This document shows positions 1 to 64,000 of a stretch of DNA of 64,000 bases, piece by piece. Both the position numbers and the translations under genes were made by a program. The DNA lies in the NCBI RefSeq assembly GCF_023008165.1, contig NZ_JAKQZA010000003.1, positions 248,001-312,000 on the forward strand, written 5' to 3'. Source of the DNA: Kordiimonas laminariae (GTDB lineage Bacteria > Pseudomonadota > Alphaproteobacteria > Sphingomonadales > Kordiimonadaceae). Within the stretch, counting starts at the first letter, position 1; each line of letters opens with the position of its first letter. The notes beneath the pieces were generated by a model. The model searched no databases. It was not told the origin of the DNA and worked only from the letters and a program-made list of their open reading frames with translations.

Positions 1-2864
1 TCGAAGTAGTGTTGAGCTTCAAGTGTAGCACTTGTTAGCTCACCGTTACCTTCGTCAGCAAATGTTGTGATTTCGCCAGTGTCTGTATCGATAGAAGAGA
101 TACGGTCAACTGCAGCGAAATAACGCCAGTTTGCAGCTACTGTTACATCCCAAGGTGTCTGCCAGTTAGCGTTCACAATGTGACGGTATGTGAATGTTGG
201 GTTACCACAACCTTGGTCGAAGAAGCCAACACAGTCGAATGTACCTGCACCAGGAAGCGGCGTAGATGTGTTTTCGAACTGGTATGTAGCAACATAGCTA
301 AGAGCTAGGTCACCCCAGTCTTCGCCAATGCCAAAGTTGTAAGCAACTTGCCAGTCAAGACCTGAAGTTTTGAACGCACCGATGTTTGTGTTTGTTGTCA
401 CAATGTTCGCTTGCTCACGTGGGAAGAAAGTAAGCGAGCCATCAGGACCACGGTTAATCAGGTTACAGAACTGTGCATCACCTGTATCAAGACATCTCTG
501 TAGAGTGAATGATGCAGGGATTGTGCTTACTACATCAGTGATATCGATATTGTAGTAATCAACAGATACAGACAGACCAGGAATAGCTTCTGGCTGAATA
601 ACAACACCAACAGTGAATGTATCAGATGTTTCAGGCTGTAGGTTCGGGTTACCACCAACAAGAACGTTAAGCTGACCAGAATCAGGTGGAATAGCACCGA
701 ACTGAGCTGCTGTTACACCTGTATTCGCACATGCAGCAGCTGTAGCTGTTGGTGCATCATCTGTACCGGCGAAGCCCGCACATGGATCAGATAGCGAAGT
801 CAGGTTTGTATTCTGTGGTAAGAATAGCTCACCAATGTTCGCCGCACGTACCGCACGCTGATACTGAACACGGAAACGGATGTCATCAACTGGTGCCCAA
901 GAGATACCAAGTGAGTAAGCGTCCGCACCGAAGTCACCGCCTTCAACGTTGTTTAGAATATCAGTAGAGCTGTATTCAGAACGACGATAAGCACCTGTCA
1001 GTGTAAGTTCTTTCGCAAAGTCAGCACCCTGAATAATAGGAACCTGAACCTCTGTGAAGAAGTCATACACTTCTGTTTCACCGTTAGTTGGTAGTACAGC
1101 ACCACCAGAACCTACGAGACTACCGCTTTGGTTAGTACCATCAGCCTGTGTGCGTAGACCATCACGACGGAATTCGAAACCGAATAGAACCGCAACGCCA
1201 TCGTCAGCCCAAGGTGTAGCAAGACCGTAATCTGTTAGGTCACCGTTAATTGTACCACCAAACACTGTCTGAGTAATAGAACCCTGAGTAAGAGTTGGTG
1301 TATCTACATATTGACGTAGAGCATCAGCATCAACTGTTGCGTTCGGGTCAAATGCTGTTGTGAACGGAATACACGCAGGATCAGTACCATCTACTACAGA
1401 ACGACAAACAGGGTTGCCGTTTGCATCTGCTACGATATCAAGTGAGTTCGCTAGGTTAGCACGTGTAACCTGGTTAAACTGTAGACGAGCAAGATCTGTA
1501 CGACCTAGCTGACCAAATGCATCCCAGTTCCAGTTATCGTCAAGCTCACCACGTAGACCATATACCAGACGGTAGTTTGCAAGAGTACGGTCATCTGTAC
1601 GAGGACCACCTTCTACGAAACGACGACGAACTTCTGCTTGTACGAAACCGTCACCATCTGGATCACGTGAGAAGTTACCGTTTGAATCAACTGTACCACA
1701 AATTGTTGCAAGGTTATCGCCAAGAAGTGGGTTATCACAGTTAACCTGGTTGATAGATGAACCAAACGCCGCTGAAGGCGCAATGATTTGTGGAGAGTTA
1801 GAACGTGTATAACCGAAGTCAGCATATGCTTCGATATTGTCAGTCACGTTGTAACGGCCAGAGAAACCAGCGTTAATACGCTCAATCGCACGACGTACTG
1901 GGTTAAACGGGTTAAAGTTAAACGCGTTATTGAAGCCAGACGACAGTGAACCATCTTGGTTCAAAGAGAATGAGCCACCGCCAATAGCTTCACCATCAGA
2001 TGAAGTCACTGGAGACAGTACAAATGTTGTCGGGAATGGACCCTGGTTAGAACCTAGACAGAATGGATCGCCACCAAACTCACCAAGCGCACAACGAGCA
2101 AAGTCACGGTCGCCCTGTTGTGTACCGTTTGAATCTAGGTAGCGGAAGTAAGCTGTTACGTTACCACGGCCATCATCAAGGTTAGCACCGATAACACCAG
2201 AAATATCGATAGTGCTATTGTCTGTTACACTACCTTGAACTGGATCTTCGCCAAGATCTTCAAGAGCCTGACGAGCGAAGTCTGAACTGTTATTACTCTG
2301 GTTAAAACCATATAGAGCATCAAGTTCAATACCTTCGAAGTCTCTCTTCAAAATGAAGTTTGCTACGCCGCCAATCGCGTCTGAACCATATACCGCAGAT
2401 GCGCCACCTGTAATAATTTCCACACGCTCAACAAGCTGTGCAGGAATCAGGTTAATATCAGATGGAATACCACCCTGTGTCGGAGAACCGTAAGGTAAAC
2501 GTTTACCGTTTGCTAGAACGAGCGTACGAATTGCGCCAAGACCACGCAAGTTCAAAGTGGATGTACCGTTAGCACCGTTAGCAAAAGAACTGTCCTGAGC
2601 AACGAATGCCTGAGGTAACTGGTTAACCAAATCAATTGTGTCAACAGCACCAAGGATATCAAATGCCTCAGCTTCCAGTACCGTTACTGGACTTGAAGAT
2701 GTAATGTTTGGACGCGAAATACGCGAACCTGTAACTACTACTTCCTCGACCTCTGTGTCGTCTGCATCTTGTGCTGCCACGGACACACTACACATGCCCA
2801 TAGCAATTGCAGCTGTACTCCCCAGTAACGCTGCGCGGCGGAATAAAGATAGATTATCTATCAC
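1..2864 (-). CDS. TonB-dependent outer-membrane receptor (C-terminus cut by window edge)
   Basis: Open reading frame that runs off the left edge, about 954 residues visible. I start it at a GTG (2862-2864) because GGGAAGGAA lies just upstream and the following residues form a signal peptide (Arg-Arg, then a hydrophobic stretch ending at VAAQD). An internal ATG at 2799-2801 would destroy the signal peptide. After the signal comes a TonB-box-like EEVVVTGSRI and then a plug domain with the usual LNLRGLG, ERVEIITGGASAVYGSDAIGG and VNFIL-type segments, followed by a long, Asn/Asp-rich beta-barrel region. It imports an unknown ligand across the outer membrane using TonB energy; in marine alphaproteobacteria such large receptors are commonly tied to peptides, glycans or siderophores, but nothing here fixes the substrate. 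The very AT-rich gap upstream probably contains its promoter. Confidence 0.93.
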   Translation of the reverse strand, partial: MIDNLSLFRRAALLGSTAAIAMGMCSVSVAAQDADDTEVEEVVVTGSRISRPNITSSSPVTVLEAEAFDILGAVDTIDLVNQLPQAFVAQDSSFANGANGTSTLNLRGLGAIRTLVLANGKRLPYGSPTQGGIPSDINLIPAQLVERVEIITGGASAVYGSDAIGGVANFILKRDFEGIELDALYGFNQSNNSSDFARQALEDLGEDPVQGSVTDNSTIDISGVIGANLDDGRGNVTAYFRYLDSNGTQQGDRDFARCALGEFGGDPFCLGSNQGPFPTTFVLSPVTSSDGEAIGGGSFSLNQDGSLSSGFNNAFNFNPFNPVRRAIERINAGFSGRYNVTDNIEAYADFGYTRSNSPQIIAPSAAFGSSINQVNCDNPLLGDNLATICGTVDSNGNFSRDPDGDGFVQAEVRRRFVEGGPRTDDRTLANYRLVYGLRGELDDNWNWDAFGQLGRTDLARLQFNQVTRANLANSLDIVADANGNPVCRSVVDGTDPACIPFTTAFDPNATVDADALRQYVDTPTLTQGSITQTVFGGTINGDLTDYGLATPWADDGVAVLFGFEFRRDGLRTQADGTNQSGSLVGSGGAVLPTNGETEVYDFFTEVQVPIIQGADFAKELTLTGAYRRSEYSSTDILNNVEGGDFGADAYSLGISWAPVDDIRFRVQYQRAVRAANIGELFLPQNTNLTSLSDPCAGFAGTDDAPTATAAACANTGVTAAQFGAIPPDSGQLNVLVGGNPNLQPETSDTFTVGVVIQPEAIPGLSVSVDYYNIDITDVVSTIPASFTLQRCLDTGDAQFCNLINRGPDGSLTFFPREQANIVTTNTNIGAFKTSGLDWQVAYNFGIGEDWGDLALSYVATYQFENTSTPLPGAGTFDCVGFFDQGCGNPTFTYRHIVNANWQTPWDVTVAANWRYFAAVDRISSIDTDTGEITTFADEGNGELTSATLEAQHYF

Positions 2865-3430
2865 TTTGAAATTCCTTCCCTTTGTTGTTGCCTTTAGTTG
2901 AATATTGGCAAGCCCCCAACTAGCCCTGCGGCGACTTGCTAATAGGCTTAAACTTTCACGGGCGACGGGAATTTTCCGAGCTAAATGGTTAGTATAGATT
3001 GGCATGTTCACAACATTTTCAAAGCATTGTGATCTTTAAGTCACGCCTTTTATTTAGGTTAATTACAGTTTATTTATAGATATAATTTTATAAGTAAATA
3101 TTAGTTAACGACGACTCTTATAATATGTATATTTTATTTATATATTTATTATATGTAAAAATATTTACTTATCTATACTTTAAAAAAAATAGTTTTAGAA
3201 AAATATATCTATTAAATAAACTTTTATGGATATATTTTACTATTAAAATATGAATAATTTTGTATTTTGTTTTATACTATTGAGATTAATATTATAATTA
3301 TATAACTATAGTTTATATCGTATAAACTATAAATTAACACGTTAAACGCGTATTTTAAGTTAATAAACTAATAGTATATTTTGAAAATGATCGTGTTTAT
3401 GAGAGAAAAGAATCAATCAAGGACACATCA
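2865..3430. other. AT-rich intergenic region between divergent genes
   Basis: A 566-base gap between the TonB receptor (minus) and the B3/4 protein (plus). From about 3050 to 3400 it is almost pure A/T, far from the composition of its surroundings. I see no credible ORF, tRNA or rRNA. It holds two inverted repeats close to the plus-strand gene (listed separately at 3307-3331 and noted at 3334-3345). It most likely carries both promoters and sites for nucleoid proteins or a local regulator. Confidence 0.7.
3307..3331. repeat. 11-bp perfect inverted repeat (candidate operator)
   Basis: Arms TATAGTTTATA and TATAAACTATA are separated by TCG. A second, smaller dyad TTAAC-AC-GTTAA follows at 3334-3345. 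Both lie about 100 bases upstream of the start at 3431. Being A/T only, the arms could arise by chance in this composition, so operator function is an inference. Confidence 0.45.
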
Positions 3431-4069
3431 ATGCAACTACACATCGACCCCGTTTTTTCTCAAAACAATCTACCTATTCATATGGGTATTTTAGATTATT
3501 CTGTTGAAGTTAAGGCATCAGCACCCGCCCTAATCCACTCAGTGGAAGACGGTGCCGAAGTTCGCATGCAAGAGCTTCTCGGGGAAGCTGCCTCTGCTGA
3601 CCCCGTGATCAGCGGCGTTCGTACTGCATTTAAAACACTTGGTAAAGACCCAAGTCGCTACCGTCCATCCTCTGAAGCCCTCACACGCAAAATACTTGCT
3701 GGTAAAGACCTGTACTTTGTGAACAACGTTGTTGATTGCGGGAATCTTGTTTCTCTTATGACTGGCGTTCCCATTGGCTGCTATGATGCAGATAAAATCT
3801 CAGGGGATATTACTCTGCGAAAAGGACTGGAAAACGAAGAATATACGGGGATCGGAAAAGGCACCATAAACCTGGAGAACCTTCCACTTCTAGCAGATAA
3901 TGACGGTCCTTTCGGCACCCCCTTTTCCGACAGCGTCCGGACAGCTGTAACCGATGACACAACCAATCTGCTGTTTGTTCTCTACGGCATCAATGTCGAA
4001 GTGGGGCATATCGAAGCCGCTGCGGAAATATCAGATACCCTTATAAGTCGTTTTTGCACAGCCGATTAG
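3431..4069 (+). CDS. B3/4-domain protein (PheT-like editing domain)
   Basis: 212 residues. The middle and end match the stand-alone B3/4 domain seen as the editing module of phenylalanyl-tRNA synthetase beta chains: a segment on spacing and sequence like KDPSRYRPSSEAL, then the conserved VVDCGNLVSLMTGVPIG-type stretch (about residues 99-117), then a GPFGTPFSDS region. Stand-alone members are thought to edit or sense mischarged tRNA or to bind amino-acid-like ligands; the real substrate is unknown. The ATG is preceded by AAGGA at a normal distance. It is transcribed alone, with the peptidase gene 55 bases downstream possibly co-transcribed. Confidence 0.8.
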   Translation: MQLHIDPVFSQNNLPIHMGILDYSVEVKASAPALIHSVEDGAEVRMQELLGEAASADPVISGVRTAFKTLGKDPSRYRPSSEALTRKILAGKDLYFVNNVVDCGNLVSLMTGVPIGCYDADKISGDITLRKGLENEEYTGIGKGTINLENLPLLADNDGPFGTPFSDSVRTAVTDDTTNLLFVLYGINVEVGHIEAAAEISDTLISRFCTAD

Positions 4070-4124
4070 CTCTTGACCTTTTACAACCGCAATATAACGT
4101 AACGCCCATATAAGGGGTTATGTT

Positions 4125-5573
4125 ATGCGTATCATTTCATTAGTTTTTTTCTGTTGTACTTTACTCGCACAAAGCCACAGCACCGTTGCAGCAGATAATT
4201 ATTTTCAAATTTTAAACACCTATCATGCCGTTAAACTCCATCTGGATAAAACGCCAGAAGCAGGCAAAATGAAAGCGGCATCTTGGCTTCGCCTGAGAAA
4301 CCAAACGGGGAAAGCGACGAACACTATTCCAGTGCTTCTAAATCCGGGCCTCCGTATCTCTAAAATTACTAAAGGTAACAAGCCGCTGAATTTTACCCAA
4401 AAAATTGCTGGGTTTGAAGATTGGTCCACGCTTGAGCTGAATACTGTTTCGATTAACTTATTAACTCCCTTGAAAAACAAGGGCACAATCGAAATCACTC
4501 TCTATTTTGAAGGCAACCTTCAACCACTTACCGCCAGCGGTATGGGATATGTAAAAGAATATCTTTCATCTGAATTCACCATTCTAAGAACAGAGAATTT
4601 TTCACTGCCAGTCATCTCTGAACCAGATCAATCAAGCCTTGGGGCCGCTGCACGGCTACAAAACTACTCTACCAGAATGACGTTGGAACTACCGGAAGGA
4701 TACATTCCCGCAGGCAATCTAAAGATCAAAGAAACAAAATTACTAAATGACAGAGTTGAATATGATCTTAAAAGCGACGGAAAAATCCCTTTCACGGTAA
4801 TTCCTATCGCACCCTATAGGCAGCTCAAAAACCACTCTGCTGTTCTAAATTATTTCGAAGATCAAATCACAACCGCAACCACCTTGCATCAACAATCAGA
4901 AAAAACACTAAAGCTGCTTGAAGGCTGGTTCATGCCGCCTCAAGCGAAAAAACAATTGGTAATCACCGCTATCCCAGAAGGTTATGGCTCCCAGAGAATG
5001 CCTGGATTGATCATTCAGGATAGTGCTACATTTGCGCCCGAAAATTACAATGAACTTTATCACGAACTAGCGCATATATGGCATCCCAAAGAGCGTGTTA
5101 GTAAACCAAGCCGGTGGAATGAGGGTCTCGCCACCTTCCTTGAAGGCCTCATTTCTACACACTTCAATGCAGAATACGATCTAGCAAACTATAAAGAAGA
5201 GCTTTTCCAACGAGCAAAGAAACAGCTTGCGGACATGCCCAAACATGCCGATACACCACTACAAAACTATGGTGAGGAAGACATAACAGATTTAGCATAT
5301 CTGACGGGTGCTGTGTACTTTGCTTTATTGCATGAGAGCCTGGGGCAGGAACGTTTCATTACTCTTCTCAAAGAACTTCAAAACACCTATGCGCTGACCG
5401 GCATCTTTAATGAAGATTTCTCAGACTTTATGAGGAAAAACCTCAAAAATCGAAATCTTCGCAAATTCGCGGACAATTGGTTTTCAAAAGGTACGATCGG
5501 TCAAGACCTGACAAACGTCAATTCTTTCACTGATCTGATGGCACTTTATAAACAAACCAGTTTCCAAAGTTAG
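4125..5573 (+). CDS. secreted zinc metallopeptidase, gluzincin (M1-like)
   Basis: 482 residues with an N-terminal signal peptide (MRIISLVFF... to VAAD). The zinc site is visible as HELAH (His313, Glu314, His317) followed 16 residues later by Glu333 in NEGLATF. This is the gluzincin arrangement, with a slightly shorter spacer than the classic 18 residues of M1 aminopeptidases. The N-terminal 250 residues look like a beta-rich aminopeptidase-N-like domain, and the C-terminal part is helical. Probably a periplasmic or exported peptidase. The usual GxMEN exopeptidase motif is not evident, so aminopeptidase activity is not assured. Confidence 0.8.
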   Translation: MRIISLVFFCCTLLAQSHSTVAADNYFQILNTYHAVKLHLDKTPEAGKMKAASWLRLRNQTGKATNTIPVLLNPGLRISKITKGNKPLNFTQKIAGFEDWSTLELNTVSINLLTPLKNKGTIEITLYFEGNLQPLTASGMGYVKEYLSSEFTILRTENFSLPVISEPDQSSLGAAARLQNYSTRMTLELPEGYIPAGNLKIKETKLLNDRVEYDLKSDGKIPFTVIPIAPYRQLKNHSAVLNYFEDQITTATTLHQQSEKTLKLLEGWFMPPQAKKQLVITAIPEGYGSQRMPGLIIQDSATFAPENYNELYHELAHIWHPKERVSKPSRWNEGLATFLEGLISTHFNAEYDLANYKEELFQRAKKQLADMPKHADTPLQNYGEEDITDLAYLTGAVYFALLHESLGQERFITLLKELQNTYALTGIFNEDFSDFMRKNLKNRNLRKFADNWFSKGTIGQDLTNVNSFTDLMALYKQTSFQS

Positions 5574-5639
5574 CCATAAACTGGTCTGCAAACAAATTTG
5601 CCCAATATTCAGGAAAACAGCTTCTTGAAGGGTAAATTT

Positions 5640-6482
5640 ATGAGCGTAGAAAATCTCGAATATGAAACACTGGATGTAGCGGTAAATGGACATATCGCTA
5701 CAGTCACCCTTAATCGCCCAAATAAACTGAACGCCATGAACGGTGCCATGTTCCGTGAAATTGGCGAAGCTTTCAGACAGCTAGATACCGTTCCAGCAGT
5801 CAGAGCCATTATCCTCAACGCTAACGGCAAACATTTCACGGCAGGCCTGGACCTGAAGGAAAGTGGCTCTGTTCTTGGCGGTAACGATGGTGACCCAGCA
5901 CGAGCGAGAGAAAAACTCCGCCGTCATATCTTGTTTTTACAAGACTGTTTCACTGCCCTTGAAGAAACGCGCGCACCTGTTATTGCTTGTGTACACGGGG
6001 CGTGCCTTGGCGGCGGTATTGATTTGATCTCAGCGGCTGATATGCGGATATGTACGGAAGATGCATACTTCACCATTCAGGAAGTGAACGTTGGAATTGT
6101 AGCCGACGTTGGCACACTACAGCGCATGCCTCATCACCTGCCCCAAGGAATACTCAGAGAGCTTTCCTATACCGGCCGCAAATTCACCAGTGCAGAAGCC
6201 GATAAATACGGTTTTGTAAACCGAGTTCTGCCAACAGCAGAAGCTGCATTAGATACAGCAAAAGAAATGGCACAACTCATTGCATCAAAAAGCCCTCTTG
6301 CAGTAAGTGGTACAAAAGCGGTACTTAATCATTCTAGGGATCATACCGTTCGCGATGGGCTGGACTATGTAGCAACATGGAACAGTGGCCAATTGCTGGG
6401 TGAAGATTTAATGAAAGCTGCGAGTGCGGCCCTCACACGTCAGGAGGTCGAATTCGCCGATTTGCTCGAAAGTGACGACTAA
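5640..6482 (+). CDS. enoyl-CoA hydratase/isomerase family, dienoyl-CoA isomerase-like
   Basis: 280 residues from the ATG at 5640, which has GAAGGG upstream; a TTG at 5598 would add 14 residues unlike the family. Crotonase fold: oxyanion-hole segments HFTAGLDLKE and GACLGGGIDLISAAD. The acidic residues typical of delta3,5-delta2,4-dienoyl-CoA isomerase (ECH1) are present: Asp in SAADMRICTEDA, Glu in QEVNVG, Asp in VADVGTLQRMP. That last motif is diagnostic for ECH1 against ordinary hydratases. Likely role: re-positioning double bonds during beta-oxidation of odd-position unsaturated fatty acids. It ends one base before the next start codon, so it is probably translated together with the TM2 protein. 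Confidence 0.87.
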   Translation: MSVENLEYETLDVAVNGHIATVTLNRPNKLNAMNGAMFREIGEAFRQLDTVPAVRAIILNANGKHFTAGLDLKESGSVLGGNDGDPARAREKLRRHILFLQDCFTALEETRAPVIACVHGACLGGGIDLISAADMRICTEDAYFTIQEVNVGIVADVGTLQRMPHHLPQGILRELSYTGRKFTSAEADKYGFVNRVLPTAEAALDTAKEMAQLIASKSPLAVSGTKAVLNHSRDHTVRDGLDYVATWNSGQLLGEDLMKAASAALTRQEVEFADLLESDD

Positions 6483-7424
6483 ATGTTTGAATCGTTAACG
6501 CCGATCATTGAATGGCTAAAAGAATATGGTGATGTCCTTGGGGGCATTGCCGCAATTTTCGCAATCACAACTGTTGCGTTAACGAACGGCAAAATCATTA
6601 TGCACCGCATGCGCGGTGAAACACCTACACAAACTCTTGGCATCGCCCCTAATACAGGATCAACTGCGCTTGCCACAGGCGTAAGAGATACAAGCTTCAT
6701 TGATGCACCAGGCCCATCTCCAGAATTCGGCGGTAAAACGGCGATCGCCATTTTACCCATAAAAGAAATTGGTGATATCCAAGAACACTTCTCTGATGGT
6801 CTAATTGAAGAGCTTCTTGCAGACCTTCAAAAAGCAAAATTAGCGACACCTGAAAAAAACACTGTCGCTCAGTTAGCTTCCCAAGGCCTTGGTCCCCAAG
6901 AAATTGCACGCACATTAAGTGTTGGCTATGTGCTTTCAACAAGCGCTCGCATGCAAGACGATAAAATACGAGTATCAGCACAGCTTGTGGATCATTCTGG
7001 TGCTAACATATGGTCTGATCGCTTCACTGCAGTTGGAGATGATTTGTTTGCTATTCAGGAATCAATCGCTGCAAAAATTGTTGCTCGTATCTCAGAAGAA
7101 TTAAAACCGACACAAGTGGGCAAAAACCCGGAAACCGGTCGATCATACGCGACACAAAAAGAAGCTCTATACGCTACCTCGTCGCCCAAAAATCGCTCGG
7201 TTACTCTTTTACTCTGTTTCCTAATCGGCGTTTTCGGCATTCACCGATTTTATGTAAGGCGCCCTTTCACAGGATTCCTGTATCTCATAACCTTCGGCTT
7301 CCTTGGAATTGGCCTTTTGATTGATCTTGTGCTTATTCTCTTCGGCGTATTCACAGACGGTAAAGGTCGCCCTGTACGTCTATGGGCACCAGATCCGCTC
7401 ATCACACAGCAACATCACGCTTAA
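6483..7424 (+). CDS. membrane protein: TolB-like (FlgO-type) domain plus TM2 domain
   Basis: 313 residues. A first membrane segment lies near residues 20-36. Residues about 85-206 match the TolB-like domain often found in adenylate-cyclase and TPR proteins (AIAILPIKEIGD, EHFSDGLIEELL, GYVLSTSARM, IRVSAQLVD, IWSDRF). The C-terminus (about 234-300) is a TM2 domain with the GVFGIHRFYVRRPFTG signature and two membrane helices. No catalytic motif is seen; a sensory or envelope scaffold role is an inference. It follows the crotonase with no spacer and its stop overlaps the trpF start by one base (TAATG), so it belongs to the trp transcription unit even though nothing links it to tryptophan synthesis. 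Confidence 0.75.
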   Translation: MFESLTPIIEWLKEYGDVLGGIAAIFAITTVALTNGKIIMHRMRGETPTQTLGIAPNTGSTALATGVRDTSFIDAPGPSPEFGGKTAIAILPIKEIGDIQEHFSDGLIEELLADLQKAKLATPEKNTVAQLASQGLGPQEIARTLSVGYVLSTSARMQDDKIRVSAQLVDHSGANIWSDRFTAVGDDLFAIQESIAAKIVARISEELKPTQVGKNPETGRSYATQKEALYATSSPKNRSVTLLLCFLIGVFGIHRFYVRRPFTGFLYLITFGFLGIGLLIDLVLILFGVFTDGKGRPVRLWAPDPLITQQHHA

Positions 7425-8068
7425 TGACTGCTGACGTTAAAATTTGCGGCATTACGGAAGCTGAGCATGCCAAAACGGCTGCTCACGCTGGTGCTCGTTG
7501 GCTTGGCTTTGTGTTCTTTGAAAAAAGTCCACGTAATCTCACCATTGAAGCGGCTCGCTCTCTCGGCCCGAAATTACCTTCAGGCCCCAAAAAGGTTGGT
7601 GTGTTTGTAAACGCTTCAGACGAACTTCTGGGGCAGGCAATCAATGCCCTTTCTCTTGATGTCGTACAACTACACGGCAGTGAGACTCCAGAGGATGCAA
7701 AACGTATCAAAGAGAAGTTCGGTGTACGCATCATCAAAGCGTTTGGCGTTAGTACATTAGAAGATCTTAAGAAAGCTGATCCATTTACCGGAATTGCAGA
7801 TCGAATTCTCTTTGACGCAAAACCGCCAAAAGGAGCCGTCCTCCCGGGCGGAAATGCTGTTTCCTTCCCTTGGAATATCTTAAAAGGTCAGGAATTACCT
7901 TACCGCTGGATGCTCGCAGGTGGTCTTTCCGCCGAGAATGCACAGCAGGCGATTGAAGAAAGTGATGCTCAAGCCCTTGATATCTCTTCTGGTGTGGAGA
8001 ATTCACCAGGTAAAAAATCTAATGTGATGATCGAAGCCTTTCTTCAAGCCGTAAAAAGCGCTACATAA
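7424..8068 (+). CDS. trpF: phosphoribosylanthranilate isomerase
   Basis: 214 residues, a single TIM barrel, converting N-(5-phosphoribosyl)-anthranilate to the carboxyphenylamino-deoxyribulose phosphate in tryptophan synthesis. Start ATG 7424 gives the family N-terminus [13 protein letters not shown] with the catalytic Cys; an upstream in-frame start at 7382 would lie inside the preceding gene and is unlike the family. [11 protein letters not shown], a catalytic Asp in RILFDAKPP and the C-terminal phosphate loop ALDISSGVE are visible. Start overlaps the previous stop (TAATG). First of trpF-trpB-trpA. Confidence 0.97.
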
Positions 8069-8097
8069 ACTCCCCAAACAGTAAGAGTGAGCAAGTT

Positions 8098-9306
8098 ATG
8101 GCGCTGAACAGTTATCGCACTGGCCCGGATGAAAAGGGCCATTTTGGTATTTATGGTGGACGGTATGTGTCTGAGACACTGATGCCGCTCGTAATGGATG
8201 TTGAAAAAGAATATCAGAAAGCCATCAAGGACCCAGCTTTTCTAGCAGAGCTGGATGAACTTAACCGAGTTTATATTGGCCGCCCAAGCCCACTTTATTA
8301 CGCTGAACGTCTTACGGAACATTTAGGCGGCGCCAAGGTTTACTTCAAACGTGAAGAATTGAACCATACTGGTGCCCACAAAATTAACCACGCAATTGGA
8401 CAGGTACTGCTTGCTAAACGCATGGGTAAAACCCGTGTAATTGCTGAAACAGGCGCAGGGCAGCACGGTGTGGCAACAGCCACCGTTGCAGCACGCTTTG
8501 GCCTTAAATGCACGGTCTTTATGGGTGCTGTGGATATTGAACGCCAGAAACCAAACGTGTTCCGTATGAAAATGCTGGGTGCTGAGGTACAGCCCGTTAC
8601 ATCTGGTTCTGCAACACTTAAAGACGCGATGAATGATGCGCTCAGAGACTGGGTGACAAACGTTCACGATACTTTTTATATCATCGGCACCGCGGCGGGC
8701 CCACATCCCTACCCAATGATGGTGCGGGATTTCCAGAGCATCATTGGCCGCGAAACCCGTGAACAAATCCTTGATCTTGAAGGTCGCCTGCCAGACAGCC
8801 TTGTGGCGTGTATTGGTGGTGGCTCAAACGCGCTTGGTCTTATCCATCCGTTTCTTGATGATCCAGAAGTTGAAGCTTACTGCGTGGAAGCATCAGGCCA
8901 CGGCGTGGATACAGATAAAAATGCAGCTTCCATCGCGGGCGGCACACCCGGTGTCCTCCACGGTAACCGTACATACCTTCTGCAAAGTGAAGACGGCCAA
9001 ATTCAGGAAGCTCACTCTATCTCGGCAGGCCTTGATTATCCGGGCATTGGGCCAGAGCATGTATGGTTGCATGAGCAAGAGCGCGTACATTATGTATCAG
9101 CGACAGATGATGAAGCACTGGAAGCATTCCAGCTTTGCTGTAAGATGGAAGGGATCATCCCTGCCCTTGAATCAAGCCATGCGCTTGCCCACGTAATGAG
9201 AATGGCACCAACGCTTCCAAAAGATCATATCATGGTTATGAACCTATCCGGTCGCGGCGACAAAGATATCTTCACTGTTGCTGAAGCACTTGGTGAAGAA
9301 ATTTAA
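8098..9306 (+). CDS. trpB: tryptophan synthase beta chain
   Basis: 402 residues, the usual length. PLP enzyme that joins indole and serine to give tryptophan in the alpha2beta2 complex with TrpA. The PLP lysine sits in [14 protein letters not shown]; the catalytic Glu in ETGAGQHG and the phosphate-binding loop [10 protein letters not shown] are intact, as is the C-terminal [10 protein letters not shown] serine of the cofactor site. It lies 29 bases after trpF and 14 before trpA, so the three genes form one operon. No leader-peptide attenuator is visible in the short spacers. Confidence 0.98.
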
Positions 9307-9320
9307 GGGCGGAAATAGTT

Positions 9321-10142
9321 ATGTCTCGTTTAAAGCCTTGTTTTGAAGCCCTTAAAGCTGAAGACCGCGCAGCCTTCGTTACTTACGTGCAGGCTGGTGA
9401 TCCTAACCGGGAAATCTCGACAGAAATTTTCAAGGGCCTGCCTGCAGCTGGTGCAGATATTATCGAGCTTGGTATGCCCTTCTCTGACCCAGCAGCCGAT
9501 GGCCCTGCCATTGACCGCGCAGCACAGCGCTCCCTCGCAGCTGGCGCCTCTATGAAGCAAACGCTTCAAATGGTGCGTGAGTTCCGCGAAGAAAACGATA
9601 GTACACCAATTGTACTAATGGGGTACTTTAACCCGGTATATGCATATGGTGTTGAGCGCTTCTGCTCAGATGCTGCTGAAGCTGGTGTTGATGGTTTGAT
9701 CGTGGTTGACCTGCCACCTGAAGAGGATGATGAACTACGTATTCCAGCAAATGCAAAAGGCATTGATATTATCCGCCTTGCGACACCAACATCTGATGAT
9801 GAACGCCTTCCTGCGGTTCTAAACGGCGCCAGTGGGTTTGTTTATTATGTAGCGGTTGCTGGTGTAACCGGCGGGAAATCTGCAACTGCTGATGATATTG
9901 GTACTGCAGTTCAGCGTATTAAATCACATACAGGCTTGCCAGTTGCCGTAGGATTCGGTATCCGCACCCCTGAACAGGCGGCTGCCGTGGCGGCAAGGGC
10001 TGATGCCGCTGTTGTTGGATCAGCAATCGTTGATCTGATTGAAGCAGGCATAAATGATGATGGCACCATCCGTGATGGTGTAGTACAAGAGGTTCTGGAC
10101 TTCACCCGCGAATTAGCGGATGGTGTTAAGAGCGGACGTTAA
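9321..10142 (+). CDS. trpA: tryptophan synthase alpha chain
   Basis: 273 residues, TIM barrel that cleaves indole-3-glycerol phosphate to indole, which is channelled to TrpB. The two catalytic acids are visible in [12 protein letters not shown] (Glu and Asp). Also seen are [12 protein letters not shown], the flexible loop VDLPPEE, and the phosphate-binding [10 protein letters not shown] and AVVGSAIV. Immediately followed, 19 bases on, by accD, the widespread order in this class. Confidence 0.98.
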
Positions 10143-10161
10143 GTAGAGAAAGGGTGGTCTC

Positions 10162-11034
10162 ATGAGCTGGCTCACCAACTATGTAAAACCGAAACTTCAA
10201 AAAGTGCTGAATGCACGGGAAACGCCAGATAACCTTTGGCACAAGTGTAAAAACTGTGGACAGATGATTTTCCAGAAAGAATTCATCGCGAACCAATATG
10301 TTTGCGCGCACTGTGAACATCACGACCGTGTACCGCCAAAAGATCGTTTCGATGCTCTCTTCGATAACGCCAATTACACACTTCTTGATCTTCCAAAGGT
10401 GAAGATTGATCCACTGAAGTTCAAAGATACAAAAAAATATACTGACCGCCTTAAAGCAGCGCGCGCATCAACTGGCGATGAAGATGCAATCAAAGTTGGT
10501 GTTGGTAAAATCGGCGGCCAGGAAGCTGTTGTTGGTATCCAGAACTTCTTCTTCATGGGTGGCTCTATGGGGATGGCGCTTGGTGAAGGCATAATTGCTG
10601 GCGCCAAAGAAGCACTGCGCCTTGGCCTCCCGTTTGTGATGCACACAGCCTCTGGCGGCGCACGTATGCAGGAAGGTATTCTGTCTCTTATGCAGATGCC
10701 GCGTACAACAGTTGCCCTCCAAATGCTTCGTGATGCTGGCCTACCGTACATTGTGGTTCTAACAGATCCAACAACCGGCGGTGTTTCTGCATCATATGCG
10801 ATGCTTGGTGATATTCAGATTGCAGAGCCGGGTGCGATGATCGCTTTCTCTGGCCCTCGTGTGATTGAACAAACAATCCGTGAGAAACTACCTGATGGTT
10901 TCCAGCGTGCAGAATACCTACGTGAACACGGTATGGTGGATATGGTAGTACACCGCCATAACATGCGTGAAGAACTTGGTAAGGTTTTGTCGCTATTAAT
11001 GGGCGGTAGAAACGTTAAAGCAGCCGCTGAGTAA
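10162..11034 (+). CDS. accD: acetyl-CoA carboxylase carboxyltransferase, beta subunit
   Basis: 290 residues. With AccA it transfers the carboxyl group from biotin to acetyl-CoA, giving malonyl-CoA for fatty-acid synthesis. The N-terminal zinc ribbon is complete: WHKCKNCGQ and later VCAHCEHH supply four Cys. The crotonase-like core carries [10 protein letters not shown] and [20 protein letters not shown]-type Shine-Dalgarno just before the ATG. Coupled to trpA upstream and folC downstream (27 bases). Confidence 0.97.
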
Positions 11035-11061
11035 TCTCAGCACTAGTGGTGCCGAGTTTAA

Positions 11062-12402
11062 ATGACAACAGATCAATCACGGTATGATACTTCCGCGTCA
11101 GATGCTGTTCTGGCGCGGCTGATGAAGCTTCACCCAAAGCTGATTGATCTCTCGCTTGACCGGATGCACAGCATCCTTGAAGCGCTCGGCAATCCTCAAG
11201 ATAAACTTCCTCCTGTTATCCATGTTGCTGGCACAAACGGCAAAGGCTCCACCACAGCTACCATTCGCGCTATTGCAGAAGCTGCGGGCCACCGCGTGCA
11301 TGTTTATACATCTCCTCACCTCGTGCGCTTTGCCGAACGTATTCGCATTGCAGGCAAAATTATTGAAGAAGATGCTCTTACAGAGCTTTTAGAACGCTGC
11401 GAAGAAGCAACAGGTGGTGAACCTATCACTTTCTTCGAAATCACTACCGCCGCGGCCCTTCTAGCCTTCTCTGAAACACCCGCTGATCTTTGCATACTCG
11501 AAGTGGGCCTTGGCGGCAGGTTAGATGCCACCAATGTTGTGGCAAAGCCGGCTTGTACGGTAATTACCCCTATCAGCATTGATCACGAACAATTCCTAGG
11601 CGACACCATCACTGCAATTGCAGGTGAAAAAGCTGGCATCATCAAAGAAGGTAGCCCCCTTGTGGTAGGACCTCAGCCAAAAGATGCGCTTACCCGCATT
11701 AATGAAATTGCCGCTGCACGAAATGTAAAACCACTCCACTGCGATGAAGCATGGCACGCCGAAGCTATTAAAAACGGGGAAGGTTTCCTGTTTGAGGATT
11801 GGAAAACAGTTTTAAGCCTGCCGTCACCAAACCTCGCTGGCGACCACCAGATTTTAAATGCTGCCACGGCTATCGCCGCACTGCACGCACAAAAAGCCGT
11901 ACATATTCCTGATGCCGCTATTAAAGCAGGACTTGGCTGGGTACGCTGGCCTGCACGCATGGAAAGCCTGAACGGCAGCAGTCTGCACAAGATACTCCCT
12001 GAAGAGGCCGACCTATGGCTTGATGGTGGCCATAATCCTGCTGCCGCACGTATTATCAAAAGCCACCTAAGAAAACTTGATCCTGTTGAAAAATCAGTAA
12101 CCCTTATTCTCGGTATGATGGGAACAAAAGATGCGGCAGGATATTTGAAATCTCTCTCAGGTGTTATTGACCGCGTCATCGCCGTTGCAATCCCCGGTGA
12201 AGAAAATACGGCAGAGCCTTCCTTCCTGGCCGCAGCAGCAACAGATATTGGTATCAGTGGTACCATCGCTAAAGATGTAGAAAGCGCACTGAAAATGGTC
12301 GCCAACCAACCGGATCTAAACCGCAAGCAATTTGTACTCATTGGCGGTTCACTTTACTTGGCTGGCCATGTCCTTCGTGAAGCAGAGCTTTATCCAGAAT
12401 AG
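11062..12402 (+). CDS. folC: bifunctional dihydrofolate synthase / folylpolyglutamate synthase
   Basis: 446 residues, Mur-ligase fold. Adds glutamate to dihydropteroate and later extends the polyglutamate tail of folates. The ATP loop HVAGTNGKGSTTA, the YTSPHLVRFAERI segment, ICILEVGLGGRLDATN-type motif and DGGHNPAAAR of the C-terminal domain are visible. Last gene of the trpF-trpB-trpA-accD-folC run. Its TAG stop abuts the stop codon of the convergent gene with no spacer at all (12402/12403), and no intrinsic terminator fits between them. Confidence 0.96.
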   Translation: MTTDQSRYDTSASDAVLARLMKLHPKLIDLSLDRMHSILEALGNPQDKLPPVIHVAGTNGKGSTTATIRAIAEAAGHRVHVYTSPHLVRFAERIRIAGKIIEEDALTELLERCEEATGGEPITFFEITTAAALLAFSETPADLCILEVGLGGRLDATNVVAKPACTVITPISIDHEQFLGDTITAIAGEKAGIIKEGSPLVVGPQPKDALTRINEIAAARNVKPLHCDEAWHAEAIKNGEGFLFEDWKTVLSLPSPNLAGDHQILNAATAIAALHAQKAVHIPDAAIKAGLGWVRWPARMESLNGSSLHKILPEEADLWLDGGHNPAAARIIKSHLRKLDPVEKSVTLILGMMGTKDAAGYLKSLSGVIDRVIAVAIPGEENTAEPSFLAAAATDIGISGTIAKDVESALKMVANQPDLNRKQFVLIGGSLYLAGHVLREAELYPE

Positions 12403-12948
12403 TTATAAAACTTCTGCAAGCTCGAGTATCTTGCCCACTGAACGCAAGTTCCTCGCGGTAACAGGTACGCCGAGCAGACGCTCGAGTTTCTCGGCAAGCT
12501 TGGATCGGCCAATACCTTTTGGTGCATAAAAATAAAATGTATTACCCTCAAACTGAAACTCTTCAGTATCTGCCTGCAGTTCCTTCATTTTATCAAAGTT
12601 CGGCGCATCAGGCTCTCGTTCTAAAAAGCAGATCATCAGCGTTTTGGGATCATCTTCAGCTTGAGGAAATGGATTGTCAGCAAACTTTTGCCGAAACTCT
12701 TCTCGTTTCAACACCATAATTTGCGGCAAGAAACCGAATGTACGTTCAATCGCTTTACCCACTGCTTGCTTGATAGCTTCTGCACTTGTTTCAGGCGCAT
12801 TAAAAACGGCATTTCCACTCTGGATATAAGTTTTCACACCTTTGTACCCAAGTTCCTCAAGCATGACCTTGAAGTCTTTCATAATGATGGTGTTATTTTT
12901 GCCACCGCCAACGTTCACACCGCGAAGCAGCACAATCCAAACTGTCAT
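12403..12948 (-). CDS. DUF1697 family protein
   Basis: 181 residues from the ATG at 12946-12948, which overlaps the preceding stop by four bases (ATGA); an upstream TTG at 12966 is not needed. The family signature is clear: WIVLLRGVNVGG at the start, KDFKVMLEELG, TYIQSGNAVF, and the C-terminal ARNLRSVGKILEL. The biochemical function of DUF1697 is not known. Translationally coupled to the DUF1801 gene; both may serve the same unknown process. Confidence 0.85.
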   Translation of the reverse strand: MTVWIVLLRGVNVGGGKNNTIIMKDFKVMLEELGYKGVKTYIQSGNAVFNAPETSAEAIKQAVGKAIERTFGFLPQIMVLKREEFRQKFADNPFPQAEDDPKTLMICFLEREPDAPNFDKMKELQADTEEFQFEGNTFYFYAPKGIGRSKLAEKLERLLGVPVTARNLRSVGKILELAEVL

Positions 12949-13394
12949 ACGTCCACCGATCCGCAAACAGGATTATCTTTATGATAGTTATCTACCATAT
13001 GCTGCACAGATGCTTTGATCAGTTCCTCGAGTACATCCATATCAACATCTTCAAGCTTGTTTACATAAAGACAGCTTTTCCCGGTTTTATATTTCCCGAG
13101 CTTGGACATTAATTCTTCATACCTACCGAAACCCGGCATGATATATAGGGTAAGTGATGTTTTTCTGGGGGAAAAACCAGTGATCATCCATGTACCCGTA
13201 CGGCCAGTAGGGTATTTATAATCATAAGACCCATACCCAACGATAGAAGAACCCCACATTTTAGCGGGCCATCCGGTAATACGGTCAAACACTTCCTTGA
13301 TAACAAACGCATCCTCGCGGCGTTTTTTATGCTCAACAGCTTCCAAAAATGCCTCAACACTCGCGTCATTTTCTTTGGTTTTCAGTTCCGCCAT
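12945..13394 (-). CDS. DUF1801 family protein (YdhG-like)
   Basis: 149 residues. Recognisable by MWGSSIVGYGSYDYKY in the middle, LTLYIMPGF, and the C-terminal KSCLYVNKLEDVD. DUF1801 proteins are small alpha/beta proteins related to the iron-chaperone-like YdhG fold, with no settled function. A GGAGGCGGAAATGGCGG stretch provides a strong ribosome site. First gene of a two-gene unit with DUF1697, beginning downstream of the trxA terminator. Confidence 0.82.
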   Translation of the reverse strand: MAELKTKENDASVEAFLEAVEHKKRREDAFVIKEVFDRITGWPAKMWGSSIVGYGSYDYKYPTGRTGTWMITGFSPRKTSLTLYIMPGFGRYEELMSKLGKYKTGKSCLYVNKLEDVDMDVLEELIKASVQHMVDNYHKDNPVCGSVDV

Positions 13395-13463
13395 TTCCGC
13401 CTCCCATTTTCGCTGAAAATACTATCTGGAAACCGTCTTCCAATAAAGAGGTAACCCAAAAAC

Positions 13464-13488
13464 AAAAAAGGCACCCAATAGGTGCCTT
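13464..13488 (-). terminator. intrinsic terminator of trxA
   Basis: Stem AGGCACC / GGTGCCT with a five-base loop, followed on the minus strand by a run of six T. Placed about 30 bases after the trxA stop. Confidence 0.85.
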
Positions 13489-13515
13489 CTAATTCGCTAA
13501 GAGTTCTAATCTCTA

Positions 13516-13833
13516 TTAGAGCGACTGATTAATCCAAGCTTCAAGCTGTGCTTTTGGCTTTGCACCCATTGTTGTTGCAACAGATTCGCCACCTTTAAAA
13601 ATCAGCATTGTTGGGATGGAACGCACACCAAAGCTTGTTGGAGTTTCTGGGTTCTCATCAATATCCATCTTAGCGATTACAATATCATCACGGCCATTGG
13701 AAATTTCTTCCAGAACGGGGCCAATCATTTTACACGGGCCACACCACTGTGCCCAAAAGTCAAGAAGAACTGGCTTGTCTGATTCTAGTACAAGCTCTTT
13801 AAAGTTCGCATCAGTTACTGTGATAGTAGCCAT
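13516..13833 (-). CDS. trxA: thioredoxin 1
   Basis: 105 residues, full-length thioredoxin. The redox site is WAQWCGPCK (Cys31, Cys34), with the cis-Pro in VRSIPTMLIF. Reduces disulfides of cytosolic proteins, fed by thioredoxin reductase. It stands 138 bases downstream of addA and carries its own terminator. A weak hairpin in the gap suggests a separate promoter, although trxA next to addA is common in this class. Confidence 0.97.
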   Translation of the reverse strand: MATITVTDANFKELVLESDKPVLLDFWAQWCGPCKMIGPVLEEISNGRDDIVIAKMDIDENPETPTSFGVRSIPTMLIFKGGESVATTMGAKPKAQLEAWINQSL

Positions 13834-13866
13834 TGGTACAATCTTTCTGTTTGTGCATACGCATCA

Positions 13867-13888
13867 TAAAAACTCGCCCTTCAGGGCC
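13867..13888 (-). terminator. weak terminator-like hairpin between addA and trxA
   Basis: On the minus strand GGCCCTGAAGGGC is followed by GAGTTTTTA. The stem is short (about 5 bp), so it may only attenuate read-through from addA into trxA. Confidence 0.35.
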
Positions 13889-13970
13889 TTGGTTTCATAA
13901 AGTAAGTACCCGACCCCTCAGGGTCAAGGTTTAGTAACAGAGCCGTGAATATTTCTATATATTGTAATAT

Positions 13971-16900
13971 TTAAACACTATTCAGGGCTGCATCTAACAT
14001 AGGTTTGGGCAGTTCCATCAAGCGTGATGCGTCTGTCCACAATAAGGCCCCTCGTACTATTTTACCTCTATAAATACCTTCCAGAGCTTTGACATAAAGC
14101 GCCATCTGCCGCACATATACCCGCTGTACATCTTCAACACGCACCGGCGGCGGGCGATTGGTTTTATAGTCCACCACCAGCACTTCATTTTGAGTTACCA
14201 CAAGTCTGTCAACCTGCCCTGAAATCGCTCGACCAGCCACGATACCAGCAATTGGAACTTCTGCTTTGCTGCCCCAAGTAAAGAGCGCACTGAAACTCTC
14301 ATCACTCAGGATATGATTAACTTCCTGCCAAAGCTGTTCATGCTGAACATTAGTAAGGTCTCCTGCCGTGCGCTTCAAATATCTGTAAGCCGCTTCTTCT
14401 CGATCAACGACAGGTAAATCAGGTAGCCATTGCAAGAGGGCATGAATATATCTGCCGCGCTGGAAGCGCTTCTCATCTGTCCGCACCAAGGGGCTGGAAA
14501 CCGATGGTTCTTCCTCTGGCTTTGACGGCGCAAGCGGCTTTGGTGGCACAGGTTCTTCAGGCATTATATCAAACAGCCAATCAGGTGCTGCTTGCTCCAC
14601 AGCCGTATCCTGCTTCAGCTCCTTTGCAAATACTTCAAGTGTTTGAGGAACCTCATAACGCAGAACTTCAATATCACCCGCTTGCACCTTCTCAGCGCCA
14701 AGCCTGTGGAAACCTTCTTCAATTGCAACTGCCCAGCAGTCATCAGACGGTTCATCGCGCCCCTGCCAGCCTGCAATATAAAGTCTGTCTTCGGCCCGTG
14801 TCAGTGCCACGTAAAGAAGTCTGCGATATTCAGCAAGCTGCCTATGCTTCACATCTGCCTTCATACTATCCACAAGCGGAAGCCCCTTTGCGGGTGAGGT
14901 CCAGAACGGGATAGGACTGCCCCCTGTTGCGCTTTCTAGAGGAAGAAGACGAGTATCTCGGGTTACATCAGGCAAACCAACAAGATCAGACAAAAACACG
15001 ATAGGAGCCTGAAGGCCCTTTGCGCTATGCGCTGTCATGATCCGTACATTATCGCCAGCGGCTTCAAGGTCGCGCTTGATTTGCATACCACTATCATCCA
15101 CCGCCTTCACAAAGGCCTGCATGGACGCCGCACTTGTAAGCTCAAACCGTAGGGCTTCTTCAAGCAATTCATCAACCGGATCATGAATATCCTCACCCAG
15201 GCGCGATACCAGCATTTTCCTGCCGTCCAAATCGGTCAATAGATAACTGAAAAACTCAAAGGGTGTTTTCAGGTCTACCGCATTAAGGAGTTTGGTCAAA
15301 AGTGTAGCAGCACGAGCAAACTTGGGTTCCTTCGCCTTGGCAAGAAGTGCATTCCAAAGAGATGCCTTTCTGCCGTATGCCAGTTCGAACAGCGCATCAT
15401 CATCAAACCCGACAAACGGGCCTTTCAGCACTGTTGCAAGGCTCAGATCATCCCTCGGCTGCAAGACAAAACGGGCAAGTACAAGAAGGTCCATCACTGC
15501 AAGTTCTTCCGTAAGCACCATACGGTCTCGCCCCGCAACCGGGATACGGAGGCTTTTGAACGCTTTCACGAGATGATCCACAAACCCTGTGCGCCTGCGC
15601 ACAAGCACCAGTACATCACCAGCACGGACCGGACGACCTTGACTTTCAAGTAGTTCACCGCTGGTGATCATGGCCTTCACCCGGCGTGCAATTCGCCAAG
15701 CGGTGCGTTCTTCCGCGTCATCTACGCTTTCCTGCGTAAGCGGCAGCGCCCATTCAGGTGTATCTTCTTTCGCTGTAGATTGCGGTGCTTCAAGCGGCCA
15801 CATTTCCACAAGGCCACCATGCCCTTTGCGGATAAAATCATGTTTCACGTCTTCATTATCGGGCGAAAGCCCGATAGATGCACGGTGCTCACGTTCAAAC
15901 ACTTTATCAACAAGGCTAAGCACTGCTTCCCCTGATCGGAACGAGAGATTTAGCGGCACATTATCCGCATACATGCCTGCTTCATAAGCTTGACGGAACA
16001 CCCGATCTCTTGCTGCGATAAATTCTTTTGGATCAGCACGCTGGAAAGAGAAAATAGATTGCTTTGCATCGCCTACTGCGAAAAGCGTGCGTACTTTATC
16101 TGTTGTACCTTCACCAGCAAAAAACTCAGCCGCTAGCGCCTCTACTACACGCCACTGGTCACGGTTGGTATCCTGTGCTTCATCCACCAGAATATGCTCA
16201 ACCTCAGCATCCAGTTTAAAAAGCACCCACGGTGCGATATCCGCTCGCCTGAACAACCCCACGGTTTTCTGGATCATATCATCAAAATCCACAAGCCCCC
16301 GTTCGGACTTCAGAAAATGGTACCGTGCAAGCTGAGAAGACCCAAGCTTCAAGAGTGATGCAGTCGCCGCCGCAGCTTTCAGCCGGAGCATAGTGTCTGC
16401 AATATGAATTAGGCGTCGTTGTTCTTTTTCAATAACATCAATAAGCCCCGGATCGCCTTCCACCGTTTTCTTATTAGCAACTCGAGCGCGAGCTTCGTCC
16501 TTAGCCGTTAGGAAAACAAGCTTGTATTCACCAAATAACTGCTCACGCTTTGCCGTATCGGCATTGATAAAGGCGCAGAGTGCATCGCCTTTTTTCGCTT
16601 CCGCAGCGCTCCCTTCAAGCATTGCCATGCCGAGTTTATGAATGCCGTTTGTATCAAACACCTGATTATCAAGTGCTGATTTCACAACGCGCGAAGGGCT
16701 ATCCCCCGGCGTGACCTCCAGCGCTCTATAAAGCGCTGCGATAAGTCCATCAATACCGCCATATTCTGCTTCAGCACGGCTCAGCGTCGCTGCCTCGAAT
16801 GACAGGCGATCAATCACTTCATCGAAAGTGTTTTCAGTAACCAGTTTTGCAACATCGGAAAGTGCGTCTTGTAGATCTTTGTTTCGAGGTTTACGGGTAG

Positions 16901-17393
16901 CTGCCAGCATCTGATCTTTAGCCCCCGCCATAAGATCTCGGGCTTCGGCTTCATCCACACCTTCAAAACCTGGGGCCATACCTGCCTCAAGCGGGAAACG
17001 TCCAAGAAGAGACTGGCAAAAGCTATGGAATGTCTGGATCTGAAGTCCAGGAGAAAGATCGAGCACTTCAGCGAACAACTGCCGTGCACGTACGAGCATC
17101 TCTTCATCCGCATGCTCTTCAGTACGGCGATTAATTTCTTCGCTTAGCTCCTCATCAGACATCAAGGCCCAACGGCCTAACTCTTCGAAAATACGGTTTG
17201 TCATCTCCGCAGCAGCAGCTTTGGTGAAAGTGAGGCAAACAATATTTTCAGGCCGTGTGCCTGTGAGCATTAACCGCAAAACACGCGCAGTCAGTACATG
17301 GGTTTTCCCGGTCCCTGCCGATGCCCCCACCCAGGCGGTAAGATCAGGTGTTGTAGCGCGAGCCTGTTCATAGGTCATCCGGGGTTTAGCCAT
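13971..17393 (-). CDS. addA: double-strand break repair helicase AddA
   Basis: 1140 residues. UvrD-type helicase and nuclease of the AddAB complex, the alphaproteobacterial counterpart of RecBCD, which resects DNA ends for RecA loading. Walker A is GASAGTGKTH near residues 23-32; helicase motifs include VDEAQDTNRDQW, VGDAKQSIFSFQRADP, LNLSFRSGEAVL, MTAHSAKGLQAPIVFL and YVALTRAEDRLYIAG. The C-terminal RecB-type nuclease shows the key VLVVDYKTNRP and downstream YVRQMALYVKAL. The start overlaps the addB stop by eight bases, so the two subunits are translationally coupled. Confidence 0.97.
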   Translation of the reverse strand: MAKPRMTYEQARATTPDLTAWVGASAGTGKTHVLTARVLRLMLTGTRPENIVCLTFTKAAAAEMTNRIFEELGRWALMSDEELSEEINRRTEEHADEEMLVRARQLFAEVLDLSPGLQIQTFHSFCQSLLGRFPLEAGMAPGFEGVDEAEARDLMAGAKDQMLAATRKPRNKDLQDALSDVAKLVTENTFDEVIDRLSFEAATLSRAEAEYGGIDGLIAALYRALEVTPGDSPSRVVKSALDNQVFDTNGIHKLGMAMLEGSAAEAKKGDALCAFINADTAKREQLFGEYKLVFLTAKDEARARVANKKTVEGDPGLIDVIEKEQRRLIHIADTMLRLKAAAATASLLKLGSSQLARYHFLKSERGLVDFDDMIQKTVGLFRRADIAPWVLFKLDAEVEHILVDEAQDTNRDQWRVVEALAAEFFAGEGTTDKVRTLFAVGDAKQSIFSFQRADPKEFIAARDRVFRQAYEAGMYADNVPLNLSFRSGEAVLSLVDKVFEREHRASIGLSPDNEDVKHDFIRKGHGGLVEMWPLEAPQSTAKEDTPEWALPLTQESVDDAEERTAWRIARRVKAMITSGELLESQGRPVRAGDVLVLVRRRTGFVDHLVKAFKSLRIPVAGRDRMVLTEELAVMDLLVLARFVLQPRDDLSLATVLKGPFVGFDDDALFELAYGRKASLWNALLAKAKEPKFARAATLLTKLLNAVDLKTPFEFFSYLLTDLDGRKMLVSRLGEDIHDPVDELLEEALRFELTSAASMQAFVKAVDDSGMQIKRDLEAAGDNVRIMTAHSAKGLQAPIVFLSDLVGLPDVTRDTRLLPLESATGGSPIPFWTSPAKGLPLVDSMKADVKHRQLAEYRRLLYVALTRAEDRLYIAGWQGRDEPSDDCWAVAIEEGFHRLGAEKVQAGDIEVLRYEVPQTLEVFAKELKQDTAVEQAAPDWLFDIMPEEPVPPKPLAPSKPEEEPSVSSPLVRTDEKRFQRGRYIHALLQWLPDLPVVDREEAAYRYLKRTAGDLTNVQHEQLWQEVNHILSDESFSALFTWGSKAEVPIAGIVAGRAISGQVDRLVVTQNEVLVVDYKTNRPPPVRVEDVQRVYVRQMALYVKALEGIYRGKIVRGALLWTDASRLMELPKPMLDAALNSV

Positions 17394-20373
17394 CAGACTT
17401 CTCCCCTAACGCGCCCCTCAAATTATCTTCAGGATTTTCGCTACCACGCCACTCCTTGGCCCGCGCCAGATGATCATAATCCCCGTACCCTGCCTCGCTT
17501 GGGCGTGGGTTGGATAGATAAGGCGTTCCCTCATTACTAAAAGCTTCTACAAGGCGTCTGAGACCGTCTTCCGCTGCCCAAACAGCATGTTCAATATCTT
17601 TGATAGGCTTCGCCTGCCGCTGGATAGGGTCACCGCCCTTCAGTTCCCAGAAAATAAGGTCTTCCACCGCACTTGCGGTGATACCGTCAAAGCCACCTAC
17701 TTCAGCGAGCCATGCCTCAAGCGGCAACTGAGGAGCAAATCCCGCCGCGACACGCTTGGCTGTTGGAATATTACCTGTTTTATAATCAATGATTTCCAGC
17801 TTGCCGCTCTCTTTCACCCGGTCAATACGGTCCGCTTTGGCAAATACTTTGAAATCTGTATGCGGAACTGTTGCTTCCCCCCAGCCTTCCACCAGAGCCA
17901 CTTCATGAGACTTTTGGCGCTTTTCCTCATTGGCTACAAACCATTTGGCGATATGCTCAAACCGGGGCCACCAGAATGCATAAACGGCGGGTTGGGTAAT
18001 CACTGGTTCGAATACACGACGCCCCACAGCAACAAGGCGCTTCAAGCCTTCATCACCGTATTTAGCACCTTTCTCTTTCAGAAACAGTTCAAGTGCTTCG
18101 TGAAGAAGTGTACCTTTCTGTGCCGCGTTTGGTCTGTCATCCACAGGATCAAGCGTTCTAAAGCCCAGTATCTGTTTTGCATACAAACCGTATGGGTCAC
18201 GCATCCACTGTTCCACCTGCGTAACAGATAAGCGTTTAGGTCGCGCTTCAAATGGTGGTTTCGGGGCTGGCGCGGGAACAGGCTTGGTTTCTGTTTTGGC
18301 AAGCAAACCTGCCCACTGAACATATTTCTCAGCTCGCGGTATCTCGCGCCCGGCAAGCGCTTCTATACGGAACCACCAACGGCTCGGCACTGTTGGGGAA
18401 CCGTCTACTTTTTCGGCGCGCGTGAGGTAAACCTTACCTCCCGATGCAGCCTGCATAAAATCATGAGCTGATTGCCCCATACGTCGCTCAAGTGGTGGCA
18501 AACCATACTCTCGGCGCATCTGACGGTTCATCCAGCTGTTAGCTTTAATCTCACCGGGCCACACGCCTTCATTCAAGCCACCCAATACCATCACATCTGC
18601 ACGCTGCAAACGCGCCTCAAGCGGACCCCATATGCTTAACCGCGGGTGTTTACGCCATACGGGGCGGACCATTGCAGGCGACAGCATTTCAGCGAACAAC
18701 GGAGCATAGCTTTCCGCAGAAATCTCCTTCAGGTCAGCCGTCTGCTCAATATGTTCTGCAAAACTATCCGCAAGCGCCAGTCCTGCTTCTCCCCGCCACA
18801 AGGCATCACTGCCTGTCTCTGTATCATTAGCTGCTAGCATTTCTGCGCATTCAATATGCGCTCTTAAAAGCTCAGAAAGGGAAGCATCACTATCAAATGC
18901 GCCAAGAAGCGGCAAAAATGCATCCAGCGCTTCTTCAAGGAGTGGAATATCATCTTTCTGGAAACCATTACGGTCATCTTCCGCAGCAGCCGACGCGCGT
19001 TTCAAAAGGCCATCAGCGCCGCCTGCAGGCCTAACTCCTCTGAGCACGCCATGATCTAACCGATGGACAAATTCGAGATATTCTTGTCGGGACCGACCAA
19101 GGGAAACCAATGGATGCTGTAACACCGCCAAAAACGGTACAGGTGCCAAACGGTCAGAAACAGCGGTTGCTATTAAACCAAACAAGCGCCCCGGCACTGT
19201 ATTTAAAGCACGGTCACCACCGGAATCGTCAATATCAATTCCCCAACGGCCAAGGCTTGCGCGCACATGCCGTGCTAGCTGGCGATCAGGTGTTACAAGC
19301 GCTGCGGTTTTACTTGGTTCTTCCAGCACCTCACGCATCAGAACAGCGATGCTATCCGCCTCCTCACGACGGGTTGGTGCAACAATAGCGTCGATACCAG
19401 CAAAGAGTTCTTCAGTGGGTTTGTCTCTGTAATCCATTTGCCGCCAATTGCGGGTCAGTGCAGCAGGGAGCAATGCATCCCTGAAAAACTTACTACGCCC
19501 ATAATTGGCATCTAAGAGATCATGTGGCCATAGTTCAATCTCGTGCCGTGAAGCACCCATTGTTTCCAACAGGTTCTTCATCGCTGTTTGCGGATGGGTA
19601 GGGTCAATCAAGTCCCAGCATTCATCACTCGCTATGTGATCTACTCCGGGTAGAATGACCATGCCTTCCGGCAATCGCGCCACCACAGACAACAGTTCTG
19701 CTGTGGCAGGAATAGAACCTGTAGAACCCGCTGCAACGAGCTTACCTTTAGGCGGATTTTCCTGCCAGACCGATGCAAGCATACGGAGGAGTGCATCTCT
19801 ACGCACTACGGGATTAATCGCCCCTTCTGCTTCAAGAATAAGCGGCCAGGCTTCAGTTACAATTTTTAAAAACTGCAGCGTGATATCCCAATGCTCAGAA
19901 AGACTTTCCGGTACAAGTTCAGCAAGAGTTTCATAACTCAAGTTTTCCGTATCCACCTGATCCATAAATTTCGCTAGTTCTTCCGCAAGTCGCCAACCTT
20001 GCGCAGGCGCTAGTTTTTCACCAAAACCACCCCACGCCATAACTTGTCGCATCAACAGAGTTTGTCGCCTTGCAGATGTAATGGCAGGCAAGATATCAGA
20101 TGGATCAACAGTCATCCCTGCACCTAGGAAGTTAATCTCCTCTTCGTCTACATCTCCAATGGGCCGCATCACAGGCAACAGTGTCGTACGGTGTTCAAGG
20201 AGCCGAAGGAAAGCATCCTGCAATGAACGTTGCGCCCTGCGGTTGGGCACCAATACCGTGATCTCAGCTAATCCTGTAGGATCACCACCTACCATCTTAA
20301 GCAAGCCGCTTGCGAGTGCATCAACAAACGAAACGGAAGGATCAACCGTATATATGGTGGGTGAAGAAGCCAC
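17386..20373 (-). CDS. addB: double-strand break repair protein AddB
   Basis: 995 residues. Partner subunit of AddA, with an inactivated helicase-like body and a C-terminal nuclease domain in which LEIIDYKTGNIP gives the catalytic Asp and Lys. Other family marks: VLVPNRRAQRSL near the N-terminus, VMVLGGLNEGVWPG, and RRMGQSAHDFMQAASG. The true Walker A of firmicute AddB is absent, as is normal for this class. Begins three bases after the nucleotidyltransferase gene and ends inside addA. Confidence 0.95.
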   Translation of the reverse strand: MASSPTIYTVDPSVSFVDALASGLLKMVGGDPTGLAEITVLVPNRRAQRSLQDAFLRLLEHRTTLLPVMRPIGDVDEEEINFLGAGMTVDPSDILPAITSARRQTLLMRQVMAWGGFGEKLAPAQGWRLAEELAKFMDQVDTENLSYETLAELVPESLSEHWDITLQFLKIVTEAWPLILEAEGAINPVVRRDALLRMLASVWQENPPKGKLVAAGSTGSIPATAELLSVVARLPEGMVILPGVDHIASDECWDLIDPTHPQTAMKNLLETMGASRHEIELWPHDLLDANYGRSKFFRDALLPAALTRNWRQMDYRDKPTEELFAGIDAIVAPTRREEADSIAVLMREVLEEPSKTAALVTPDRQLARHVRASLGRWGIDIDDSGGDRALNTVPGRLFGLIATAVSDRLAPVPFLAVLQHPLVSLGRSRQEYLEFVHRLDHGVLRGVRPAGGADGLLKRASAAAEDDRNGFQKDDIPLLEEALDAFLPLLGAFDSDASLSELLRAHIECAEMLAANDTETGSDALWRGEAGLALADSFAEHIEQTADLKEISAESYAPLFAEMLSPAMVRPVWRKHPRLSIWGPLEARLQRADVMVLGGLNEGVWPGEIKANSWMNRQMRREYGLPPLERRMGQSAHDFMQAASGGKVYLTRAEKVDGSPTVPSRWWFRIEALAGREIPRAEKYVQWAGLLAKTETKPVPAPAPKPPFEARPKRLSVTQVEQWMRDPYGLYAKQILGFRTLDPVDDRPNAAQKGTLLHEALELFLKEKGAKYGDEGLKRLVAVGRRVFEPVITQPAVYAFWWPRFEHIAKWFVANEEKRQKSHEVALVEGWGEATVPHTDFKVFAKADRIDRVKESGKLEIIDYKTGNIPTAKRVAAGFAPQLPLEAWLAEVGGFDGITASAVEDLIFWELKGGDPIQRQAKPIKDIEHAVWAAEDGLRRLVEAFSNEGTPYLSNPRPSEAGYGDYDHLARAKEWRGSENPEDNLRGALGEKSDG

Positions 20374-20376
20374 GTA

Positions 20377-21111
20377 TTATGCCGCCCCCAGTTCTTTTAG
20401 CTTCTCTTCTGCTTCCTTGACTGCCTCAGGCGTGCCTACATGCATCCACGACCCATCTATCACAAGGCCATAAAGCCGACCATGTTGTGCAGCCTTTCTA
20501 AATATTTCTACATTAGAAAATGCGCCATCAGGCGTACCTTCATACATTTCGGGTTTTACGATCTGCACACCTGCATACATATTTGAGGCAGTGCTCGCCT
20601 CTCCGAGGAATTCAATCGAGAAAGCGCCCTCACCTGCACCTAGAAAATCACCTACACCATCATAGCCAAGCGCTTCATCGGTGGGTACGAGCAAGAGAAG
20701 TACATCCATTTCTTCGGGATTCCAATGCTCTGCCAAACGGTCAATATTGCTTTCGTCTTTATCTATCCAGAGGGCGTCACCGTTCATTACCAAAAACGGT
20801 TCATTTCCGAGTTTTGGCAGCGCTTTTTTTACACCACCACCTGTTTCCAAAAGCTCACCACGTTCATCAGATACCTCGACAAACCCATCGGATGTATAGG
20901 GCGCCAAATGATGTTCAAGCATACCTGCTAGATGGTGAACATTTATGATCACTTTCTCAATTCCAGCCTGTTCAGCATGAGCAAGAAGCCTATCTACGAG
21001 TGAGATACCGTTAACGAGCACCATTGGCTTCGGCATTTGTTCAGATAACTCGCGCATGCGCGTACCTTTTCCGGCTGCCAAAATCATTGCTGTTTGAAGC
21101 TTGGTCATCAT
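20377..21111 (-). CDS. nucleotidyltransferase, MurU-like (sugar-1-phosphate uridylyltransferase)
   Basis: 244 residues. Nucleotidyltransferase fold with signature MILAAGKGTRMRELSEQMPKPMV, then FLVMNGDALWID for metal binding. In Pseudomonas and many alphaproteobacteria this family member is MurU, which forms UDP-MurNAc from MurNAc-1-phosphate in cell-wall recycling. Its usual partner kinase AmgK is normally encoded between tsaE and murU; here tsaE stops exactly at this start (one-base overlap), so amgK is not at this locus. The assignment to MurU rests on family resemblance and locus, so another sugar-phosphate substrate remains possible. Confidence 0.8.
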   Translation of the reverse strand: MMTKLQTAMILAAGKGTRMRELSEQMPKPMVLVNGISLVDRLLAHAEQAGIEKVIINVHHLAGMLEHHLAPYTSDGFVEVSDERGELLETGGGVKKALPKLGNEPFLVMNGDALWIDKDESNIDRLAEHWNPEEMDVLLLLVPTDEALGYDGVGDFLGAGEGAFSIEFLGEASTASNMYAGVQIVKPEMYEGTPDGAFSNVEIFRKAAQHGRLYGLVIDGSWMHVGTPEAVKEAEEKLKELGAA

Positions 21112-21590
21112 TATTCGTCCAACGCCATTATCGTATTATCATCACTTGTAATCGTTACAGTCCGAGCTTCATCATCGCCTTGCTGCCCGCCAATTTTCTC
21201 AGCACGAACAAGGGAGATTTCGGAAGCTTCCTGAAGCCATTCTTCTGGCAAACGGTCGGGCCACTCTATCAGCATCACCGCTTCCGTCCGTTCATCATCA
21301 AGCCCTAAATCATATACTTCTTCTGGATCATGTAATCGGTACAAATCAGCATGATACACGGGATAGTCAGGGCCTTCATATGCCTGCACAAGCGTAAAGG
21401 TTGGACTTGGTACTTCTGCCTCAGGACTATCAAGAAGAGATCGAATAAAAGCGCGTGCAAAGGTGCTTTTCCCCGCTCCTAGATCTCCGGTTAGGGCAAA
21501 CAGATCGCCCGGTTTTGCGATTTGCGCTAATTTAGCTGCAAGTCCCTCTGTTTCTGTTTGGGAATTACAATGAATTTTAATTTGAGCCAT
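21111..21590 (-). CDS. tsaE: tRNA threonylcarbamoyladenosine biosynthesis ATPase TsaE
   Basis: 159 residues. P-loop GDLGAGKSTFARAFI, then PSPTFTLVQAYEG and YHADLYRLHDPEE typical of the YjeE/TsaE family; LIEWPDRLPEEW follows. With TsaB and TsaD it supports t6A modification at position 37 of ANN-decoding tRNAs. It follows divL by 11 bases and overlaps the nucleotidyltransferase start. Confidence 0.96.
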   Translation of the reverse strand: MAQIKIHCNSQTETEGLAAKLAQIAKPGDLFALTGDLGAGKSTFARAFIRSLLDSPEAEVPSPTFTLVQAYEGPDYPVYHADLYRLHDPEEVYDLGLDDERTEAVMLIEWPDRLPEEWLQEASEISLVRAEKIGGQQGDDEARTVTITSDDNTIMALDE

Positions 21591-21601
21591 AACTGCTTAG
21601 C

Positions 21602-23953
21602 TTAAGAAGGTTGTTTTCGCGGAAGGGTACAGCTGAGCGCCAATCCTTCTTCGCCGAATGGTTCTAATGAAATTGACCCGCCATGCAACTGAACAATACT
21701 ACGTACAAGCGCCAGATCCAGACCTGTCGCGTTCCTGCCGCCCGGGGTAGCACCCATTTCAACAGCCGAAATAAGCCTGTCCCGCTCCCGCTGTGCGAGG
21801 CCAGAGTCTGCATTACTGATAGTCACCTTCACGGTTTCGGTTTCGCCAATCAATTCCATCATGAATTTACCGCCGTATCTGGCAAAGTTCAGCATAGAGG
21901 AAACCATATTATAAAAAGCTTGTTTCAGACGGCGCTGATCACCTTCAATTGGCTTGATCGGCGCAGGGATATTCAGCATCAGAATAATGTCTACTTTATG
22001 CGCTAAATCCTGCGCCAGTGCCGCAGACTCCTGAAGGGCATCAGCTACATCTACCTGCGAAAGGCTAAGAGCTACTTCTCCTGCTTCAATTACAGCTAGA
22101 TCAAGAACGTCCGAGATAAGATGTTTCAAGCCATCCGCTGCACTCAAAATATCTTTTACATACTCACCTTGCTGATTGGTAAGATCACCAAAAATGCGCT
22201 TATCAAGCAGTTCAGCAAACCCAATAATACTGTTAAGCGGTGTTCTGAGTTCATAAGACATATTGGTGATAAACTCTGATCTTAGTCTGTCCGCTGCCTC
22301 AAGTGCATTGGAGCGTTCCCTGAGCGCCTTTTCCACCTGAAAACTATCAGTAACATCGCCCTGGGTAAGCATCATACCCCCATCAGGTAAAGGCGCGAGC
22401 GAACATTCGATCACCGTACCTTTTTGCATGATTAAACGGCCATTTTTATGAACCCGTTCAGTGGCCCACACAGCGAGGTTAGAGATGAATTGATTTTCAT
22501 CCCCAGCCAACTCGTTTCGCCCTTCGATTGCTACTACCAGATCGGAAAGATGCGGACGTCCTGAAATATCATTATCGGCCAAATTCCAAATGCTTTTGAA
22601 GGCGGGGTTAGATAGCTCTAATCTACCATCTGTTCCGAACACAGCGATCCCTTCGCGCATATTGTCCAGCGTTTCCTGCTGAACAGCGATAAGCGTATTG
22701 TAAGATCGCTCAAGAGCCAACTTATCTGTTACATCCTCAAACAAAATAAGAAGACCGCCCAAGGGATGTGGTTGTGTCACCACTCGGTGGGCTGTTCCAT
22801 CTGGCAAATGCCACATTTCCTCAAACGGTTCGAGGAGCGAGGTATATTGCTTTAGTAGATTATCCTTCCAAGCCCTGAAATCAGCTTGTTCCGGCAAACG
22901 TCTCTTTTCTCGCATCACATCAAGCAGTTCACTATGCGACAGCTCAGATGAAAGACGTTCTTCGGGGATATGCGTAAGGCGTGCGAAAGCGCTATTATAA
23001 AATCTGAGAATTTGCCCTGGACCAAAAATTGCTACAGGGCTTCTTAACCGGTTCAATGTTTCTGACTGGCTTTCGAGTACTCTGGCAAGTTCTGAGAGCG
23101 CCTCTTCTTCACCTGTCACATCAATGGCAATTGAAAGTACAGTACCACCACTATCGAGAGGGGAATGGGTAACAGCGAATGCTCTTCGTTGCCCTTCGAT
23201 AACCCCAAACTTACGCTCCCGAACCGCGTGACCATTTTCACGAGCATGATCAAGAGCATTAACACCCGCTCGGCCAAAAAGCTCCAACTTTTCATCAAGT
23301 GTTTTTTGCTGAGTTTCTCCATCCACAGCCTTCACATAGGCTTCATTCACTTCCAATATTGCGTTATCGGCACCTCGGATCCATACAGGATAAGGCAAGG
23401 TATTGAAAACTCGCGATAAATCCTTCAGCCTCAATTCAAGAGCACGTACGCTTTGTTTTGTAGAGCGCGCTGTATTTTCAAAGGATTCTTCAATCCACAT
23501 AATGCAATGAGGCCAGCGTGGGTCTTTGCTGTGAAGCCACTGAATATCAATGATAAGGCCTAACTGATCCTTTTGGCGCTCCACTACAAGAGGGCCCGGC
23601 AAATCGGCATCTTCCTGCATGCTTGAACGAACAATATTTAAAACATCAGCAGGAAGTCCGGTATCTTCTACTCCCTGCAGATCCTCTAGATTAGTAACAA
23701 CGCCTGAAATACCAATGAGCGACAATGCACCTGCATCTGCCTGTAGACGACCATCAGGCCAAACCCAGATTGGGTACCTGTGATCAGTTTTAATCATGGT
23801 ATCAAGGAATTCAGCTAGATCTTGCAGTGAGCTGGCGCGGTCAGTCATTCGACCCGCGCGCCAAAAGGCATAAAGACTTAATGCGACCCAAATTATGCCC
23901 ACAAGTGTGAACACGATGATCAGGCCTGTATCCATCCAGCTATCAGCGCTCAT
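21602..23953 (-). CDS. divL: DivL-type PAS sensor pseudo-histidine kinase with Tyr at the phospho-acceptor site
   Basis: 783 residues from ATG 23953 (AAAGGG upstream); an ATG at 23977 would add eight. One N-terminal membrane helix (about residues 9-30), several PAS-like domains, then a DHp domain reading TNMSYELRTPLNSIIGF. The phospho-acceptor His is replaced by Tyr (codon TAT at 22253-22255, residue 567), the hallmark of Caulobacter DivL (Tyr550). The ATP-binding domain follows with a degraded N-box (YNMVSSMLNFARYGG). In Caulobacter DivL is an essential polar protein that controls the CckA-CtrA phosphorelay by reading DivK phosphorylation. The locus (tsaE and addAB after it) agrees. It follows metK at about 105 bases. 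Confidence 0.9.
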   Translation of the reverse strand: MSADSWMDTGLIIVFTLVGIIWVALSLYAFWRAGRMTDRASSLQDLAEFLDTMIKTDHRYPIWVWPDGRLQADAGALSLIGISGVVTNLEDLQGVEDTGLPADVLNIVRSSMQEDADLPGPLVVERQKDQLGLIIDIQWLHSKDPRWPHCIMWIEESFENTARSTKQSVRALELRLKDLSRVFNTLPYPVWIRGADNAILEVNEAYVKAVDGETQQKTLDEKLELFGRAGVNALDHARENGHAVRERKFGVIEGQRRAFAVTHSPLDSGGTVLSIAIDVTGEEEALSELARVLESQSETLNRLRSPVAIFGPGQILRFYNSAFARLTHIPEERLSSELSHSELLDVMREKRRLPEQADFRAWKDNLLKQYTSLLEPFEEMWHLPDGTAHRVVTQPHPLGGLLILFEDVTDKLALERSYNTLIAVQQETLDNMREGIAVFGTDGRLELSNPAFKSIWNLADNDISGRPHLSDLVVAIEGRNELAGDENQFISNLAVWATERVHKNGRLIMQKGTVIECSLAPLPDGGMMLTQGDVTDSFQVEKALRERSNALEAADRLRSEFITNMSYELRTPLNSIIGFAELLDKRIFGDLTNQQGEYVKDILSAADGLKHLISDVLDLAVIEAGEVALSLSQVDVADALQESAALAQDLAHKVDIILMLNIPAPIKPIEGDQRRLKQAFYNMVSSMLNFARYGGKFMMELIGETETVKVTISNADSGLAQRERDRLISAVEMGATPGGRNATGLDLALVRSIVQLHGGSISLEPFGEEGLALSCTLPRKQPS

Positions 23954-24058
23954 AAACAGATGCCCTTTACCCCACATCCCGGCACAATACCGGAATGAAG
24001 GGAGATTAGCCTTTAACTACCTGCATGGGCAAGAGCAGACAGAAATAACAGCTTATTT

Positions 24059-25225
24059 TTAAACGCCAAACTCTGATTTCAGAGCGTCAACCAGATCAGT
24101 GCGCTCCCAAGAGAAGCCACCATCTTCAGTTGGTGTACGGCCAAAGTGACCATAAGCAGCCGTGCGTTTGTAAATTGCTCGGTTGAGCTGAAGGTGTTCA
24201 CGAATACCTCGCGGGCTGAGATCAACCATTTCCTGAAGAACCTTAGCAAGTCGGCTAGGGTCCACTTTCGGGTTATCACCCCAAAGATCAACATAAACCG
24301 CGAGCGGCTTCGATACACCGATCGCGTATGCAAGCTGTATCGTGCAGTTATTAGCCAGACCTGCTGCCACAACATTTTTCGCCAGATAGCGAGAGGCGTA
24401 CGCCGCAGAACGATCTACTTTGGTTGGGTCTTTACCAGAGAATGCACCACCACCATGAGGAGCTGCACCGCCATATGTATCCACGATGATCTTACGGCCA
24501 GTTAGACCACAATCACCATCAGGGCCACCAATTACGAAATTGCCCGTTGGGTTCACATAGAACTCATCTTCAGGGCACATCCAACCATCTGGGAGCACGC
24601 CTTCAACATGTTCACGTACGATCTCACGCAGTGCATCCTGAGAAACACCTTCTTTATGCTGTGTTGACACAACAACGCTGGTAGCACCTACAGGACGACC
24701 ATCTACATAACGGAGCGTAACCTGGCTTTTGCTATCTGGTTCAAGTTCAGTTGTACCGCTATGACGGGCATCCGCCAGAGATTTCAAAATACGGTGTGAG
24801 AAATCAATCGGTGCAGGCATCAGGCTTTCTGTTTCATCACATGCGTAGCCAAACATAATGCCCTGGTCACCAGCGCCTTCGTCCTTGCTGCCAGCTGCAT
24901 CAACACCAACTGCAATATCTGCGGACTGCTCATGCAGGTAATTTTCAAAAACAGCATTTTTCCAGTGAAAGCCATCCTGTTCGTAACCGATTTCTTTCAC
25001 TGCATCACGAGCAACCGCTTCAATATCATCAGCTGTAATGCTTGCCGGGCCGCGTACTTCACCAGCTACAACAATACGGTTTGTTGTCACCATAGTTTCA
25101 GCAGCAACACGTGCTTCTGGCATCTGGCCTAGATATAGATCAACAATACCGTCTGAAATACGGTCAGCTACCTTATCCGGGTGGCCTTCTGAAACAGATT
25201 CACTTGTGAAAAGATATTCACTCAT
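24059..25225 (-). CDS. metK: S-adenosylmethionine synthetase
   Basis: 388 residues. Makes SAM from methionine and ATP. Family signatures are all present: [20 protein letters not shown] at the N-terminus, [12 protein letters not shown], and the P-loop-like [16 protein letters not shown]. It lies 42 bases downstream of ahcY, joining SAM production with removal of its product SAH. I looked for a SAM or SAH riboswitch in the spacers and upstream of ahcY and saw no convincing one; a CtrA-type box upstream of ahcY may control the pair. Confidence 0.98.
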
Positions 25226-25267
25226 GGGCGTTTCCTTTACTTAAACGTTTCAAGTGGCGACCACCGC

Positions 25268-26554
25268 TTAGTAGCGGTAGTGCTCCGGCTTGAATGGGCC
25301 CGCTACATTGAGGCCAAGATATTTTGCTTGATCTTCTGTAAGTTTTGTTAGCTTTGCGCCAAGCTTGGCAAGGTGAAGTTTCGCTACTTTTTCATCAAGG
25401 TGCTTCGGCAGAACATAAACTTCTTTACCGTAGCTTTCAGAATTGTTCCAAAGCTCGATCTGCGCAAGAACCTGATTTGTGAAGCTCGCGGACATTACAA
25501 AACTCGGGTGCCCCGTTGCACAACCAAGGTTCACAAGACGACCTTTTGCAAGAACGATCAAACGCTTACCGTCAGGGAAGATAACTTCATCCACCTGCGG
25601 CTTCACTTCTTCCCACTTATAATTGTCAAGCGCAGCGATCTGGATTTCACTGTCGAAGTGACCGATGTTACAAACAATCGCACGATCTTTCATTTCGCGC
25701 ATGTGATCGAGCGTAATGACGTCTTTGTTGCCTGTTGTTGTTACGAAAATGTCACCATGGGAAGCGGCTTCTTCCATTGTTGTCACTTCATAACCTTCCA
25801 TGGCAGCCTGAAGCGCACAGATCGGGTCAATCTCGGTTACAAGTACACGAGCACCCTGACTGCGCATAGATTCGGCGGAACCCTTACCAACATCACCGTA
25901 ACCACAAATAACCGCAACTTTACCCGCGATCATCACATCTGTAGCGCGCTTCACACCATCCACAAGGCTCTCACGGCAACCGTAAAGGTTATCAAACTTG
26001 GATTTGGTAACACTGTCATTCACGTTAATCGCTGGTACCATCAAACGGCCTTCTTTTGCCATTTCATAAAGGCGAAGAACACCTGTTGTGGTTTCTTCAG
26101 AAATACCTTTGATATCCGCCATCAATTCCGGGTAATCATCATGCATGATCTGTGTAAGATCACCACCATCATCAAGAATGATATTTGGCACCCAACCATC
26201 AGGGCCTTTAATAGTTTGGTGAATACACCATACTGCTTCTTCTTCTGTTTCACCTTTCCAAGCGAACACAGGAATACCGCTTGCAGCCATAGCAGCCGCG
26301 GCCTGATCTTGTGTTGAGAAGATATTACAGCTGGACCAACGTACCTCAGCGCCAAGCGCTGTAAGTGTTTCAATAAGAACAGCTGTTTGAATTGTCATAT
26401 GCAGACAACCGGCAATGCGTGCACCTTTAAGAGGTTGGCTTTCGCCGTATTCTTCACGCAGAGCCATTAGGCCCGGCATTTCAGTTTCCGCAATATTGAT
26501 TTCCTTGCGGCCCCATTCAGCCAAAGAAATATCCGCAATTTTATAATCAGTCAT
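25268..26554 (-). CDS. ahcY: S-adenosylhomocysteine hydrolase
   Basis: 428 residues from ATG 26554, preceded by GCAGGAGCC; the frame extends to a distal start at 26590 but that N-terminus is unlike the family. NAD-dependent enzyme splitting SAH into adenosine and homocysteine. The Rossmann motif [20 protein letters not shown], substrate-binding [12 protein letters not shown], and the C-terminal [10 protein letters not shown] are complete. First gene of the ahcY-metK unit, with a promoter and a perfect TTAA-N7-TTAA box about 90 bases upstream. Confidence 0.98.
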
Positions 26555-26627
26555 GATGGCTCCTGCATACAGAATAACTTTATTCAGCATGTCTTATAAC
26601 AGCAGAAGCTAAAAAGATAAAGATTTC

Positions 26628-26657
26628 TTTATATAATGGTTAATTGATACTTAACAA
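26628..26657 (-). promoter_or_regulatory. putative ahcY promoter
   Basis: On the minus strand TTGTTA (26652-26657) precedes an A/T-rich -10 (TATATA at 16 bp, or TATAAA at 18 bp). It lies about 75 bases upstream of ahcY, in the gap after the HPr gene. Confidence 0.5.
26640..26654. promoter_or_regulatory. CtrA-type box (TTAA-N7-TTAA) over the ahcY promoter
   Basis: TTAATTGATACTTAAC is a perfect full CtrA consensus followed by C. It overlaps the -35 element of the putative ahcY promoter, the position at which CtrA typically activates. With eight fixed A/T bases, about one such match per window is expected by chance, so the position matters more than the match. Confidence 0.5.
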
Positions 26658-26680
26658 GAAACATTAAGGCTTTGATTTTA

Positions 26681-26962
26681 TTATTCTTCTTCACCAAATA
26701 AATCGCTCACAAGAGCGATAAGAGTATCAAGCGCTTGCTGTGCCTGTACACCAGAAGCAGCAATTGTAATGCTATCACCCTTGGCAGCACCCAGCATCAT
26801 CAATCCCATGATAGAAGTTCCGACAACGCTGTTACCATCTTTGGAAACGTGCACTTTGGCATCAAAAAGTCCGGCTTCTTTAGCAAAGCGGGCTGAAGCG
26901 CGCGCGTGCAAACCACGACGATTAGCGATCTGCACTTCATTTGAAATTTCTGTATCGGTCAT
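26681..26962 (-). CDS. ptsH: HPr phosphocarrier protein (PTS)
   Basis: 93 residues from ATG 26962 (a TTG at 26980 inside the previous gene's stop is an alternative). The phosphorylated His19 is in NRRGLHARAS, and the regulatory Ser50 in GTSIMGLMMLG is the target of HprK. In alphaproteobacteria that lack sugar transporters of this class, HPr acts in a regulatory phosphorelay with EI-Ntr and EIIA proteins. It starts within ten bases of the EIIA gene, forming the hprK-rapZ-EIIA-HPr block. Confidence 0.95.
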   Translation of the reverse strand: MTDTEISNEVQIANRRGLHARASARFAKEAGLFDAKVHVSKDGNSVVGTSIMGLMMLGAAKGDSITIAASGVQAQQALDTLIALVSDLFGEEE

Positions 26963-26969
26963 AAAAGAA

Positions 26970-27368
26970 TCAGGCCCCAAGTACCTGGCTGGCTACATTG
27001 ATATATTTGATACCTGCATCCTTTGCAGCTTCAACTGCTTCCTGCAGAGAAAGATCAGCCCGAACACTTGCAAGCTTGATGAGCATCGGTAGATTGATAC
27101 CAGCGACCACCTCTACACGATCTTTTTCAAGAAGCGAAATCGCGAGATTAGAAGGTGTCCCTCCAAACATGTCGGTAAGAAGCACAACACCATCACCTTT
27201 ATCGGTACCCTTGATAGCATCCATAATATCCTGACGGCGCTTTTCCATATCATCATCGGGACCAATACATATTGCTTTCATCTGATCCTGCGCACCAACT
27301 ACATGTTCTGTAGCGGCAACAAATTCATCAGCTAAACGTCCGTGGGTTACTAGCACCATGCCTATCAT
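26970..27368 (-). CDS. PTS EIIA component, mannose family (regulatory)
   Basis: 132 residues. The EIIA-Man fold is recognisable: MIGMVLVTHGRLADEF with the phospho-acceptor His9, LLTDMFGGTPSNLA, and VVAGINLPMLIKL. No sugar permease genes are near, so the protein probably acts as a regulatory phosphate acceptor from HPr, as reported for related ManX-type proteins of this class. Located 38 bases after rapZ. Confidence 0.93.
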   Translation of the reverse strand: MIGMVLVTHGRLADEFVAATEHVVGAQDQMKAICIGPDDDMEKRRQDIMDAIKGTDKGDGVVLLTDMFGGTPSNLAISLLEKDRVEVVAGINLPMLIKLASVRADLSLQEAVEAAKDAGIKYINVASQVLGA

Positions 27369-27406
27369 AGGGATTCCTCTATATACTCTACTTACCCAAA
27401 CGCGGG

Positions 27407-28306
27407 TTACCTCTTTTCATCACCAATCAACTCCCGGTGATAAAGATTAACAGCCATATTATCGCCTGTTGCGCGTGCGGCAAGTGCTTCCGCTGTTGCC
27501 ACAGACCGATGGCGTCCACCAGTGCATCCAAATGCAATGGTCAAATATGATTTTCCTTCATCTTTATAGCGCGGCAAAAGGAAATCAAATAGGTCTTCAA
27601 CCTTGTTTAAAAACGGTGCAAAGCCTTCATCTGCACGAACATAGTTGGAAACTTTTTTATCCCGCCCAGTAAACGGTCGAAGTTCTTCCACATAATGCGG
27701 ATTCCTGAGAAAGCGCACATCAAGAACCAGGTCCGCATCACGCGGTACACCATTTGAAAACCCAAAGGACATGAAGGTTACAATCAGTTTTGGCTGATTA
27801 TCTCCAGTAAATCTCCGACGGATAATACGCCTGGTTTCTGCACCTGTGCGAGCACTTGTATCAAGAATACCGTCAATATGATCGCGCACAACCACCATCA
27901 TCTCACGCTCTTGTTTAATAGCAGCTCTTAGTAATTGCCCCTCACCAAGCGGATGTGGCCTTCGGGTTTCTGAAAACCGCTTCATCAACACTTCGTCTGA
28001 TGCATCCATGAATAATACATGCAAATATACATCCTCGCGCGTACGAAGTTGCTTGATCGTTCGTACAAAATCTTCCGGTGAGAAGTGCATAGTACGCGAA
28101 TCGATACCAATCGCGATTGAACCTTCTTCAGTGTCGGTCACCGCGTCACTTACCAATCGAGACACCATAGTAAGCGGTAAATTATCGATTGCCTGAAAGC
28201 CAATATCTTCAAAAGCGTGTAAAGCCGCCGATTTTCCAGCACCAGAAAGGCCCGTAACGATCACAAGCTGTCGCTTGCCATCCTTCCCCAATTTTGTATC
28301 AGTCAC
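27407..28306 (-). CDS. rapZ: RNase adapter / nucleotide-binding protein RapZ
   Basis: 299 residues. I start at the GTG 28306 because GGGGGAGG lies five bases before it; a second GTG 15 bases upstream is possible. Walker A is VTGLSGAGKSAALHAF, with DNLPLTMV following, and the C-terminal domain has IAFGCTGGRHRSVATAE. In Escherichia coli RapZ directs RNase E to the GlmZ small RNA to tune glucosamine-6-phosphate synthase; the alphaproteobacterial role is less known. Overlaps the hprK stop by eight bases. Confidence 0.94.
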   Translation of the reverse strand: MTDTKLGKDGKRQLVIVTGLSGAGKSAALHAFEDIGFQAIDNLPLTMVSRLVSDAVTDTEEGSIAIGIDSRTMHFSPEDFVRTIKQLRTREDVYLHVLFMDASDEVLMKRFSETRRPHPLGEGQLLRAAIKQEREMMVVVRDHIDGILDTSARTGAETRRIIRRRFTGDNQPKLIVTFMSFGFSNGVPRDADLVLDVRFLRNPHYVEELRPFTGRDKKVSNYVRADEGFAPFLNKVEDLFDFLLPRYKDEGKSYLTIAFGCTGGRHRSVATAEALAARATGDNMAVNLYHRELIGDEKR

Positions 28307-28739
28307 CTGGTCCTCCCCCACCGATACGAGATAAATTCCCCAACGCCAATTCTATTTTAATCGGGGTGGATTGTTCAAATGCATTTAATTTTAAACTGTG
28401 AATTTCTGCGCCAAGAATATTTTCGATTTCAACATCTGGAAGTCGGGGCACGTTCAAGGCTGACGTTAAATGCACAATAAGGCGCAAGTACGCACCACCT
28501 GTGACAGGCATGGAGACAACTCCTAAACCCCTGATTTCCAAAAAACCTCTAAGTGCTTTTGGTGCCGTGGCATATACACCTTTTCCACGGGGAGTTAAGC
28601 AGACTTGATCATCCGATACTAAACATGCCCCACGGTCTATAAGCCTTAACGCTAAATCAGATTTCCCGCTCCCGGATTCACCACACAGCATGACACCACT
28701 TCCCGCGATATCAACTACTGTTCCGTGTACTCTCTGCAT
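28299..28739 (-). CDS. hprK: HPr kinase/phosphorylase, short alphaproteobacterial form
   Basis: 146 residues, only the catalytic domain: the N-terminal domain of firmicute HprK is missing, as usual in this class. Walker A is CGESGSGKSDLALRLID (about residues 19-35), then LVSDDQVCL and the signature LEIRGLGVVSMP. It phosphorylates the regulatory Ser of HPr. It lies 39 bases downstream of chvG, a conserved arrangement that links envelope/acid sensing to the PTS relay. Confidence 0.94.
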   Translation of the reverse strand: MQRVHGTVVDIAGSGVMLCGESGSGKSDLALRLIDRGACLVSDDQVCLTPRGKGVYATAPKALRGFLEIRGLGVVSMPVTGGAYLRLIVHLTSALNVPRLPDVEIENILGAEIHSLKLNAFEQSTPIKIELALGNLSRIGGGGPGD

Positions 28740-28778
28740 ATCCGATTCCGTTTTTATCCGGAAGCTTTCCCGGAATTT

Positions 28779-30335
28779 TTACAAGCCAATTGGCAATCGA
28801 ACCCTGAAACAAGCCCCCAAAACACTGCCTTCTTCATTCATTCGGTTTTCAGCAAATATCTGACCACCATGAGCTTCAATTACCTGCTTACAAATTGACA
28901 GGCCTAACCCTGAATGGCTACCAAATTCTTCACTATTTGGTCGTTCCGAATAAAACCTTTTAAAGACTTTGTTTTCAGCGCCTTCGGGCAGTCCAGGGCC
29001 TTCATCTTCCACAGTTAAGATAACAAAACGATCTTTATTGCTGAGGCTTACGAAAACAGTGCCGCTTTCAGGGCTGAAACTAAGCGCGTTATCGATAAGA
29101 TTCCGCCACACCTGTCCAAGGCGACTTTCAATGCCTTTCACAACAAACACATCGGCTTCTTGTTCAGAATACTCAAGCTGGGTGCCATCCTTGCAAGCTG
29201 TTGTATGGTATGCGTCTGCAAGCATATTGAGCATAACACCCAAATCAATTCGTGCCATCTTACCTCGGGTGAGTTCCGCATCCACCCGAGACGCATCAGA
29301 AATATCAGTGATCAATCTGTCGATGCGCTTTACATCATCCTCGAGGATACCAAACAGTTTTTGCTGCACCTCTGGCTTATCAGTCATCTGAATAGTCTCA
29401 AGGGCACTGCGCATACTGGAAAGCGGATTTTTGATTTCGTGAGCCACATCTGCAGCAAATCGCTCCACGCCATCAATTTGCCTGTATAGTGCGCTGGTCA
29501 TATCAGAGAGTGACCGAGAGAGATCACCAATTTCATCCATACGCTCAGCAAATTCAGGAATACGCTCTTCCTGACCAATGCCGCGCCTTACCCGTTCTGC
29601 AGCACGAGCAAGAACTCGAATTGGCCGCACCAATGTTCTGCCGAGAAAGAAGGATAGAAAAATTGTAAAGATTAATGTTCCTAGAAAAATCTTCACCGTC
29701 AGCATCTGTTCCGCACGAACAATTTTCTGAATATTCTCGGTTTGAGCCGTGAGAAGCATGACACCCAGTACACGCCTGAAACGCTGAACAGGCACTGCAA
29801 TGTTAATTACAAGGTTCCCATCTTCACGCACCCGTAACTGAGTTGTAAGCTCTCCTTCGAGAGCCGTTGATACTTCAAGAAAATCACTAGCCCTTACTGA
29901 GGGGCGATCAATAGAAGGCGGCACATCTGGTTGACGCGTAAAGCTATCAAGAAATGCATGAAGGCTTTCAGTAATACGTTCCCGAAAACCAGCTCTATAA
30001 CCAATATTTTCAAGTCGTTCTTCAACAAGCCGTTTATCGCCCGCAAGAAACTGGCTATCCGCAAGCAAGCCGCCATTAGGAGCAAAAAGGCGCGCACGAT
30101 TTTCCGTAGGACTTACAAGGCGTGTGATAATACCCCGGGCAGGCGCAATATCAATTTCCGTTGATTCCGGGCCAACAGAAGCGCCTTCACCAAGTGCTCC
30201 CGCAATAATTTCCGCCTGAATAGTGAGGCTTTCCACTTCCGCTTCAATAAGGTTACGCTGGAATTGGTTCAGGTAAAGAACACTACCTACAAGAATAACA
30301 AGCGCCATCACATTCACCGCCATAATGCGGGTCAT
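28779..30335 (-). CDS. chvG: sensor histidine kinase ChvG
   Basis: 518 residues if started at ATG 30335. Two membrane helices (about 7-23 and 211-231) flank a periplasmic sensor domain, followed by HAMP, the H-box FAADVAHEIKNPLSS (His299) and the ATPase motifs (NLIDNALSFSPE, DEGPGLPEG, GSHSGLGLSICKQ). Partner of ChvI in acid and envelope stress control. The frame stays open upstream without ATG/GTG/TTG as far as a perfect AAGGAGG five bases before an ACG at 30417-30419. The added 28 residues end in RGLSPLMTRIM, close to the conserved basic N-terminus of ChvG proteins, so the true start is probably that ACG. Confidence 0.93.
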   Translation of the reverse strand: MTRIMAVNVMALVILVGSVLYLNQFQRNLIEAEVESLTIQAEIIAGALGEGASVGPESTEIDIAPARGIITRLVSPTENRARLFAPNGGLLADSQFLAGDKRLVEERLENIGYRAGFRERITESLHAFLDSFTRQPDVPPSIDRPSVRASDFLEVSTALEGELTTQLRVREDGNLVINIAVPVQRFRRVLGVMLLTAQTENIQKIVRAEQMLTVKIFLGTLIFTIFLSFFLGRTLVRPIRVLARAAERVRRGIGQEERIPEFAERMDEIGDLSRSLSDMTSALYRQIDGVERFAADVAHEIKNPLSSMRSALETIQMTDKPEVQQKLFGILEDDVKRIDRLITDISDASRVDAELTRGKMARIDLGVMLNMLADAYHTTACKDGTQLEYSEQEADVFVVKGIESRLGQVWRNLIDNALSFSPESGTVFVSLSNKDRFVILTVEDEGPGLPEGAENKVFKRFYSERPNSEEFGSHSGLGLSICKQVIEAHGGQIFAENRMNEEGSVLGACFRVRLPIGL

Positions 30336-30416
30336 AAGAGGCGAAAGCCCCCGGGTATAGTGCCGAGGGCGTACAGCTTGGCGATCAGTGTTCGCGGTAT
30401 TTTGTGGCGTCGATTG

Positions 30417-30431
30417 CGTAACCGCCTCCTT
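30417..30431 (-). promoter_or_regulatory. strong ribosome site before an ACG start (chvG)
   Basis: AAGGAGG (30425-30431) is followed by five bases and then ACG (30417-30419), in frame with chvG and 17 bases after the chvI stop. The ATG at 30335 has only a run of G upstream and would leave a 101-base gap. Confidence 0.55.
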
Positions 30432-30436
30432 AAGGC

Positions 30437-31147
30437 TTATTCTTTATAACGGTAACCAACACCATACAGTGTTTCAATAGCGGTAAAATCATCCGCCACT
30501 GCACGGAACTTACGGCGCAGGCGTTTGATGTGGCTATCAATTGTGCGGTCATCTACATATACATCATCAGAATAAGCGGCATCCATCAATTGGTCACGGC
30601 TTTTTACGTGCCCTGGATGCTGAGCCAGCGTTTGCAAAATGAGAAATTCTGTTACCGTAAGAGTTACATCTTTGCCGTCCCAAGTTACGCTGTGACGGAG
30701 CGAATCAAGCAACAGCTTGCCGCGCACCATCTGGCTTTCTTCTTCCTCTTCAACAGGTATTTCCACTTTATCCTGCTGACGCATTTCAGAACGGCGTAAC
30801 AAAGCCCGGATTCGTTCGATCAAAAGGCGCTGAGAAAACGGTTTCCCAATATAATCATCCGCCCCCATACGGAGACCAAGAAGCTGATCAATCTCTTCAT
30901 CCTTGGACGTAAGGAGAATGATAGGCATATCAGTTACTTCCCGAAGTTTCCGAAGAAGCTCCATACCGTCCATGCGCGGCATTTTCACGTCAAGGACCGC
31001 TAGATCAGCCGGGTTTTTCGACAAGGCTTCCCAGCCTTTCTGCCCATCAGGATACGTGCGAACACGGAAACCTTCAGCTTCAAGCGCGATTGTAACAGAT
31101 GTCAGGATATTGCGATCATCATCAACAAGTGCGATGGAATGCGTCAT
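30437..31147 (-). CDS. chvI: response regulator ChvI, OmpR family
   Basis: 236 residues. Receiver domain with phospho-acceptor Asp53 in [13 protein letters not shown] and the conserved Lys in LLTSKDEE; the C-terminal winged helix (about residues 140-236) ends with [19 protein letters not shown] and GVGYRYKE. Cognate regulator of ChvG; in related bacteria it governs exopolysaccharide, acid response and envelope genes. First gene of chvI-chvG-hprK-rapZ-EIIA-HPr, transcribed away from pckA. Confidence 0.95.
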
Positions 31148-31455
31148 AAAAACCCTCTTATTATTATGTGCCTATCCGTTTGGTACACACTACTCACTTT
31201 CAGTCTCTGAGTTAAGCACGATTTACGACAAAATAATGGCGCGGTTGCGCCTTGATTGTGACCTATGTGCAATCATCTGCAACGAAATTTAGAATCCGGT
31301 TGATTTTGAAGCTTTTATGAGCATCCTAAGCGGACTCATCCGTTCGTTAGAAACGGAGTATAAAATAAAGGGACCCACCCATAATAAAAACAGGGTTCCG
31401 TACGGTTTTATCGGTTGCGATAAAGCAGCCCCAAAAGTTACTGGAAGGAAAGACG
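31148..31455. promoter_or_regulatory. divergent control region chvI / pckA
   Basis: 308 bases without a gene. A near-consensus CtrA box TTAA-GCACGAT-TTAC (31212-31226, seven of eight positions) lies on the chvI side. A small dyad TCCGTT-N7-AACGGA is at 31339-31357. GGAAGGAA at 31443-31450 is the pckA ribosome site. I could not assign the -35/-10 elements with confidence. Confidence 0.5.
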
Positions 31456-33060
31456 TTGCAAGTCTTTGGCGCCTGCTCGAACAGAGTGAGCCTTGATGCT
31501 ATGGGTATCACAGGCACTGGGAATCAATTTTGGAATTTAGGTACAGAAGCGCTTTATGAAGAAGCTATCAGCCGCGGTGAAGGCAAGATGGCAAAAGGCG
31601 GTGCTCTTGTTGTTAAAACAGGGAAGCATACTGGCCGTTCCGCAAATGATAAATTTACTGTTCGTGATGAACATACGGAAAATACGGTTGATTGGGGCAA
31701 AGTAAACCGCCCAATGACATCCGAGCAGTTCGATACACTGCACGAAGCATTTCTTGAGCACATCAAAGGTAAAGATGTATTTGTTCAGGATCTATGGGGT
31801 GGTTCTGACCCTGAGAACCGCGTTGCGGTTCGCACGATCGGTGAATATGCATGGCACAGCCTTTTCTGCCGCACCATGCTTGTACGCCCGGAAGCTGCTG
31901 AACAGCAGGAAATGAACCCGCAGTTCACAATCATCAATCTACCAAGTTTCCGCGCGAACCCAGAGACAATGGGTTGCCGCAGCGAAACAGTGATTGCTGT
32001 GAACTTCGCCAAAGGTCTTGTGCTTATCGGCGGTACAGAATACGCAGGCGAGAATAAGAAATCTGTCTTTTCTATCCTTAATTACCTGCTGCCTGAAAAA
32101 GGCATTATGCCAATGCACTGTTCTGCCAACATTGGTCCTGACGGTGACGTAGCTATCTTCTTTGGCCTTTCTGGCACAGGTAAAACAACACTTTCAGCTG
32201 ATAGCAGCCGTACCCTTATCGGTGATGATGAGCACGGCTGGTCAGACGATAGCGTATTTAACTTCGAAGGTGGTTGTTACGCGAAAATGATCCGCCTGTC
32301 AGAGGAGGCAGAGCCAGAAATTTACGCAACAACAAAGCGTTACGGCACAGTACTAGAAAACGTTGTTATGGATGAACACACACGTGTGCTTGATCTGGAT
32401 GACAACACACTGGCTGAGAACACTCGCGGCGCATACCCGATTGATTTCATCCCGAACACATCCGAAAAGAACCGTGGTGGTAAGCCTAAGAATATCATCA
32501 TGCTAACAGCTGATGCTTTTGGCGTTCTACCTCCTATTTCAAAGCTCACACCTGAGCAGGCGATGTATCACTTCCTAAGCGGTTACACTGCAAAGGTTGC
32601 TGGCACAGAGATCGGTGTGAAAGAACCACAGGCTACTTTCTCAACATGTTTCGGTGCACCGTTCATGCCGCGTCACCCAAGTGTATATGGTGATCTTCTC
32701 CGTAAGAAAATTGCAGAAACTGGCGTAAACTGCTGGCTTGTGAACACAGGCTGGACAGGCGGCGAATACGGCACTGGTAACCGTATGCCAATTAAAGCAA
32801 CGCGCGCGCTTCTGCACGCTGCACTTGATGGTAGCCTTAACGATGCGCCAATGCGCAAAGATGAAAACTTTGGCTTTGATGTACCGACAGAAGTTCCTGG
32901 CGTTGACACTGCAATCCTTAACCCACGTGATACATGGGCTGATAAAGATGCTTATGATGCAAAAGCTAAGTATCTGGTTGAACTGTTTGTTGAAAACTTC
33001 GAAACATTCTCGGATCACGTGGATGATGAAGTAAACGCAGCAGCACCTAAAGTTGCTTAG
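31456..33060 (+). CDS. pckA: phosphoenolpyruvate carboxykinase (ATP)
   Basis: 534 residues. Converts oxaloacetate and ATP to PEP, the entry to gluconeogenesis. I use the TTG at 31456 because GGAAGGAA sits five bases before it; the ATG at 31501 has no ribosome site and would shorten the N-terminus by 15 residues. Diagnostic segments: [12 protein letters not shown], the kinase-1a loop [21 protein letters not shown] with metal-binding acids, and [15 protein letters not shown]. Divergent from chvI, a common pairing in this class, and followed by a strong terminator. Confidence 0.97.
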
Positions 33061-33083
33061 TTAAAAGCATATGAAATGATTTT

Positions 33084-33114
33084 AAGCAGAGGCATATTGC
33101 CTCTGCTTTTTTTT
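33084..33114 (+). terminator. intrinsic terminator of pckA
   Basis: Eleven-base stem AAGCAGAGGCA / TGCCTCTGCTT with a three-base loop, followed by eight T, about 25 bases after the pckA stop. Confidence 0.93.
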
Positions 33115-33201
33115 ATCCCGTTGATATCTCTCGCGAACGTGACTGGTGCATAACCAAGGCACACCATAAATCCTCTAAATCCATTAATTAGAGGAGACTA
33201 T

Positions 33202-33735
33202 ATGTTAAAAAACATCGCCCTGATCATCATGGGCTTAACTTCACTAGAAGCAGTCGCAGATGATCAAACCGTTAATCAACGTGACCCTGCCAAGCTTGCG
33301 CAATTTATGAACAACCTTTCCGGTCAGTGGAACTGCGAAGGCGGTACCGCAGGCGGCACAAAAACCGCTGCAACTATTGAGTTTAAAGGCAAGCACAACA
33401 ACCAAGTTTACACTTTCACACAGGTGGGCACAAAAGGGCATACCAATACGCTTGAAAGTGTCTGGGCCTACGATGCACCAAATCAAAACCTTATCGTGAG
33501 CCGCCGTTATATGAGCCCGACGGGCGTTTCTACCGACATGTTCGAAGCTGAGAGCTGGGATGCGACAACTCTTCTGCTGAATGCACGAGAGCTTTGGAGC
33601 CCTCTTTTTGCGGAACACCGTTTTCTTTTCCAGATTAATTCCTCTGAAAAGCTCGAAGTAACCTGGGAAGTAAAACGCGGCGAAAACGGCTATAAAATGG
33701 GTGATTATCTTTCTTGTAAGAAGTCAGATACATAA
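33202..33735 (+). CDS. secreted protein of unknown function, lipocalin-like DUF
   Basis: 177 residues with a signal peptide ending near AVAD. The mature part looks like one small beta-barrel of the kind in DUF1579-type proteins: a start LSGQWNCEGG, alternating beta segments (TIEFKGKHNNQVYTF, NLIVSRRYMSP), two Cys (in WNCEGG and LSCKK) that may pair. No catalytic motif is recognised. GAGGAG just before the ATG is a strong ribosome site. Single gene between the pckA terminator and a decayed fragment; function unknown. Confidence 0.65.
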   Translation: MLKNIALIIMGLTSLEAVADDQTVNQRDPAKLAQFMNNLSGQWNCEGGTAGGTKTAATIEFKGKHNNQVYTFTQVGTKGHTNTLESVWAYDAPNQNLIVSRRYMSPTGVSTDMFEAESWDATTLLLNARELWSPLFAEHRFLFQINSSEKLEVTWEVKRGENGYKMGDYLSCKKSDT

Positions 33736-33789
33736 CACATAAACTAACATGGGCTGTCGGCGCCCATACCCATACACTATCTCAGCATC

Positions 33790-33959
33790 TTAATGCTGAT
33801 AATATATTTCATTCCCGCTTCCTAAGTTAGCAACTATTATATTTGGCTTCCCGTTACCATTAATATCCCCTGCCGCGATACTGGCAGATAAATAGTTTTC
33901 AATGGAAAGATACATAACACTATCATTGCTATAAGAGGGACGAGCTCCTCTCGCTCCTT
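33790..33959 (-). pseudogene. remnant of an FG-GAP/VCBS-repeat protein (C-terminal fragment)
   Basis: On the minus strand, one frame reads about 56 codons ending in TAA (33790-33792) and contains AAGDINGNGKPNIIVANLG, the calcium-binding loop of an FG-GAP/VCBS repeat, then EIYYQH at the end. No proper start or signal peptide is present, and a stop lies two codons upstream of the fragment. It is best read as the tail of a deleted secreted beta-propeller protein, squeezed between the lipocalin-like gene and the PepSY gene. A short ORF from an internal ATG is possible but unlikely to be functional. Confidence 0.6.
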
Positions 33960-33967
33960 TTGGTTAG

Positions 33968-35206
33968 TTATGTGCTCTTCAAGCTTTTCAGTTTTTCAAA
34001 CACCGTAATTAATATCAGGCTGGCACCGAAAAGTGGGAACACAACTGCTAGAATTACAAGCAGTGCGACAATCCCATACCCTACACGCCAATGGTCAGGC
34101 ACTTTGGGCAGCCCCCAGTCTCCAACAGGTTTGCGTTTAATATATGAAACCAACCCCGCCAGTGTGCTGAGGGCAAAAACAAGGGCGGTCAGTAACACCG
34201 CATACCAGCTGATAAGGCCGTATTCCCCTTGGTGAAGACGCATAGCCACCTGCCGCATATCCATTAGGATACCCACATCATCCCATGTATGGCGCCTGAT
34301 AAGATCACCGCTGTACTGGTCAAAATGCAGCACCTCCTGATGGCGCAAAAGCAATGACCGGTTAGAAACCGATATAACTCCTTCTGGCCCCTTGGGGAGT
34401 TTGATGGTTATCCGGCCTTTAAGTTCTCTTGCTTTCACGACGTCCACTGCGGCATCTAAGGTCATTGGTTGACCGTGAACCACTGATTTCAAGCCCACCG
34501 GGCGCTGCCATGTTTTGGGATATCCTGTATCTGTTTGGGCTTGAACCCATTTAAGCTGAGATCCAAAAATATCGGTCCACGGCATCGCACCGGAAAGCAA
34601 AACCAGCATGAAAACTGAAAGCCAAAAAGCCAGAACAGAATGGAGATCACGGTAAAAAATCCGTTTTCCTTTGCTGGTCCGAACCGTAAAGAAACCCGCC
34701 AGCGAAAAACCAGTTGATGGCCACCACACATAAATGCCCGTCAGGATCAAAACGACGAACCAGCTGGCTGCTAGCTCAACAGTATAAGTGCCGCCTTTCC
34801 CCAGCAGCAGTTCACCATGAAGTTTCCTCACAGTCATCATCAAGGTATCAGCAGCTTTCACTGCCCCCAGCGCTTCCCCCGTATAAGGGTTCACATAAAT
34901 TGTACTTTTGCCCCTGCGCATACCAGAAACAAACTCTGTCGCCTGTGTTGGCTCAGCTGGTAAAATAACACTGGTGATCGGCTGCTTAGCCGAGGCTTGT
35001 GCCGCCTTCAATTGATCTGCATAGGGAAGTGTTTCTGCGCCAATCTCAACCTGTTTAAGATGGCTGTAAACACTATCCTCATAATCACCTTTAAACAGGT
35101 AAATTATCCCGGTTACCGCAAGCAGGATCATCAAAGGCAGGGTGATAAGCCCTGCAATAATATGCCATTTCCATAGCCAGCGGTTCAGATGTTTATGCTT
35201 TTGCAT
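33968..35206 (-). CDS. PepSY-associated inner-membrane protein
   Basis: 412 residues. Starts with basic residues and LNRWLWKWHIIAGLITLPL, the typical first helix of PepSY_TM proteins, and has further helices near 130-155, 190-215, 330-350 and 380-400. Periplasmic parts contain PepSY-like segments (STIYVNPYTGEALG, LHFDQYSGDLI). Such proteins are encoded next to TonB receptors for siderophores or metals and are thought to reduce or process the imported iron chelate. It lies 18 bases downstream of the TonB receptor, so they form an operon. Confidence 0.87.
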   Translation of the reverse strand: MQKHKHLNRWLWKWHIIAGLITLPLMILLAVTGIIYLFKGDYEDSVYSHLKQVEIGAETLPYADQLKAAQASAKQPITSVILPAEPTQATEFVSGMRRGKSTIYVNPYTGEALGAVKAADTLMMTVRKLHGELLLGKGGTYTVELAASWFVVLILTGIYVWWPSTGFSLAGFFTVRTSKGKRIFYRDLHSVLAFWLSVFMLVLLSGAMPWTDIFGSQLKWVQAQTDTGYPKTWQRPVGLKSVVHGQPMTLDAAVDVVKARELKGRITIKLPKGPEGVISVSNRSLLLRHQEVLHFDQYSGDLIRRHTWDDVGILMDMRQVAMRLHQGEYGLISWYAVLLTALVFALSTLAGLVSYIKRKPVGDWGLPKVPDHWRVGYGIVALLVILAVVFPLFGASLILITVFEKLKSLKST

Positions 35207-35224
35207 AAGCCTGTTCCTTCCTGC

Positions 35225-37261
35225 TTAAAATCTGAATGCAATGCCGCCGTAGAAAGTACGGCCATCAATAATACGGAAGTTCCTGCGCCCCGGCCGACCG
35301 CCACGAGGCGGGCTATAACTCACTCGGTCAGCAAGCGTATCTGTCAGGTTCAAGGCATGGAACCAGATATCCCACTGCCCAAAACTGTAGGAAGCACGGA
35401 AATTAAGCCGTTCCCCTCGGGTGAACTTACCATCCGGATCAATGGAGTTATCATCACGTGTATAATAACCGGTGTAGAAATCGCCCTCGCCTTCAAGAAC
35501 CAGATTTTCAATAGGCGACCAAGCAGCGCGTACGTTCAAATGGTGGTCAGGTGAACGGCTGATGCGGTTACCACTTAAATCATTGTCGCCGTCATCATCG
35601 GGACCAAAGAAAATATCATAAACATTCTTTGCATATGTATGCGTAGCGCTGAAACGCCATTCATCACTCGGTGCATATTCAATAACTGATTCCACGCCCT
35701 GGACAGTTACCTGCCCTGCGTTGGTCACCGTTTCAATTTCACCGTCATCTTCTGTTACAAGGAAGTTATTGATACGCGTGTGATAATAGGATGTGTTGAT
35801 ATTCACATCACCAACATTGCCGCGTACACCAACTTCAAAATGATCTGCTTTTTCAGCGTCCAGATTTGGATTAGCTTCAGGACGATCAAGAAATAAATCC
35901 CCAATATCAGGTGGCAAGAAACCGCGAGAGTAACCACCCCAAATCTGAATTTTATCCGTGATGTCGTATGTCACGCCAAACTTGGGCGATGTGTTATTAA
36001 ACTTGCGCTCGAAGGTTTGGCCGTCATTTAGGTCGTTTGTGGTATCAAAAAGAAATTCAGTTCTAAGGGTGATGTCTTCATGACGAACACCCGCGGTGAT
36101 GTTCAACCTGTCTGTCAGGTCGATGCTGTACTGAGCAAACAAAGACTTAATCTGAAGATCGCTGTCGGAACGGGCAAGAACATCACCTTCCAGCGCAATA
36201 TCATCACCAGCGTAGTCATCAGTCAGGATATCACCATCAAAGATTTCGCCACCTATGATCAGGTTTGACGTTTCAAAATCATGTCGGTAACTCAGCCTTA
36301 CATCAAAGCTTTTGTCGGCAGTATCACGCGGCGGAGAAAAACGGCCGTCACCTTGTTCATCTTCAATGCGTCTTACTGCACCAAAATCAAGAAAACCAAA
36401 GCCGAAATCATGCTCCAGCTTGAAAGAGTATGCATTGGATTTTGTGCGTTCATTAGATCCTGCTGTACGGCCAACCACCGTTGGGTCAGAGAAAAACTCA
36501 TTGGCACGCAAATCACCGGGGAATACTTCATCCCTGTTTAGATGTTCATAACGCACAAAAACACGAGTAGCATCGGATGGGCTGTAGATAAGCTTTCCGC
36601 TGAACTGATCACGATCATTTTTAAATGTATCTCTAAGGCCATCCAGATTTTGGGTGTTTGCATCAAGGAAAAAGCCAAAACCACCAAATGTACCTGCGGC
36701 ACTCACGCCTGCTCGGCGGCGGTCAAATGACCCTGCTTCCGCCCAAACACGGCCCTCAAACTCCTCAGGCGCATCACGCGTCACCACATTGATCACACCA
36801 CCAAAAGCATTATTGGCAAACAGCGCTGAGGATGGGCCTTTGATCACTTCAACACGCTCAATATCAAACGAATTCACAGTGGTGATATCTTGCGTTGCAC
36901 CGCTATAGGGACTTGCGAGTGGCAAACCATCTACAAGCGGTACGGTATAGCTTTTACCACCAGCCGGAATACGCAGGTTCCGCACCTGCGTTTCGCCAGG
37001 GATACGGTCCAGAAGTTCGTCTGGGTCCACAAACCGCAACCGATCAATTTCCGCACGGTTCACAACATGAGACGCGAGCGGCAACTCAGAGAGGTTGGTA
37101 CCGCCAAGTGTCGCGTTTTTAAAAGCGGCTTCACCAATCACTGTGATAGTTTCAATATCATCGGTATTCGCCTCAGATGGTTCAGTCTCAGTCCGTGCGA
37201 AAGCATTTGCTGCAGGCAGCACAGGCAAGGCTGCAAATGCAGCCAGATAAAGGTATTTCAT
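35225..37261 (-). CDS. TonB-dependent receptor (metal/siderophore type)
   Basis: 678 residues. Signal peptide to about residue 22 (ANAFA), TonB box [10 protein letters not shown], plug domain with [28 protein letters not shown]-like sequence (about 132-160, written here in part as [13 protein letters not shown]), then a 22-strand barrel ending in the aromatic FYGGIAFRF. The length and plug resemble siderophore or vitamin B12/copper receptors, not the large nutrient receptor at the left edge. With the PepSY protein downstream and the small secreted CxxC protein upstream it forms a metal-uptake-like cluster; the ligand (iron chelate or copper) cannot be read from the sequence. No Fur box was identified with confidence. 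Confidence 0.92.
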   Translation of the reverse strand: [678 protein letters not shown]

Positions 37262-37306
37262 TGTCTGATACTCTTTTAACTTTGATTCAAATTTCGAAAG
37301 CAGAAG

Positions 37307-37702
37307 TTAAAAGATTGGAGGTGCTCTAAGCCCAACAGGCACAAACACTGATGAACGGTAATCAGGGCCTGTCGCCTCTATAAACGGGCCGCTATCCGAT
37401 ACCGCAACAAAAACGGGTAGGTTCAGGTGGTTGGTATCATTTTCAGTGACGGCAAAATTGAAGCAGAATTCACAATCAGCTGCAGTACCGTCTACCTCTT
37501 CCCCTTGAAGGGCTAGTAGGTATTTAATGTTAGCAACAGCAGCTGGTGGCAGGCGGCTTTCGCCACAAAGATAGCCAAGGCCACCGCTGGCCGCGTGCTC
37601 TGTAGCTTTAACGGCGGCTTGTCCCTGCACGAAAACAACCAACGCAATAAGCATATATTGCACTGTTTTCAGGAACATATTGTTGTTAAGCCGCTTTCTC
37701 AT
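37307..37702 (-). CDS. small secreted CxxC protein, DUF2946-like
   Basis: 131 residues with a hydrophobic signal segment (about 9-30) and a conserved-looking ADCEFCF motif near residues 79-85, plus one more Cys in YLCGES. The C-terminus LRAPPIF is of the type seen in DUF2946 proteins, which often sit beside copper-related TonB receptors. Its position 45 bases upstream of the TonB receptor suggests it belongs to the same unit. Metal binding through CxxC is an inference; family membership is tentative. Confidence 0.6.
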   Translation of the reverse strand: MRKRLNNNMFLKTVQYMLIALVVFVQGQAAVKATEHAASGGLGYLCGESRLPPAAVANIKYLLALQGEEVDGTAADCEFCFNFAVTENDTNHLNLPVFVAVSDSGPFIEATGPDYRSSVFVPVGLRAPPIF

Positions 37703-37749
37703 AACGCTCCGGTATCATAGAAACCAAAGCGCCACAACCGGATATATTG

Positions 37750-38427
37750 TTACATGTTGGGGCCAACACTAAGCGCAAGTGCCCGAGAAATATGAGCAAA
37801 CGGCCGACCGCTCTCTGAAGCACATTTACTGAATGCAGCCTGTACCGCGCGCAAGGCCGTTTTCGATGTCGGGTTTTTATCCACAACGCCGTCCCTTATC
37901 AGGGCCTGCACGACATCTCGTGAAAGCACCCAACCATCCCGGCCAATAGACCGCAAGAAATAAGGGCCACTATTACCGCCAAGACGGGTTCCACGTTTCT
38001 TGAGCATTTCTAAGAGCCCTGCGAAGTCATCCTGAGGCCATTCAGCAATACATTTTGCGGCAGAACCATATTCATCTTCCAGATCACAAAGAAGGATTGC
38101 GTTATCTCGTACAGAAAGGATTTTGGCGCCGTGCCGGACGATACGTGTATCTTTGAGCAAGCTATCCAGATCATCGTCCGACATAAATTTCCAGCGTACA
38201 GGAACAAAACCTTCAAACGTTTCCTCAAAGCCCGGCCACTTATTACGGATCACTTTCCAGCTAAAACCGGCCTGAAAAACGGCCTGAGCCATCGCTGCTA
38301 AAATACGGTCATCACCCATTTGCTTGATTTCTTCAGCTGAAAGGATATCTGGCATCAGGCTCAGTACTTCATCAGCACTTCCACGATAAGCCACCGCCAT
38401 TTCAACAAGTTCATCAAACGTACGCAC
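37750..38427 (-). CDS. DNA-3-methyladenine glycosylase I-like protein
   Basis: 225 residues, helix-hairpin-helix Tag family. Recognisable by QAGFSWKVIRNKWPGFEETF, a run found at the active-site side of Tag, and a C-terminal LRSIGRDGWVLSRDV and ISRALALSVGP. Classic Tag has a four-residue zinc snap (Cys and His at the ends); the matching Cys/His residues are not obvious here, so this is the divergent zinc-less branch. It would remove alkylated adenine from DNA. Separate from the metal cluster, 47 bases upstream of it on the same strand. Confidence 0.75.
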   Translation of the reverse strand: MRTFDELVEMAVAYRGSADEVLSLMPDILSAEEIKQMGDDRILAAMAQAVFQAGFSWKVIRNKWPGFEETFEGFVPVRWKFMSDDDLDSLLKDTRIVRHGAKILSVRDNAILLCDLEDEYGSAAKCIAEWPQDDFAGLLEMLKKRGTRLGGNSGPYFLRSIGRDGWVLSRDVVQALIRDGVVDKNPTSKTALRAVQAAFSKCASESGRPFAHISRALALSVGPNM

Positions 38428-38474
38428 AGTAATTTCCTTTTTTAGTTTACAATAACTTATGGATATGCAGCATT

Positions 38475-38497
38475 CTGGTCCAGCCTATTTACTGGAC
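38475..38497. repeat. inverted repeat in the divergent Tag / J-protein spacer
   Basis: GGTCCAG and CTGGACC are separated by eight bases. No T run follows on either strand, so an operator is as likely as an RNA hairpin. Confidence 0.35.
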
Positions 38498-38612
38498 CCT
38501 CTCGAGGAATTCCTTTAAATATATAGGTTGATGCCTTCATAAAGATAAGGTGTTTAATATTACTGAGTAATCACACGGGGCAAGGCCATAAACGGCTTTG
38601 TGTTAAAGAGTT

Positions 38613-39134
38613 ATGGCAAGCGACTATATTAAAAGTTTTGGTTTTCCTCGTTGGGGTGAATATGGCCTCAACAAAGAAACAGAAGCGCTCCAAATGTGTG
38701 ATTATGTTGGCTGTAGTGAGGTAGGGCCACATCCCGCACCGAAATCCCCTGGTTCTAATGAACGCTGGTATTTCTGCAAAAAGCATGCGGCAGAATATAA
38801 CCGTAACTGGGATTTCTTCCAGGGTATGAGCGACGAGGAAGCTCAGCGCCACATGCATGATTCAAGTGAAAGCTCAGACGCGTTCGCAAGCGCCAAAACC
38901 TTCGAATGGGGCGGTGCGATGGATGAAGACGGTTTCACATCAACAGAGCAATCTGCATTCGATACGCTTGAGGTCGACAGCACAGCAACTCAGGAAGAAA
39001 TTAAACGCCAATACCGCAAACTTGCAAAGCTTTACCATCCTGACACCAATCCAGGCGATAGCGTGGCAGCGGAAAAGTTCCATCAAGTTCAGCAAGCTTA
39101 TGACCTGCTCCGTGAGAAAAACTTCCCTGGTTAA
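38613..39134 (+). CDS. J-domain protein with N-terminal Cys/His cluster
   Basis: 173 residues. The C-terminal 60 residues are a J domain (AFDTLEVDSTATQEEIKRQY then LYHPDTNPGD) with the HPD tripeptide needed to stimulate DnaK. The N-terminal half carries Cys29, Cys34, Cys55 and His58 (CX4C-X20-CX2H), which could bind one zinc. This order, zinc-like domain first and J domain last, differs from DnaJ itself. Likely a dedicated co-chaperone with unknown client. Transcribed alone. Confidence 0.85.
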   Translation: MASDYIKSFGFPRWGEYGLNKETEALQMCDYVGCSEVGPHPAPKSPGSNERWYFCKKHAAEYNRNWDFFQGMSDEEAQRHMHDSSESSDAFASAKTFEWGGAMDEDGFTSTEQSAFDTLEVDSTATQEEIKRQYRKLAKLYHPDTNPGDSVAAEKFHQVQQAYDLLREKNFPG

Positions 39135-39200
39135 AACTGGTTTTACATCCAGTTCACTCTAACTTCTTTCATCGTTCCCATATGGCTTTGAAGGGTCAAG

Positions 39201-40103
39201 ATGACAACCGATCCACAACAAATGCGCAAAGGCATGATAATGGGGGCTATAGCAACCCTTATTTGGGGTGGTTGGCCTGTTGTTACTGAACTTGCGATTG
39301 AAGATAACCTAAGCCCCTATCAAGTTGTTCTCCTCAGAACCTTGGTTGCGTTTCCTATTCTTCTGCCTTTTCTATTTCGCGGGAAAAACACCATCAAAGC
39401 CTGGGGACAAGTTGTTTGCCTGACCTTCCTTGCCGGGGCGCCCTACAGCCTTCTGGTATCTACCAGCTTTCAATATACCAACGCTACTCATGGTGGGGTT
39501 ATCATTCCTGGCACTGTTTTATTATTTGGGCTCCTATCCAGCCATTTTATATTAAAAGACCGATTAACCAGAAACCGTCTTCTGGGCGGCTGCGCTATTA
39601 TAACTGGGTTAGGCCTTCTGGCTTTCGGGGGCAGTTCAGGCGGTGATCAAGCATCGCTTCTCGGGGATGCTCTGTTTTTCGTAGGCGGTTTAATGTGGGG
39701 CACTTACACCCTGATGCTCCGAATATGGCCAACGGATGCCATTCTGCTGACAGCACGAATTGCTCTTGTTTCCACCTTCATTATGGGGGCCTATTATCTA
39801 GTTACAAACCAGCCTGGGTTAGAAGTACTCCCCACCCGCACAATTATCTTTCAGGGGCTTTGGCAAGGCGCTCTATCTGGTGCGCTCGCTGTGATTTTAT
39901 TCTCTAAAGGTGTCGCTTTGATGGGCGCAGCCAAAGCGACAGTTATCAACTCCCTTATTCCAGTGATATCAACGGTACTGGCCTTTTTTATTCTGAAAGA
40001 AATCCCCAACATGCTTGAAGCAATTGGGTTAATTTTCATTCTTGGCGGCATTACCATTGCGCTTTACGTGAGGAAGGCTAAAAGCGCTTTTGAAAAATCA
40101 TAA
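39201..40103 (+). CDS. EamA/DMT-family transporter
   Basis: 300 residues with about ten hydrophobic helices in two EamA repeats. The first begins GAIATLIWGGWPVVTELA; the second holds GDALFFVGGLMWGTYTLM and ends with a helix NMLEAIGLIFILGGITIAL before a basic tail. These exporters move amino acids, metabolites or drugs; no specificity can be read. Lies 66 bases after the J-domain gene. Confidence 0.88.
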   Translation: MTTDPQQMRKGMIMGAIATLIWGGWPVVTELAIEDNLSPYQVVLLRTLVAFPILLPFLFRGKNTIKAWGQVVCLTFLAGAPYSLLVSTSFQYTNATHGGVIIPGTVLLFGLLSSHFILKDRLTRNRLLGGCAIITGLGLLAFGGSSGGDQASLLGDALFFVGGLMWGTYTLMLRIWPTDAILLTARIALVSTFIMGAYYLVTNQPGLEVLPTRTIIFQGLWQGALSGALAVILFSKGVALMGAAKATVINSLIPVISTVLAFFILKEIPNMLEAIGLIFILGGITIALYVRKAKSAFEKS

Positions 40104-40140
40104 TACAGCTTCCTCTCCAGCAACAGACAGCTGCGTCGTC

Positions 40141-41022
40141 TTAGACAGCGAACCTATCATACAGAAACCAAAGTTTTTCCCATTCAGGCTGATACCTTTC
40201 CCTAATTTCTTGTCGCTGTTCATCCTGCAACACAAAAAAATCATCTGAAGGGATGGATAGACTGTCAGTGTTGTGGGGAACAAGCGCTTCTTTATTATCC
40301 AAAATTGGCTTGAATTTACGTTCACCTGTCATGGTTTCAAACCAACGTTTCTTAAGCTTATTAGGCCTTAAGGAAACATTCGCCCGTCCTTCTATAGACG
40401 TTAAATCAGCTTCGATCTTATAGTCTGTACAAGCAAAGAATTGCTCAACAATCGTATTATGTTCCGACGCACTTTGAGACGCATCAAGTAGAATAATGCG
40501 TTCCTTGGAAAAACTGGATGAAAGCCGCGAAATCACTGCGCAATATGAAAGAATATCATTTCCATATTGAGCATAAAGGTCTGAAACCGAACCTACAAAA
40601 TGAGATTTTTTAATTAACTGATTATAAGCTGACTGTATCAATTCCACATGTGGTCGAACACAAATGACAAGCTTATAATCAATTCCGTTTAGAGTTTCTG
40701 ATAACAGTCGATCAAAATCCTGCCCGGCACGTAAGGCAGCTATCATTGCAAGTTCGCTGGAGACAAACACATCCTTCCCGCTTTTCAAGTAAAAGGATTT
40801 GAAGTGCGACCATACCCCCCTAAAGACAAAGGCAGGTATTTTGGAAATAGTCCCCTCTTCCCTCATAATCGGAAGAAAAAGCGAATGATGGCCTAAACCA
40901 TTTAGAAATCGATTATTGGGAAAATGCAAACCAACTTTATTCAAGTGCTCAGCATTCTGGATAAACCATTTCTGAAGAAAAGTAGAGCCCGCCTTTGGCA
41001 AACCTATATGGATATACAACAT
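40141..41022 (-). CDS. sulfotransferase-like P-loop protein
   Basis: 293 residues from ATG 41022; a GTG at 41037 would add five. The N-terminus IHIGLPKAGSTFLQKWF is the 5'-phosphosulfate loop of PAPS-dependent sulfotransferases. VFVSSELAM and YKLVICVRPHVELIQSAYNQ supply the 3'-phosphate-binding Arg and Ser region. It may sulfate an envelope glycan or lipid, but the acceptor is unknown. The gene uses noticeably AT-richer codons than its neighbours, perhaps a sign of later acquisition. Confidence 0.72.
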   Translation of the reverse strand: MLYIHIGLPKAGSTFLQKWFIQNAEHLNKVGLHFPNNRFLNGLGHHSLFLPIMREEGTISKIPAFVFRGVWSHFKSFYLKSGKDVFVSSELAMIAALRAGQDFDRLLSETLNGIDYKLVICVRPHVELIQSAYNQLIKKSHFVGSVSDLYAQYGNDILSYCAVISRLSSSFSKERIILLDASQSASEHNTIVEQFFACTDYKIEADLTSIEGRANVSLRPNKLKKRWFETMTGERKFKPILDNKEALVPHNTDSLSIPSDDFFVLQDEQRQEIRERYQPEWEKLWFLYDRFAV

Positions 41023-41260
41023 GGTGCCCCGCCTCACCTGATTGATCTGTTGCTTTGCGGGAATATTTACAATTTACGTTCAAACTTCCTTGCATCCTTG
41101 ATTTCATTTCATCAAAGAACTGACGTAATACAAAGATATCCGATAAGTGCTCAATACTTTTATAAGCCACCCAACAATGTGTAGCCACTCGCCCCTCAAA
41201 GTATAGAAAACTTATTCATGATACCAATAGCTGTCAACTATCTACTTTAGGAAGAGTTTC

Positions 41261-41935
41261 TTAATTCCTCAATTCTTGTAAACGTTTTTGTTGCCTGAGA
41301 TTTTCATCAAAGTTTTCTGGTTCAAACCACGCTTGGTATCCAACTTTCAGCGCTGGCCAATCACTATCGATCATGGCGTACCAAGCTGTATCTCTGTTAA
41401 CACCTTTTGAAACCATATCGTTACGGAAAACACCTTCAAAACGGAAGCCATAGCGTATCGCTGCATTCATGGACGCCTGGTTCGCAGAATTACATTTCCA
41501 TTCAAAACGCCGGTACCCTAGATTATCAAACAAATGTGCAGCCAACAGATAAAGCGCTTCTGTTGCTATCCTAGTGCGCTTTAGCTTAGGACCATAGGCC
41601 ACGCACCCTACTTCTGCACTGCCGTGCTCTGCACGGATACGCATCAAGCTGAACATCCCCAGAATTTCACCTGATGCCCGCTCTTTGATAACAAGCGTTT
41701 CCCAATCACCCTCTTCATGCACTTTACATAGGAAGTTTGCGAAATCAGCCTCGCTGAGAAATGGTCCAATTGGCATATAGTGCCAGATTTCAGCATTGTC
41801 TTGACCACCCACCGCAGCAAACAATCCTTCCAGATGTTCTTGCCTTTGGTATGGTTCGATAATGGCATAGCTACCCACACATATTTCTTGGCCCGGATGT
41901 TTGCACCCTGCCCAGTTTTGCAAATCATCAGTCAT
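41261..41935 (-). CDS. GNAT N-acetyltransferase, RimJ/RimL type
   Basis: 224 residues. Fits the RimJ/RimL group: YQRQEHLEGLFAAV at the start, LGMFSLMRI, then the acetyl-CoA region EVGCVAYGPKLKRTRIATEA and RRFEWKCNSANQASMNAAIRYGFRFEGVFRND. Uncharacterised relatives act on proteins or small amines. The start follows the DUF1272 stop with no spacer, making it the third gene of the PNPOx-like operon under the divergent MocR regulator. Confidence 0.88.
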   Translation of the reverse strand: MTDDLQNWAGCKHPGQEICVGSYAIIEPYQRQEHLEGLFAAVGGQDNAEIWHYMPIGPFLSEADFANFLCKVHEEGDWETLVIKERASGEILGMFSLMRIRAEHGSAEVGCVAYGPKLKRTRIATEALYLLAAHLFDNLGYRRFEWKCNSANQASMNAAIRYGFRFEGVFRNDMVSKGVNRDTAWYAMIDSDWPALKVGYQAWFEPENFDENLRQQKRLQELRN

Positions 41936-42244
41936 TTATCTGTGCTCCGGCGGGATGTTTTTAATCTCTTGTGCAAAAACTACATGTGATGTTTTGTCCA
42001 CCGGCTTCAGAACGCGCTTTCTGGATGCAGGTTGATGCTGAATAGATACACCTTGGCCGTGCTCTGTTTTCACCCGTGAGGGCCGAGGGGAAAAACCACC
42101 TCCACAATTGGGGCAAACATTCCCCAAAACATCTTCCACACAATCCCTACAAAAAGTGCATTCATAGCTACAGATCATGGCCTCCGTACTATTCGAAGGT
42201 AGATCACAATCACAATTTTCACAGTTGGGGCGCATCTCTAGCAT
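41936..42244 (-). CDS. DUF1272 zinc-ribbon protein
   Basis: 102 residues starting at ATG 42244, which shares one base with the preceding stop (TAATG) and gives the family N-terminus MLEMRPNCENCDCDLP. Four CxxC-type knuckles (NCENCDC, CSYECTFCRDC, CPNCGGG) bind zinc in the first 50 residues. The remaining tail is basic and disordered. DUF1272 has no settled function; it recurs beside acetyltransferase and PNPOx genes. Confidence 0.85.
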   Translation of the reverse strand: MLEMRPNCENCDCDLPSNSTEAMICSYECTFCRDCVEDVLGNVCPNCGGGFSPRPSRVKTEHGQGVSIQHQPASRKRVLKPVDKTSHVVFAQEIKNIPPEHR

Positions 42245-42903
42245 TATTTGTTCCAATCATAGGCAGGCATTAAGCCGTAATTTAAAGATGCCCTCTCACC
42301 TTCCGGAGCAGCCTGTGGCTGCAACTGGTTGGTAGCCAAGGGCACGACACCAGCCCATACCGGATACTCTGCTTCTTCAGGATCACCGGGTGGTGCAGCC
42401 CTTACCTTGGCGGCCGCATCCTCAATTTCCATTACAAGAAGCCCGGTGGCTTTTCTTTCCTGATCTGTCATTGGTCTCAATTGAGGCCACCGCCCGGGAG
42501 CAAGCATTTCAAAAAACAGCTCCATCTGGCGGTCAAATTCAGCCTCATCTGTAACCAGCTCTGGCATGCCGTAACAAATTACAGACCTGTAGTTAACACT
42601 GGTACTAAAAGCCGAACGTGCCAACACCAAACCATCCAGATGTGTTACACTTACTGCGGCAGGATTACCCATGGCCAAATGCCGGATCATCATACTTTTG
42701 CTACTACCATGCCAATAGAGTTTATTGCCTTCCCGCCAATGACACGTGGGAATAATATGAGGCTGTCCCTCTATCTCAAAACTCACGTGGCACAAAAAAT
42801 GGCTATCAAGTATGCCGTAAACCGTCGCCTCATCATAAAGCGCTCTGTTATGCCCCCGCTTTACCCGGTTACGAGAATTAATTCCAAAACTACCGTCAGC
42901 CAT
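42244..42903 (-). CDS. pyridoxamine 5'-phosphate oxidase family flavoprotein
   Basis: 219 residues, split-barrel FMN-binding fold of the NimA/PNPOx group: RGHNRALYDEATVYGILD, HFLCHVSFEIEGQPHIIPTCHWREG, LYWHGSSKSMMIRHLA, and VNYRSVICYG. This branch usually binds FMN or haem and is annotated as a flavin-nucleotide-binding protein. Its gene is divergent from a MocR/PdxR-type regulator across 93 bases, typical for vitamin B6-responsive loci. First gene of a three-gene unit. Confidence 0.88.
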   Translation of the reverse strand: MADGSFGINSRNRVKRGHNRALYDEATVYGILDSHFLCHVSFEIEGQPHIIPTCHWREGNKLYWHGSSKSMMIRHLAMGNPAAVSVTHLDGLVLARSAFSTSVNYRSVICYGMPELVTDEAEFDRQMELFFEMLAPGRWPQLRPMTDQERKATGLLVMEIEDAAAKVRAAPPGDPEEAEYPVWAGVVPLATNQLQPQAAPEGERASLNYGLMPAYDWNK

Positions 42904-42963
42904 AATCTATCTACCTTGTGCCTTTAACTATGGCAAAAGTGACGTTAAAGTAATCCTATTAAA

Positions 42964-42994
42964 AGAACCATTTTTTATAAAAATGATAGAACCA
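42964..42994. promoter_or_regulatory. candidate MocR operator: direct repeats AGAACCA
   Basis: AGAACCA occurs at 42964-42970 and 42988-42994, 24 bases apart, just before the regulator's ATG. Between them lies a CATTTTT/AAAAATG dyad. MocR proteins such as PdxR commonly bind direct repeats about two helical turns apart. Confidence 0.5.
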
Positions 42995-42996
42995 CT

Positions 42997-44415
42997 ATGA
43001 AAAACTCTATAGCTGATCTGTGGCACTTCTCCCTTTCTCCAGCAGGCCAACACACCTTGCAGGAACAACTGCATGATCAAATCAGAGACCAGATACTAAG
43101 CGGTACTATCAAGCCCAATGTTAAATTACCGTCCTCCCGCATGTTGGCTTCTCGACTTGGTATTGGAAGAAATACAGTAGTTTATGCCTATGAACAGTTG
43201 ATCGCGGAAGGATATTTGGAAACCCGGAAGGGCGCAGGCACCTTCAGTTGTCATAAAGTTCCAGATGAGTTTTTAAACGCTGGAGAGCCAGCTCATTCGT
43301 CATCTCTACCTTCTCGAAATACTGCGAGCACAAACCTACATTCAGGCATGGCAGCGCTTGATCAATTTCCTTATGAAATTTGGACCAAATACACTAACAA
43401 AGCATGGCGGAAAGTAACGAAGCAGCAACTCCATCACGACGACCCAATGGGGTATTATCCTCTCAGGCAGAATATCGCAGAATATCTACAAGCAAGCCGC
43501 AACATTAAATGTAGCTATGAACAAATAATGATCGTTTCGGGTTTGCAACAAGGCTTATTCATCTTATCAAAATCACTTCTTCACAGTGAAGATCAGATTA
43601 TTCTGGAAGACCCTGGATACTACGGTCTTGTTGCTTCAGCACAAGCTAGCGGCTTCCCAATTCATAACCTGCCAATTGATATATCTGGTGCTACGTTACC
43701 CAAACAGACAAAAGGCCTGCTGGTCACCAGCCCGTCTCGACAGTACCCTTACGGTTATACCATGCCGCACGGTAGGCGAGCGGAGCTGCTCAAATGGGCA
43801 TATGAAACAAAAAGCCTCATCCTCGAGGATGATTATGATAGCGAGTTCCGGTATAGCGGGCGTCCACTTAACAGCATGCAGGGTCTCGATGGCGGTAAAC
43901 GTGTTATCTATGGTGGGACATTTTCAAAAACCATCTTCCCCGCCTTCAGGCTGGGTTATCTCGTAATCCCAAAACACCTGATCGATCCGGTACTGAACTT
44001 TAGGAAAGCAATCGATAGCTATCCTGGCCTTGTAAACCAACTAAGCCTTCATGCCTTTATGGAAAGTGGTGAGTTTGCACGCCATATCCGTAAACTACGA
44101 AAGATACATGGCCGACGGCAAAAGGCTTTCATTGAGCTTTTCACCAAACATCTAGGGGATCTGTTTGCTCTTTTGCCAAGCGATGGTGGCTTGCATCTGG
44201 TTGCGACCCCATACAGTACAGTATTAGGCAAAGACACACGGTGGTGCGAACTAGCACATAATGCTGCTATTGGCGCTGCTCCCCTGAGCCAATGCTTCAG
44301 AGCCACAAGCAAAAAGCACGGTATGCTTCTCGGGTTTGCCGATATACCGGATATTGATTTAGAAGAACGCCTGAAAAAATTCTCAAATACTATCCGGTCA
44401 GAAACAGACTATTAA
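42997..44415 (+). CDS. MocR/PdxR-type transcriptional regulator
   Basis: 472 residues. N-terminal GntR winged helix (LQEQLHDQIRDQILSG, LPSSRMLASRLGIGRNTVV, residues about 20-90), linker, then a fold-type I aminotransferase-like domain with the PLP Lys in GGTFSKTIFPAFRLGY and the phosphate/Asp site LILEDDYDSEFRY. It senses PLP or an amino-acid adduct and probably regulates itself and the divergent PNPOx/DUF1272/GNAT operon. Confidence 0.93.
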   Translation: MKNSIADLWHFSLSPAGQHTLQEQLHDQIRDQILSGTIKPNVKLPSSRMLASRLGIGRNTVVYAYEQLIAEGYLETRKGAGTFSCHKVPDEFLNAGEPAHSSSLPSRNTASTNLHSGMAALDQFPYEIWTKYTNKAWRKVTKQQLHHDDPMGYYPLRQNIAEYLQASRNIKCSYEQIMIVSGLQQGLFILSKSLLHSEDQIILEDPGYYGLVASAQASGFPIHNLPIDISGATLPKQTKGLLVTSPSRQYPYGYTMPHGRRAELLKWAYETKSLILEDDYDSEFRYSGRPLNSMQGLDGGKRVIYGGTFSKTIFPAFRLGYLVIPKHLIDPVLNFRKAIDSYPGLVNQLSLHAFMESGEFARHIRKLRKIHGRRQKAFIELFTKHLGDLFALLPSDGGLHLVATPYSTVLGKDTRWCELAHNAAIGAAPLSQCFRATSKKHGMLLGFADIPDIDLEERLKKFSNTIRSETDY

Positions 44416-44487
44416 TCAATTCCTGTCCATAGTAACGTTACCGAAAGTAAGCGTATCTGGTGGGGACCTTAAGGTCAGGAGTGAAAT

Positions 44488-45237
44488 ATGAAAAAGCATG
44501 TAACTGCCGCACTTTGTGCTGGGCTATTAACAAGCACAGCAATCGCGGCAGATGATGATTGGGGTTATGGCGCAAACGATGGCCCGGCAAAATGGGGAGA
44601 CCTTAACCCAACATACGCAGCCTGTTCGCTTGGAACCCTACAATCACCTATCGATCTTGAAGGTACAGAACCAGTGGCTATGCACCGCCTGAGAACACAT
44701 TATGATGTTTCAGGTGTGAATATGCGGAATGCTGAGCACACGATTACCGCAACATATGATATGGGCAATATGCTTCATGTTGGCCAAAAAAGCTTTATGT
44801 TGAAGAATTTCAAATTCCATACCCCTTCTGAACACACAGTATCCGGCGAACGCTTTCCCATGGAAATTCAGTTTATGCATGAAAGCGCAAACGGCACACC
44901 TGCTATCGTTTCAGTTCTTGTAAAAGAAGGATCGGAAAACAAAGCCGCCAAAGAGTTATGGAACTATCTTCCGCTTGAACCGGGCCAATCATCCAAAAAT
45001 GACAAAATTTATATAAATGCTCGCGATTTTATGCCGCAGGATAAAAGCTACTACCGCTACATGGGTTCTTATACCACGCCGCCGTGCACTGAAGGGGTTA
45101 ATTGGTATGTGTTAAAAACACCAGTTGAAATGTCCGCACAGCAAATCTCAATGGTACGCGGATTGATTGGCAGCGGTACTGCACGCCCAACACAGCCACG
45201 AAATAACAGGATTATCCTAGATGCAAACCCAGAATAA
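44488..45237 (+). CDS. alpha-carbonic anhydrase homologue with disrupted zinc site
   Basis: 249 residues with signal peptide (cleavage near IAADD). The fold is an alpha-type carbonic anhydrase: WGYGANDGPAKWGDL, LQSPIDLEG, GSYTTPPCTEGVNWYVLK and NNRIIL near the end. Two of the three zinc ligands are replaced. The FHFH pair of active enzymes reads NFKFHTPSEH, so the first His is Lys109 and only His111 remains; the third, in PMEIQFMHE, is Gln128. Codons are AAA and CAG, so no simple reading error. His84 (proton shuttle position), the gate-keeper Thr in SYTTPP and the Cys46/Cys pair are kept. Carbonic-anhydrase activity is therefore doubtful; a binding role is more likely. It overlaps the SPOR lipoprotein by 17 bases. 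Confidence 0.87.
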   Translation: MKKHVTAALCAGLLTSTAIAADDDWGYGANDGPAKWGDLNPTYAACSLGTLQSPIDLEGTEPVAMHRLRTHYDVSGVNMRNAEHTITATYDMGNMLHVGQKSFMLKNFKFHTPSEHTVSGERFPMEIQFMHESANGTPAIVSVLVKEGSENKAAKELWNYLPLEPGQSSKNDKIYINARDFMPQDKSYYRYMGSYTTPPCTEGVNWYVLKTPVEMSAQQISMVRGLIGSGTARPTQPRNNRIILDANPE

Positions 45238-46039
45238 CACATTCGGCAAAGCAACTAAGACCAGCCTGTTCATTCTTGCTACGACGTTGGTTGCAGCTTG
45301 TTCAGGCGGAGGAAGTTCAAAACTACCTACAGCTCAAACGGGGCGTACTATCGAAATGCCTCGCGCAGCGCTTTCCGCTTTGTGCCAGAACGCCCCGGTG
45401 GAAGCACTAGACCTGCTTTCTGAAGAGCCTATGGCCTCACCGGCAGATCGTTTCTTTGTGGCCGCAGCCCTTGAGCGTGGCGGCATGGTAACGCGAGCCA
45501 GACAAATTTATGCAGGCCTGATGCAAACCAACACCCGCGAGAGTGTTTCTATTCTATGTGGTGATGAAATTATCGCATACGGGCCTGTTCCCAATGAAGC
45601 AGGCAGGCGTTTAGCTGTAATTTCCCGGGATATGGCACTTTTAGACGCCAATCTCAGGCCCACCCGCCCTCTTCACAAAGGCCTACCTGCAAGCAGCAAA
45701 CCACAACAAACTGTTTTGCCCGCGGCTGGAAAGCCAACACCAAGGCGCACTAAAGGCCCCGTAACCAGCCTCCCCCGGCCGACAACAAACAGCCCATTTG
45801 GTAACTGGTTTGTGCATTTATCTTCATACCGTTCAATGGATAATGCCATTAAAAACCGCCCAACTCTGGAAACTAAGTACCCGGCATTAAAAGGGTTTAT
45901 AGACCAGTGGGAAGTAGACAGCGGCGGCACAGCTATTCGCCTGGGTGTTCGTCTACAAGATAAATCAGAAGCAGACCGACTGTGTGCAGCCATTAAAAAC
46001 AGTGGTAATTACTGCGCGGTAATGGATACATCACGTTAA
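45221..46039 (+). CDS. SPOR-domain lipoprotein
   Basis: 272 residues. The N-terminus holds a lipobox LVAACSGG, so it is predicted to be lipid-anchored. Residues about 30-120 look like a short helical-repeat (TPR/Sel1-like) region, followed by a Pro/Thr-rich linker and a C-terminal SPOR domain (about 195-270: NWFVHLSSYRSMDNA, ending GNYCAVMDTSR). SPOR domains bind peptidoglycan stripped of stem peptides at division sites. ATG 45221 lies inside the carbonic-anhydrase-like gene, so the two are translated together. Confidence 0.82.
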   Translation: MQTQNNTFGKATKTSLFILATTLVAACSGGGSSKLPTAQTGRTIEMPRAALSALCQNAPVEALDLLSEEPMASPADRFFVAAALERGGMVTRARQIYAGLMQTNTRESVSILCGDEIIAYGPVPNEAGRRLAVISRDMALLDANLRPTRPLHKGLPASSKPQQTVLPAAGKPTPRRTKGPVTSLPRPTTNSPFGNWFVHLSSYRSMDNAIKNRPTLETKYPALKGFIDQWEVDSGGTAIRLGVRLQDKSEADRLCAAIKNSGNYCAVMDTSR

Positions 46040-46186
46040 AATCTAACCCAGCCATATAATAAAAATTTCATATTCAGGCTGGTCTTAAACGTGCGCGATA
46101 CCTATGATGGCGCAAATTTTACTGGTCAGGGTTGGGCCAGCATAACAATAATACACTCTGTAATGATTTAAGGGGAGAATGGGATT

Positions 46187-47530
46187 ATGGCTGGAGCTAC
46201 TGGTCACCAGCAGTGGTCATCACGCTGGACTTTTATGCTCGCGGCAGTCGGTAGTGCTGTTGGGCTTGGTAATATCTGGAAATTTCCATATGAAGCAGGC
46301 GAAGGCGGCGGCGGTGCGTTCGTACTTGTGTATCTGGCATTTGTATTCGCCATTGGCCTGCCGTGCCTGATCGCCGAGCTTTCGCTTGGGCGTCGTGGTC
46401 AACTTTCGCCAATTGGCTCCATGAGCAAAATCGCCGAAGAGGAAGGCCGCAGCAAGCTTTGGTCTCTTCTTGGTTGGTCTGGAGTTCTCGGCGGCTTTAT
46501 CGTTCTTAGCTTTTATTCTGTAGTGGGCGGTTGGGTTCTTTATTATATTGTTGAAGCTTTCACTGGTTTCGAAGGATATGACGCTGCTAAATCAGGTGCC
46601 ACATTCACGGCCTTTATCACTGATCCTACAAAGCCGATCATCGCTCACGCTGCATTCTTGTTCATAACACTGGGTATCGTGGCACGCGGCGTTCAGGGCG
46701 GCTTGGAGAAGGCTGTAACCTTCTTGATGCCAGCGCTTTTTGTTCTACTACTCGGCTTGATGATTTATTCCGGTATCACCGCAGATTTTGGTGCAGCAGT
46801 AAACTTCCTGTTCAGCCCAGATTTCAGTAAACTGACAGGTGATAAGGTACTACAGGCTCTTGGTCTTTCATTCTTCTCGCTATCACTAGCGCTTGGTTCG
46901 ATCATGACCTACGGTTCATACCTGACAAAAGATATCAACATCACACGCTCAGCTTTCACAATCGCAACAGCGGATAGTGCTGTAGCTCTTATGGCTGGTC
47001 TTGCGATTTTCCCGATTGTATTCGCATACGATTTGAACCCTGGCCAGAGCGTTGGTCTTGTATTCACAACACTACCAATTGCCTTTGGTCAGATGCCTTC
47101 TATCGTGGCAATCCTGTTCTTCTTCCTGCTAACAGTAGCAGCGGTTACAAGTGCGATTTCGCTTCTTGAGCCTGCAGTTGCCTATGTGGAAGAACGCACA
47201 GGCATTGACCGTAAAAAAGTAGCTATCATTATTGGTCTGGCAGCATTTGTACTTGGTACTCTTTCCGCATGGGGTCAGAGCGGTAACATGCTTGGCGATG
47301 TGAAGCTCTTTGGCCTCGATATCATGAGCGTTAAAGATTATCTCACTAACAACATCATGATGCCACTGGGTGGGATGTTCATCGCAATCTTCGTAGGTTG
47401 GTTTGCAAGCCGTAAGAACATGATGGAAGAACTGGCTATGGAAGATAGCACCTTCAAAATCTGGTACTTCCTTGTGCGCTTCGTTTGCCCGGTTGCGATT
47501 GGCGCAGTGTTTGTTTCACTGATTATCTAA
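46187..47530 (+). CDS. sodium-dependent transporter, NSS (SNF) family
   Basis: 447 residues, about 11-12 membrane helices. The first helix region carries the family Na+/substrate site: AAVGSAVGLGNIWKFPYEAG, then GGGGAFVLVYLAF. Later helices include SFFSLSLALGSIMTYGSYL (second Na+ site) typical of LeuT-like symporters. Moves amino acids or similar solutes with sodium; substrate unknown. AGGGGAG ribosome site; ends in a shared bidirectional terminator. Confidence 0.95.
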   Translation: MAGATGHQQWSSRWTFMLAAVGSAVGLGNIWKFPYEAGEGGGGAFVLVYLAFVFAIGLPCLIAELSLGRRGQLSPIGSMSKIAEEEGRSKLWSLLGWSGVLGGFIVLSFYSVVGGWVLYYIVEAFTGFEGYDAAKSGATFTAFITDPTKPIIAHAAFLFITLGIVARGVQGGLEKAVTFLMPALFVLLLGLMIYSGITADFGAAVNFLFSPDFSKLTGDKVLQALGLSFFSLSLALGSIMTYGSYLTKDINITRSAFTIATADSAVALMAGLAIFPIVFAYDLNPGQSVGLVFTTLPIAFGQMPSIVAILFFFLLTVAAVTSAISLLEPAVAYVEERTGIDRKKVAIIIGLAAFVLGTLSAWGQSGNMLGDVKLFGLDIMSVKDYLTNNIMMPLGGMFIAIFVGWFASRKNMMEELAMEDSTFKIWYFLVRFVCPVAIGAVFVSLII

Positions 47531-47553
47531 ATCAGCTGACATAAAGATAAAAG

Positions 47554-47580
47554 AAAGGCCCTCAATCGAGGGCCTTTTTT
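47554..47580. terminator. bidirectional intrinsic terminator
   Basis: AAAGGCCCTC / GAGGGCCTTT with loop AATC and a T run on the plus strand. It separates the convergent NSS transporter and XRE regulator; the end of the latter gene sits on its T run. Confidence 0.9.
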
Positions 47581-48010
47581 ATTGGTCGTCTGCTTCGCTT
47601 TTATTGATAAGTTTAAGAAGATGAAGCAAAAGCATGTTCGCCCATACTAGGGCTGCCCACAACACACCATCGCTTGACCAGTCCATCATATGTGAAAGGG
47701 CTGCAATCCACGAAATCACTGCCATATATACTGCCAGATGGATAAAAAAGCCCTTCCAGTTAAGGCTATTCACCTGTTCGTCCATTTTTTCCTCAACATC
47801 CTGTTTTGCATAGGAAGACAGCTTTATCTGCAAATCAGAAAGCGATAGCCCGAAAGCCGCTGCGAGGGCATTTTGAGAATCCAAACCCGCATTCGCGCCA
47901 TTTTCAATACGCTGAATAGTACGCCCGCTGATGCCACTGATATCTGCCAACTGTTGCTGTGACCATCCTCGTTCCAGTCGCAACTTTTTTATGCTCATTA
48001 AATTGTCCAT
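47579..48010 (-). CDS. XRE-family regulator with C-terminal 2TM domain
   Basis: 143 residues. Helix-turn-helix at about 5-60 (LRLERGWSQQQLADISG then SGRTIQRIENGANAG). From residue 85 on there are two membrane helices (FFIHLAVYMAVISWIAALSH and GVLWAALVWANMLLLHLL), the 2TM domain found fused to XRE proteins. It would be a membrane-tethered regulator; target unknown. Convergent with the NSS transporter gene. Confidence 0.85.
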   Translation of the reverse strand: MDNLMSIKKLRLERGWSQQQLADISGISGRTIQRIENGANAGLDSQNALAAAFGLSLSDLQIKLSSYAKQDVEEKMDEQVNSLNWKGFFIHLAVYMAVISWIAALSHMMDWSSDGVLWAALVWANMLLLHLLKLINKSEADDQ

Positions 48011-48136
48011 TACTGTTTCCAGATGATGAAATGTTAAACGAACAGCGGCATCCCTCGCTACGTCAGTTGGGGGACAACACCTCGACAGTCATAAGACAAA
48101 GCTTGAAAAAAAAAGGGTAAAAAAACCTCTTTTTCC

Positions 48137-49852
48137 TCACTCACTACGAAGATAAATAATATCACCATCTACCATGGTCATCATAGCTTTGGCTTTAGGA
48201 ATATCGCTTTCTATGGCGGTCATTAGATCGGTATCAAACGCAGTGAGATCGGCCTTTTTACCAACTGCAATACTACCGAGTTCTTCTTCCTGAAAAGATG
48301 CGATTGCTGGCCACAGGGTAAACATCTTCAGCGCTTCAGCACGCGTGAGTGCTTCATCTTCGTGCCAATTATCAGCCTGAAAACCATTCAGATCTTTCCG
48401 GGCAGTTGCCGCATAAAACTCAATAAGCGGATCACCCTTTTCGACAGGCGCATCCGAACCACCAGCGATAATAACACCGCTATCGATCAGACTAGACCAT
48501 GCATAAGCGCCATCAAGACGTTCATCGCCCAAACGATCTGGTGCAAAGTGCAAATCACCAATCGCGTGCGAGGGCTGCATACTTGGGATAACTCCAAGCT
48601 GCTGATACCTGAGAATATCCTCCTGATTTACGATCTGGGTATGTTCATCGCGCCACCGCGGATTCTCAACAGGTCGCGCTATCGCGGGTACAGTGTTCAT
48701 AGCTTCTTCAAACCAATCAAGAAGCATACGGTTTGCACGGTCACCAATGGCATGCATGTTTACCTGAATGCCTTCATTCAGTGCTTCAACCAGCATCGGC
48801 ATAGTGTCTTCTTTGGTGATCAGCACAAGACCTGAAGTATCTGCGTCTGAATAGGGCTCAATAAGAGCTGCACCACGAGAGCCTAGTGCACCATCCATAT
48901 AAAGCTTGATCGCACGGGTAATAATTGTACCGTCATCACTGACACGAGCACCAGAAGCAAAAAGATCAGTAGCAGCTTCCGGCACTACACTATTATACAC
49001 GCGTATTTTCACACCATCGCTATCAGAAAGTCCTTCCAGCTGGTCAACTTCACCCCAGCTTACAGACATATTATGCATGCCAGTCCAACCACGGGAGGCA
49101 TAAACTTCACCCCCCTTAATCAAACGCTCTGCAATATCTTCGTCTGTTGTTTCAGGCACCAAATCATTCAGCAGAGATTGCGCAGCATCCACAAGCATAC
49201 CTGTATTTTCACCAAGCTTGTTGCGAACAATTTCACCGCCAAACGGTGCTTCAGTTTCACTGGTGATACCAGCCAACTCAAAAGCTTTGGAATTAGCGAC
49301 GAGCGCATGACCATCTGCGCGCCGAAGAATAACGGGCACATCAGATACAACATCATCAATATCCCAGCGTGATGGAAAACGTTTTTCCGGCCAGTGCGTT
49401 TCAATCCATCCTCTGCCGGTAACCACAACATCATCAGGGTGAGAAGCCCGCCACGCCAGCACTGCGCCCTTGAAAGCAGAAAGAGATTTTACAGTATCCA
49501 AATTCAGTGATAGCTCCCGATTTCCAATACCTGAAAGGTGGGCATGAGCATCAACAAACCCCGGGAATAACGTATTACCATCCAAATCGATAATTCGTGT
49601 TTCTGCTCCTTGCAGTAACTCCACTTCAGCTCTTGATCCAACAGCAATAAAACGACCATTCTTAATAGCGACCGCTTCCACTTGCGGCTTTGTATCATCA
49701 GCGGTGTAAATCATGCCACCCCATATAATGGTATCTGCTACCTGCTGTTCTTCAGCAGCCAGAGGTGCCGAATCTTCCTGCAGGAAATCATCCTGCGCCC
49801 AAGCTGGTGTTGCAAGTACCATGGCTAAAAACAGTGACTTGAGATATCGCAT
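48137..49852 (-). CDS. secreted amidohydrolase, YtcJ-like
   Basis: 571 residues, signal peptide to about residue 19 (PAWAQ). Metal-dependent amidohydrolase of the YtcJ/Nfda branch: GFVDAHAHLSGIGNRELSL, HAIGDRANRMLL, DEHTQIVNQED, and IIAGGSDAPVEKGDPL for metal ligands; the C-terminal beta-sandwich ends GDIIYL. Relatives hydrolyse cyclic amides or N-formyl compounds; the substrate here is unknown. Single gene, divergent from the O-ligase. Confidence 0.9.
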   Translation of the reverse strand: MRYLKSLFLAMVLATPAWAQDDFLQEDSAPLAAEEQQVADTIIWGGMIYTADDTKPQVEAVAIKNGRFIAVGSRAEVELLQGAETRIIDLDGNTLFPGFVDAHAHLSGIGNRELSLNLDTVKSLSAFKGAVLAWRASHPDDVVVTGRGWIETHWPEKRFPSRWDIDDVVSDVPVILRRADGHALVANSKAFELAGITSETEAPFGGEIVRNKLGENTGMLVDAAQSLLNDLVPETTDEDIAERLIKGGEVYASRGWTGMHNMSVSWGEVDQLEGLSDSDGVKIRVYNSVVPEAATDLFASGARVSDDGTIITRAIKLYMDGALGSRGAALIEPYSDADTSGLVLITKEDTMPMLVEALNEGIQVNMHAIGDRANRMLLDWFEEAMNTVPAIARPVENPRWRDEHTQIVNQEDILRYQQLGVIPSMQPSHAIGDLHFAPDRLGDERLDGAYAWSSLIDSGVIIAGGSDAPVEKGDPLIEFYAATARKDLNGFQADNWHEDEALTRAEALKMFTLWPAIASFQEEELGSIAVGKKADLTAFDTDLMTAIESDIPKAKAMMTMVDGDIIYLRSE

Positions 49853-50025
49853 TATTATAGGCCTCTCTTGAATGTTGGCCCTATGCTAATCGCGCATATG
49901 AATAAGTACAAGAATGAACAGAGAACATACTTATTTTATCGCTTGAATTTTCTTTTACTTGCGCGGCCTTATGCTATTCGTCAAAATACAGGCCCTTATC
50001 TTTGCCTAGAGGAAACGAAGCATAC

Positions 50026-51402
50026 ATGCGCGGGCTTTTTGTAGCATTGCTTATATTCATGTGGATGCCACTGGCAGTCTTCAAACCACAAATTGGTGTT
50101 TTGGTTTGGAGCTGGGTGTCACATATGGTGCCTCAAAGCTACACATATAACTTTGCCAGAGGCTTTCCTTTCCTTGTAACAGTGGCTGGCGTCACTATTA
50201 TTGGTATGTTTCTTAGTAGGGATAAAAACCGACTTGCTTGGCACCCGGCAATCGTCGCAATGCTTATGTATTGGGCTTGGGTTCTGATCACTACTGCAGC
50301 GGCTATGGAGCCCAGTGTTTCACAACCAAAACTGATTCATGTTTCCAAGGTAATGCTTTTCGCGATTTTATCGACCGTGATTATGCAGTCGCCTAATCGT
50401 TTAAAAGCCTTTGTTTGGGTCATGTTTGCTTCGCTGGCATTCATTGGCATTAAAGGGGGATTATTTACAGTCCTGACCGGTGGGAACTCAAGAGTACAGG
50501 GCGCAGGCGGCATGATGGGTGATAACAATCAGCTTGCCATGGCTATGTCGATGCTTATTCCATTTGCTATTTATATGGCGATGCACCCCCCAACTAAATT
50601 ACTAAAATGGCCTCTGCGCGGTGCCGCTATTTTAATACCGATATCTGTCGTTGGAACACACTCTCGTGGTGGCTTCGTGGCGCTTTTAGGCGTGGTAGGG
50701 ATGCTGGTCTTAAAAACTAAACGCAAGTTTCTCACCCTATTTGTGATTGCCATAGTAGGCGTAGCAGCTGTCGCCTTTATGCCTCAAAGCTGGAAGAACC
50801 GTATTGAAAGTACAGAAAGCGCCACAGAAGATAATAGTTTTCTTGGCCGTGTATCCATGTGGAAGTTCTCAACCAATGTTGTGGAAGACGAGCCTGTTTT
50901 TGGCGCTGGTTTTGATATCTTTTATGTTCGCCATGCTGCGGAATTATGGATGCCTCCTGGCTACAAAGCCCGGGCACCACATTCGATCTATTTTGAGGTA
51001 TTAGCAGAGCATGGATATACAGGGCTTATACTGTTTTTAACTATGTTGTTTACGGGCTGGTATGCTGGAGGCAGCCAAGCCAAACTTTACCGCAAGTATG
51101 AAGAAACGAAATGGGTAGGGGACCTGTGTTGGGCGTGCCAGCTATCGCTGGTAGCCTACGCCATTGGCGGTCTTACGGTAAATATCGCTACTTTTGACGT
51201 ATTTTACCATATATTAGCGATCGTTGTGATGAGTTCGGTGGTTGGTGAACAATTGCGCGCCGGGAAGCTTACCCTTATATCAACAGGGGAAGTATATGGT
51301 GCAAAGCAAGAAAGCACCAAATGGACACCGGGAGGTGCCGCCGCGGCGCAAACATCCCGCGGGGATAAAGAAAAATCCACTCAGGTACGGTTAGACAACT
51401 AG
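50026..51402 (+). CDS. O-glycosylation ligase, exosortase-A-associated (Wzy/WaaL type)
   Basis: 458 residues. Start ATG 50026 follows AGAGGAAACG; the frame extends to a TTG at 50002 lying on that ribosome site, so it is rejected. About ten to eleven membrane helices; the long loop between helices contains AGGMMGDNNQLAMAMSML, and the C-terminal part FGAGFDIF and RAPHSIYFEVLAEHGYTGL, features of the PEP-CTERM-linked O-ligase family. It would add or polymerise glycan on an exported carrier. No exosortase or PEP-CTERM gene is in this window. The last four bases overlap the convergent gene at 51399. Confidence 0.85.
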   Translation: MRGLFVALLIFMWMPLAVFKPQIGVLVWSWVSHMVPQSYTYNFARGFPFLVTVAGVTIIGMFLSRDKNRLAWHPAIVAMLMYWAWVLITTAAAMEPSVSQPKLIHVSKVMLFAILSTVIMQSPNRLKAFVWVMFASLAFIGIKGGLFTVLTGGNSRVQGAGGMMGDNNQLAMAMSMLIPFAIYMAMHPPTKLLKWPLRGAAILIPISVVGTHSRGGFVALLGVVGMLVLKTKRKFLTLFVIAIVGVAAVAFMPQSWKNRIESTESATEDNSFLGRVSMWKFSTNVVEDEPVFGAGFDIFYVRHAAELWMPPGYKARAPHSIYFEVLAEHGYTGLILFLTMLFTGWYAGGSQAKLYRKYEETKWVGDLCWACQLSLVAYAIGGLTVNIATFDVFYHILAIVVMSSVVGEQLRAGKLTLISTGEVYGAKQESTKWTPGGAAAAQTSRGDKEKSTQVRLDN

Positions 51403-51728
51403 TCTTTGGTATTTTCGGTATTTTGCTGATAGATAGAAACGGCGTCTGTGCTTTTTCTGGCACCAAATTTTGCAACAAGCACACCAACCAACGCGCCTGC
51501 ACCAATAATGGCAGCAAACATCAAAAGAAATGCAAAGACGGACGTCCATAAGCTGTACGTGCTTTCGCATGCGCCATCACAAGCTGCGTCATTAACACCG
51601 CCATATTCAGAATAAAAACCCAGATAAATAAAACCAGATAACCCTACCAGCATTAAGATAGCTTTTGTGGTGATAAACGGACGGTCACGTAGCCGCTTAC
51701 GTTTCTTGATATATTGGTTCTCAGACAT
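51399..51728 (-). CDS. small two-helix membrane protein of unknown function
   Basis: 109 residues. Basic N-terminus (KKRKRLRDRP), helices at about 22-40 and 62-88, and between them an acidic/Cys loop (DAACDGACESTY) with two Cys four apart on the outer side. No family recognised. It lies 39 bases downstream of pspF on the same strand and may be co-transcribed; its stop codon overlaps the O-ligase stop on the other strand. Confidence 0.6.
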   Translation of the reverse strand: MSENQYIKKRKRLRDRPFITTKAILMLVGLSGFIYLGFYSEYGGVNDAACDGACESTYSLWTSVFAFLLMFAAIIGAGALVGVLVAKFGARKSTDAVSIYQQNTENTKD

Positions 51729-51767
51729 AGCCGCAATATGGGCTCATGCTCCTCAACAATCAAGCAA

Positions 51768-52802
51768 TCAAATATCAATAGAATGTTTCTTTAAAGCATG
51801 CCTGAACTGATCATAACTCAATCCGGTAAACTTTGCCGCTGCTCTTTGATTATACTTATTCTCTGTCAGCGCATGTTTCAGAAGCTCCGTTTCGTAGGCA
51901 TTAACTTGCGTACGGAAACAAAACTCATCAGTAGGCAAGGCAACACTTGGCTCTTTTGAGATTTCAGCTTCGGCCTTTGGCGTGTCTAACTCTTGTTGGC
52001 GGCGATTTGTTTTTGTCTTAGGCCTGTATGGGCTGTCGAAAGGATCAAAGATAATATCACCCACCGGTGCTTCACCATCCCACGCACAGTAAATTGCCCG
52101 CTCAACCACATTCTTCAATTCACGAATATTGCCCGGCCATGCATATTCAAGCATGGCATCCATGGCATCTTTCGTGAACCCTGGGAACTGGAGCCATTCC
52201 AGATCACTTGCCATTTGCATCCCAAAATGCTCAGCGAGCACTGGAATATCTTCTGACCGTTCCCGAAGTGGCGGCACGGTAATCACGTCAAAAGCTAAAC
52301 GGTCAAGAAGGTCATGGCGAAACTCGCCTGCCTCAGCCGCAGACGGCAGATCAATGTTCGTAGCTGCTATAATGCGTACATTAACAGTAAGCGTTTCCGT
52401 ACCGCCAACACGTTCAAATTCACCATACTCGATAACCCTGAGTAGCTTTTCCTGAGCTGCGGCGCTCATAGTACCAATCTCGTCAAGAAACAGGCTCCCG
52501 TCATCAGCTACTTCAAAGCGCCCCTTACGGCGTTTTTGCGCGCCAGTAAAAGCGCCAGCTTCATAACCAAACAACTCACTTTCAAGCAAGGTTTCCGGAA
52601 GTGCCGCGCAATTCACCTTTTGATATGTGTTGTTCCAACGGTTGGAAAGATAGTGCAAGCGGGCTGCAATCATTTCTTTACCCGTCCCGCGCTCACCGAT
52701 GACCAACATGGGTTTATCAAGAGGAGCTGCCCGACTGATTTTATCCATCATATCAAGAAGCGCAGGAGATGATCCGATCATCTGATCCGAGTGACTTGCC
52801 AT
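51768..52802 (-). CDS. pspF: phage shock protein operon activator PspF
   Basis: 344 residues. Sigma-54 activator without receiver domain, as for E. coli PspF. AAA+ motifs: Walker A VIGERGTGKEMIA, the sigma-54-contacting GAFTGAQ loop, Walker B SLFLDEIGTM, and R-fingers in the DLLDRLAFDVI region. A C-terminal Fis-type helix-turn-helix (YNQRAAAKFTGLSYDQFRHAL) binds upstream sites. PspA normally holds it inactive through its AAA+ surface. Divergent from the psp operon, which carries a perfect -24/-12 promoter. Compared with E. coli there is a longer linker (about 255-295). Confidence 0.93.
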   Translation of the reverse strand: MASHSDQMIGSSPALLDMMDKISRAAPLDKPMLVIGERGTGKEMIAARLHYLSNRWNNTYQKVNCAALPETLLESELFGYEAGAFTGAQKRRKGRFEVADDGSLFLDEIGTMSAAAQEKLLRVIEYGEFERVGGTETLTVNVRIIAATNIDLPSAAEAGEFRHDLLDRLAFDVITVPPLRERSEDIPVLAEHFGMQMASDLEWLQFPGFTKDAMDAMLEYAWPGNIRELKNVVERAIYCAWDGEAPVGDIIFDPFDSPYRPKTKTNRRQQELDTPKAEAEISKEPSVALPTDEFCFRTQVNAYETELLKHALTENKYNQRAAAKFTGLSYDQFRHALKKHSIDI

Positions 52803-52824
52803 TTACCAATCCATAGTAATTTTC

Positions 52825-52837
52825 ACTAATTATTAGT
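52825..52837. promoter_or_regulatory. 13-bp palindrome ACTAAT-T-ATTAGT (candidate PspF site 1)
   Basis: Perfect dyad, centre about 93 bases upstream of the -24 element of the psp promoter. Confidence 0.45.
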
Positions 52838-52853
52838 AATTATTTATTTCCTA

Positions 52854-52866
52854 AATAACAGTTATT
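52854..52866. promoter_or_regulatory. 13-bp palindrome AATAAC-A-GTTATT (candidate PspF site 2)
   Basis: Perfect dyad, centre about 64 bases upstream of the -24 element and 29 bases from the first dyad. Two activator sites at such distances match PspF loci elsewhere. Confidence 0.45.
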
Positions 52867-52922
52867 CAAGCACTCAAAAATAAAATCGTTTAAAAACAAT
52901 AACTTAATTTTTTTCTCAAAAC

Positions 52923-52939
52923 TGGCACACCCCCTGCAA
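52923..52939 (+). promoter_or_regulatory. sigma-54 promoter of the psp operon
   Basis: TGGCACACCCCCTGCAA has GG and GC exactly ten bases apart, the -24/-12 spacing of sigma-54 promoters. It lies about 100 bases upstream of a small ORF at 53024 and 366 bases upstream of pspA, opposite pspF. Confidence 0.9.
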
Positions 52940-53023
52940 AGTATAGGACGTCAGCAAACAAAACGACTGACAAACATAAAAAAGAATACAGACAGCGAAA
53001 TTAAAATTAGAGGAAACAGAACG

Positions 53024-53137
53024 ATGCAAACACAATCAGCAAATACAAAAAGAGGCCTCGATGCCCAACTTGCTGAGGCTCGAATCCCTGCGGGCACAAG
53101 TCGTTCACGTCGCCTAGCGCGCCGTCGTCGCCGATAA
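53024..53137 (+). CDS. 37-residue Arg-rich small ORF, first in the psp operon
   Basis: An ORF of 37 codons with a good ribosome site (AGAGGAAACAG, then ATG). The product begins MQTQSANTKRGLDAQL and ends SRSRRLARRRRR, with nine Arg in the last eleven-odd residues and no membrane segment. It is the first ORF after the sigma-54 promoter, followed by an 11-bp GC-rich hairpin and then pspA. It is not a known Psp protein to me. It could be a small regulator, an envelope or nucleic-acid binding peptide, or a leader peptide whose Arg codons and the hairpin control pspA. Too short for default gene callers. Confidence 0.6.
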   Translation: MQTQSANTKRGLDAQLAEARIPAGTSRSRRLARRRRR

Positions 53138-53147
53138 TTTTAATACT

Positions 53148-53179
53148 TCAGCCCGGCGATTGCGAGGACGCCGGGCTGA
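53148..53179 (+). repeat. GC-rich hairpin between the small ORF and pspA
   Basis: TCAGCCCGGCG and CGCCGGGCTGA pair perfectly around a 10-base loop, ten bases after the small ORF's stop. No T run follows, so it is not a full terminator; it may stabilise or attenuate the transcript between the small ORF and pspA. Confidence 0.7.
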
Positions 53180-53288
53180 GCGGCCCCGATAAGAAGCATA
53201 AGCTCAAAGAGGTCGTTCACGGAGGCGCCCAAAAAAGTGGTCAACACCCCGGGCACATAGCGAGGAATAATAAGAAAGGAACTTAGTT

Positions 53289-53996
53289 ATGGGTATTTTT
53301 TCCCGCCTGACAGACATTGTTAATTCAAACATTAATTCGATTCTTGATCGGGCTGAAGATCCGGAGAAAATCATCCGTATGGTTATCCAGGAAATGGAAG
53401 ATACACTTGTTGAAGTACGTTCCAGTGCTGCCAAGTCTATCGCGGACCAGAAAGATGTAGAACGCCGACTTAAGAAGCTTGATAAAGCACAAGCTGATTG
53501 GGAAAAGAAAGCCGAACTAGCAATTTCCAAAGGTCGCGATGATCTTGCGAAAGGCGCTCTTATTGAAAAGGCCAAAGTAGCTGATATGGCTGCCCACCTT
53601 CAAGAAGAGGTTACTCAACTAGCCGAAGCGCTTACACGTAACGAGGAAGACGTTGTTAAGCTTGAAGGTAAACTTCGTGAAGCACGCGCCAAGAAAGCAA
53701 CACTTCAAGCGCGCCATAAAACAGCCTCTGCTCAGGTTCGCGTGAAAAAGAACCTTCACGATGGTCGCATCCAGGACGCATTTGATCGCTTTGATAAAGT
53801 AGATGCTCGTCTTGACCGTATTGAAGCTGAAGCTGAAGCGATGGATCTCGGCAAAACACAAACACTGGCTGAAGAAATCGCCGGCCTAGAAGCTGACGAC
53901 GACATCGAAAAAGAGCTTGAAGCACTGAAAGCAAAAGCATCATCGGGGGCAAACGATAATAAGGCAGCTCCAAAGAAAAAAGCGGCGTCGAAATAA
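53289..53996 (+). CDS. pspA: phage shock protein A
   Basis: 235 residues, ESCRT-III-like coiled-coil protein. N-terminal amphipathic helix GIFSRLTDIVNSNINS, then IIRMVIQEMEDTLVEVRSS and long coiled coil to about 200, with an Ala/Lys-rich tail. PspA restrains PspF and forms membrane-repair scaffolds when the proton-motive force falls. AAAGGA before ATG. The PspA-first operon order with B and C following is the classic set. Confidence 0.95.
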   Translation: MGIFSRLTDIVNSNINSILDRAEDPEKIIRMVIQEMEDTLVEVRSSAAKSIADQKDVERRLKKLDKAQADWEKKAELAISKGRDDLAKGALIEKAKVADMAAHLQEEVTQLAEALTRNEEDVVKLEGKLREARAKKATLQARHKTASAQVRVKKNLHDGRIQDAFDRFDKVDARLDRIEAEAEAMDLGKTQTLAEEIAGLEADDDIEKELEALKAKASSGANDNKAAPKKKAASK

Positions 53997-54043
53997 TCGG
54001 CGCCCCTCCGGGTCAAAAAAATAAAACATAGGGAACCCTGACA

Positions 54044-54274
54044 ATGGATGAAGCCATTCCAATAATGATAATTCTGTTTGTGATTTTACCGTGGATTATC
54101 TTCCACTACATCACAAAATGGAAAGCAATGAAGGGCATTTCGCCAGAAGATGAAGCTTCTTTCTCAGACTTGAGAACTTCAGCAGACCGTCTTGAGGAAC
54201 GCTTGCGCACAATGGAGCGTATTATGGATGATGAAATACCGGACTGGAGGAGCCGTCATCATGAGAAGTTTTGA
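54044..54274 (+). CDS. pspB: phage shock protein B
   Basis: 76 residues. One N-terminal membrane helix (about 3-22, IPIMIILFVILPWIIFHY), then a cytosolic helix DLRTSADRLEERLRTMERIMDDEIPDW with the PspB pattern. With PspC it senses membrane stress and removes PspA from PspF. It overlaps pspC by 14 bases. Confidence 0.88.
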   Translation: MDEAIPIMIILFVILPWIIFHYITKWKAMKGISPEDEASFSDLRTSADRLEERLRTMERIMDDEIPDWRSRHHEKF

Positions 54275-54653
54275 TCACAGACCAACCAAACTTTATAAAA
54301 TCCCGCAGCGTGGACGTGTTGCAGGTGTATGTGCCGGAGTTGCTGATTACCTAGATATCAGCACAGGTGCCGTAAGGTTTATGACAGTTGTTCTGGCGCT
54401 TTTCACTTCCATAATTCCAGCTTTGATCATCTACGCAATACTTGCGATGGTCTTGGACGCAAAACCATATGACCTTTACGAGGATGAGCAAGAAGAAGAA
54501 TTCTGGAAACAAACACGTAAAGCACCGGATTATACAGCAGCAGAACTACGTCGCCGCTTCCGGGATATAGAGCGCCGCACAACAGATATGGAAGCTTACA
54601 TGACCAGCAAACGCTTCCGCCTAGAGCGCGAGTTCCAAAAACTAGAAGACTAA
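54261..54653 (+). CDS. pspC: phage shock protein C
   Basis: 130 residues from ATG 54261 (GGAGG ten bases upstream); an in-frame start at 54192 inside pspB is rejected. The PspC domain is clear: KLYKIPQRGRVAGVCAGVADYL, then TGAVRFMTVVLALFT and the helix SIIPALIIYAILAMVL. The C-terminal 60 residues form a cytosolic helix (AAELRRRFRDIERRTTDME). Last psp gene, followed by a shared terminator. Confidence 0.94.
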   Translation: MRSFDHRPTKLYKIPQRGRVAGVCAGVADYLDISTGAVRFMTVVLALFTSIIPALIIYAILAMVLDAKPYDLYEDEQEEEFWKQTRKAPDYTAAELRRRFRDIERRTTDMEAYMTSKRFRLEREFQKLED

Positions 54654-54670
54654 AAATCTTCATACACAGA

Positions 54671-54700
54671 AAAAGGGCAGTGATTTCACTGCCCTTTTTC
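54671..54700. terminator. bidirectional terminator psp operon / MFS gene
   Basis: AAAAGGGCAGTGA and TCACTGCCCTTTT pair around two bases, with T on both strands. Lies between the convergent pspC and the transporter. Confidence 0.93.
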
Positions 54701-54709
54701 TTTTTACCT

Positions 54710-56044
54710 TTATGAAGCCGCTGCTATCCGCGCCTCTTCTTCTTCCAGGGCCTTCGCATAAGCTTTCCGCCCCCAGAGATAAAAACCGATACTAAGCGGT
54801 GTTGCCGTTGCAGCGAGTAGTGCCATCGAATAATTCAGCATCATCTCATCGCCGAACAAGCTATCTGTGAAGAACCCCAAAAGGAATGGTCCTGCGCCAT
54901 ATCCAATAATACTGGTACACAGCACATACATGGCAATAATCTGACCACGCATTTGGTTTGGCGTAATAAGCTGAAGGCTTGCGTAAGCTACGCCCGACGG
55001 CAGGTTAATGAAGAAGTTTGCAAACCCAAGAAGCACCCAAACCGTTGTAGTGTTTTCCACAAAAGGAAGCACTAATGACGGAATGCCATATCCAAGCGGC
55101 GCAACCAGCAGTGCGATAACATGCGCATCTTTTCGGCCCATTTTGTAGAGCTTATCCGCTATAAAACCGCCGAGCAGCAAACCGCCGGTTCCTGTAAATA
55201 TTGAGATAGTACCAAAAGTCGTACCAACCTCTGCTGGACCAACACCGTGGAACCGGTCAAAGAAAAGCGCAAGAAAAGTAACGCTACCGAACCCAAGGGC
55301 TGCGTTAAAGGACACTCCCAGACATATGCTGGAGTATGCTCTAAAACGCTGCTTTACGTGCCCCCAAACCTCCTTTACTGGAATGGCCTTCGCATCACCT
55401 GACAAACCCTTACGCTCAGGCTCCTTGATTGTGAACACCAGAAGCGTAAGCAATATGCCCGGCAGACCAACCATAAGGAACACCTTCTGCCAGCCAGTAA
55501 GCAGGCCAAACCCTGGTACCGAGATATCAGGCATAGAACCAGCGAGCGCAATCACCTGCCCGCCCACAATAAAGGCGAGTGCGGAGCCAACAGGAATCCC
55601 CATCGAGTAAACAGAAAGCGCCGTTGCCAACCGCTCCTTTGGAAAACTATCTGCAAGCAGTGAATTAGCAGCAGGCGCAAGCGTTGCTTCACCAACACCA
55701 ACACCGATACGGAGGAGGAAAAGCTGGCCAAAGCTTCGCGCAAGCGATGACGCTGCTGTCATCAAGCTCCACACAAATAGCCCCACCGCAATTAAGCCCC
55801 GACGGGATCGAGTATCCGCGATTCTCGCGCAAAACAGGCCAAAAACAGTGTAAAACACCGCAAATGCAAAACCTGTAAGCAAGCCAAATTCCGTATCGGA
55901 AATCTGGAAATCTGCTTTAATTGATGAACCAAGCAAGCCAAGAATTTGGCGATCAATAAAAGAAAAAGTATAGATAAGTAGCAGAAGGGCCACCATATAC
56001 CAGGCATAAGCCGGGCGTGGGTAACCGTTAGATTGGTCTGACAT
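54710..56044 (-). CDS. MFS transporter, Spinster-like
   Basis: 444 residues from ATG 56044 with GGGGAG upstream; the longer frame from 56194 lacks a family N-terminus. Twelve helices. Signature YTFSFIDRQILGLLG with the following IKADFQISDTEFGLLTG, and the A-motif GLFCARIADTRSRRG. This group is often annotated as Spinster or hexuronate-like transporters; the substrate cannot be told. Convergent with the psp operon. Confidence 0.9.
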   Translation of the reverse strand: MSDQSNGYPRPAYAWYMVALLLLIYTFSFIDRQILGLLGSSIKADFQISDTEFGLLTGFAFAVFYTVFGLFCARIADTRSRRGLIAVGLFVWSLMTAASSLARSFGQLFLLRIGVGVGEATLAPAANSLLADSFPKERLATALSVYSMGIPVGSALAFIVGGQVIALAGSMPDISVPGFGLLTGWQKVFLMVGLPGILLTLLVFTIKEPERKGLSGDAKAIPVKEVWGHVKQRFRAYSSICLGVSFNAALGFGSVTFLALFFDRFHGVGPAEVGTTFGTISIFTGTGGLLLGGFIADKLYKMGRKDAHVIALLVAPLGYGIPSLVLPFVENTTTVWVLLGFANFFINLPSGVAYASLQLITPNQMRGQIIAMYVLCTSIIGYGAGPFLLGFFTDSLFGDEMMLNYSMALLAATATPLSIGFYLWGRKAYAKALEEEEARIAAAS

Positions 56045-56192
56045 AAGCGCTCCCCTCGCTATCAAATCGAGACTATACAGAGAATTAGCTCTTTTCTTAT
56101 TGTAGCCAATTCTATAGAGGTCGTGAGCATTAGGTTGGATGAATGACCAAACTGTCAAGGCCTCTTGTTGCGTAACTATATTGGAATAAACC

Positions 56193-56603
56193 ATGTCGCT
56201 TGAAAATACAACGATCGTTGAAATTTTGGATACTTTTGAATTCCTCGATGATTGGGAAGAGCGCTATAAATATATTATCGACCTAGGGAAAAAGCTTACA
56301 CCGCTAGCCCCAGAAGAAATGGTTGATGAAAATAAGGTTCGTGGTTGCCAAAGCCAGGTGTGGCTTGTTGCAGAAACAGATGCTGACGGCAAAATTCACC
56401 TACGCGGTGATAGCGATGCCTTCATTGTAAAAGGCTTGGTTGCTGTAGTTCTTCTAATTTTCTCTGGCAAGACTGCCGCTGAAATTCAAGCAACAAATGC
56501 TAAAGAAATTCTGGATCAAATGGGCCTTTCCGCCCACCTATCCCCTCTTCGCGCCAATGGCCTTTTCTCCATGGTGGAGCGCATCGAACGCATGGCTGCA
56601 TAA
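56193..56603 (+). CDS. SufE-family sulfur acceptor
   Basis: 136 residues. Fe-S assembly protein that takes sulfur from SufS; the acceptor Cys52 is in KVRGCQSQVWL, and the family start IVEILDTFEFLDDWEERYKYIIDLG and end GLSAHLSPLRANGLFSMVERI are intact. No other suf gene is near, so this is an orphan location. Divergent from the MFS gene. Confidence 0.95.
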   Translation: MSLENTTIVEILDTFEFLDDWEERYKYIIDLGKKLTPLAPEEMVDENKVRGCQSQVWLVAETDADGKIHLRGDSDAFIVKGLVAVVLLIFSGKTAAEIQATNAKEILDQMGLSAHLSPLRANGLFSMVERIERMAA

Positions 56604-56612
56604 TCCAGACAC

Positions 56613-56637
56613 AAAAAAAGGGGCCAATCGGCCCCTT
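56613..56637 (-). terminator. intrinsic terminator of the S9 peptidase gene
   Basis: AAGGGGCC / GGCCCCTT with loop AATC and, on the minus strand, a run of T. It also lies after sufE on the plus strand but without T there. Confidence 0.85.
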
Positions 56638-56659
56638 CTGTTCTTCAAGCGCATCCGCT

Positions 56660-58687
56660 TTAATCTTTATATTTCTCAAACCAGGCCAGAATATTACCAA
56701 CCTTCTGCGCCAGATTACTTGGCTTAGCAGCAATTCCGTGGCCAACGCCTGGTACACGCACCATAACCGTATCCACGCCCTGAAGTTTAAGCGCCTGATA
56801 ATATTGTTCAGTTTCAGACATAGGCGTGCGGTAGTCATTCTCACCTGTCAGCAACATTGTTGGTGTTGTCACGTTACCAACAAGCGATAGCGGCGAACGT
56901 TCCCAATAGTGGGTCGGGATGTTCCACGGCATATCAGGGAACCAGTACTGCGTGAAAAACGGGCTAAAATCAGCGGTAAGAACAAAGCTAGCCCAGTTAA
57001 TCACAGGCTTTGCAACAACAGCAGCCTTGAACCGTTTGGTTTTACCGACAATCCATGATGTAAGCACACCACCGCCAGAACCACCAGTTACATACAGCTT
57101 ATCTTCATCAACTACGCCGCTTGCGATTAAACCATCTACAGAATCCATCAGATCGTTATAGTCAGATGCTGGATATTTATGGTGGATTTCATTGGCGAAC
57201 TCTTCACCGTATGATGTACTGCCCCGCGGGTTTGTCCAAAGCACAACATACCCAGCGGCTGCATAAAGCTGAACCTCCGCACTGAACTGCGGACCATAAG
57301 CTGCATGTGGGCCACCATGAATTTCAAGGATAAGCGGATATTTTTTGTTCGGATCAAAGTTCGCAGGCTTTGCAATCCATCCCTGTACCGTAAGGCCATC
57401 AAGGCTCGACTGAACGGTGAACTCCTCAACAGTTGCCATACCTTTGCCCGCGAGAATATCACCATTGAGGTTGGTAAGTGATGTAACACGGCCAATACGG
57501 TCTACAACCGCCAGATCAGCGGGACGGTCAGTTTCGCTACGCGTAAACACCACGCGGCCATCACCCACTGCGCGGAAATCACCGCTTGTATAGGGGCGAC
57601 CAAGTGTAGTGCCGCCAACAGCATTTGTCAGAATACGGCTACCACCAGCAAGTGTGGCGTACCCAACAAGCCGTTTGCCTTCATTATCATAAGAATAATA
57701 GACCCCCTGACTATCCGGCGCCCACTGAACCCCTTGAATATTCCGATCCAGCAGTGTTGTAAATTCCTGCACACCACTGCCGTCCACATTCATAATATGC
57801 AGCGCTGCATTTTGGTGTGAAAGCTTTTTATCTTCAAAGCTCGTGAAAGCGATCTTGGAACCATCTGGAGAAATTACCGGGTTACCGTCTGGTCCTGAAC
57901 GCGTTGTTAGCTGCGTTAGGTCACCACTATTTACATCCACCCGGTAAAGATCAGCTTCCCGTGGGTTCAGTTCCCAGTTTTCAGTACGGTTCGCGGAAAA
58001 AATAATACTGCCGCTATCAGGCATCCACGCAAGGCTACCGCCATTATTAAATTCGCCTTTGGTAATTTGGCGAGGTGTGCCACCATCCGCCGGCACCACA
58101 AAAACCTGGGTATAACCACTTGGCAGGAAGCCTTGTCCATCCGCTCGGTATGTTACTTTATCAATAACCTTCGCATTTCCTGCCCACTTAGCACCCTTAG
58201 GTTTTGCCGGCAGAGTGAACAGCGGTTTGTTTTTCTTGGGCACGAACATGGTGAAGGCAATTGACTTGCCATCAGGTGACCAGCTTAAATTACCCGGGCC
58301 ATATTGAAGATCAGTAACACGTGCTGTCTCACCACTATCGAGCCAGCGCACATAAATCTGGTTTTTACCTTCAACGCTAGAAACATAAGCCATACGGGTA
58401 CCATCAGGCGAAAAACGCGGCATCCGGTACTGCGCTTTGCCAGACAATAGAGGGCGATGCTCTGTACCGTCTAAATTCACCATCCAGATATTAGACCGCA
58501 TACCGTCTGTCATAATATCCATAGAACGGCGTTCATAGACTACAGCCTCGCCATTTGGTGTGATGCGCGGCCCTGTTGCATATTCCAGATTAAAAATATC
58601 TTCGTATGAGAATTTTTCTTCCTGCGCCTGAACATTCAGCGACGCAGCCGCTAATACTGTCCCAAGCAGTAACTTAAACCGTTTCAT
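56660..58687 (-). CDS. secreted S9 prolyl oligopeptidase family peptidase
   Basis: 675 residues with signal peptide (to VQAQ). N-terminal beta-propeller (about 30-400) with repeated WSPDGKSIAF, SPDGTRMAY motifs, then an alpha/beta-hydrolase. Catalytic Ser in VTGGSGGGVLTSW, Asp in LLTGENDYRTPMSETE, His in VPGVGHGIAAKP. Cleaves dipeptides or short peptides in the periplasm, in line with a protein-degrading lifestyle. Single gene, divergent from the EAL gene. Confidence 0.95.
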   Translation of the reverse strand: MKRFKLLLGTVLAAASLNVQAQEEKFSYEDIFNLEYATGPRITPNGEAVVYERRSMDIMTDGMRSNIWMVNLDGTEHRPLLSGKAQYRMPRFSPDGTRMAYVSSVEGKNQIYVRWLDSGETARVTDLQYGPGNLSWSPDGKSIAFTMFVPKKNKPLFTLPAKPKGAKWAGNAKVIDKVTYRADGQGFLPSGYTQVFVVPADGGTPRQITKGEFNNGGSLAWMPDSGSIIFSANRTENWELNPREADLYRVDVNSGDLTQLTTRSGPDGNPVISPDGSKIAFTSFEDKKLSHQNAALHIMNVDGSGVQEFTTLLDRNIQGVQWAPDSQGVYYSYDNEGKRLVGYATLAGGSRILTNAVGGTTLGRPYTSGDFRAVGDGRVVFTRSETDRPADLAVVDRIGRVTSLTNLNGDILAGKGMATVEEFTVQSSLDGLTVQGWIAKPANFDPNKKYPLILEIHGGPHAAYGPQFSAEVQLYAAAGYVVLWTNPRGSTSYGEEFANEIHHKYPASDYNDLMDSVDGLIASGVVDEDKLYVTGGSGGGVLTSWIVGKTKRFKAAVVAKPVINWASFVLTADFSPFFTQYWFPDMPWNIPTHYWERSPLSLVGNVTTPTMLLTGENDYRTPMSETEQYYQALKLQGVDTVMVRVPGVGHGIAAKPSNLAQKVGNILAWFEKYKD

Positions 58688-58853
58688 GAATATCTCCCCG
58701 TGTGTTTAAAGCACCCTAGCAAAGAGAACGGCGGATGCAAGCCAACAAAACCTATGGTTTGTGCACAATTTATTCATACTTACCCATTTAAAGTGACTAA
58801 GGTGGTGATAATCAGTATATTTCTATAATCAATTCCATGCTCTTGGGGGGTTT

Positions 58854-60467
58854 ATGTCCGGGTTACTTGAAGAAACCAGAAAAGAACGTGAACGGTTTGT
58901 GGCCTTTGCTTTTGCTGCAGCCGAGATCTTTCTGGAACTGGACAATACAGGAAAGATTCTATTTGCTGGCGGCGCATCTGATCGCATCACACCACAAGGT
59001 AAAAGCCTTATTGGGGAAAGCATCGACAGCATCGTGGATAAAGATGATATCGATATCTATCATGCCCTTGTCACCCATCTGAGTCACAAAGGTCGTATCG
59101 GGCCTTTACCACTTCGCTTCAATACAAACGACAATAGATCAATTGCGCTGCGCGCCTTTGCACTGAATATGCCACAGCAAGAAGGTACTCATACCTTTCT
59201 TGCTTTACGCTCAGCGCCGCTTGGCACGAGTGTAAGCGATAGTGCTGTAGATGAGGAAACTGGCCTTCTCACACAAGATGCCTTTATGGAAATGGCATCC
59301 AGCACCATGGCAAGTACCCCAACTTCCAGCAATCTCTATATGACCACCGTGGCTGTTGATGGCCTCGAAGAAGCAAAAGAAAAATTTGGCCCACGATATA
59401 TGCGGCAACTTCTGAAGCGTGTTGCCGCCCATATGAAAACCCTGTCTGTTGACGGACAGTCCGCAAGCCAGATTGGGGAAAAAGAATTTGCCTTCCTGCA
59501 CAAGAACAAAGCAGATGGTGAACACCTAACCAATAGCCTTAAATCCGTCGACGAAAACGTAACTCTGACAGCCAGCAGTGCAACGATTTCCGCTGAAGGG
59601 GGCGATGTTTCTGAAGATCAGATTTTGAGAACACTTTCCTATATTCTCAATCAATTCTGTAAAGACCCAAAGAATGTTACTTTCGAATCTCTAACTAATG
59701 CCTATGAGGACATGGCGGGTGCTGCACAAAAACGTGTCACCAACATGCGCAGCATGATAGAAAGCGGTAACTTCAACATCGCTTTCCAGCCAGTGCTTGA
59801 TCTGAAAACCGGTGATATTCATCATAACGAAGTACTCTCCCGCTTTAACAACAATATGGGTGATAGCACGCCTCTTGAGGTAATCCGCTTCGCTGAAGAT
59901 GTTGGCATTATTGAAGAATTCGACATTGCTCTATGCCATAAAGCCATTGATTATATCCGTAAAATGAAAAAGCTGGGAACCCCAGTTACGCTTGCTGTGA
60001 ACCTGTCCGGGCGTACGCTAGACAGCGGCAGGTTTGTAGATCCTTTGATGAAAACACTTCTGAGTGCAAAAGATATTGCCCACTCACTATTGCTTGAGCT
60101 TACCGAAACCACAGGTGTAGAGAATTTTGAAAAGGTCGAAGCAATCCTGAATGACCTGAAAGCAGCCAATTACCGCGTTTGCCTTGATGATTTTGGTGCG
60201 GGTGCTGCCGGGTACCAATATCTTAGGGCTTTCAATGTCGATTTTGTAAAAATTGACGGCGCTTACGTTCAAGATATGAATGCGCCAGGTTATCGCCCCA
60301 CATTCCTGCTTTCTATCGTGAAGCTCTGTAATGATCTGGGCGTAAAAACTATTGGCGAGCACGTAGAGAATAAATTCCAGGCTGAATTCTTGAAAACGCT
60401 TGGTGTTGACTTCGGCCAGGGCTATCATTTCGGGAAACCGGATTTCACACCAAGAACAAACCTCTAA
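58854..60467 (+). CDS. PAS/degenerate GGDEF/EAL protein
   Basis: 537 residues. Residues about 15-110 resemble a PAS domain, about 130-275 a GGDEF-like fold with no GGDEF motif, and about 290-535 an EAL domain. The EAL motif itself reads EVL (HNEVLSRF), while the other catalytic residues are kept: Asn in VNLSG, Glu in LELTETT, DDFGAG, Lys in VKIDG, Glu in GEHVEN, Gln in GQGYHFGKP. It may therefore still cleave c-di-GMP or be a c-di-GMP binder. The small membrane gene downstream begins two bases after its stop. Confidence 0.85.
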   Translation: MSGLLEETRKERERFVAFAFAAAEIFLELDNTGKILFAGGASDRITPQGKSLIGESIDSIVDKDDIDIYHALVTHLSHKGRIGPLPLRFNTNDNRSIALRAFALNMPQQEGTHTFLALRSAPLGTSVSDSAVDEETGLLTQDAFMEMASSTMASTPTSSNLYMTTVAVDGLEEAKEKFGPRYMRQLLKRVAAHMKTLSVDGQSASQIGEKEFAFLHKNKADGEHLTNSLKSVDENVTLTASSATISAEGGDVSEDQILRTLSYILNQFCKDPKNVTFESLTNAYEDMAGAAQKRVTNMRSMIESGNFNIAFQPVLDLKTGDIHHNEVLSRFNNNMGDSTPLEVIRFAEDVGIIEEFDIALCHKAIDYIRKMKKLGTPVTLAVNLSGRTLDSGRFVDPLMKTLLSAKDIAHSLLLELTETTGVENFEKVEAILNDLKAANYRVCLDDFGAGAAGYQYLRAFNVDFVKIDGAYVQDMNAPGYRPTFLLSIVKLCNDLGVKTIGEHVENKFQAEFLKTLGVDFGQGYHFGKPDFTPRTNL

Positions 60468-60469
60468 TT

Positions 60470-60688
60470 ATGACAACATATTATCTTATTGGCAGCATGT
60501 TGGTTTGTTGCTTCGTGTACGCCATTGCTGCCTGGAAGCAAAAGCACAAGCAAATAGGTCAGGTTCCTATCGTGCCTTATTACTACTGGCAGTTTTTTGC
60601 AATGATGGGGTTTCTAATTCTGGCCGCTAATCTAGTAGCTCATGTAACAGGTATTACATGGGAATCGCCCTTCGGTGGAAGGCGCTAA
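60470..60688 (+). CDS. small two-helix membrane protein
   Basis: 72 residues, helices at about 4-22 and 42-62, short basic ends. No family recognised. It lies two bases after the EAL protein stop, so it is translationally coupled and may anchor or modulate the EAL protein. Codon use is normal. Confidence 0.6.
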   Translation: MTTYYLIGSMLVCCFVYAIAAWKQKHKQIGQVPIVPYYYWQFFAMMGFLILAANLVAHVTGITWESPFGGRR

Positions 60689-60701
60689 AAGCTAATAACT
60701 T

Positions 60702-61535
60702 TTAGCTTGCAGGTTCTTCTTCAGCAGCAGCTTCTTCGAGCGAGGTTTCAAACATTTTCATGCCGAAACGTGCATATATCACAGCCCAAAATCTCGACCG
60801 AAACAATCTACGCTTCCCTGTTTTACCAACAGAAAGATAAACACCTGAAGGGTGGCGGTGCACATATTTAGCCACCTCCGTAGACTCTTCCAACAACTGA
60901 TCCTTCACCTTGCTAGACAAGCGTACTCTATGCTTCTGCATTGGCTTATGACGCTGGCGCGGCTTACGTCCCTGTTTAAACCTATACATCTTCAACCAAA
61001 CAACAAAGACAACAATCCCTATCCCAAGGATCATCATGAAGGTACTTAACAGGTAGATGTAATCAAACTCATCACCCATTTCTATCCGGCTTACTGTTTC
61101 ATCAAATGCTTGATCAACTGTGAGACTGGAATCGGTCGTCTCGCCCTCTACACGGAAGCTTAGGATGAGGCCATCACGCCTATCGAAACCCGACAAAATC
61201 CCGTTACCACCAAAAACACTGACAAACCCATTAGAAGCGACAGTCACCCCATATAATGGGTCACCTGAACATTTCACTTTCAAATCGATCAGATTAGGAC
61301 GCTGTTGGAAAACCTGATAATCAGTAACCCGAGTACAGCGGTAACGAAAAAGCTGGATAATATCTCGGAGCTGCAATGCGAGGTTTTCCGGTAAAACTCC
61401 TCGATTGATGCCAGCATATAGATCAAGCGACATTTGCCTTGGATCAGTTTCATTCAAACCGCTCTGTGCTTGAGCAGATGAAAAACCAACTGATAGAAAA
61501 CCTGTAAGTATCAATATTCGCAGCAGATTTCGCAT
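60702..61535 (-). CDS. exported single-helix membrane protein of unknown function
   Basis: 277 residues. Signal peptide to about residue 24 (AQAQ), a beta-like periplasmic domain with two Cys (RYRCTR and VKCSGD), one membrane helix around 162-185, then a strongly basic cytosolic region (KQGRKPRQRHKPMQKHR) and an acidic tail. No domain recognised. Convergent with the EAL pair. Downstream of a candidate sRNA on the same strand. Confidence 0.6.
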   Translation of the reverse strand: MRNLLRILILTGFLSVGFSSAQAQSGLNETDPRQMSLDLYAGINRGVLPENLALQLRDIIQLFRYRCTRVTDYQVFQQRPNLIDLKVKCSGDPLYGVTVASNGFVSVFGGNGILSGFDRRDGLILSFRVEGETTDSSLTVDQAFDETVSRIEMGDEFDYIYLLSTFMMILGIGIVVFVVWLKMYRFKQGRKPRQRHKPMQKHRVRLSSKVKDQLLEESTEVAKYVHRHPSGVYLSVGKTGKRRLFRSRFWAVIYARFGMKMFETSLEEAAAEEEPAS

Positions 61536-61618
61536 AATATTACCCGCTTGTTACCTATAGCCCATTGAAAAACATACCGGTCAACAATGCAATCATTATT
61601 CGAGTTTGGAAGAAGCAT

Positions 61619-61697
61619 AAAAAAACGGAACCGCATTCGGGGGAGGACATGCGGTTCCGCGCGACACAGTCAGATCAAGGGAGCTATTAGGCTGTAT
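61619..61697 (-). ncRNA. candidate small RNA with CCUCCCCC terminator loop
   Basis: On the minus strand a perfect promoter (below) would start transcription near 61697; about 80 bases on, an 11-bp stem CGGAACCGCAT / ATGCGGTTCCG (61626-61636 with 61649-61659) closes a 12-base loop GTCCTCCCCCGA, followed by seven T (61619-61625). This is an intrinsic terminator whose loop can pair with Shine-Dalgarno sequences, the layout of the CCUCC-loop sRNAs of alphaproteobacteria. No ORF fits well. It lies in the gap between the lepA terminator and the exported-protein gene. Confidence 0.6.
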
Positions 61698-61702
61698 CAG
61701 CA

Positions 61703-61731
61703 GTATTAGGTTCTCAAACTTATATTAACAA
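61703..61731 (-). promoter_or_regulatory. promoter of the candidate sRNA
   Basis: TTGTTA (61726-61731), 17 bases, TAATAC (61703-61708): near-consensus with ideal spacing. Confidence 0.6.
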
Positions 61732-61739
61732 CACGTTAA
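61725..61739. promoter_or_regulatory. CtrA-type box over the sRNA promoter
   Basis: TTAACAACACGTTAA is a perfect TTAA-N7-TTAA, overlapping the -35 element of the sRNA promoter, where CtrA usually activates. Confidence 0.55.
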
Positions 61740-61789
61740 AAAAATATATTCTATGCCTTGTTTTTAGAAAATCTCTCCAAAAAGCATAA

Positions 61790-61816
61790 AAAATCCCGCC
61801 TATTTGAAATAGGCGG
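61790..61816 (-). terminator. intrinsic terminator of lepA
   Basis: On the minus strand CCGCCTATT / AATAGGCGG with a three-base loop, then a run of T. Ends lepA transcription before the candidate sRNA. Confidence 0.9.
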
Positions 61817-61852
61817 AATGTTTAGCTTGAGAAAATTGATCTGATTCTATCT

Positions 61853-63655
61853 TTAATTTTCTCTCATCTTCAAGGCTGCAATAAATGCACTGTGCGGTAT
61901 TTCCACCTTACCGTACATACGCATCTTGGCTTTACCCTTCTTCTGTTTCTCAAGGAGCTTTTTCTTACGGGTAATATCACCACCATAACATTTCGCTGTT
62001 ACATCTTTACGCATAGCGGAAATAGTTTCGCGGGCGATAACCTTGCCGCCGATTGCTGCTTGAATTGGAATCTTAAACAGCTGGCGAGGGATCAGGTCCT
62101 TAAGGCGCTCACAAAGCGCACGGCCACGGCTATCTGCCTGCGTGCGGTGCACTAGCATGGAAAGCGCATCCACAGGCTCTGCGTTCACAAGGATAGACAT
62201 CTTCACAAGGTCTGATTCTTCATAACCGCGAAGCTCATAATCAAAGCTCGCGTAACCACGACTTACAGATTTAAGGCGATCATAGAAGTCATAAACCACT
62301 TCGTTGAGCGGTAGTTTATATTTGAGCATTGCACGAGCGCCAACATACGTGAGGTCTTCCTGAATACCGCGCTTGTCTTCACAAAGCTTCAGAACTGTAC
62401 CCAGATGCTCATCCGGCACAAGGATTGTTGCATCAATCCACGGTTCTTCGATACGGTCAATCTTGGTTACATCAGGCATATCAGCTGGATTATGCAGCTC
62501 CACGCGTTCACCGTTCTTCATATAGATATGGTAGATAACGCTTGGGCTTGTGGTGATAAGCTCAATATCAAACTCGCGGTTGATACGCTCTTGAATAATC
62601 TCAAGGTGCAACATACCAAGGAAACCACAGCGGAAACCAAAACCAAGCGCTGTAGAGCTTTCGGTTTCAAATTCAAAGCTGGCATCGTTCAGGCGCAATT
62701 TCGCCAGCGCTTCCTTAAGGGCTTCATATTCAGACGTATCCGCAGGGAACAGACCACAGAATACTACAGAACGGCTTGGCTGGAAGCCCGGCAGCGCCTC
62801 TTTACACGGCACTTTAATATCCGTAATCGTGTCACCTACGTGAGTGTCAGCCACTTCTTTGATAGACGCTGTAATAAAGCCTACTTCACCCGGGCCAAGT
62901 TCCGGCACCATCACACCTTTTGGTGTGAACACGCCAACGCGGTCAATTTTATGCTCACTATCAGCTGCGAGCATTTTAATGGTCTGGCCTTTTTTGATGG
63001 TGCCGTCGATCACACGCACAAGAACCATCACACCCAGATAACTATCGTACCAGCTATCCACCAGCATGGCTTTAAGAGGCGCGTTCGGGTCGCCCTCAGG
63101 CGCAGGCAAGCGTTCAACGATACCGTCGAGAACCTCTTCAATACCAATCCCCGATTTCGCAGAACACTCAATAGCTTCAGAGGCATCAATACCAATCACA
63201 TCTTCAATCTGTGTACGCACACGTTCTGGCTCAGCGGCAGGCAGATCGATCTTATTAAGAACGGGCACGATATCATGATCATTTTCAATGGCCTGATACA
63301 CGTTTGCCAGTGTCTGCGCTTCCACACCCTGGCTGGCATCTACCACAAGCAGTGAACCCTCACAGGCAGAAAGACAGCGGCTTACCTCATAGGCGAAATC
63401 CACGTGACCCGGCGTGTCCATCAGGTTCAGAACATATATCTCACCATCTTTCGCGCGGTATTCAAGGCGCACTGTTTGCGCCTTAATTGTAATACCCCGC
63501 TCGCGCTCAATATCCATGGAATCAAGCACCTGCTGCTTCATTTCGCGATCTTCAAGAGCACCTGTGTGCTGGATCAAACGGTCAGCAAGTGTGGATTTTC
63601 CGTGGTCAATGTGCGCAACAATTGAGAAGTTGCGAATGTTCTTTAATTCGGTCAT
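61853..63655 (-). CDS. lepA: elongation factor 4 (LepA)
   Basis: 600 residues. Translational GTPase that helps back-translocate or assemble ribosomes. G motifs: [14 protein letters not shown] (G1), the G2 Thr in [17 protein letters not shown] (G3), [10 protein letters not shown] (G4). The LepA-specific C-terminal region ends [21 protein letters not shown] and [10 protein letters not shown]. Single gene, strong start [15 protein letters not shown]. Confidence 0.98.
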
Positions 63656-63724
63656 GGCCGTTACTTATTACTTTTCTTGTTTTTAACTGCGGCAAACACC
63701 GCGCTGTATTATTCAGGCTAACGC

Positions 63725-64000
63725 TTAATCTGGGATAACCCGGTCCGGCAAACGGTGTTTATCGGCAAATGCCCGGATGTTAATAAGCACTTTTTCGCCC
63801 ATTGCAACCCGCGCCTCTATTGTAGCAGAACCCATATGCGGCAGCAGCACTACATTTTCAAGCTCAAGTAGCTTTGGATTAATGGTTGGTTCTTCCTCAA
63901 ACACATCAAGGCCAGCACCAGCAATTCGGCCCACTTCAATAAGATCAGCGAGCGCTTCCTCATCCACCACTTCACCACGGGCAGTATTAATCACAATCGC
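63725..64000 (-). CDS. D-2-hydroxyacid dehydrogenase (N-terminus cut by window edge)
   Basis: Ninety-two residues of the C-terminus of an NAD(P)-dependent D-isomer 2-hydroxyacid dehydrogenase: INTARGEVVDEEAL (NAD domain), AGAGLDVFEEEPTI with the catalytic Glu, and VVLLPHMGSATIEAR with the catalytic His. The His-containing motif is of the glyoxylate/hydroxypyruvate reductase (GhrB) type. Frame continues beyond 64000. Confidence 0.92.
   Translation of the reverse strand, partial: AIVINTARGEVVDEEALADLIEVGRIAGAGLDVFEEEPTINPKLLELENVVLLPHMGSATIEARVAMGEKVLINIRAFADKHRLPDRVIPD

Follow-up and report, generated by a model that had tools for sequence, protein, structure and literature searches.

A conserved small RNA gene with a CtrA-type promoter box and two C-rich loops in Kordiimonadaceae

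The CtrA network has been studied mainly in Caulobacter and rhizobia. That it extends to non-coding RNA has already been reported: six non-coding RNAs figure among the start sites that carry a CtrA motif and are enriched in ChIP (Zhou et al. 2015, PMC4287350), and full CtrA sites are described at R0025, R0094 and R0171 (Beroual et al. 2018, PMC5988900). CcnA (CCNA_R0094) of Caulobacter crescentus is reported to contact GGGG stretches near ribosome-binding sites through a CCCC loop (PMC8959179), and EcpR1 of Sinorhizobium is described as targeting the cell-cycle mRNAs gcrA and dnaA (PMC4414408). An earlier note on the DNA considered here had presented direct CtrA control over an RNA with an anti-Shine-Dalgarno loop as a novelty; with CtrA-controlled non-coding RNAs, CcnA included, already in print, this part of the proposal has to be given up.

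The DNA in question, hereafter the window, is a stretch of 64,000 nt from Kordiimonas laminariae (GCF_023008165.1, NZ_JAKQZA010000003.1, positions 248,001-312,000 of the forward strand). In the GTDB lineage of this source, family, order and class are Kordiimonadaceae, Sphingomonadales and Alphaproteobacteria. The minus-strand locus described below is best read as a CtrA-activated, trans-acting sRNA that would pair with Shine-Dalgarno regions, a reading that the sequence comparisons lead us to favour with some reserve. No description of this Kordiimonas sRNA family was found in the literature on CtrA, on alphaproteobacterial sRNAs or on Kordiimonas; as far as our searches reach, it is an undescribed family, with a strongly conserved promoter box of the CtrA type.

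The small RNA gene and its distribution

A covariance model match (E 4.8e-19) places a candidate sRNA gene of about 84 nt on the minus strand at 61617..61700, its start being set by the conserved block. Hairpin 1, at 61662..61698 (minus strand; consensus and fold), is closed by GAUACAG and CUGUGUC, between which the loop contains AGCUCCCUUGAUCUGA. The full loop reads AGCUCCCUUGAUC and is the best conserved portion of the sRNA, with AGCUCCCUU invariant to nearly invariant among homologues. Hairpin 2, which includes the terminator, lies at 61619..61659 (minus strand; sequence and fold): the stem arms at 61649-61659 and 61626-61636 form 11 bp, the 12-nt loop GUCCUCCCCCGA occupies 61637-61648, and a run of seven U follows at 61619-61625. 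Both loops of the sRNA are thus C-rich, with AGCUCCCUU in hairpin 1 and UCCUCCCCC in the terminator hairpin, and the consensus structure leaves AGCUCCCUU and the C-run of hairpin 2 unpaired. The segment 61617-61703 folds with a z of -4.86, none of 200 shuffles being equally stable, and single-sequence folds are mostly concordant, the exception being locus L089, in which the minimum-energy fold lacks hairpin 1. The consensus comprises 18 pairs; compensatory two-sided changes are seen in four of them, all in hairpin 2, and the pairs of hairpin 1 vary on one side only.

The TTAA-N7-TTAA box, the -35/-10 pair spaced by 17 bases, the 11-bp stem and the seven U are all where the earlier note had put them. 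It had also placed a lepA terminator just upstream, and one is predicted at 61793..61819 (minus strand; terminator scan), separating the sRNA unit from lepA. Its terminator stem-loop is likewise present, but hairpin 1 had been overlooked and the RNA has two hairpins. The locus has its own promoter and terminator and a conserved RNA, and on reading the sequence no reading frame is found in it; a small protein was considered and rejected, as the same reading showed no start codon that is conserved and accompanied by a ribosome site. This minus-strand locus is almost certainly a real sRNA gene, and its sequence supports the picture originally drawn of a self-contained unit in which a CtrA-type box overlies the -35 region and a loop carries CCUCC.

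In a blastn search with a 161-base query, matches at E 5.3e-8 or better were obtained in 26 of 59 genomes, our own included. The entire query aligned at 99% in a near twin (G013), and in eight relatives a block of 85-92 bases matched, with 93-99% identity, query bases 1-58 lying outside it. Conservation of the RNA while the neighbouring non-coding DNA diverges supports the existence of an sRNA gene. At E up to 0.01, covariance model R1, made from 27 sequences with the promoter bases excluded, matched 33 of the 296 order genomes searched and 5 of 289 from the class. For model R2, in which four more distant homologues were included, the figures are 34 of 396 and 6 of 385, the own genome being counted throughout, and 31 of the 34 order matches have E < 3e-8. 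By family, the 31 homologues are distributed over the Kordiimonadaceae (26 of 29 genomes) and two further families, f7 (2) and f2 (3). R2 gave no match in three Kordiimonadaceae genomes, G010 (83% complete), G025 and G026, nor in at least three genomes of f2 (G029, G036, G047). The pattern GATACAGC-N(3-9)-AGCTCCC, searched in 15 genomes, hit 5 against 1 in the reversed control and was absent from G010, G025 and G026.

Weaker matches were set aside. Three R2 matches in the order have E values of 1e-3 to 7e-3; apart from the one in G152 they were inspected, and these two are unrelated and lack the box. All five class matches to R2 other than our own (E 2.6e-4 to 1e-2) were inspected and none has the box, which is missing also from the R1 class match in G511. 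No credible homologue outside the three families was found with R2 among the 385 class genomes, a count in which weak homologues may be missed because searches over more than 40 genomes are filtered more strictly. A pattern scan of genome contigs returned 21 records, 19 of which coincide in length with contigs of the genome set. Record L042 comes from a Kordiimonadaceae bin and carries lepA; L041, from a Verrucomicrobiales bin, was discarded as a chance match, hairpin 1 being absent and no related neighbour present. Stem and loop, on the conservation of which the original proposal had been made to depend, are both kept among homologues. The expectation of a conserved loop on a variable stem is borne out between families but not within the Kordiimonadaceae, where the terminator stem is nearly fixed. 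Elsewhere in the class, a 1.3-Mb genome (G738) contains an unrelated-looking two-hairpin RNA with a U-run (L161, 1501-1582, plus strand); its loops, ACCUCCCCCC and CUCCCCCCC, are C-rich, and no TTWA-N7-TTAA box is seen upstream.

The CtrA-type box and the promoter

The CtrA-type box TTAACGTGTTGTTAA (TTAA-N7-TTAA; 61725..61739, minus strand, motif scan) covers the -35 region of a weak core promoter, TTGTTA-N17-TAATAC, read from the sequence at 61703..61731 on the same strand. The -35 element TTGTTA is at 61726-61731 and the -10 element TAATAC at 61703-61708, with a spacing of 17 bases; in a consensus promoter scan this pair fell below the threshold and was not listed. In many relatives TATAA stands instead, about 5 bases farther upstream; the window and the near twin lack it.

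A single TTAA-N7-TTAA box in 64 kb is within chance, the window containing two such boxes against 1.75 expected. What goes beyond chance in the aligned homologues is the conservation of the box at a fixed spacing. Counted from the first base of the covariance model, 30 of the 31 homologues have an exact TTWA-N7-TTAA, all at one spacing (-41 to -38). In the first aligned set it stands at -41 to -39 in all 27 loci, and in the four homologues first detected by model R1, from which promoter bases were excluded, it is exact in three (G017, G056, G034) and has one mismatch in the fourth (TTAG-N7-TTAA in G052). Over 29 loci, the near-duplicates L010 and L022 having been dropped, mean pairwise identity amounts to 0.95 for the eight box positions, as compared to 0.32 for the 30-base stretch upstream and 0.27 immediately downstream. 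The consensus of the box is nearly TTTACC-N5-TTAAC.

In Caulobacter, a full CtrA motif near -35 is associated with activation in predivisional cells, and the CtrA site of ctrA promoter P2 is given as beginning at -39 (PMC4287350). The window has such a full motif near -35, and the spacing of the sRNA box agrees with the CtrA site of P2. All 29 Kordiimonadaceae genomes encode CtrA, with 75-79% identity to the Caulobacter protein, and all 29 have GcrA as well. It is very likely that CtrA or a regulator of CtrA's specificity acts on the sRNA promoter.

In the own genome, the strict motif TTWACY-N5-TTAAC shows no enrichment: it occurs at 11 places, versus 14 in the reversed control, and the sRNA box there does not match this strict form. 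The corresponding counts are 4 versus 2 in G012 and 10 versus 3 in G021, the sRNA promoter being included in each. Within 350 nt upstream of ctrA, the N7 box was found in 1 of 28 genomes only. In L108, L112, L116 and others, repeats of TTAACC-N4-TTAAC (TTAA-N6-TTAA) replace it; this N6 form is clear before ctrA in L112 and L116, and in five more it is cut short at the edge of the stretch inspected. An N6-spaced form is also reported at Caulobacter podJ (PMC4287350). As a separate observation, a strict CtrA-type motif (near 1501) lies 100-125 bases before orthologous genes in L279 (G000) and L269 (G012). Their protein begins YPEERxALFIDGANLYATARALDMEIDYKSL and is presumably NYN/LabA-like.

Possible action, neighbouring genes and competing readings

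If the locus works as proposed, phosphorylated CtrA (CtrA~P) would bind the box and turn on the sRNA gene in predivisional cells. Hfq, which is present in 29 of 29 Kordiimonadaceae genomes, would probably hold the sRNA at its U-tail, leaving the exposed C-rich loops AGCUCCCUU and UCCUCCCCC to pair with purine-rich Shine-Dalgarno regions. Such pairing would mostly lower translation and provide CtrA with a post-transcriptional arm. That the sRNA acts mainly by pairing at ribosome-binding sites is probable by analogy: the C-rich loops point to translation control because the loops of NfeR1, AbcR1/2, EcpR1 and CcnA act in this way.

Tests for mRNA targets covered 8-base seeds before ATG in six genomes and a few individual genes. 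In the six genomes, AAGGGAGC is followed by ATG 2-13 bases on at 107 places, compared to 23 in the reversed control, an excess that any Shine-Dalgarno-like word would give. The analysis took in 101 of these places, the remaining 6 overlapping them. Open frames of at least 60 aa number 58 at the AAGGGAGC places, with three clusters that each comprise two of the six genomes and that by eye are S18-like, ATP-synthase-b-like and a protein without assigned identity; no target with the AAGGGAGC seed is conserved in more than two of the six. An EAL-domain gene at 58854-60467 (plus strand) has GGGGGG directly before its start, and GGGG was present in all seven loci of a first search. A wider search gave 37 loci, with starts resolved for 23, and the gene was rejected as a conserved target: a G-run recurs in a sub-clade, but the orthologues in G002, G004, G005, G007 and G009 lack GGGG. 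Within the window, GGGG precedes the start of 7 of 43 genes. The start region of ctrA is unremarkable, 15 of the 43 window genes pairing with the sRNA at least as well, and for the candidate gcrA starts were resolved in 10 of 29 loci.

Several other readings of the locus have to be weighed. The sRNA might be a cis-acting leader, in which the CtrA promoter drives the gene of a 277-aa protein and the hairpins, lying in the 5' UTR of that gene, form an attenuator or a regulated terminator. This gene, at 60702..61535 (minus strand; neighbour search), is mentioned as context; the protein matches no Pfam or NCBIfam model above the cut-off, and by eye it has a signal-peptide-like start and one membrane stretch. 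A leader would suit its position: it starts 81 bases past the U-run in the window, and in 25 of the 30 homologous loci it follows the sRNA on the same strand; these loci were searched over a flank of about 1.5 kb, leaving out L094 with its 601 bases, and lepA is within the flank in 21. However, the sRNA is kept in the five loci where the 277-aa gene was not found in the flank (L021, L022, L033, L036 and L088, belonging to genera g4 and g6 and family f2) and is therefore not simply the leader of that gene. As, moreover, the terminator is strong in the fold and an alternative antiterminator pairing is not apparent on reading, regulation in cis is unlikely. In the 8-kb records L055 and L040, a peptidase-like gene stands downstream instead.

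It is also conceivable that the RNA is a real sRNA with anti-Shine-Dalgarno loops but that some other regulator binds its box, or that CtrA acts there as a repressor. The lack of enrichment of the strict motif in the own genome and of the N7 form upstream of ctrA in 27 of 28 genomes would be in line with this. The presence in all 29 genomes of a CtrA closely similar to that of Caulobacter nevertheless makes it improbable, as does the full palindrome near -35, which is the activator position in Caulobacter, where repressor-type CtrA half sites are described as overlying the -10 (PMC4287350). Finally, a CtrA-driven RNA could mainly bind a protein or sponge other RNAs rather than pair with mRNA starts. 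A conserved mRNA target was not found with the 8-base seeds in six genomes, at ctrA or at the EAL gene, as such a role would have it, but the unpaired loops keep their sequence, AGCUCCCUU most of all, in agreement with base pairing, and the protein-binding or sponging role is left with little probability.

We thus retain the reading as a CtrA-activated sRNA that would pair with Shine-Dalgarno regions. A CtrA-box sRNA kept in the Kordiimonadaceae and two other families would extend post-transcriptional control in the CtrA circuit elsewhere, and the locus offers a compact test case, made up of a single box, a gene of about 84 nt and two loops. More tentatively, the three families may have in common a dedicated CtrA-to-sRNA arm, in which promoter geometry and loop seed are the same throughout; this arm would brake the translation of many mRNAs in predivisional cells and would have arisen independently of CcnA; we regard this as possible but somewhat doubtful. 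If true, it would mean that CtrA recruited anti-Shine-Dalgarno RNAs more than once.

Relation to described small RNAs

Searched against Rfam up to E 5, the 2-kb stretch around the sRNA gave four matches at chance level, none on the strand and at the place of the RNA, and none to ar14. For 18 homologous loci, searched up to E 10, there were 11 matches, two of which lie on the sRNA and its strand: ar14 (RF02344) on L088, the sole locus matched by this family (31.5 bits, E 0.038, cut-off 58.8), and Pseudomon-1/ErsA on L084 (23.5 bits, E 2.1, cut-off 50). No Rfam family, and none of the AbcR type, reached its cut-off on the sRNA in the window or in these 18 loci.

The CcsR or cuckoo RNAs of Rhodobacter have C-rich loop motifs, as does the Kordiimonas sRNA. 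Unlike it, they are transcribed together with a DUF1127 gene, and from an RpoH promoter, according to the description in PMC10253847. AbcR1 and AbcR2 of Sinorhizobium resemble it in having two anti-Shine-Dalgarno motifs, CUCCUCCC in the loop of the 5' hairpin and in addition UUCCCCUC; they are however reported to be 114-121 nt long, with the second motif between the hairpins, and to be controlled by LsrB (PMC8844928). EcpR1, also from Sinorhizobium, likewise has two hairpins, a strongly conserved loop 1 and a terminator loop of the UCCUC type, but its account places it in the stringent-response regulon, describes it from Rhizobiales and gives its loop motif as UCCGCCGCAUCU (PMC4414408); this motif is absent from loop 1 of the Kordiimonas sRNA, which reads AGCUCCCUUGAUC. 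In alpha-r14/NfeR1, as described, unpaired anti-Shine-Dalgarno motifs silence mRNAs at the ribosome site, as proposed here, but NfeR1 has three hairpins, each with CCUCCUCCC, and is controlled by LsrB and NtrC (PMC10746234), whereas the Kordiimonas RNA has two, with the loops AGCUCCCUUGAUC and UCCUCCCCC.

CcnA shares with the Kordiimonas sRNA a CtrA box in the promoter and a C-rich loop (PMC8959179). The two are compared here by description; R1 and R2 gave no credible match in draws of 289 and 385 genomes from the class. CcnA is reported to be 182 nt long and to lie within the replication origin (PMC8959179), whereas the Kordiimonas sRNA, of about 84 nt, is intergenic and usually has lepA or the 277-aa gene as its neighbour.
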